A stretch of DNA of 23,072 nucleotides. Origin: a virus. The stretch is taken from IMG/VR virus record IMGVR_UViG_3300045974_000189, positions 1 to 23,072 of that record; one strand, given 5' to 3'. The translations under genes were made by a program, and so were the position numbers. Below, piece by piece: positions 1-23,072 of the stretch. How positions within the stretch are numbered: the stretch's first letter is position 1; each line of letters opens with the position of its first letter. A model generated the notes under the pieces. That model was given only the letters and a program-made list of their open reading frames with translations. It had not been told where the DNA came from and did not search any database.

Positions 1-1129
1 CAGCCGCAGTTTCGGCCTCGGCTATAGCCTTTGTATTCGCCGCATCAGCCGCGCCCTTAGTGAATACAAACTGCTCGTTAAGGGCACCGGTAACCTTCTT
101 GAGACTGTCGAACACTAAGTTGAGGGTATGAGAGGCGGCTAGAGATGCGGCGGTCAGCATCCCCATCACGGCTGCGTCGGCGGCGAATCCTTCCCCCGGC
201 TTAGGCTTATTGGTCTTGGGATCAATATCCCCGGACAAGATACTGCTGATGGCATTCATCATGCCGGTTGCAGACTTGACGCTTGTTTCCGCCATGTCCT
301 TGAATAGCCCACCGGAAATCTGGCGCTTGAATTCAAAGATAGCGGTTTCCATCCGCCCTAGCTGGGCGTTTAATCCCTCAGAGGCGGCGGAAACGTCGCT
401 CTGCTGGAACGAGGCACGAATGGCCTCGCCCAGTACCGGAGCGTAGGTCTTCATGTCAAGTTTGCCAGCGAGCAGTAACTTGTTGAAGTCCTCCCCCCTG
501 GCCTGCACCGCCATCATAAAGTTTTCGTAGGCACCGGGGAGTGCCTGGCCTAACTGGATCTTCAATTCCTGGGTGCGGATAACACCCATCGACATCATCT
601 GCTCAAGGGCGTAGAAGACCGAATGAAGCCTAGCCCCCGACAGGTGGAATACAGTTGCCGCCTCTGAGGTGGCAAGGAACAGGTCGTGGGTATTCTTGAG
701 GGAAACCCCTGCCGCCTTGGCAGACACCATGAACGAACCGTAGCTGTTACCGGTTCGCTCTAAGCTCATACCTAATCGGTTAGCCGTGCTAGCTAAGAAC
801 TGGAATTCGTTAGCTGCACCGGCCGCGCTACCGGTAGCAGCAAGTAGAGAGAAGTGGATCTGCTGTACTGCGATCTGCGCCTGGACTAGCCCTACGGTGA
901 CAGCCTTGATGATTTCAAGCCCGACAAACGCCTTGCCGATGTCCTTAATAGATTCAAGAGAGGAGTTTAACTTCCCAAATTCCGAATCGAGGTTCGAGAT
1001 AGTCTCGATTGAGGAGAGCCCGCCGGTACCTACCGTATTAGTGAAATTACGGAAGGATTGCTCTGTATCCGTGAGGACAGCCTTGGCCTGACCGTTTTCT
1101 ACGACGATTTGAATCTTGATGTCAGCCAT
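1..1129 (-). CDS. tail tape measure protein, N-terminal part (3' end outside window)
   Basis: The reading frame starts at ATG 1129 with a GAGGG ribosome site and runs open for 376 residues to the window edge. The protein begins MADIKIQIVVENGQAK and is rich in Ala, Gly, Ser and helix. It has the character of the conserved N-terminal domain of siphophage tape measure proteins, including a segment around 'LGQALPGAYENFMMAVQARG' where regularity of this family is usual. These proteins fix tail length and are threaded through the tail tube. It follows directly after the G/GT chaperone pair, which is the canonical place for the tape measure gene. It has its own promoter at 1149-1176, built on a palindromic element, so it may be controlled separately from the genes before it. 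Total length is unknown because the gene leaves the window. Confidence 0.87.
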   Translation of the reverse strand, partial: MADIKIQIVVENGQAKAVLTDTEQSFRNFTNTVGTGGLSSIETISNLDSEFGKLNSSLESIKDIGKAFVGLEIIKAVTVGLVQAQIAVQQIHFSLLAATGSAAGAANEFQFLASTANRLGMSLERTGNSYGSFMVSAKAAGVSLKNTHDLFLATSEAATVFHLSGARLHSVFYALEQMMSMGVIRTQELKIQLGQALPGAYENFMMAVQARGEDFNKLLLAGKLDMKTYAPVLGEAIRASFQQSDVSAASEGLNAQLGRMETAIFEFKRQISGGLFKDMAETSVKSATGMMNAISSILSGDIDPKTNKPKPGEGFAADAAVMGMLTAASLAASHTLNLVFDSLKKVTGALNEQFVFTKGAADAANTKAIAEAETAA

Positions 1130-1148
1130 TGGTTACCCTCACAGGTAC

Positions 1149-1176
1149 ATCATACAGGAACGCCCGCCGTCTGCAA
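1149..1176 (-). promoter_or_regulatory. promoter for tape measure gene, -35 inside palindrome
   Basis: Minus strand: -35 TTGCAG (1176-1171), 16-base spacer, -10 TATGAT (1154-1149). The expected start is near 1142, 13 bases before the ATG. The -35 is the outer half of the palindrome at 1172-1185. Seen by eye only; no expression data. Confidence 0.6.
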
Positions 1177-1196
1177 TTGATTGCAAAGGGCGGGCG
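1161..1196 (-). repeat. GC-rich hairpin enclosing the palindrome
   Basis: CGCCCGCC (1161-1168) pairs with GGCGGGCG (1189-1196). The 14-bp palindrome at 1172-1185 lies between the arms and could extend the stem. It sits just after the GT stop codon. There is no U-tract after it on the minus strand, so it is not a classic terminator. It spans the -35 and spacer of the tape measure promoter. Confidence 0.6.
1172..1185. promoter_or_regulatory. 14-bp palindrome copy 1 (centre TG)
   Basis: TGCAATTGATTGCA between the GT and tape measure genes. It is a member of the dispersed family TGCAATYRATTGCA and overlaps the -35 of the tape measure promoter. It is likely a binding site for a dimeric protein. 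Confidence 0.75.
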
Positions 1197-1198
1197 TC

Positions 1199-1947
1199 TT
1201 ACCGGGACAACTCCTTGATGAACGATTTCAGATCCTTGGCCTCGGCATGGTAAGCGTACCGAGTAACCATTAACAGTGCCAAGTTGCGTTCCTTTTCAGC
1301 GACTACTACGGCCTCTAGGAAGAATTTGAACTGGCGGAACGTGTACTCTTTAATCTCTGATAGCGTGTGTCCGTTTGAAATCAGTTTTTGGACGGCGTAA
1401 CTCCAGCCGATAGGAGCCGCTGAAGTGCGCTTACGACGTTTGCCTGGGCCATCCCGAGCGCCATCGGGAGAACCCGGATGAAAAAATCCACGTTCACCAC
1501 GATCACCTTAGTAGCTACCCGGATGAACTCCTCAGGATACATCTCCTTGAGTTTCTCCGGGGTAGTACCAGATGCAATAGCCACGGCCGCAAACATCCCT
1601 TCCGGGTCAGCGGTCATAGCGGTGGTCATGTTGATCTCTGCGCTGGTGGTCAACTGCTCCTTGATGGCAGGGAGCAGTTTCGTTGCCACCTTTAGGAATT
1701 CAGCAATCGTACCCATACGCATTGGGCCGATAACTAGATCCCCGATACTGGTCTTGAGGGTTTCAATCTCGGGGCCGAAAATCTCCAGCCCGATTTCGGG
1801 GCGCTCAGGCTTCTTCGCCGCCTGCTCCGGTGGAACATAGTCGTCCGGTAAAAACATGGCCGCAACCTCTGCGGGGGTTGCATCTCTTCCCCCGACAGAA
1901 GGTTGCGGCGCGGATTCACCAGAGACTTCAGACCTAACTTCCTCCAT
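1199..1947 (-). CDS. tail assembly chaperone GT, -1 frameshift product
   Basis: This is the longer of two products, 249 residues. Translation starts at ATG 1947 and follows the G frame for 188 codons to C AAA AAC TGA. A -1 shift there continues through a 61-codon frame that is open to a TAA at 1199-1201. The added domain starts LISNGHTLSEIKEYT and includes FRQFKFFLEAVV and a basic end, KSFIKELSR. It is helix-rich and reads as real protein. Long-tailed phages commonly make G and GT from one gene by a rare -1 slip. Both bind the tape measure protein, and the T part recruits the tail tube protein. Its place between the tail tube and tape measure genes matches that role. The downstream frame has no start with a ribosome site of its own. 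Confidence 0.85.
1381..1947 (-). CDS. tail assembly chaperone G (unshifted product)
   Basis: A 188-residue product in the normal frame, ending TPSKN at TGA 1381. I chose ATG 1947 over GTG 1956 because AGGCGGTG lies six bases before the ATG but would overlap the GTG. The N-terminal 50 residues are acidic and Pro-rich and probably disordered. From about residue 55 (LEIFGPEIETLKTSIGDLVI) it is mostly helical. The family coats the tape measure protein before tube assembly. It has little sequence conservation between phages, so the call rests on position, size and the frameshift into the T frame. Confidence 0.8.
   Translation of the reverse strand: MEEVRSEVSGESAPQPSVGGRDATPAEVAAMFLPDDYVPPEQAAKKPERPEIGLEIFGPEIETLKTSIGDLVIGPMRMGTIAEFLKVATKLLPAIKEQLTTSAEINMTTAMTADPEGMFAAVAIASGTTPEKLKEMYPEEFIRVATKVIVVNVDFFIRVLPMALGMAQANVVSALQRLLSAGVTPSKN
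1384..1390 (-). other. -1 programmed frameshift slippery site
   Basis: Heptamer C AAA AAC in the G frame, directly followed by TGA. It matches the X XXY YYZ pattern in the last six bases, as in the phage A AAA AAC and G GGA AAG types. The adjacent stop codon should slow the ribosome. The -1 frame stays open for 61 more codons. Confidence 0.78.
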
Positions 1948-1979
1948 GACAGTCACCGCCTATGTTGTACTACGGGTTA

Positions 1980-2561
1980 TTACAGAACGATTACGCGGCC
2001 GAATCCACCGAGAACGGTGGCGTCGGAGCCAGCAACTAGCGACTGCGAGTAGATGGCCGAACCCTCAAGCTGCCACTTGGCGAAGTCGTCCTGAATGATG
2101 TCCAGGGTCTTGAGCGGGTCGAACATGACCTTGAAGAGATCCACGATCACGCGGGAGTTGCTGTTCGCGGTGTTCTTGCCGTCGAAGCGAACCGCCTTGT
2201 ACGTGGGAGCGCCAGTAAACATGAACACCGCCGGGGCCGCAGTCAGCGCGGGGGCCGCAACCTGGGTCGTAGGCTCAGACACCGTGGTAACGGTGCCGCC
2301 GTACAGAGCCAGGGTGAGGTTGGCGATGGACATATCCTCCAGTGTCATCGACACGGTGGCCTTGTTCTCCTTGATGAGTCGGCCGTCCGTGAGGCGGTTA
2401 CCCGAGGTGGACTCCTTGTGCTCCGCAACCGTGGTAGCCAGCGAGACCTTGAAGTCAGGCACGTTACCAACGGAAACGTACGACGCGAGAAGCGGGAGCT
2501 TAACCTCGTTACCAACGAGCGGAGCTACCGTGACGTTACCCTGCCCAGAAAAATAAGCCAT
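1980..2561 (-). CDS. major tail (tube) protein
   Basis: 193 residues, starting MAYFSGQGNV at ATG 2561 with AAGGAG upstream. It is rich in beta-type segments (VSMTLEDMSIANLTLALYGGTV, RVIVDLFKVMFDPLKTLDII, WQLEGSAIYS). The pattern 'F.G.G.v.....' at the N-terminus followed by alternating strands and a late 'LEGSA' strand is typical of phage tail tube proteins. These stack as hexameric rings around the tape measure. It lies immediately before the G/GT chaperones, the usual place. The start overlaps the stop of the small gene before it (TAATG), so the two are translationally coupled. The fold is inferred from sequence character and order, not from a match. Confidence 0.78.
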   Translation of the reverse strand: MAYFSGQGNVTVAPLVGNEVKLPLLASYVSVGNVPDFKVSLATTVAEHKESTSGNRLTDGRLIKENKATVSMTLEDMSIANLTLALYGGTVTTVSEPTTQVAAPALTAAPAVFMFTGAPTYKAVRFDGKNTANSNSRVIVDLFKVMFDPLKTLDIIQDDFAKWQLEGSAIYSQSLVAGSDATVLGGFGRVIVL

Positions 2562-2731
2562 TACTTGTTCTCCTTGTTATCAGCCTTGGAGGCTGGGATT
2601 AGAGCCACTATGCCACTATAAGCTAGCCACGTTGCTGTGTCTAGCTCAACTTCGACCACAGCCCCCGCCGGATGATACATCCTACCGTATTCGACGGGCA
2701 TGAGAGTCAGAACTTTCACAACAGGATCCAT
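2561..2731 (-). CDS. small conserved-type structural-module protein (56 aa)
   Basis: A 56-residue gene, MDPVVKVLTLMPVEYGRMYHPAG onward, with TAATG overlaps on both sides. It therefore fills exactly the space between two other tail genes. The text resembles the small phage proteins of the type 'kVkvl.p...dG..y.pGdvvev....a..li..Giv..i', which are common next to head-tail genes and whose function is unknown. The C-terminus is charged (KADNKENK), and the codons for its last residues carry the ribosome site of the tail tube gene. Presence of a real gene is well supported by both overlaps; function is not known. Confidence 0.7.
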   Translation of the reverse strand: MDPVVKVLTLMPVEYGRMYHPAGAVVEVELDTATWLAYSGIVALIPASKADNKENK

Positions 2732-3000
2732 TAGCCGACGTAGTACCCGACGATGATGGTCTTGCCGGTGGTGATGTACGTAAACTGCATCTGCCCAGCA
2801 GAAGTCACCTTAGGTAGCGAAGTGGCCGGAACTCCATCCGTGACGTTGAAGGCGAGCACGGGGGTATCCTTGACAGCCGCGCCAGCCACCGCGATGTTGG
2901 TGTTGGCGGCAGCCCCCGCCAGGGACGCGAACTTCATCCTCTTCTTGAGCACGCTGTTGTACTCAGCGAACCACCCCGGAACGTTTGAAAGACCAGCCAT
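2731..3000 (-). CDS. hypothetical protein in tail module (89 aa)
   Basis: 89 residues, MAGLSNVPGWFAEYNSVLKK at the start. AGGAG stands ten bases before the ATG. The N-terminal third is basic and helical. The rest is Ala/Thr/Val-rich and ends in beta-like text (QMQFTYITTGKTIIVGYYVG), suggesting a small jelly-roll or Ig-like piece. It is the first gene after the promoter at 3038-3066 and heads the unit leading to the tail tube gene. It could be a small decoration or minor tail protein. I do not recognise the family. Confidence 0.6.
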   Translation of the reverse strand: MAGLSNVPGWFAEYNSVLKKRMKFASLAGAAANTNIAVAGAAVKDTPVLAFNVTDGVPATSLPKVTSAGQMQFTYITTGKTIIVGYYVG

Positions 3001-3018
3001 GTCTATCTCTCCTGTTAA

Positions 3019-3033
3019 GGTTACCCCTGGTAA
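3019..3033 (-). repeat. small leader hairpin
   Basis: GTTACC and GGTAAC, six perfect pairs around a three-base loop. It would be near the 5' end of a transcript from the promoter at 3038-3066, just before the AGGAG of the 89-residue gene. It could stabilise the leader. Role inferred. Confidence 0.4.
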
Positions 3034-3037
3034 CGAC

Positions 3038-3066
3038 CATTCTAGCTGAATCTACAAGAACAGCAA
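3038..3066 (-). promoter_or_regulatory. candidate promoter for the tail tube unit
   Basis: Minus strand: TTGCTG (3066-3061), 17-base spacer, TAGAAT (3043-3038). It lies in the 76-base gap before the 89-residue gene. No palindrome overlaps it; the nearest copy is 386 bases upstream at 3452-3465. Confidence 0.45.
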
Positions 3067-3076
3067 GAGCGGGGGG

Positions 3077-3511
3077 CTAGGTTAGAACAACATTCAGCGA
3101 CCACCTCTGAACCCACTGAGTAATGTTGTCAATCTGGACGGGGGATAGCTCGGAATCAAGCATCCAACGCTTTCCGTTAGGACCGGGGGTAGCAAACATG
3201 ACCGCTCGAATAGAGTCTAGCAGATTGAGAGCCTTCATTTGGTAAGTCTGACCTACCTGCTTACCAAAGATACCTTCTACCTTGTAAGTGACTACGATAG
3301 CGATGTCGATCCATCCAGCAGCACCCCCCGGCACTTTATCGTTGGCGCGGATGCCCTCGTACACGACGCCCACCGCAGGGAAGGGGATCTTATCCGCAAG
3401 AGCGTCGATATCTTCGCGGGTTAGGACAGGAAATACCTTGTCGGTAATCTCTGCAATCGATTGCAGGGATGTCACGACAGATTCTACGGTCGTAGAGGCT
3501 GTGCGTACCAT
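3077..3511 (-). CDS. tail terminator protein (gpU-like position)
   Basis: 144 residues. The start at ATG 3511 overlaps the previous stop (TAATG), with AAGGAT upstream. The layout is N-terminal helix (ESVVTSLQSIAEI), then 'FPAVGVVYEG..', then a strand 'GWIDIAIVVTYKVEG', a helix with 'ALNLLDSIRAVMF' and a final 'WVQRWSLNVVLT' strand. This helix-strand pattern with a closing W-x-x-x-x-V strand suits tail terminators, which cap the tube and join it to the head. It lies between the tail completion protein and the tail tube unit, as expected. The codons for LQSIAE contain a perfect 14-bp palindrome. No catalytic motif is visible. Confidence 0.6.
   Translation of the reverse strand: MVRTASTTVESVVTSLQSIAEITDKVFPVLTREDIDALADKIPFPAVGVVYEGIRANDKVPGGAAGWIDIAIVVTYKVEGIFGKQVGQTYQMKALNLLDSIRAVMFATPGPNGKRWMLDSELSPVQIDNITQWVQRWSLNVVLT
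3452..3465. promoter_or_regulatory. 14-bp palindrome copy 2 (centre CG)
   Basis: TGCAATCGATTGCA, extended to 16 bp as C...G, inside the tail terminator gene about 46 bases after its start. A TATTTC 15 bases downstream on the minus strand is too weakly placed to call a promoter. Confidence 0.7.
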
Positions 3512-4020
3512 TATTTAATATCCTTCAGGGCTTCGATGATCTTCTTCGTGTATAACCTGCGGATGTAGTCCTTATCGCCCTCGTTAGCTCCCAGGTACGG
3601 GCGGGCGGGGATGCCCTCGCCGCTAGCCCCTGGAGCCTTATACCCGTAGTGGTGGACGCGGGCGTAAGGTACTACTGACTTGTCTCCGTAGATTTCCCAG
3701 GCGGAACGAGTCTCGGAGCCGGGGTCAACACGCACGGCAACCGAACTACGCAGGGCACCGGTTATGAACAGGAGCTTGTGCCGCGTGTCCTTGAAGCGGC
3801 CCTTGCGGTTCTCTTTCTTTAAGCGAGAACCCACCCAAGGTTTACCCTCGGGGGTAACCTCTCGCTTCATCCTATCTATGATCTGTGCAACCAGATGCCG
3901 AGCTACCTGCCGGGATTCGGGATCAAAACTTGAGTCCCTAGCCGATAATGCTGTCTGCGCCCGCCTAAACTTTCCGAATAGGGAGGGGCCAACGGTCGTG
4001 AATAAACTGACCTTAGGCAT
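3511..4020 (-). CDS. tail completion / virion morphogenesis protein (Phage_tail_S-like)
   Basis: 169 residues. It shows the order of conserved text seen in the phage virion morphogenesis family (Mu and P2 gpS-like tail completion): 'TPEGKPWVGSR', a basic stretch, 'LFITGALRSSV', 'YARVHHYGY' and 'IPARPYLG'. The last two are the best family markers. Such proteins join tails to filled heads or shape the neck. The start overlaps the stop of the connector gene before it (TAATG), and the tail terminator starts on its own stop. No oddities in length; family members are usually 150-180 residues. Confidence 0.8.
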   Translation of the reverse strand: MPKVSLFTTVGPSLFGKFRRAQTALSARDSSFDPESRQVARHLVAQIIDRMKREVTPEGKPWVGSRLKKENRKGRFKDTRHKLLFITGALRSSVAVRVDPGSETRSAWEIYGDKSVVPYARVHHYGYKAPGASGEGIPARPYLGANEGDKDYIRRLYTKKIIEALKDIK

Positions 4021-4616
4021 TAGAAGATCGGGTCGATAGCGAATCCGATGCCACGGGAGAGCGGCCCCATAACATCATTGGCGTGGGCCAGGATAGCCGC
4101 CCGCTTGTTGCTGTCGGTGATCTTGTTGTTGGACGAAGTGCTGTTCACCGAGAACTCTAGTACGACAGGCACATATGCAAGGATGGCCTCTTTAAGAGGG
4201 TCCGGGGCATCATCCTTGGTCTCGAACCCGGAGTCATACGCAACCGTGATGTAGTCAGTCTCGTAGTCTTCGGGGAGGTATACGACGCCCTTACCGGCAT
4301 CAATGACTGCCCCAGGTGCAACAGTATCACAGGCAGTAGCGGTATCCCCGTACTTCACTACTGGGACAGGGGACGCCCGCAGAAACCCGTTCTTAAGTCG
4401 CAGGCGGAAATACCCATCCATTACGATTCCGCAGGTTTTATTGCGGTCAACGTAGAAGGTGTCTACGTAAGAAGCCTTAACAAACTTCGTATCAAGTAGA
4501 GACTGCACCCGAAGGTGAGCGGCGGTGATAGCTGACCCTAACGTCGGTGCCCCCTCAGGCACCGAGTTAAGCCCCATCCTCGTTTCAACCTCGCCCGCCT
4601 CAACCAGCAGAATCAT
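4020..4616 (-). CDS. head-tail connector protein
   Basis: 198 residues, MILLVEAGEVETRMG at the start, with a GAGGTG ribosome site. It has the helical start typical of head-tail adaptors, including 'AITAAHLRVQSLLDTKF', which resembles the 'A...a...ie..l...' helix of gp6/Ad1 proteins. A strand-rich middle follows (FYVDRNKTCGIVMDGYFRLRL; GVVYLPEDYETDYITVAYDSGF), then a helical end. Proteins of this kind form the ring below the portal. Position after the capsid gene and before the tail completion gene supports this. The family is diverse, so this is a position-plus-pattern call. Confidence 0.65.
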   Translation of the reverse strand: MILLVEAGEVETRMGLNSVPEGAPTLGSAITAAHLRVQSLLDTKFVKASYVDTFYVDRNKTCGIVMDGYFRLRLKNGFLRASPVPVVKYGDTATACDTVAPGAVIDAGKGVVYLPEDYETDYITVAYDSGFETKDDAPDPLKEAILAYVPVVLEFSVNSTSSNNKITDSNKRAAILAHANDVMGPLSRGIGFAIDPIF

Positions 4617-4639
4617 AACCGCTCACCTCGGGAAAGAGG

Positions 4640-5008
4640 TTAAACCTCGGTGGTCGAGCCTTCCGGAGTAAGCTTGTCGAGGCCGAGTTCCGCCTCCTCC
4701 TCCTTGGTACCAATCTCCATGCCCTTGGGGGTCACGGCAGCGGTCGAACCAGCAACCGCACGGGCGCGGGGAACCGGGGTAGGCTTCACCTGCACTAGCT
4801 CGGTGGTGGGCTCTACGTACTTGCGGAAAGCGTTGATACCTTCAAGACGGTAGGAGAGGAACTCCTCCATCTGCTCCTTGCTCTCGCAATCGTAGACAAC
4901 GCCTTCCTCGTACACGACGCCCCGCCAAACGATGCGGGCGTAAGGGTGCAGTTCGATCTGGAAAGTGGGCGCTTCAGCGGCAGCCTTTGCGGCGGTCTTC
5001 ACGGCCAT
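4640..5008 (-). CDS. hypothetical protein after capsid (122 aa)
   Basis: 122 residues with AGGAG six bases before ATG 5008. There is an Ala/Lys-rich start, then a compact part (FQIELHPYARIVWRGVVYEEGVVYDCESKEQMEEFLSYRLEGI). A low-complexity Pro/Ala/Thr tail and an acidic end (KEEEAELGLDKLTPEG) follow. Small proteins in this slot are often connector or head-completion components. It is the first gene of the transcription unit that begins after the capsid terminator, with a promoter and palindrome in its leader. I do not recognise the family. Confidence 0.6.
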   Translation of the reverse strand: MAVKTAAKAAAEAPTFQIELHPYARIVWRGVVYEEGVVYDCESKEQMEEFLSYRLEGINAFRKYVEPTTELVQVKPTPVPRARAVAGSTAAVTPKGMEIGTKEEEAELGLDKLTPEGSTTEV

Positions 5009-5036
5009 TTGTAACTCCTAGTTCGGGTTTGCGTCC

Positions 5037-5050
5037 TGCAATTGATTGCA
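5037..5050. promoter_or_regulatory. 14-bp palindrome copy 3 (centre TG), operator-like
   Basis: TGCAATTGATTGCA in the gap before the 122-residue gene. It lies about +13 to +26 relative to the start predicted from the promoter at 5070-5099, a classic place for a repressor to block elongation. It is flanked by a direct repeat GCGTCCT. Confidence 0.72.
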
Positions 5051-5069
5051 GGGCGTCCTTACAGTAAGC

Positions 5070-5099
5070 ACTATAACAGCATCTATATTTGTTTTGCAA
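5070..5099 (-). promoter_or_regulatory. promoter of the connector/tail unit
   Basis: Minus strand: TTGCAA (5099-5094), 18-base spacer, TATAGT (5075-5070). It begins directly after the capsid terminator, so the next unit starts its own transcription here. The palindrome at 5037-5050 is just downstream. Confidence 0.6.
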
Positions 5100-5100
5100 A

Positions 5101-5136
5101 GAAGAAAGGCGACCTTTTTACGGGTCGCCTTTCTTC
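5101..5136 (-). terminator. Rho-independent terminator after capsid gene
   Basis: A perfect 14-bp stem (5101-5114 with 5123-5136) around an eight-base loop, 28 bases after the capsid stop. On the minus strand it is followed by TTT, a short U-tract. It should end or thin out capsid transcripts before the connector genes. Confidence 0.75.
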
Positions 5137-5163
5137 CATCAATCAGGTGTCAAACACCAGGGA

Positions 5164-6141
5164 CTAGCCGATGTTTGTGTACTTCACGACCGCCGTGGCT
5201 TCCTCGATGGCGACCGCCACACGGCAGGTCAGAACCACGATGAAGAGGCGGCTGCGGATGTCCTTGTCGTACTCGATCTGCACGTTCCGCTGGATCCCGA
5301 AGATGAGGTTATTCGGGTTGCAGTAGAGCCCGTTAGCGGCGGGCATCATCGCTGCGCCCTGCACCTTGGAGCCGAACACGTACAGGGGCATCGCGCCCTG
5401 AACGTGCTGGTCGCCCAGCGCCGTCTGACGGTTGCCGTAGGTGTCACGAAGCTCAGTCTCGTTGTCCACGGAAACGAAGTGGATCATCGAGGAGCGGTCG
5501 CGGAGGAAGCGGTCAGGCATCCCCTTGACGCCAGCCTTGATGACATCCTTCGAGAAGGTGGCCGCGCCAGCGTCAACAAGCACGCCCGCGTTGCCCGTAC
5601 CCGTGATCTGCTTGAGGTACCCGTCCATCAGGGCGAGGTACGCATCGGTGCCGGAAGCGGTGTCACCCTTGACGATAAGCTCCTCAAGGTCGAGCGCCGA
5701 ACGCTCTGCGAGCAGGTCAACCAGCGTACCCTGGAGGCCACCAGCGGGGGTGGTCGGGCCAGCGGCGACGTTGCCGCCCTCGATGTTGTCCTCAAGCACA
5801 TCGTAGGGGATCTGGATTTCCGCGATAACTTCCTTCGTGGTGAGCTGAACCTGGCTGATGTCAGGCTTAACTCGGCCAGTACCGGAGGTCGCGGTGGTGT
5901 ACGTGTTGAGCAGCGGGGTGCTGGAAACCGCAGCGCGGAGGATGCGGCTACCGAACCCGATCTTGTTGATGTTCATCGTCGGGGCGGTCATCGCCACCGT
6001 GCGGACGCTATTGATGATCGTCGGCGCGTCGATGATCTGCCGGATAAAACGGTTGGTCTGCTCGTTGTTGAGCTTACCACCGGACGAGAGATCGCCAAGA
6101 GCGATGTCGGCCTTCTGGATCAGTTCCTTGTTACCAGCCAT
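5164..6141 (-). CDS. major capsid protein, HK97 fold
   Basis: 325 residues, with AGGAG and nine more bases before ATG 6141. It is the right size for a main capsid protein without an N-terminal scaffold domain, since a separate scaffold-like gene precedes it. Text typical of the HK97 fold: an N-arm with 'FIRQIIDAPTIINSVRTVAM', a strand and long helix with 'LTTKEVIAEIQIPYDVLEDNIEGG..LVDLLAERSALDLEELIVKGD', and a P-domain plus A-domain with 'DRFLRDRSSMIHFVSVDNETELRDTYG'. Near the end come 'NLIFGIQRNVQIEYDKDIRSRLFIVVLTCRVAVAIEE' and 'AVVKYTNIG', the usual closing strands. It follows protease and scaffold and is followed by a strong terminator, which fits a highly expressed gene. Confidence 0.88.
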   Translation of the reverse strand: MAGNKELIQKADIALGDLSSGGKLNNEQTNRFIRQIIDAPTIINSVRTVAMTAPTMNINKIGFGSRILRAAVSSTPLLNTYTTATSGTGRVKPDISQVQLTTKEVIAEIQIPYDVLEDNIEGGNVAAGPTTPAGGLQGTLVDLLAERSALDLEELIVKGDTASGTDAYLALMDGYLKQITGTGNAGVLVDAGAATFSKDVIKAGVKGMPDRFLRDRSSMIHFVSVDNETELRDTYGNRQTALGDQHVQGAMPLYVFGSKVQGAAMMPAANGLYCNPNNLIFGIQRNVQIEYDKDIRSRLFIVVLTCRVAVAIEEATAVVKYTNIG

Positions 6142-6185
6142 GATTTATATCTCCTAAAAGAGTTGCTGTTGAGAGTTAGTTTACA

Positions 6186-7343
6186 CTACTTGCGGCGGCG
6201 CGCAAGCGCCGAGTCCCAATAACCTGCACCCAGTTCCTCTTCCGCCTTGGTAACAGTCACCTTGGCGGGCTCGTCGCCATCCTTAGCCGGTGCCGGAACC
6301 ACAGTCTTGAGCTTCTCCTCGGTGGCGTCGGCCTTCTGAACCACCTCGGCAACCTTCGCGCCAAGCTCCTTGGCGACGGCCTCGATGCGCTCACCCTGAG
6401 AAGCCTGGGCCTTGACGACTGCCTCAAGCTGGGTGGTCACGCCGCTGATGGCGGCGAGGATCTGAGCCATGGGATCAGTCTTTACTTCGGCAACCGGAGC
6501 AGGGGGATCGGTCTTGACGACCTCCTCCTTCTTCGGCTCAACAGCAGGGGTAACGGGAGTAGCTTCGGCCACGGTATTCTCCTTGTTAGGCTCCGTAACC
6601 GGAGCGGTTTCATCCTTCTTTACGTTGGTCTTACAGCCAGCCTTGTGCATCATCTGCTTGTCCTTCATGCCGCCACCGCACTCTTTGCAAACGTCGGTCT
6701 TAGCCGCCTTCTGGATTAGCTGAAGGCTAGCATCGACAGGGTAGCAAGAAGCCGGGATGGCCTGAGCGATACCCAGGACATAGGCGTCGAAGTCAGAGAG
6801 CGCCTTCTTCACCGCGCTAACCATTTCGTCGTGAGTCTCAGCCTCACGTACGCAGGTTCCGAAGAGGGAGCTAAGAGCAGAGGTCGCGGTGTAGAGGCCC
6901 GAGTAGTAGCCCTCAAGCCCTACCTGCTCCGCGAAGGAAGTAATCTCGGCCTCCCACGGCTCAAACCCCTTCATTACTAGAACGAGGTCTTCGCTCATGC
7001 GGATGAGGCGGGCGTCCTTCTCGGCGTTGTCCTCCTGCGCGAAAAGGATGGTACCATCGGCGTTTTCCGTAGGCTTATCAACGGAATAGCCATTGTCCGT
7101 GATGGACTTTAGGACGGGCTCCATGTCGTCGGACTTCTTAACGACAAGAGCGGCAACGCGGGCAGTCTTGGGGGGCTTTTCACCCTTCATCACCCTGGAC
7201 AGTCCCGCTAGGTCAATTCCCATGTTGTCTTCCCCTGCGGCCTTCTGGATTCGGAAAGGAATTTGGTTGGCACTACGACGCACAAGCGACACGAATTTGG
7301 GCTCGGCGTCCTTCAGCTTTTTGAGGTCTAGTTTTACCCGCAT
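6186..7343 (-). CDS. capsid scaffold-like protein with small zinc knuckle
   Basis: 385 residues between protease and capsid, the usual place for a scaffold. Residues 14-34 (EPKFVSLVRRSANQIPFRIQK) resemble a segment often seen beside XkdF-type proteases. Residues 100-215 are helical. C219, C222, H233 and C237 form a CxxC..HxxxC set that could bind one zinc. A low-complexity Pro/Glu/Lys linker (240-290) leads into an amphipathic helix, probably coiled coil (about 295-350), typical of scaffolds that dimerise. The end is basic (SALARRRK), as expected for capsid docking. The ribosome site before ATG 7343 is weak (GGAC), so the start is less sure. The protease next door probably removes it from proheads (inference). 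Confidence 0.65.
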   Translation of the reverse strand: MRVKLDLKKLKDAEPKFVSLVRRSANQIPFRIQKAAGEDNMGIDLAGLSRVMKGEKPPKTARVAALVVKKSDDMEPVLKSITDNGYSVDKPTENADGTILFAQEDNAEKDARLIRMSEDLVLVMKGFEPWEAEITSFAEQVGLEGYYSGLYTATSALSSLFGTCVREAETHDEMVSAVKKALSDFDAYVLGIAQAIPASCYPVDASLQLIQKAAKTDVCKECGGGMKDKQMMHKAGCKTNVKKDETAPVTEPNKENTVAEATPVTPAVEPKKEEVVKTDPPAPVAEVKTDPMAQILAAISGVTTQLEAVVKAQASQGERIEAVAKELGAKVAEVVQKADATEEKLKTVVPAPAKDGDEPAKVTVTKAEEELGAGYWDSALARRRK

Positions 7344-7398
7344 CGTGTCTTGTCCAAGTCAGCCTTTTACCATCTTTAACATGATACGCAACTAGAAT

Positions 7399-8010
7399 CT
7401 AGTCTGCGGCGTCCGTTTCAGCCGGGTCGATAATTTGGATGTTGTCTACAGAGGAGAATCTATGGCGATGCCCCTTAGAAATGTCGGTAATCGTGCCAGC
7501 CGTGATGGTGTGGCTGTGGCCCTTAACCGTGTCGGTATTCCCCCCCAAGAAGGAGCCCTCTAACCCGAACCGAACAGAAAAGGTATGGGTGTGGGCATCA
7601 ACTTCTGAGGTAGTACCGGTCACATTCTCAGGGATTTCCACCTCTACTAAGGTGGCTTCTTTCCTAACAAGAGCTTCTACAGAGAAGCCGTTAAGGTCGC
7701 CACGCTTGATAGCTTCCCAGGTGGCGTCGTCATTAACGTGGCAGCAGACAACCCAAGAGCCTTCAATGAAATCGGAGTCGCCCGCACGGGCGATGAAGGA
7801 CTCTACGATGGTGACCTGATCCACTACCTCGTTGTCGTGCTGTATATCAACTTGGTCTTGAATCATGCGCCGCATGAATTCGTGCGCCATCTTCTGGACG
7901 GCCTCTGCGGTCATATACTCGCCATCAACGTCAGGACGGTTCGGGGCGTAGACCTCCCCCCAAACTAGACGTTGTTCGCTGTCAGCTTTGCGGACGAGCT
8001 TGTGTTCCAT
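7399..8010 (-). CDS. prohead maturation protease, XkdF type (Peptidase_S78_2-like)
   Basis: 203 residues from ATG 8010. The XkdF-like signature is clear: 'LVWGEVYAPNRPDVDGEYMTAEAVQKMAHEFM', 'DIQHDNE', 'IVESFIA', 'GSWVVCCHVNDDATWEAIKRGDLNGFSVEAL'. His58 (QHDN) and Ser71 (ES) are candidate catalytic residues. These proteases process scaffold and capsid during head maturation. The last 75 residues hold three His-x-His pairs (HTH, HSH, HRH) in beta-like repeats, an add-on found in some phage proteases and fibres and perhaps metal-binding. A start at TTG 8022 is possible in frame but overlaps the -10 box of the promoter at 8022-8050. There is no clear ribosome site. Confidence 0.82.
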   Translation of the reverse strand: MEHKLVRKADSEQRLVWGEVYAPNRPDVDGEYMTAEAVQKMAHEFMRRMIQDQVDIQHDNEVVDQVTIVESFIARAGDSDFIEGSWVVCCHVNDDATWEAIKRGDLNGFSVEALVRKEATLVEVEIPENVTGTTSEVDAHTHTFSVRFGLEGSFLGGNTDTVKGHSHTITAGTITDISKGHRHRFSSVDNIQIIDPAETDAAD

Positions 8011-8021
8011 AGCCACGTACA

Positions 8022-8050
8022 ATAATACGGGTATTCGGGTCCGCTTGCAA
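8022..8050 (-). promoter_or_regulatory. promoter for protease-scaffold-capsid unit, -35 inside palindrome
   Basis: Minus strand: TTGCAA (8050-8045), 17-base spacer, TATTAT (8027-8022). The expected start is near 8015, five bases before the protease ATG at 8010. The -35 is the outer half of the palindrome at 8046-8059. Confidence 0.68.
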
Positions 8051-8059
8051 TCGATTGCA
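8046..8059. promoter_or_regulatory. 14-bp palindrome copy 4 (centre CG)
   Basis: TGCAATCGATTGCA in the gap between portal and protease. Its minus-strand right half plus the next A is the -35 of the protease promoter. A protein bound here would touch or block RNA polymerase. Confidence 0.78.
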
Positions 8060-8063
8060 GGAT

Positions 8064-9851
8064 TTAGGCTACGGCTTCTTCCGGGGGGATCAGTTCGGCA
8101 GCGTTAAGAGATAGAAGCTGCACGAACATCTCCTTCTCATCTTCCGGTAAAGCGTCGATAGCCTCGCGGATACCCTCTACCTCGTCCTCGGTGTACGGGC
8201 GCGAGGGTTCAACGATTCCCTCGGCCTCAAGGAAGGAGTCAACTAATTCAGCAGCCTTCTTGACGTTCACCTTGGGCTTCTTGCCTGGAACGCCCTGCAC
8301 CACACGCTTCACGCCCTTAGGCGTTGCGACATGGGATCCACCGGATCCCAGTTTAGGGCCGTTAACCGCCCCGGGTTTGCGGTCAGCCCGGGGAGCAGAT
8401 AACCCCGGGGCAACAACGGGGAGGATGGGCTTCTGGTATTCGAGATTGATGCCAGCGACCCGGTTGATTTCATCAACGAAGCCTGGACCCTTGGAGACAT
8501 CCTTCGCAAGAGTCAGCGCCGCAATCTGCGCCTCGGCATTCTTGAGCGTGATCTTCTTGGAGCGGAAGGAGCAGGTCTTAGCCCCTAACTCCCGCATGAT
8601 GGTCAGGTTAAAGATTTCGTCGAACTCGTTGCGCTCGGGCTCAAATACCTGGGCCTCGGCAAGCATGTAGCTCACCTGGGCAGAGGCGTAGTTGTAGTCC
8701 GAAGAACGGCCTAGGAACAGGGGCGGTAGACGGAACCCAACCCGGACATGCTCCTCGGTGTTCTTGTCGTAGTTCTGGAACATCGAATCCTTAACAGATT
8801 CGGCTCCGAACCTCTCCACCTTTACGGAGACTTTACCGGAGGAGTCGAGAGTTCCAGACGAGGACTGTGCCTCCACGATTGCGGCGCGATGACGAGACTT
8901 AAGTTGTCCCGAAACATAGGCTTTAAGCTGGTTGGACATATCCTTGGCGAGAGTTCCACCCTCGATAAAGATAATGGCGGGGGGCATACCACCAGAGTCG
9001 AAGAACTCAAGGATGTGTTCTTCAGCCTTACGGGAGCCAAGAACGGATGGCAGTTCGTTGATCCAGCTAGGGATTCCGTAGGGGGTGTTAACATCTGGAT
9101 CCTTGGTAAAGACAAGGAGTTCAGTCGCCCGCATATCTGGGGGGACGGGGGCCGCAGGAGTCTCCCATTCACCAGTATCCCGGTGGAGTACGCGAGTGCA
9201 ACCGTACTCCTTGTAGAACCTGAGCTTAACCGCGCCTGCTCCTGCTCCTACTCGCTGGGCGAAGCGGCGCTCCCGTTCCCACAGGGTAATCTCAATCTCC
9301 TTACCCTGGCGCGTGAGCTTCTTCTTGACCTGTACTGGCTGATCAAGCTTAACGAAGCGTACCGTGGAGACAGGTACGTTACGGATAGCTGCAAGGCCCG
9401 CGTCTAGGAACCTGAGAACCTCAAGCACGCCCCAACCTGCACCCTCAATATCGCGCCGCAGGGCGCGTCGGAGGGTGACTAGGGACTGACCGGGGTAGGG
9501 TTCGTCCAAGAAGGCGTTGATCTTCTCGGCCTCCCCGTCCGCAACCTTGGCGTCGCTCTTGTGGGGAACAAGCTCATGCCCGGTACCGTCGATGTTGACT
9601 TCCATCGCCGTAATACACTGGTTAAGAACGTTGTTCTGGGTAACTAGGCCGATAAGCTTCTTCGGATCGTAAGGAGGCTCGATCAGAAGTTTTGACTTGT
9701 CGCTAGTTGTATAATACAGGCCGAGGAATTCGTCCTCAGGCTGGTAAGCCGAGTCGGCCATAACAAGGTACGTGTCGCCACGGATTACCTTGTTAACGAA
9801 CGATACTTTCGACTCTTCCTTCGGGGGGGTTTTCTTGACCGTGACAGCCAT
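8064..9851 (-). CDS. portal protein
   Basis: 595 residues, start ATG 9851. It has the order of a PBSX/HK97-like phage portal: an N-terminal extension, then 'VTQNNVLNQCITAMEVNIDGTGHEL', a wing region with 'LRRALRRDIEGAGWGVLEVLR', 'FTKDPDVNTPYGIPSWINELPSVLGSRKAEEHILEFFDSGGMP', and the stem/crown text 'VGFRLPPLFLGRSSDYNYASAQVSYMLAEAQVFEPERNEFDEIFN'. The last is a strong portal marker. It forms the twelve-fold ring through which DNA enters and leaves the head. The C-terminal 120 residues (from about 475) are an added low-complexity basic linker and an acidic helical tail (EDEVEGIREAIDALPEDEKEMFVQLL). No terminase gene precedes it; an HNH gene does. Confidence 0.9.
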   Translation of the reverse strand: MAVTVKKTPPKEESKVSFVNKVIRGDTYLVMADSAYQPEDEFLGLYYTTSDKSKLLIEPPYDPKKLIGLVTQNNVLNQCITAMEVNIDGTGHELVPHKSDAKVADGEAEKINAFLDEPYPGQSLVTLRRALRRDIEGAGWGVLEVLRFLDAGLAAIRNVPVSTVRFVKLDQPVQVKKKLTRQGKEIEITLWERERRFAQRVGAGAGAVKLRFYKEYGCTRVLHRDTGEWETPAAPVPPDMRATELLVFTKDPDVNTPYGIPSWINELPSVLGSRKAEEHILEFFDSGGMPPAIIFIEGGTLAKDMSNQLKAYVSGQLKSRHRAAIVEAQSSSGTLDSSGKVSVKVERFGAESVKDSMFQNYDKNTEEHVRVGFRLPPLFLGRSSDYNYASAQVSYMLAEAQVFEPERNEFDEIFNLTIMRELGAKTCSFRSKKITLKNAEAQIAALTLAKDVSKGPGFVDEINRVAGINLEYQKPILPVVAPGLSAPRADRKPGAVNGPKLGSGGSHVATPKGVKRVVQGVPGKKPKVNVKKAAELVDSFLEAEGIVEPSRPYTEDEVEGIREAIDALPEDEKEMFVQLLSLNAAELIPPEEAVA

Positions 9852-9852
9852 C

Positions 9853-10332
9853 TTACGCGCCCCACTTCCGCAGATACTCAGCGGCCTTGATCAGTAATTC
9901 TGGATTATCAAGAAACTGCCCTAGCCCGAGGTTGCACTTACGGCACAAGAGATCACGGAGCTTGCCAGTTATATGGCAATGGTCTACGTGAGCGGAGTAC
10001 GCACCGGAATCCCCGGGGCTAGTTTCTGCTAATGGCTTGGAGCAAACCGGGCACTTATAGTCCTGCGCCGCAAGTTTAGCTAGAAACTCGTCGCGGGAGA
10101 TACCGTGCCGGTGTTTGCGGGCGTTATCCGCTAGTTTTTCTGGCGAGTACGTGTACTTTGGTAACGTACCTTCAGAAATTCTTTTGTCACGCCACTTCTT
10201 GCTAGCGGCGGCTGCATACCCAGGGTGCTCGTCACGAAATTTCTTACTTTTTAGGAGACCCCTATCCTCTGCGGATAGTTTAGTGGAGTCCGTGGTAGTG
10301 GACTCGACTAATTTCGGGGACAACTCAAGCAT
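9853..10332 (-). CDS. HNH endonuclease, endonuclease VII type
   Basis: 159 residues from ATG 10332 (AGAGG seven bases before); an in-frame TTG at 10338 is less likely. The C-terminal half has the T4 endonuclease VII-like fold: a zinc site CPVC...CRKC enclosing the catalytic 'AHVDHCHITGKLRDLLC' (D-H-C-H) and ending 'CNLGLGQFLDNPELL'. The N-terminal half is basic and contains 'HRHGISRDEFLAKL', usual in free-standing phage HNH genes. It may be a homing endonuclease or a junction resolvase. It sits alone between a promoter/palindrome and the portal gene and stops one base before it, so it looks like an inserted gene that now shares the portal promoter. Confidence 0.82.
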   Translation of the reverse strand: MLELSPKLVESTTTDSTKLSAEDRGLLKSKKFRDEHPGYAAAASKKWRDKRISEGTLPKYTYSPEKLADNARKHRHGISRDEFLAKLAAQDYKCPVCSKPLAETSPGDSGAYSAHVDHCHITGKLRDLLCRKCNLGLGQFLDNPELLIKAAEYLRKWGA

Positions 10333-10364
10333 TGACAAACCTCTTGTGGTGGGTAACTAGGGGT

Positions 10365-10393
10365 AGTGTACCCGGCCACCGGAGGTTTTGCAA
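10365..10393 (-). promoter_or_regulatory. promoter for HNH-portal unit, -35 inside palindrome
   Basis: Minus strand: TTGCAA (10393-10388), 17-base spacer, TACACT (10370-10365). The expected start is near 10358. The -35 is the outer half of the palindrome at 10389-10402. Confidence 0.55.
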
Positions 10394-10402
10394 TCGATTG
10401 CA
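10389..10402. promoter_or_regulatory. 14-bp palindrome copy 5 (centre CG)
   Basis: TGCAATCGATTGCA, two bases after the end of the 101-residue gene and before the HNH-portal unit. It overlaps the promoter -35. Confidence 0.78.
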
Positions 10403-10403
10403 G

Positions 10404-10709
10404 CTACCCGCCGTCGATAGTGAATTTAAGCACTACGCTATCCCCGGGACTCATGTTTATTTGATGGGTTAGGTTCAGTTTCATACTAAAGTGCGGGCTT
10501 ATAATGCTGGCACTTATTAGCCCTTGCAGATGCTCGGTTGCGGTAAATTCCGCCTCGTACACGCCGATATAAGGATTGTCCTTATTCGGCTTCCAATGCG
10601 CGGGTACATACGCAATAGTACCGTTAGGGACCGTGATCTCCATAGGGAGAATGTCGGGATTCTTACCCGAGTTAATATGGCTGGCTACCACCTGGGCTAT
10701 AGTCGGCAT
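10404..10709 (-). CDS. hypothetical protein after DNA polymerase (101 aa)
   Basis: 101 residues, MPTIAQVVASHINSGKNPD at the start. It is mostly beta-like with polar strands (MEITVPNGTIAYVPAHW; YEAEFTATEHLQGLISASIIS; SMKLNLTHQINMSPGDSVVLKFTIDGG), which suggests a small beta-sandwich. No Cys and no signal or membrane segment. It starts one base after the polymerase stop, so it is probably co-translated with it. The palindrome at 10389-10402 begins right after its end. I do not recognise it. Confidence 0.6.
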   Translation of the reverse strand: MPTIAQVVASHINSGKNPDILPMEITVPNGTIAYVPAHWKPNKDNPYIGVYEAEFTATEHLQGLISASIISPHFSMKLNLTHQINMSPGDSVVLKFTIDGG

Positions 10710-10710
10710 A

Positions 10711-13068
10711 TCATGGCTTTACCTTGGACAAATCCGCCATGTTTTTTCCCACCTTGCAATCCGCGATAAACTTGAGCTGCGGTTGCCACCCTAGCTTCTC
10801 AAAAGGCAGGTTCTCCATCAAGTCGCGCTTACGCTTGACGATTGCTTCGACGTTCCCCTCAGGAACATAGTCATATGCTGCGTCGTGAATCACGGCAAAC
10901 GCGGGAGATTCCTTGAAGCCACCCTGCGCGTGTTCGATGCCCAGAGCCCAGATCATCATGTCCGACAGGGTAGACTGAACCGGGCTATTGATGGCCTGAC
11001 GTTCCGCATCTGAACGAGTATTTCGATGCGGGCTCTTGATGAGCGGGAGGTTACGCACGCGCCCAAGCGGGGACATGATCTTGCCGGTCTGAGTTACCTG
11101 GGCAATGCAGTATTGGTGATATTCCACCAGCTTGGGATACATCTCAAAGAATTTCCTGTGGATATCCTGGGCTTGCTGGTTGGTGAGGATCACTCCGTAG
11201 TTCAGTTCTGCGTAAGTCTGGAAGCCCTCCCACCCCTGACCGTAGAGCAGGCCGAAGTTGGCGGGCTTGGCGGGGGTACGGATCTTGTCGTACTTATCCG
11301 GGTCCGTAGTCTCTAGGGCCTTTACCTCTTCGTAAGTCATGCCCACAAGACCGGCACCGGTTTTAACGTGAAGGTCTTTGCCTGCGCGGTACGCCTCAAG
11401 CATTTCCGTTTCTTCCGCGAGACAAGCAACGACCCGCAGTTCGCCCTGTGAGTAGTCGCGTTCAAGGACGAGGTAGCCGGGGGGTGCGGTGAACACTCGC
11501 CGCAGCCTTTTACCCCACTTGGTATGCTTCGGTAGAGTTTGGATGGCGGGGTCACGCGCCGACAGACGCCCGGTGACTGTGCCTCCTTCGCCTTCATCCT
11601 TGTTACCCTTGAACAAGAAGTAGCTAGGGTGGTATCTCCCGTCTGAACGGAGATGCTTCTGGAACCCCTTGATGTACGTACTAAGGGTTTTGGAGGTAGA
11701 CGAGAAACTGTCTAGGAGTCTGACGAAGGGACCGGCCTCAGGGTGGTCTTTGAACTTTAGGAGGTGGTCGAGGGAAGTGCTGGGCTTCTTGGCTTTCTCT
11801 GTGAATTCAAGGGGCTTGATGTTCAATCCGGTGGGACTAAACATGAAATCCGTTAGGAGGCTTGCCTTGGTGAGATTGATGCCACCGGGCCTATCGGGGT
11901 CACGATGCTTTGCGTACAGACGCCCGCCGAGTATGCCTACCGCCTCCGCGATTAACTTATCTAATTCGTTACGAAGGTCGGCCTCTAGTTCACGGTACGC
12001 CTCTTTGTCAACGAAGACGCCGCCGCGCTCGATTACTTCAAAGGCCCTAGCTGCCGGATGGACGCAGGTAATGTAGAAATCGGTTAGCTTCTTACTCTTG
12101 AGAAGCTGCGGTGTCATCGCCTCCGCAACTTGAAGCCCTGCATCGGTGTCGCCGCCCGCGTAGGTCTTGAAGTAGTCGGGGTCTTCAAGGTACCGAAGAT
12201 CCATGCGGCTCTTATCCCAAGTCCGATCAGCAAAATCGGAATAGCCGCCAAGACCTGTATAGATTTTGGCATGGACATCCAGGGCGTTTGAACGATTTTC
12301 ATCTAGTAGGGAGCCGACTAGGGTGGTGTCGAACTTGAAGTTGGTACATTCCAGATTGCGGGCGTGGAACCATACCCACATCATATCAAACTTCCCGTTG
12401 GCAAGCCGCAGACTGATCTTGGGGGAAGTGAGCAGGAATTTCAGTTGCTCGAACAGGCAACGATCTAGTTCGGAATCGTAGTGTTCCTTGGAACTAAAAT
12501 ACTTGATGGCTGAGTAGCCTACGCGGTGGCTGAACTGCCACGTTACGAACCGCGCCGCAGGACGATCCCCTTCTGCCAATGCCAAGGGGTCGGCACCGAT
12601 TGTCTCGGTGTCGAAGCACACCTTCACGGGTTTACCGGTTACGGAATACTGTTCCTCGATGTCCGCGATCATTGCGGAGAAGTCGGACACGTATTCATAA
12701 GTGCCGATTACAGGCTCGTGCGACCCTGTGAGAGCGATTCGCGCCGCAAGCCGTACATCGCACAGGAGGTCGATGTATTGACTGTAATCGACCTCGTAGA
12801 TGGCGGGGGAGTAGCTAATGATCAGGCGGGTGCTACCCATCTGATGCACTTGGTTCCGCAGGGAGTTAATGGTGGACTTCTTGCGGATCTTTCCATGCGC
12901 CTCAAGGGCGTCCCGGGTGTGGGAGCCCATGGCAAGGACAAGCTCGCCGTCCGGGAGCCGGGTCAGGTCGTTTACTATCTTGTATTTAACATCTGGGGGT
13001 AGAACCGAAGCAATCGACCCCATTACCTTGGTTGCCGGATCCTTAGTCCAGATTGTCAGTACCGGCAT
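10711..13068 (-). CDS. DNA polymerase, family A, with 3'-5' exonuclease
   Basis: 785 residues. The exonuclease domain shows D153/E155 (FDTETIG), N224/D228 (ANGKFD) and Y303/D307 (YAGGDTD). The polymerase domain shows TGRLS (499-503), motif A with D538 (DYSQGELR), motif B with K601/F605/Y609 (KPANFGLLYGQG) and 'RQAINSPVQST' (690-700). Motif C is 'VIHDAAYDYVP' with H728/D729. All catalytic acids for both activities are present, so it should copy the phage genome with proofreading. Motif C has Ala730 where most of the family has Glu (HDE). The residue matching E. coli 762 is Phe (F605), common in virulent phages. Residues 1-140 are an N-terminal part not recognised. The start overlaps the previous stop (TAATG) after a run of six G. 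Confidence 0.93.
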   Translation of the reverse strand: MPVLTIWTKDPATKVMGSIASVLPPDVKYKIVNDLTRLPDGELVLAMGSHTRDALEAHGKIRKKSTINSLRNQVHQMGSTRLIISYSPAIYEVDYSQYIDLLCDVRLAARIALTGSHEPVIGTYEYVSDFSAMIADIEEQYSVTGKPVKVCFDTETIGADPLALAEGDRPAARFVTWQFSHRVGYSAIKYFSSKEHYDSELDRCLFEQLKFLLTSPKISLRLANGKFDMMWVWFHARNLECTNFKFDTTLVGSLLDENRSNALDVHAKIYTGLGGYSDFADRTWDKSRMDLRYLEDPDYFKTYAGGDTDAGLQVAEAMTPQLLKSKKLTDFYITCVHPAARAFEVIERGGVFVDKEAYRELEADLRNELDKLIAEAVGILGGRLYAKHRDPDRPGGINLTKASLLTDFMFSPTGLNIKPLEFTEKAKKPSTSLDHLLKFKDHPEAGPFVRLLDSFSSTSKTLSTYIKGFQKHLRSDGRYHPSYFLFKGNKDEGEGGTVTGRLSARDPAIQTLPKHTKWGKRLRRVFTAPPGYLVLERDYSQGELRVVACLAEETEMLEAYRAGKDLHVKTGAGLVGMTYEEVKALETTDPDKYDKIRTPAKPANFGLLYGQGWEGFQTYAELNYGVILTNQQAQDIHRKFFEMYPKLVEYHQYCIAQVTQTGKIMSPLGRVRNLPLIKSPHRNTRSDAERQAINSPVQSTLSDMMIWALGIEHAQGGFKESPAFAVIHDAAYDYVPEGNVEAIVKRKRDLMENLPFEKLGWQPQLKFIADCKVGKNMADLSKVKP

Positions 13069-13457
13069 TACCCCCCCTTGATACGCTCAAGCACCGTCCA
13101 CTTGTTGTCCACGAACGCGAGGTCAGCGATGATCTTCTTTTCAAGCTTGGAGATAGTGGTCTTCATTGCCCCGGTACGGAAATCAGGGAAGTCCTTGGTG
13201 CCACCGTTGAATAGGGCCATCTCGATATCCATCCCATCGATCATCAGGTACCCCCAGAGGTGCCCCCGAATATGGACGAATAGGCCCGCCCCTAGTTCGC
13301 TAACGTAGTCCGACTTGACCCGCATCGGGAACGCCATCTTGAGGGGACCGACCTGAACAATCTTGGTGATCTTCCCTTCGATGGTGGAGGAGCCTACCTC
13401 AAGGGGGATCTGGAGGGCATCAACTGCGGCGTAGATTAACGCGGTGTTGCTAATCAA
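13068..13457 (-). CDS. hypothetical protein before DNA polymerase (129 aa, TTG start)
   Basis: The open frame extends upstream to 13661 but that part is the shadow of the previous gene. GGAGGG stands three bases before TTG 13457, so I place the start there, giving 129 residues (ISNTALIYAAVDALQIPLEV...). The next in-frame ATG is about 38 codons later and has no ribosome site. The protein is beta-rich (STIEGKITKIVQVGPLKMAFPMRV; GAGLFVHIRGHLWGYLMIDGMDIEMALF) with a basic helical end. Its tail stop overlaps the polymerase start. Function unknown; a replication accessory role is only suggested by position. Confidence 0.6.
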   Translation of the reverse strand: MISNTALIYAAVDALQIPLEVGSSTIEGKITKIVQVGPLKMAFPMRVKSDYVSELGAGLFVHIRGHLWGYLMIDGMDIEMALFNGGTKDFPDFRTGAMKTTISKLEKKIIADLAFVDNKWTVLERIKGG

Positions 13458-13683
13458 TTGCCCTCCAATCGACGGCGGGGCCGTCTTGCTTGGCTTCGGC
13501 GCGGCCGATCCAGGCCCCAAAGACGTAGAGGTCGTAGGTGTGGATGAGGAACCTTCCGTTGTCGCGGACTTTGACGAGTTTTCCAATGATTTCTCCGAAC
13601 TTGAAGGGGGAGGGGAGGGGTAGGAGGTCATCGACCTTGGCCTCCCCAAAACGGCAATCAATCTGGGGTTGTTTAGCTGCCAT
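13450..13683 (-). CDS. hypothetical protein (77 aa)
   Basis: 77 residues from ATG 13683, preceded by GGAGGGG and three bases. MAAKQPQIDCRFGEAKVDDL at the start, then strand-like text (FGEIIGKLVKVRDNGRFLIHTYDLYVFGAWIG). It overlaps the end of the HNH gene before it by 11 bases and the next gene by 8 bases, so the three are tightly packed. No recognised motif. Confidence 0.6.
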   Translation of the reverse strand: MAAKQPQIDCRFGEAKVDDLLPLPSPFKFGEIIGKLVKVRDNGRFLIHTYDLYVFGAWIGRAEAKQDGPAVDWRAID

Positions 13684-14050
13684 TAGCCCCTCCATGGGAA
13701 AGGTATTCAATCGCCTTAGCAAGAAGTTCGATACTATCCTTGAATTTACCTAATCCTGTGTTGCACTCAAGGCAAAGAATGCCTCGCACCTTTTTGGTTG
13801 CGTGGCAATGGTCTACGTGTGCGGCCTTTGGCCCGGTAATATCAGTAGGGCAGATGGCGCACTTCCCACCCTGCCGTGCAATCAATTGCATAAACTGTTC
13901 AGCCGTTATCCCGTACCTCCATCGCCGGTAATCATCCGGGGTTGCAGGGTGCGTCTTGTTGCGTACCCTAGCCCGTGCGAGGTACTTATCCTTGTCCTTA
14001 AGGTAGTGGGTGCGATGTTCCTCGTACCGGAGAGAACGGGCCTTAGCCAT
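13673..14050 (-). CDS. HNH endonuclease, endonuclease VII type
   Basis: 125 residues, start ATG 14050 with AAGGGGG seven bases before. Zinc site CAIC...CLEC encloses 'AHVDHCHATKKVRGILC' (catalytic D-H-C-H), then 'CNTGLGKFKDSIELL'. The helix 'YGITAEQFMQLIARQGG' precedes it. It is a shorter relative of the HNH gene at 9853-10332, with about the same C-terminal layout, and both belong to the endonuclease VII family. The basic N-terminus (KARSLRYEEHRTHYLKDKDKY) probably binds DNA. The codons for MQLIA contain palindrome copy 6. Start and stop overlap neighbours, so it is fully built into the operon. Confidence 0.82.
   Translation of the reverse strand: MAKARSLRYEEHRTHYLKDKDKYLARARVRNKTHPATPDDYRRWRYGITAEQFMQLIARQGGKCAICPTDITGPKAAHVDHCHATKKVRGILCLECNTGLGKFKDSIELLAKAIEYLSHGGANGS
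13877..13890. promoter_or_regulatory. 14-bp palindrome copy 6 (centre CA)
   Basis: TGCAATCAATTGCA inside the HNH gene at 13673-14050, with no -10 sequence at a proper distance. A coding-region copy of the dispersed family. Confidence 0.7.
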
Positions 14051-15024
14051 TAGATAACCCCCTTGAGGGACGGCACGATATGGACGAACTTCAGCTTATC
14101 GTGGAAGAAGAGGCACCCCATCACACGTTCTACCGGGACAGTCCCCAGTTCAAAGTGTTCCGACATATATTCCCCGGCGCTGTGATACTGGAACCCAAGT
14201 TCCGCGAGCGCCACCTTCTCTACTAGGTTAATCGGTCCCTCGACGCGAACCGATAGCTGCGTTCCCTTGAGTCGCGCCGCCATCTTAATGCGTTCCCCAA
14301 GAGCGATAACCTTGTAGACAGAGCCGGGGGAGCTTCCGAGCACGGGCTGGTTAAGAAGTGTTGCATCCTTGAGGGCAATCGCGTTCCCCGTCCCCGAATA
14401 CATCGGAGGAGGCAGCTTCGCGGCGGCTGCTAGGATTTTCTCCGGGTAGTTTTTGGCTAGCGAGTTAACCGTGATGTCGATACCCAAGGGATTATCCCCC
14501 GCGTTAACCTGTGCCACTCCGAATTCAGGAATGCCAGTAAGTTTAACCTTCGCAGCCGCAACATCGACCTCTGCCATCATTTCCTTAAACGATTGATTCT
14601 TACCGGCAGGTACCGTGTTGTCCTTGGGTAGTCCTCCATCGGTATTCCAATGCAGTACGGACTTAGGCGTAGGACCGGGGGAGAACGGGGGATACCCCAG
14701 CCCAAGATCAACCGCCAACGGGGGGGGTGGGGCGTATACAGGCTTCCCCTCGATAGTGGACAGGCACTTGGCAAGGAACAGGTCAACCCCATGCCGAAGC
14801 TGACCATGCATCTCGACGGGAACGATGCCCTTGATAACCGCCGTGCTGTTGACGGGCATCGGGTGCATCCAAGTCTTTACGCCGTGAGATACCTTGAGGG
14901 CCTGGAACTGCACCTCGACCGTGGCCCCGTGGGTTGTTACAAGCTTTTCAGCCGAATCGACGGCGAAAGCCCCAATTTTCTGGAAGAACCCAAAGTTACC
15001 TTTGGGGGACATCGAAATAGCCAT
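14050..15024 (-). CDS. hypothetical protein (324 aa), first gene of replication unit
   Basis: Start ATG 15024 (MAISMSPKGNFGFFQKIG), chosen because GGAGTG lies just before it; the frame is open upstream to 15048. The N-terminal 115 residues are beta-like (GATVEVQFQALKVSHGVKTWMHPMPVNSTAVIKGIVPVEM). A Pro-rich linker follows (residues 105-130, PPPPLAVDLGLGYPPFSPGPTP). The C-terminal half has helices and strands and includes 'QLSVRVEGPINLVEKVALAELGFQYHSAGEYMSEHF', which could be a small alpha/beta domain. It is controlled by a near-consensus promoter and the shared CAATGGAGTGA leader. It precedes the polymerase genes. I do not recognise the family. Confidence 0.65.
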   Translation of the reverse strand: MAISMSPKGNFGFFQKIGAFAVDSAEKLVTTHGATVEVQFQALKVSHGVKTWMHPMPVNSTAVIKGIVPVEMHGQLRHGVDLFLAKCLSTIEGKPVYAPPPPLAVDLGLGYPPFSPGPTPKSVLHWNTDGGLPKDNTVPAGKNQSFKEMMAEVDVAAAKVKLTGIPEFGVAQVNAGDNPLGIDITVNSLAKNYPEKILAAAAKLPPPMYSGTGNAIALKDATLLNQPVLGSSPGSVYKVIALGERIKMAARLKGTQLSVRVEGPINLVEKVALAELGFQYHSAGEYMSEHFELGTVPVERVMGCLFFHDKLKFVHIVPSLKGVI

Positions 15025-15028
15025 GTGA

Positions 15029-15041
15029 TCACTCCATTGTG
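15029..15041 (-). promoter_or_regulatory. shared leader motif with ribosome site, copy A
   Basis: CACAATGGAGTGA on the minus strand, five bases before ATG 15024. Same motif as at 17303, 17859, 20433 and (one mismatch) 21290. It carries the GGAG ribosome site. Confidence 0.65.
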
Positions 15042-15061
15042 GGCGCAACCGTTATGGTGCA

Positions 15062-15090
15062 TTTATACGAAATACACCCAGCGAAGTCAA
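15062..15090 (-). promoter_or_regulatory. strong sigma-70-like promoter for 14050-15024 unit
   Basis: Minus strand: TTGACT (15090-15085), 17-base spacer, TATAAA (15067-15062). The expected start is near 15055. The spacer contains CTGGGT at the same place as in the promoter at 17340-17368. No palindrome nearby. Confidence 0.72.
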
Positions 15091-15602
15091 GGTAAATCAG
15101 CGTAATACGCCGCTGGTTTGCGCGGGCGCCTATTAGTATTTTGTTCCTTCACAGACGCCCAACGACAATTACTTAACTCGTAATTTCCGTCGTTGTTTAT
15201 CCGGTCTAACGTTAGGTTACCCGGCCTAGGCCCCATATCGGCAGAAAAATTCTCAAATGACTTCCAACGTGGGCAAACAGTGATACCTCGCCCCCCGTAC
15301 CATTTGTAAGTTCTATGGTTCTTGTCATAGCACCGGGTAAACATCCCAGCCCAGATTCGGTACAAAGAGGTTTTAGTCTGCCCATGTGTCTTATTGGCCG
15401 TTGAAGTCTTAAGTCTCTGCAAACATCCGCAAGAATTACTTAGCCCTCCGCGCAATGAATACCCGTGTACTAAGGTTTCTTTCCCACAATCACAGGAGCA
15501 GATCCAACGGGCCTGTCCTACAGCAGTATTTTCTCCCCGGCCAGTAACAAGGAGTCTTCCGAATCGGAGCCCCGTCAAATCCTTGAAATTAGCCCGGGGC
15601 AT
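15087..15602 (-). CDS. HNH homing-type endonuclease with zinc-ribbon N-terminus
   Basis: 171 residues, start ATG 15602 overlapping the previous stop (TGATG). N-terminal part 'DLTGLRFGRLLVTGR', 'WICSCDCGKE' and 'NSCGCL' is the zinc-ribbon/AP2-like module of many phage homing HNH proteins. The C-terminal part 'HGQTKTSLYRIWAGMFTRCYD', 'YKWYGGRGITVCPRWKSFENFSADMGPRP', 'LTLDRINNDGNYELSNCRWA' is the matching HNH-like nuclease module. It likely nicks or cuts DNA to spread itself. It differs in family from the two endonuclease VII-type genes. Its last codons overlap the -35 of the next promoter by four bases, so it occupies the end of the metabolic operon. Confidence 0.82.
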   Translation of the reverse strand: MPRANFKDLTGLRFGRLLVTGRGENTAVGQARWICSCDCGKETLVHGYSLRGGLSNSCGCLQRLKTSTANKTHGQTKTSLYRIWAGMFTRCYDKNHRTYKWYGGRGITVCPRWKSFENFSADMGPRPGNLTLDRINNDGNYELSNCRWASVKEQNTNRRPRKPAAYYADLP

Positions 15603-16276
15603 CACGCTGCCCAGATTGACTTTTTCGACGGGGCTGGCTGAAAAGTCTTACGGGTCTTTCCGTCCGAACCGACTGAGGAACTGTAGGACGGAATCGATGT
15701 GCCTAAAAAACCTGTGCTCGGCGCGGTAGAGGTATACGACTTGGTGGGCTTCGCGGGTAGTGCGCCGAAGTGCTTGACGAGGAAATCGATCTGGGACTGG
15801 GATTCAACCGCCTTTTTGCAATGGTGCTCCCGTGCCCAGGCAATGCAATCTTTGTGACCGAACCTTGCAGCGATAGCAGCAAAGAGAGTGCCCGTCCTAC
15901 CGTGCCCGCCGATGCACCCGGCATGAACCTTCTTCCCTTCCTGCAATTGATTGCACAACCAATCAACCATCTTCTTGAATGACTCCGGATCGGACGGAGC
16001 CTTCATATCTGTGATTGGGTAGTGTACGTGTTCCTTTCGGTGTTCGGCCCAAGGATAAGCGGCGTCATCTAGATTCATCGAGCCGTCTAATCCGATATAG
16101 ACATCGAATCCCTCACGGGGGTTAGAGCAAGAGGCACCTACAAGCTCGCCGCCGCCGATCTTGATTACCGGATGGCTGACATGGCACCTGGGTCCGGACG
16201 GAGCCTTATACTTCCCGTCGTTGTCATGGTAATTCAGCCAACCGGAATCGGTGTCCTTTGAAAACTTCTTCCCCAT
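15602..16276 (-). CDS. protein phosphatase-like, Cys-x5-Arg (dual-specificity/PTP fold) with tail
   Basis: 224 residues. The P-loop is 'AGCIGGHGRTGT' with C121 and R127, matching the PTP/dual-specificity signature C-x5-R-[ST]. D90 in 'PITDMKAPSDPESF' is a good candidate general acid about 30 residues earlier. The usual His before the Cys is replaced by Gly. It should remove phosphate from a protein or other phosphate ester. Residues 30-80 contain 'VIKIGGGELVGASCS' and 'FDVYIGLDGSMNLDD', the N-terminal strands. The last 50 residues are Ser/Thr/Lys-rich and probably disordered. Palindrome copy 7 lies in the WLCNQLQEG codons just before the P-loop. It is a distant relative of the phosphatase at 17365-17856. 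Confidence 0.8.
   Translation of the reverse strand: MGKKFSKDTDSGWLNYHDNDGKYKAPSGPRCHVSHPVIKIGGGELVGASCSNPREGFDVYIGLDGSMNLDDAAYPWAEHRKEHVHYPITDMKAPSDPESFKKMVDWLCNQLQEGKKVHAGCIGGHGRTGTLFAAIAARFGHKDCIAWAREHHCKKAVESQSQIDFLVKHFGALPAKPTKSYTSTAPSTGFLGTSIPSYSSSVGSDGKTRKTFQPAPSKKSIWAA
15942..15955. promoter_or_regulatory. 14-bp palindrome copy 7 (centre TG)
   Basis: TGCAATTGATTGCA inside the phosphatase gene, no -10 at a proper distance. It is read in a different codon frame from the other coding copies. Confidence 0.7.
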
Positions 16277-16277
16277 G

Positions 16278-17297
16278 TTACGCCGCCTTCCTAGTCAGCT
16301 TAGTAACCGCAACCCCGGGCATGACGAAGAACTGTTCGCCGGGTACATAGACCTTGCCGTTGCCCGCCTTGATAGGTGCGGGAGCCGTCTTGGGCATAGC
16401 CGCCTTTTCAGCGGAGTATTTGTGATAGCCACCCAGATCCTCGACCTTATTCCAATCAACGTAATCCCCGAAGGCTTCCGGGTAGTTCGCCTTCATCGTT
16501 TTAACCGCAGTAAGGATACCTGGGGGGATGAACTGGGACGGGACTTCCTTGTTAAGCACAGCCTCGGGAATCTGCCCCGACCTCTGAACGTCAAGGATCT
16601 TGGTTAGATGCGTCGTGCTATGCGTATGGTAGAGCATCCCCTTGTTGAACATCGGCCCATTGTTGTGGGCAAGGCAGTACGCACTATCGACCATCATTTC
16701 GATAGAGGTCTTGCCGTTCACCATCTGGGATACGCAATTCGCAATGTTCCCCCACGGCTTGCCGCCGTATCCGCCGCTGAAACTACCCTGGTTGAACAGG
16801 TGAACTACGTCGGAAGTGTACTTCCCAAGGGGCTGATCCGGGGGGTTGGCGCAAAAGCTATTGGCCGTAACGATTGAGCCTGAGCCCTTGATCATACTGT
16901 GGAAAGATTTGTGGGCAGGGTGTGCATTCTTTAGAGCCGTCGCCGGGTTCTTGAGGTGCCGTGACTCCCTGGTGATGATGAGCAACATATATGCATAGAG
17001 GCGCTTACCCTGGTCAGACAGGGCAACGACGTATTCCCCCATGATCTTCTGCGCCCAATCGGGCAGGATTTCGTCCTGATCGAAGTTGCTACGGATGATA
17101 GCCACCAGATGGTTCAATGCGTAGAAGCTAACCGCATCGAACTCAGGGTGAACAAGCATCGAGTTACTTTCGATGTAGTTCCAATACTGCTTGACCCTGA
17201 CCGCAGCCTCGGGCACCGGGAACGCCGATAGATCCGTGGCTACAACCTGGGGGATAGAGAGGTACGACCTAATCGTTCCCTTGGGTGTGAATTTCAT
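16278..17297 (-). CDS. hypothetical protein (339 aa) between two phosphatases
   Basis: Start ATG 17297, chosen because the earlier GTG 17306 is part of the GGAGTGA ribosome site. It begins MKFTPKGTIRSYLS. The protein is helical. The middle holds 'GSFSGGYGGKPWGNIANCVSQMVNGKTSIEMMVDSAYCLAHNNGPMFNKGM', a Gly-rich turn followed by 'LAHN.GP.FNKGM', which I think recurs in uncharacterised phage proteins. Then 'YHTHSTTHLTKILDVQRSGQIPE'. His, Asn and Asp clusters in this part could be an active site, but I cannot name one. It has its own promoter and leader and is translated with the phosphatase after it (one base gap). Confidence 0.65.
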   Translation of the reverse strand: MKFTPKGTIRSYLSIPQVVATDLSAFPVPEAAVRVKQYWNYIESNSMLVHPEFDAVSFYALNHLVAIIRSNFDQDEILPDWAQKIMGEYVVALSDQGKRLYAYMLLIITRESRHLKNPATALKNAHPAHKSFHSMIKGSGSIVTANSFCANPPDQPLGKYTSDVVHLFNQGSFSGGYGGKPWGNIANCVSQMVNGKTSIEMMVDSAYCLAHNNGPMFNKGMLYHTHSTTHLTKILDVQRSGQIPEAVLNKEVPSQFIPPGILTAVKTMKANYPEAFGDYVDWNKVEDLGGYHKYSAEKAAMPKTAPAPIKAGNGKVYVPGEQFFVMPGVAVTKLTRKAA

Positions 17298-17302
17298 TAT
17301 TG

Positions 17303-17315
17303 TCACTCCATTGTG
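17303..17315 (-). promoter_or_regulatory. shared leader motif with ribosome site, copy B
   Basis: CACAATGGAGTGA on the minus strand, five bases before ATG 17297; identical to copy A over 13 bases. Preceding bases GGCGGCACC also resemble the leader of the PPDK-like gene. Confidence 0.65.
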
Positions 17316-17339
17316 GGTGCCGCCGCATTACCGATTGTC

Positions 17340-17368
17340 AATATAGCAGCGTTACCCAGAAATATCAA
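17340..17368 (-). promoter_or_regulatory. promoter for the 339-aa gene
   Basis: Minus strand: TTGATA (17368-17363), 17-base spacer, TATATT (17345-17340). The expected start is near 17333. CTGGGT lies at the same spacer position as in the promoter at 15062-15090. The -35 overlaps the end of the upstream phosphatase gene. Confidence 0.68.
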
Positions 17369-17856
17369 GATACATTTCTAATGAAATCAGGCGGATTAAT
17401 GCAAATTCTCCTACTTACGAGGCCGCGCCACTTGAGCATAATCACCTTGGCCTTGAGAGACAGGGGGAACTCAAGCTTTGCGATGAATTTCTCTTGCTCG
17501 GCAGTCTCAACAGCGTGGTTATAGTAGGTCTTACGCACAAACTTGACCGGATCCTTGATCCCCCAGAGCTTGGCGAAGGCAGCCATGAACAATCCGGTAC
17601 GTCCCTTCCCACCCATGCAGCCGACGTAGATAGGCTTGCCCTGGAGCATGTACGTCATGGTCTTGGACATCCCGGCAATCAGGGGTTCGGCCTTGGGAAT
17701 GGAGAAGTCCCTGATAGGGATATCTACCTCGGCGGGGGCGTTGATTTCCTCTGCTAGCTTAACCCCGACCATACCGGTAGCACGCTCACGGTAAGGCCCG
17801 CCGAAAATGAGGTACCTCCTGCCATTCTTGGCAGGCAATTCAAGCTTTCCCAGCAT
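17365..17856 (-). CDS. protein phosphatase-like, Cys-x5-Arg (dual-specificity/PTP fold)
   Basis: 163 residues from ATG 17856 (leader CAATGGAGTGAAC). The P-loop 'VGCMGGKGRTGLF' has C80 and R86, and D50 in 'PIRDFSIPKAEPL' is the candidate general acid. The signature C-x5-R-T is intact; the usual His before Cys is Gly, as in the second phosphatase at 15602-16276. After the P-loop, 'FMAAFAKLWGIKDPVKFVRKTYYNHAVETAEQEKFI' is the typical helical end of the fold. The last 25 residues are basic. It acts in the cytoplasm (no signal or membrane segment). It lies downstream of the PPDK-like kinase in the same operon, so phosphate addition and removal may be linked. Confidence 0.8.
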   Translation of the reverse strand: MLGKLELPAKNGRRYLIFGGPYRERATGMVGVKLAEEINAPAEVDIPIRDFSIPKAEPLIAGMSKTMTYMLQGKPIYVGCMGGKGRTGLFMAAFAKLWGIKDPVKFVRKTYYNHAVETAEQEKFIAKLEFPLSLKAKVIMLKWRGLVSRRICINPPDFIRNVS

Positions 17857-17858
17857 GT

Positions 17859-17870
17859 TCACTCCATTGT
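17859..17870 (-). promoter_or_regulatory. shared leader motif with ribosome site, copy C
   Basis: ACAATGGAGTGA on the minus strand, two bases before ATG 17856. This copy is inside an operon, in a 20-base gap without a clear promoter. Confidence 0.6.
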
Positions 17871-17876
17871 TAGACG

Positions 17877-18206
17877 TTACCGCTTAGGTAATCGTCGTGT
17901 CAGTTTAACTTCCCCGCGACCACAGCAAATTTTACAGTCTGCAACAGCTTCAAAGTTATCGACGCACTCACACTGTTCCCACACAATGAAATCACGGGTA
18001 TCAACATCTGGCGACTGCGACCGCAGATCAGTTACTTGAATCACTTTGCCCTCGCGGATATCGAAGATCCAATGATGAAATCTTCGATTCCCTCGCGGGT
18101 GCGAGACAATAGCCGACTTGGCAAGAATATCATCGAGCCGATCAACTAGCCCGGTCCTGCGTAACATCGGCTCTACCGATTGTGCGTATTTAAGGGATGC
18201 GCTCAA
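17877..18206 (-). CDS. hypothetical protein with Cys-rich C-terminus (109 aa)
   Basis: TTG 18206 (GAGAG seven bases before) gives 109 residues; ATG 18167 would give 96. The N-terminal part is helical (VDRLDDILAKSAIV), then 'RRFHHWIFDIREGKVIQVTDL'. The C-terminal part 'CECVDNFEAVADCKICCGRGE' has a C-x-C...C-x-x-C-C layout with the CxxCxGxG-like turn of DnaJ-type zinc fingers. It probably binds zinc and could bind RNA or protein. With the TTG start it overlaps the CsrA-like gene by 17 bases. Function unknown. Confidence 0.6.
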   Translation of the reverse strand: MSASLKYAQSVEPMLRRTGLVDRLDDILAKSAIVSHPRGNRRFHHWIFDIREGKVIQVTDLRSQSPDVDTRDFIVWEQCECVDNFEAVADCKICCGRGEVKLTRRLPKR

Positions 18207-18462
18207 TTCGGATCTCTCTGGGTGCCTCGAAAGCTAGTCGAGTATAACCTTCCTTAATCGAATCCTCTTCCTTGCCGCAACTAACGAACACATTATCCAT
18301 TAGCTTTGCGCGTTCAAGGTCGGTGATCAGGATCTCTCTACCGTCGAATGCAACCCTAACATTGCTGGGGGAAACTACCTCAAGCACGGTCATAATATGT
18401 GACTTGCCCTTGACGATGAACCGTACTTTCTTGCCGCCGCGTACGCCGAGACTAAGTGCCAT
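18190..18462 (-). CDS. small CsrA-like RNA-binding protein (tentative)
   Basis: 90 residues, start ATG 18462 with AGGAGAG five bases before. The end 'YTRLAFEAPREIRIERIP' matches the last strand of CsrA (pattern R-[IL]-[GA]-[FV]-x-A-P-x-[EQ]-[IV]-x-[IV]-x-R), including the conserved AP and R. The start 'KKVRFIVKGKSHIMTVLEV' suits the middle strands. It is longer than CsrA (about 60) because of roughly 28 residues between strands ('DGREILITDLERAKLMDNVFVSCGKEED'). If it is CsrA-like it would bind GGA motifs in mRNA leaders, and five phage leaders here carry CAATGGAGTGA-type sites. It might instead be an unrelated small beta protein. Confidence 0.5.
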   Translation of the reverse strand: MALSLGVRGGKKVRFIVKGKSHIMTVLEVVSPSNVRVAFDGREILITDLERAKLMDNVFVSCGKEEDSIKEGYTRLAFEAPREIRIERIP

Positions 18463-18477
18463 GGTGTCTCTCCTATA

Positions 18478-20430
18478 TTACTGACGAAGCAGGGCGTGTG
18501 CAAGCTGGGACTGAGAAGCATATCCCCCCGGCTCAATAACGCCCAGCCTTAGAATGTTCGCACCCTCGATTTGCTTCTTCCACGCCGCCAACTTCGCCAC
18601 CCACGGACCCGAAGCATCAAGGAGGAAATCACCCTCTGCCAGTACGAGATCCTCTGCCGTCTTCACCTGTGCAATCGATTGCAGGTTAGCAGGCAGCTTA
18701 TCCTTAGGAATAGTGGTCAACACCTGGATTTTCTTACCCTTTAGTCCGATACACCCCAGAGACAGAGCAGATACACGGGTTGCCTCGTTCCCAGTAGTAG
18801 ACCCGAACATCTCTTCAAACGCGGCCCTTGCTCCGTTGTACTCGGGGCGAAGGTCAACGATTACATGGTCCCTCGTAGTAAGGGCTTCCTTCACGCGGGC
18901 CGCGATGCTATCAACCCTAACATCGGAAACGTCTAGGAGATCGGCGTTCTTGTCACCGATCACCTTCACCTGTGCGAAGTCGGACAGGTACTTGTTCAGT
19001 TTAGCAACCCAAGGATCAGCGGCCCCGGAGATAACCGGTACCTTACCGTTCCACACCCTGCCCGTACCTCCGTCGATGGTAATCGTGAGATCCCCATTGA
19101 AGATTAGGATATCCTTGGACAGTCCGACAACGCACGGCTTGTTCATCGACCGCGCAACAACTGCGGCGTGAGAAGTCGCCCCACCGGTCATGGTCAGCAC
19201 GCCCTTGGCTGCGTGCATTCCTGCGATATCGTCGGGCGTCGTTTCCTTGGTAACAAGGATGCACGGCACCTTGGACTTCACGGCCTCTTCAGCAGTACGG
19301 ACGATCTTGCCGGTTGCAACGCCGCTGCACGCCGGGATTCCTACGTGCGCGGGCGGCGTCTTGAAAGTAGGATCAATGACTTCACCCTGCGCCTTGAGGT
19401 AGTCCTTGAAGGTGACACGCTGGAACAGTTCCTTCAAGGTGAGGTTGATGTTCTTGTCCTCATGCATCTCCACCGCAATCCGCACCGCCGCCCTAGCAGA
19501 ACGCTTCGCGTTACGGGTCTGGAGGATGTAGAGTTTCCCATCCTGCACCGTGAATTCGACATCCTGCACATCGCGCTTGAGAAGTTCAAGCTTGATGACA
19601 GTATCGAGAAGCTCGTCGGTTACCTTCTCGTTCCACTCCTCCATTTTGGCGAGCGGCATCGGAGTCCTGATTCCTGCAACGACATCCTCACCCTGAGCGT
19701 TAATGAGGAATTCGCCCTTAACCTCGTCGGCCCCAGAGTCGGGGTTGCGGGTAAAGAGGACGCCCGTGCAAGACTTGTCGTTGAAGTTACCGAAAACCAT
19801 CGACTGAATGACTACAGCCGTGCCCCAATCGTTTGGGATGTTGTTCAGCTTGCGGTATGTCTTGGCGCGTTCGTTGTTCCAAGACTTAAAGACCGCTTCG
19901 ATAGCGCCGAGAAGCTGCCCCTGAGCGTCGGGGAACGCCTCGTCTGTGGTGAACGTCTTGTAGTAGTCGAGCGCCGCCGCAGAATCCTTGCCCTCGAAAT
20001 TGTGCCGGGGCATTCCGCGCACCACCGAGCCGTACATCTCGATCAGTCGCTTACGAGAATCGAGTACGCACTTCTCACCAAGGCGTTCGACCCACTTCTC
20101 AGCGTTGGTTTCATCAAGACCGACGTTAAGGATGGTATCCATCATCCCAGGCATCGAAACCCGCGCACCGGAACGAACGGAAACCAGCGGCATATAGCCG
20201 AACTTAGCGTTAAGCCGCAGCATCCAAGATTCGATGTCCTTGGAGATGGCCTTCATCGTCGTCTTGGGCTTCTTCATGTACTCTACGCAAACATCCGTAG
20301 GAATGATGAAGCCTGGGGGGACGGTGATCCCGTTTTTGTCCATCCAAACGAGGCCCGCACCCTTGCCACCAAGAACCGTGGCAGAAGTCTCGGATACCTC
20401 AATACCTAAACCGAAAGATTGAATAGCCAT
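18478..20430 (-). CDS. PPDK-like phosphotransferase lacking the pyruvate/PEP domain
   Basis: 650 residues from ATG 20430 (leader CAATGGAGTGAC). Residues 1-315 form the ATP-binding domain: 'VLGGKGAGLVWM' (19-30), 'SVRSGARVSMPGMMDT' (84-99), 'SCTGVLFTRNPDSG' (220-233), 'EFLINAQGEDVVAGIRTP' (240-257), 'DVEFTVQDGKLYILQTR' (290-306). Residues 355-460 are the swivelling phosphohistidine domain with H421 in 'TMTGGATSHAAVVARSMNKPCV'. The remaining 190 residues do not show the usual TIM-barrel motifs or the catalytic Cys of pyruvate phosphate dikinase, and full-length enzymes are about 870-900 residues. This tail holds a duplicated 'PWVAKL' element (473-478 and 609-614). ATP should still phosphorylate His421, but the final acceptor is unknown. 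Pseudogene decay is unlikely, since the frame and ATP domain are intact. Confidence 0.88.
   Translation of the reverse strand: MAIQSFGLGIEVSETSATVLGGKGAGLVWMDKNGITVPPGFIIPTDVCVEYMKKPKTTMKAISKDIESWMLRLNAKFGYMPLVSVRSGARVSMPGMMDTILNVGLDETNAEKWVERLGEKCVLDSRKRLIEMYGSVVRGMPRHNFEGKDSAAALDYYKTFTTDEAFPDAQGQLLGAIEAVFKSWNNERAKTYRKLNNIPNDWGTAVVIQSMVFGNFNDKSCTGVLFTRNPDSGADEVKGEFLINAQGEDVVAGIRTPMPLAKMEEWNEKVTDELLDTVIKLELLKRDVQDVEFTVQDGKLYILQTRNAKRSARAAVRIAVEMHEDKNINLTLKELFQRVTFKDYLKAQGEVIDPTFKTPPAHVGIPACSGVATGKIVRTAEEAVKSKVPCILVTKETTPDDIAGMHAAKGVLTMTGGATSHAAVVARSMNKPCVVGLSKDILIFNGDLTITIDGGTGRVWNGKVPVISGAADPWVAKLNKYLSDFAQVKVIGDKNADLLDVSDVRVDSIAARVKEALTTRDHVIVDLRPEYNGARAAFEEMFGSTTGNEATRVSALSLGCIGLKGKKIQVLTTIPKDKLPANLQSIAQVKTAEDLVLAEGDFLLDASGPWVAKLAAWKKQIEGANILRLGVIEPGGYASQSQLAHALLRQ
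18670..18683. promoter_or_regulatory. 14-bp palindrome copy 8 (centre CG)
   Basis: TGCAATCGATTGCA inside the C-terminal domain of the PPDK-like gene, encoding part of LQSIAQ. No -10 at a proper distance. Confidence 0.7.
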
Positions 20431-20432
20431 AG

Positions 20433-20443
20433 TCACTCCATTG
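20433..20443 (-). promoter_or_regulatory. shared leader motif with ribosome site, copy D
   Basis: CAATGGAGTGA on the minus strand, two bases before ATG 20430. The bases before it, GCGGCACCC, resemble the leader of the 339-residue gene. Confidence 0.62.
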
Positions 20444-20474
20444 AGAGGGTGCCGCAATCGCCGTCAACGAAAAC

Positions 20475-20503
20475 ACGTTACCGCAGCACCCTAAAATTGT
20501 CAA
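20475..20503 (-). promoter_or_regulatory. promoter for PPDK-like operon
   Basis: Minus strand: TTGACA (20503-20498, perfect -35), 17-base spacer, TAACGT (20480-20475, weak). The expected start is near 20468, giving a 38-base leader. GGGT lies in the spacer one base off its place in the two other TTGA promoters. Confidence 0.6.
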
Positions 20504-20530
20504 AACAAAAGTGCAGCACGCCCCAGAAAA

Positions 20531-20692
20531 TCACCGGGCCGGTAATACAATGGTGAGAATCACTAGAACCGCCATAAGCGCGGCTACGAATAGAGAAATA
20601 CGAGCTACCGTCTTGAGTTGACTGGCCGGGTACAGAGTTTTAGCCGCCTTAGTCGGCGGATTCTCGCTCATAATTTTTCCGTACTCTGGCAT
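20531..20692 (-). CDS. small one-helix membrane protein (53 aa)
   Basis: ATG 20692 with GAGG five bases before gives 53 residues; ATG 20671 is the alternative (46). The polar N-terminus (MSENPPTKAAKTLYPASQLKTVAR) is followed by one hydrophobic stretch, 'ISLFVAALMAVLVILTIVLP', and ends with AR. Topology is N-in by the basic residues before the helix. It stands after the palindrome-bearing hairpin at 20704-20740 and before the PPDK operon promoter. It could act at the membrane in entry, exclusion or lysis. Function not known. Confidence 0.6.
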   Translation of the reverse strand: MPEYGKIMSENPPTKAAKTLYPASQLKTVARISLFVAALMAVLVILTIVLPAR

Positions 20693-20703
20693 TGGGGCCT
20701 CGG

Positions 20704-20740
20704 CCCCGGGGGAACGTGCAATCAATTGCAGCCCCCGGGG
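20704..20740 (-). repeat. GC-rich hairpin enclosing the palindrome
   Basis: CCCCGGGGG (20704-20712) pairs with CCCCCGGGG (20732-20740), with palindrome copy 9 (20717-20730) between the arms. The arrangement mirrors 1161-1196. No U-tract follows on the minus strand. Confidence 0.6.
20717..20730. promoter_or_regulatory. 14-bp palindrome copy 9 (centre CA)
   Basis: TGCAATCAATTGCA in the 60-base gap between the 97-residue gene and the membrane protein gene, inside a GC-rich hairpin. No -10 at the expected distance. Confidence 0.75.
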
Positions 20741-20752
20741 CTGTTGGGTTAG

Positions 20753-21046
20753 TTAGGACGACTTGCGGCGCGTCACTACCTTCTTGGCGGGCTTCTTCCG
20801 CGAGGGAAGGAGCTTATCCTCGGCACCCGGGGGAGAGATCCCCAGCTTCGCCTCTACCGCAGCAAGGCGATCCGTCATGGCCTCCACGATCTGCACCGCT
20901 GCACGAACCGCGAGGCGGCTCATGGTGTCGGGAGCGTTGTTGTCAAACCAGTTCTTGTACTCCTCAATCGTCTTGTTAACGTCGTGCTTGACGCCGTGCT
21001 TGACGAAAGAAACGATATCACCAGTCTCGGTCTGGAAACGAGCCAT
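20753..21046 (-). CDS. hypothetical protein with helical core and basic tail (97 aa)
   Basis: Start ATG 21046 (MARFQTETGDIVSFVKHG); the open frame extends upstream to 21169 but the upstream gene occupies that part. Middle: 'HDVNKTIEEYKNWFDNNAPDTMSRLAVRAAVQIVEAMTDRLAAVEAKLGI', amphipathic helices that could form a coiled coil. The end is very basic (KKPAKKVVTRRKSS), as in small nucleic-acid binding proteins. No motif recognised. It is second in the unit started by the promoter at 21323-21351. Confidence 0.6.
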   Translation of the reverse strand: MARFQTETGDIVSFVKHGVKHDVNKTIEEYKNWFDNNAPDTMSRLAVRAAVQIVEAMTDRLAAVEAKLGISPPGAEDKLLPSRKKPAKKVVTRRKSS

Positions 21047-21062
21047 CTTTGTACCTACCTTT

Positions 21063-21287
21063 TTAACATCCGGTTGAAATGGCGATCTTGTGATGGATCG
21101 ACATTTGTAGAACAGCCTTCTTCTCTCCCACTTCATTCTTCTCTGCGGTGCAACCCTTACAAACTGCACCCTTCTTTCCAGGGGTTCTGACTAGGTGATC
21201 GCGGCAAACATAACCGCCGCAAGAACTACACTTGGACTGAGCAAGCCTTGGAGAGCTTGCCGAACAGCGGACACACAAATGCACCAT
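21063..21287 (-). CDS. small zinc-finger protein (74 aa)
   Basis: ATG 21287 chosen because GGAGTG lies just before it; an in-frame GTG at 21293 is part of the ribosome site. Cys pairs: 'CVRC' (5-8), 'CSSCGGYVCRDHL' and 'CKGC', a treble-clef or B-box-like arrangement that should hold two zinc ions. It ends 'MSIHHKIAISTGC'. Likely a protein or nucleic-acid binding adaptor. It heads its own unit after a TTGACT promoter. Confidence 0.65.
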   Translation of the reverse strand: MVHLCVRCSASSPRLAQSKCSSCGGYVCRDHLVRTPGKKGAVCKGCTAEKNEVGEKKAVLQMSIHHKIAISTGC

Positions 21288-21289
21288 TA

Positions 21290-21300
21290 TCACTCCGTTG
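21290..21300 (-). promoter_or_regulatory. shared leader motif with ribosome site, copy E (one mismatch)
   Basis: CAACGGAGTGA on the minus strand, two bases before ATG 21287. It differs by one base from CAATGGAGTGA. Confidence 0.5.
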
Positions 21301-21322
21301 GTTGGGCACCGTTGATGGTGTT

Positions 21323-21351
21323 ACCGTAGCGAAATTATCTAACGGAGTCAA
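21323..21351 (-). promoter_or_regulatory. promoter for zinc-finger protein unit
   Basis: Minus strand: TTGACT (21351-21346), 17-base spacer, TACGGT (21328-21323, weak). The expected start is near 21316. It sits right after the stop of the 87-residue gene. Confidence 0.5.
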
Positions 21352-21354
21352 GGA

Positions 21355-21618
21355 TTATAACCAAGAATCGGTAGTGTTTTGCTTGGTTAAGTCCATGTTG
21401 CATTGTCCGTTCTCGTCAACAGTAGCATTGAAGTAGCCGACGAGGTTCAAACCTAGAGCAATTCTGATTCTCTCTCCAGTTGGAGAGTCTAAAGGGATCA
21501 CGGCCTTCACTATTTGGCCTGGAATAGTAGCTAGAAAGTAGCGGCGCGTGGGTCCGAACGGTCCCTTGATGCGAACGGTAACTTTATGTAGTTCTTTCGG
21601 CTTGGCAGGTTTTGTCAT
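21355..21618 (-). CDS. hypothetical beta-rich protein (87 aa)
   Basis: Start ATG 21618 by ATGA overlap with the previous stop; the frame is open upstream to 21639. MTKPAKPKELHKVTVRIKG at the start, then 'RRYFLATIPGQIVKAVIPL' and 'RIRIALGLNLVGYFNATVDENGQC'. Alternating strands suggest a small barrel. No motif recognised. Confidence 0.55.
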   Translation of the reverse strand: MTKPAKPKELHKVTVRIKGPFGPTRRYFLATIPGQIVKAVIPLDSPTGERIRIALGLNLVGYFNATVDENGQCNMDLTKQNTTDSWL

Positions 21619-21824
21619 TCCCAGCATTTTCGGCACCATGGGGTCTTGATGGTTCTACCAACCGGCCCACCGCAAGTGTCACAGGGCTTCTGTTTACTAT
21701 TGCAGTTTCTACAGTCTTTAGGCGGCGCGTTGTTAGCCATCTTTCTTAGCGGCTTTCCGCACCAAACGCAAGAAGTAAAAAGGTCAGGCCGCTTCTGTTG
21801 TAATCTTGATGGCGCTTGATTCAT
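21615..21824 (-). CDS. small zinc-ribbon protein (69 aa)
   Basis: Four Cys pairs: 'CVWCGKP', 'CRNC', 'CDTCGGPVG' and 'CRKC', enough for two zinc ribbons. The N-terminus is basic and polar. ATG 21824 has no clear ribosome site and overlaps the previous gene by 41 bases; an internal ATG (MANNAPPKDC) would lose the first pair. It ends in an ATGA overlap with the next gene. Function unknown. Confidence 0.6.
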   Translation of the reverse strand: MNQAPSRLQQKRPDLFTSCVWCGKPLRKMANNAPPKDCRNCNSKQKPCDTCGGPVGRTIKTPWCRKCWE

Positions 21825-22026
21825 TGAACGTGTGTTTCTGCACCATGCGGGAAACGATGGAAAGTGCCTGTCCGGTGGTGCAACCGTATAGGAACTTTAT
21901 GTACCAGAGTCTAAGTCTTGCTAGTTTGTACTTCCTGAGGGTACGAAGAAACACGGCCTCCTGTAGAGGGTCTAGCTCTAGGGCGTTATCAAGCGCGGTC
22001 TCGATCTCGATCTCAGTGAGTTTCAC
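21784..22026 (-). CDS. hypothetical helical protein (80 aa, GTG start)
   Basis: GTG 22026 overlaps the previous stop (GTGA) and no in-frame ATG is near. MKLTEIEIETALDNALELDPL at the start, then 'FLRTLRKYKLARLRLWYIKFLYGCTTGQALSIVSRMVQKHTF', basic helices that could be a small DNA-binding or helix-turn-helix-like fold. No family recognised. Confidence 0.55.
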   Translation of the reverse strand: MKLTEIEIETALDNALELDPLQEAVFLRTLRKYKLARLRLWYIKFLYGCTTGQALSIVSRMVQKHTFNESSAIKITTEAA

Positions 22027-22400
22027 AGGAGTTCTCTAATGGGTTTGTGCCAACAGGGGCATTTCATATCTGGGCACTTACAGGTTGCGCCGCCGGGGCA
22101 CTTCTTCCCGCAGGTGGGGCAAGATTTAGGAACCATCGGTGTGCCGTTAACGATGCACTCGTCCTCAGTCATCATCTGAATCTGGGAACAAGTATCGTCG
22201 TTTGCTAGTTCCCCATAGGGAATGGAGTCTAGCCAGTCAACCGGGATCTCTGCAATCGATTGCAGTTCCTCGATGGGGCCGACTCCCGCGTTTTCAATCT
22301 CATCCCTAGCGTGGGATTCAGCTACGGATGCGGCGTCGTCCATAGTTTCAGCGACGACGATCATCTCAAAGTCGAACGATACCTTCCAGAGCTTTCTCAC
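22023..22400 (-). CDS. hypothetical protein with Cys-rich C-terminus (125 aa, GTG start)
   Basis: GTG 22400 overlaps the previous stop (GTGA), with GGTAGAG five bases before. The N-terminal 60 residues look like a compact alpha/beta domain (LWKVSFDFEMIVVAETMDDAASVAESHARDEI), similar to small phage proteins of that size. The end 'CPTCGKKCPGGATCKCPDMKCPCWHKP' has seven Cys and one His, likely two zinc sites. The codons for LQSIAE contain palindrome copy 10. Function unknown. Confidence 0.6.
   Translation of the reverse strand: MRKLWKVSFDFEMIVVAETMDDAASVAESHARDEIENAGVGPIEELQSIAEIPVDWLDSIPYGELANDDTCSQIQMMTEDECIVNGTPMVPKSCPTCGKKCPGGATCKCPDMKCPCWHKPIRELL
22251..22264. promoter_or_regulatory. 14-bp palindrome copy 10 (centre CG)
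   Basis: TGCAATCGATTGCA inside the 125-residue gene. TTGCAG (22255-22250) with an 18-base spacer to TAGACT (22231-22226) could be a weak minus-strand promoter. Confidence 0.7.
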
Positions 22401-22573
22401 GGGATCTCTACCTTGTTGGTAGCAATTGATTGCGGCCCCGACTCTTTGTGCATCAACTCAAGCTCGCACATTACAAGCCCTGATTTGGCGATTTTCAATT
22501 CCTGCTTAAGTCTAAGCACCTCACACAACAGGCACTTATTCTCATGCATGTAGTGTTTTTCGTGGTCACACAT
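22397..22573 (-). CDS. small hypothetical protein (58 aa)
   Basis: 58 residues from ATG 22573, with a perfect GGAGG five bases before, and a GTGA overlap with the next gene. It begins MCDHEKHYMHENKCLLCEVL; the pattern C-x-H...C-x-x-C could bind zinc. A helix (LRLKQELKIAK) follows and then 'GPQSIATNKVEIP'. The near-perfect palindrome at 22422-22433 is in its last third. The ribosome site and overlap support a real gene; function unknown. Confidence 0.65.
   Translation of the reverse strand: MCDHEKHYMHENKCLLCEVLRLKQELKIAKSGLVMCELELMHKESGPQSIATNKVEIP
22422..22433. promoter_or_regulatory. palindrome copy 11, 12-bp core (outer bases changed)
   Basis: GCAATTGATTGC with A and G in place of the outer T and A, inside the 58-residue gene and only 171 bases from copy 10. 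Confidence 0.55.
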
Positions 22574-22631
22574 CGGAGCCTCCAGCGCCGCGTCCAGAAA
22601 GAAAAACGCCGCGAAAAAATCCTACCAGTAA

Positions 22632-22760
22632 CTACATCAGAATACGAGCGATATGAATAGCCAGCATGGCTACGTTGAGAAGGATGACCAGACCACATAG
22701 GAAAATGGCTAGCTGAAAGTAGGGACGAAGTTTATCAGATTGTTCCTTAGTCCATTTCAT
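22632..22760 (-). CDS. small membrane protein (42 aa)
   Basis: ATG 22760 overlaps the previous stop (ATGA). MKWTKEQSDKLRPYFQ is polar, followed by one hydrophobic stretch 'LAIFLCGLVILLNVAMLAIHIA'. The frame is open far upstream but that part is the shadow of the zinc-ribbon gene. Single-pass membrane protein of unknown role. Confidence 0.55.
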   Translation of the reverse strand: MKWTKEQSDKLRPYFQLAIFLCGLVILLNVAMLAIHIARILM

Positions 22761-23071
22761 GTCGTCCCCCCGGTCTTGCCGCTCCCGCCGCACGCGCACG
22801 GGGTCGGGTTGGCCGCATACGGCAGGAACCCCGTCCCCCCGCACCTCTCGCACTTCGGCGCGAGGGGCGGCGGGGGCTGCGCTACCGGCGACCGCAGGCA
22901 CTTGCACGTTGCCCGTGGCGTGGCGCAGATTCCACAGACCCCGTGAAGCGAGGAGCAGTAGACCGTCCCCGGGTCGGCGTTCCATGCCCGCTTGCAGATT
23001 CGGCAGGTCACGACCTCCCCCTTTCGCGGCCCGCTCGGCACCGGGGGCGCTACCCTGTCGATGCCGCACAA
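22757..23071 (-). CDS. zinc-ribbon protein with DnaJ-like finger (5' end uncertain or outside window)
   Basis: The frame is open from the window edge; a TTG at 23071 is the only nearby start, so the true start may be upstream. Cys sets: 'CRICKRAW', 'CSSLHGVCGIC', 'CKC' and 'CERCGGTGFLPYAANPTPCACGGSGKTGG'. The last is the CxxCxGxG repeat of DnaJ-type fingers. Pro-rich linker PPPPLAPK in the middle. Probably an adaptor that binds protein or nucleic acid. It is the first gene seen of the small-gene operon. Confidence 0.6.
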   Translation of the reverse strand: MCGIDRVAPPVPSGPRKGEVVTCRICKRAWNADPGTVYCSSLHGVCGICATPRATCKCLRSPVAQPPPPLAPKCERCGGTGFLPYAANPTPCACGGSGKTGGTT

Positions 23072-23072
23072 G

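Follow-up and report, generated by a model that had tools for sequence, protein, structure and literature searches.

A short phage relative of pyruvate phosphate dikinase as the candidate phosphoryl donor of a conserved multi-protein system

The phage protein described here keeps the phosphoryl-donor half of pyruvate phosphate dikinase (PPDK), has lost the PEP/pyruvate barrel, and is encoded next to an all-helical protein, U, and Cys-based phosphatases (PTPs). In our assessment it is somewhat probable that this dikinase supplies the phosphoryl group in a conserved phage system of several proteins, in which the acceptor would be bound by U and the phosphate removed by the PTPs. We found no description of a dikinase-U-PTP system in the open-access literature, most subscription journals lying outside that scope. 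The gene is located on the minus strand of the window, i.e. the whole 23,072-nucleotide stretch of viral DNA that was analysed, and has the following features:

20436..20439, minus strand: GGAG, likely ribosome-binding site for the dikinase ATG (read from the sequence)
18478..20430, minus strand: PPDK-derived His-swivel dikinase-like protein (650 residues; ATG at 20430, stop codon included and ending at 18478)
19396..20430, minus strand: ATP-grasp (PPDK_N) nucleotide-binding domain, about residues 1-345 (Pfam PF01326 with residue mapping and conservation), with catalytic residues K23, R86, R128, E240, E248, D249, E292, Q304 and R306
19045..19344, minus strand: phosphohistidine swivel domain, residues 363-462 (Pfam PF00391; Foldseek 2fm4)
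19168..19170, minus strand: codon of H421, the predicted phosphoryl-carrying histidine, equivalent to PPDK H455 (conserved in 78/78)
18481..19044, minus strand: C-terminal alpha/beta domain, residues 463-650, in place of the PEP/pyruvate barrel, with no conserved site

The donor half is intact, as the earlier note on this DNA had claimed. Pfam identifies both PPDK_N (E 1e-46) and PEP-utilizers (residues 389-457, E 7e-24), and no Pfam domain is found beyond residue 457. In the PDB alignment, residues K22, R92, R135, E271, E279, D280, E323, Q335, R337, T453 and H455 of PPDK correspond to K23, R86, R128, E240, E248, D249, E292, Q304, R306, T419 and H421 of the dikinase, respectively. All eleven catalytic residues are present and are 88-100% conserved among 78 phage relatives, with H421, R86, E248, E292, Q304, R306 and T419 being invariant (78/78). 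The protein possesses both the nucleotide-binding domain with its catalytic residues and the swivel with a phosphorylatable His in GGxTSHAAVVAR that characterize PPDK (TIGR01828), and structure alignment with the C. symbiosum enzyme (1KBL) gives about 30% identity over the ATP-grasp and His-swivel. The AlphaFold2 model of the dikinase has a mean pLDDT of 92.0 and a pTM of 0.85. A decaying gene can be ruled out, since the catalytic residues are conserved and omega is well below 1. In one divergent clade of dikinase ORFs (L172, L173 and L176), GSATCHAAVVAR replaces GGATSHAAVVAR around the catalytic His, which is itself kept.

The same cannot be said of the PEP/pyruvate TIM barrel. The PPDK equivalog TIGR01828 aligns only with residues 11-493 and scores 465 bits against a cut-off of 843, and PDB sequence matches stop at about residue 490. 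Downstream of the His, the proteins of 16 isolates, including J26, whose protein has been published as a PPDK, lack each of seven PPDK barrel motifs, while all seven are present in the five true PPDKs examined; a TIM barrel with GHRGCRL, GTMIExPRA, TNDLTQ and CGEHGGDP, as expected of a PPDK, is found in none of the 16. The motifs are also absent from the 78 metagenomic relatives, save for a loose 3-residue pattern in nine of them. The isolate proteins have 229-266 residues after the His compared to 417-425 in true PPDKs, and the C-terminal part of the window's protein comprises about 190 residues compared to about 350 in PPDK. These results bear out the earlier note's statement that the barrel is gone. 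Since the Pfam, TIGR01828 and PDB matches all stop before the C-terminus, its description of the ORF holds, except that too much weight was placed on a duplicated PWVAKL element.

The C-terminal domain is predicted by AlphaFold to be folded (pLDDT mostly 80-93), but it is the fastest-evolving part of the protein, with a mean identity of 0.17 among 78 relatives vs. 0.51-0.59 in the donor domains. Conservation reaches 90% in only one of its 188 columns, that of P465 at the domain border, and the best-conserved position inside the domain is D526 (86%). In close pairs, omega for this domain is mostly 0.09-0.39, with dS saturated in two pairs; judging from these values, the domain is maintained by purifying selection. 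Relatives have between about 140 and 290 residues after the His, the second half of the domain is missing in some clades, and the whole domain is absent from split versions of the system (see below). The two copies of PWVAKL are real (residues 473 and 609), but the element occurs in none of the 78 relatives; being unique to the window sequence, it is ruled out as a functional element. Given the single conserved column and a repeat without counterpart in relatives, the region probably does not provide the new acceptor site that had been proposed for residues 462-650. Structure prediction and fold search, which had been suggested as a check, returned a folded domain but also a possible shrunken barrel: Foldseek aligns the dikinase model over 770-890 columns of the 870-residue PPDK chains, an extent that must span the barrel region. 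From the extent of this alignment, the domain is probably a lineage-specific remnant of a shrunken barrel; profile-profile comparison (hhalign) of the region with the PPDK barrel detects no sequence homology (probability 0.1%). A domain that is maintained yet so little conserved would suit a role in structure or docking better than one in catalysis.

The family extends beyond this phage and is already known, under the name PPDK, from Stenotrophomonas, Rhizobium, Rhodobacter and Vibrio phages. The dikinase is a member of phrog_18609 (E 5.4e-170, residues 17-545). Full-length relatives with 48-49% identity are found in the Stenotrophomonas phages DLP5, DLP3 and Summit, and further ones in the Rhizobium phages RHph_TM16 and RHph_Y1_11, the Rhodobacter phage RcZahn and about 30 Vibrio siphophages. 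The genes labelled ‘kinase’ in phrog_18609 and ‘pyruvate phosphate dikinase’ in phage records belong to this same family, and their annotation as glycolytic auxiliary genes is unsupported here. From isolates and viral contigs, we gathered 97 distinct complete dikinase ORFs, two of which are real PPDKs (424 residues after the His); the others have 144-290 residues after the His, with a median of 236.

Downstream of the dikinase, the window encodes two small ORFs, PTP1, U and PTP2, in this order:

18190..18462, minus strand: 90-residue ORF, no family (24 of 94 related loci)
17877..18206, minus strand: 109-residue ORF, no family (23 of 94 loci)
17365..17862, minus strand: PTP1, Cys-based phosphatase with CMGGKGRTG (phrog_17568, PF22784; 91 of 94 loci)
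16278..17306, minus strand: U protein (phrog_20946; 90 of 94 loci)
15602..16276, minus strand: PTP2, second Cys-based phosphatase, with CIGGHGRTG (88 of 94 loci)

Among the 73 short-type dikinase loci having at least 4.5 kb downstream, 72 show the order dikinase-PTP-U-PTP and one shows U-PTP. Conversely, the dikinase lies upstream of U for all 90 U genes with room upstream, and it is present in all of 40 U-bearing phage records but one, a 5.8-kb fragment. The short phage dikinase differs in this respect from PPDK: it always occurs with U and PTP genes, whereas the two full-length PPDKs that we found are without the module. The synteny is the same in DLP5, DLP3, Summit, RcZahn, RHph_TM16 and the Vibrio phages, with PTP2 missing in the stretch read for some of the latter, e.g. 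SIO-2 and J26. It should be noted that the synteny of the fused family may partly mirror common descent within one phage lineage, since DNA polymerase A and a 332-residue protein are also widely shared, and that the two PTPs could act in another pathway. The conserved partner set, i.e. phrog_20946 with one or two PTPs, provides a better lead to the acceptor than the C-terminal domain.

Both PTPs have the C-x5-R-T/S active-site loop (CMGGKGRT in PTP1, CIGGHGRT in PTP2), and GC.GG.GRTG is invariant among the PTPs in the isolate alignment. The PHROG label ‘thymidylate synthase’ for phrog_17568 is ruled out, as these proteins are PTPs. The DLP5 gene DLP05_143, annotated as ThyX, is PTP2, and the phosphatases are mislabelled as thymidylate synthase in several GenBank records; this looks like a propagated mis-annotation. 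None of the four proteins of the module matches a defence system in PADLOC.

U has 342 residues and is all-helical in the AlphaFold model (pLDDT 92.9). It has 33 columns that are at least 90% conserved, many of them polar; the conserved residues include E114, R116, H117, W185, D207, H214, N215, K222 and D239. Its fold has no match in the PDB (best TM about 0.2, E above 1) and matches only its own family in BFVD, which rules out a known fold in these two collections; U is thus predicted to be a novel fold with a conserved polar site. A U-like core, YGGxxW...D..y.L.HN...FNK...LD, is also found inside phage proteins of 1000-3200 residues (L093/L208, L096-L100 and L211) and at 422523-422906 of LR756511.1, a 595 kb phage. 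No PPDK_N, PEP-utilizers or PTP domains were found on the giant-protein contigs L093 and L096-L100, which are fragments. As these U-like domains occur in giant proteins without detected dikinase or PTP domains, U itself may be active independently of the dikinase.

Scanning 84,980 species genomes for U yielded seven loci (L193-L199; Azospirillum, Roseococcus and MAGs), which rules out U as a bacterial housekeeping gene. The six with a complete or near-complete dikinase are all short-type with the module, so that these bacterial-assembly loci are probably phages or prophages. One of the module loci lies in a 667-kb Roseococcus contig. The occurrence of the module in bacterial assemblies suggests prophages or phage-plasmids; DLP5 persists as a phagemid.

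Synteny within a single lineage can be inheritance, but the same kit also occurs in split form in four contig groups (L094/L095, L202/L203, L204/L205 and L206/L207), which we take as independent assembly. Here, a swivel of 105-138 residues with GSITCHAAIVAR is followed by U, a PTP and an ATP-grasp of 266-290 residues, each as a stand-alone protein; the L207 contig stops ahead of the ATP-grasp gene. For L094, the matches of the ATP-grasp are to PEP synthase, HpeI and RPH and not to PPDK, and the split-kit genes are the only ORFs that L094/L095 have in common with the window. All four split U proteins keep the E, R, H, GG, W, D, H, N, FNK and LD of U. The functional unit would consist of ATP-grasp, His swivel, U and PTP, placing the C-terminal domain outside the minimum. 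A set that is linked in about 100 phage loci and in two architectures presumably does something that phages repeatedly need.

We propose that the ATP-grasp would phosphorylate H421 of the swivel by PPDK chemistry, probably ATP + Pi -> AMP + PPi + His~P, and that the swivel would pass the phosphoryl group to an acceptor bound or supplied in trans by U. The PTPs, as putative antagonists, would dephosphorylate the product or return the cycle to its starting state, and the C-terminal domain would serve structure or docking, not catalysis. Autophosphorylation of H421 is well supported by analogy within the family and would be expected here, since VadK (Rv1127c) of M. tuberculosis, a truncated PPDK without the pyruvate domain, autophosphorylates His422 with ATP/Mg (PMC13400623). 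Transfer in trans also has a precedent: HpeHI is a two-component small-molecule dikinase with donor and acceptor parts as separate proteins, and the substrate of the Hpe pathway is phosphorylated, transformed and then dephosphorylated (PMC12167813). The aromatic dikinases HpeHI, CreHI and PpsAB share with the phage system a donor ATP-grasp and a His swivel that work in trans and are split over genes. In HpeH, an RPH-like acceptor domain is part of the same chain as the swivel, whereas the phage U stands apart as a protein whose fold is different and unmatched. The phage protein is a donor enzyme of the PPDK/PEP-synthase/RPH superfamily, with a layout closest to PPDK and VadK. Since it most probably does not work as a PPDK and its His phosphotransfer half is fully conserved, a phosphotransferase with another acceptor, as the earlier note had suggested, is the best reading; the evidence lends no support to an acceptor site in residues 462-650. 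With three to four cloneable proteins, the system offers a route to a new phosphorylation target.

Several other explanations were weighed. Phage papers name the gene an auxiliary glycolytic PPDK (PMC12038007, PMC9229204, PMC10141217), which would boost host energy metabolism, and GenBank annotates it accordingly; the case for J26 ORF98 relied on structure prediction and on docking of PEP (PMC12038007). The sequence evidence speaks against this view: J26 itself lacks all seven barrel motifs, the residues after the His number 229-266 instead of about 420, TIGR01828 scores far under its cut-off, and the overlap with the PPDK reference in the J26 paper covers residues 1-527 (PMC12038007). A working PPDK is very unlikely on these grounds, and a true PPDK serving as an auxiliary metabolic gene is hardly credible. 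It is less improbable, though still unlikely, that the C-terminal domain of about 190 residues binds an acceptor of its own, making the protein a self-contained small-molecule phosphotransferase like rifampin phosphotransferase (RPH). The predicted fold and the purifying selection in the informative pairs agree with this, and RPH and PPDK generally combine donor and acceptor in one chain; against this reading stand the near absence of conserved columns, the loss of half or all of the domain in some clades and in the split systems, and Foldseek alignments that span the full PPDK chain instead of ending at the swivel. RPH shares the logic of donor and swivel with another acceptor but differs in its domain order and its large RIF-binding domain, and it matches neither U nor residues 463-650 in sequence or fold. 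An RPH-type acceptor domain or order was not found, as RIF_Ptrans (NCBIfam) gives 55/999 bits from the donor and swivel parts only, and Foldseek comparison gives a TMq up to 0.43.

Slightly less likely again is a VadK-like regulatory histidine kinase that modulates a host or phage protein directly, with U and the PTPs forming a separate pathway. VadK interacts with methylcitrate-cycle enzymes (PMC13400623), and the dikinase resembles VadK (PRK05878 type) in being PPDK-derived, with the catalytic His and ATP site kept and the pyruvate domain lost; the NCBIfam model PRK05878 for short PPDKs comes near its cut-off (443.6/456 bits). However, this would leave the near-perfect linkage with U and PTPs, fused and split, unexplained, and VadK has neither such known partners in its description nor an extra C-terminal domain. 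To return to the donor enzyme of a multi-protein system, one specific form of it can be put forward tentatively, as a rather speculative candidate: an undescribed phage DNA or nucleotide modification (hypermodification), in which the dikinase, derived from PPDK or from PEP synthase, would phosphorylate a base or nucleotide held by U, U chemistry would follow and the PTPs would finish the reaction, the pathway having been assembled at least twice with different donors. DNA or nucleotides are candidate acceptors because only 4 of 36 enzymes cut DLP5 DNA (PMC5834331) and 0 of 15 cut DLP3 DNA (PMC7326821), and because nine module phages have no dNMP hydroxymethylase (ThyA-type, PF00303) and no TGT/dpdA (PF01702); the phosphorylate-transform-dephosphorylate use of a dikinase in the Hpe pathway (PMC12167813) is in keeping with this scheme. 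If true, such a pathway would explain the restriction resistance of DLP3 and DLP5. However, the restriction data come from these two module phages, a literature search on the Vibrio members having yielded none, and both phages have a glycosyltransferase and sugar epimerases that are equally possible causes, and no DNA-binding motif was found in U.

Other genes in the window were also noted. The 332-residue protein (14050-15048), located between PTP2 and DNA polymerase A, is present in 65 of 94 loci and belongs to no family; at this position, some Vibrio phages have a gene annotated as ‘transporter’ or ‘pyruvate decarboxylase’, without clear support. Two endonuclease VII-like genes and one HNH endonuclease gene (13673-14050, 9853-10338 and 15087-15605) are scattered through the replication/head region, occur in few relatives and are probable homing endonucleases. 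In both the window and its relatives, DNA polymerase A is found almost directly before the portal gene (10711-13068 to 8064-9851 in the window), an unusual placement of a replication gene beside the head module.
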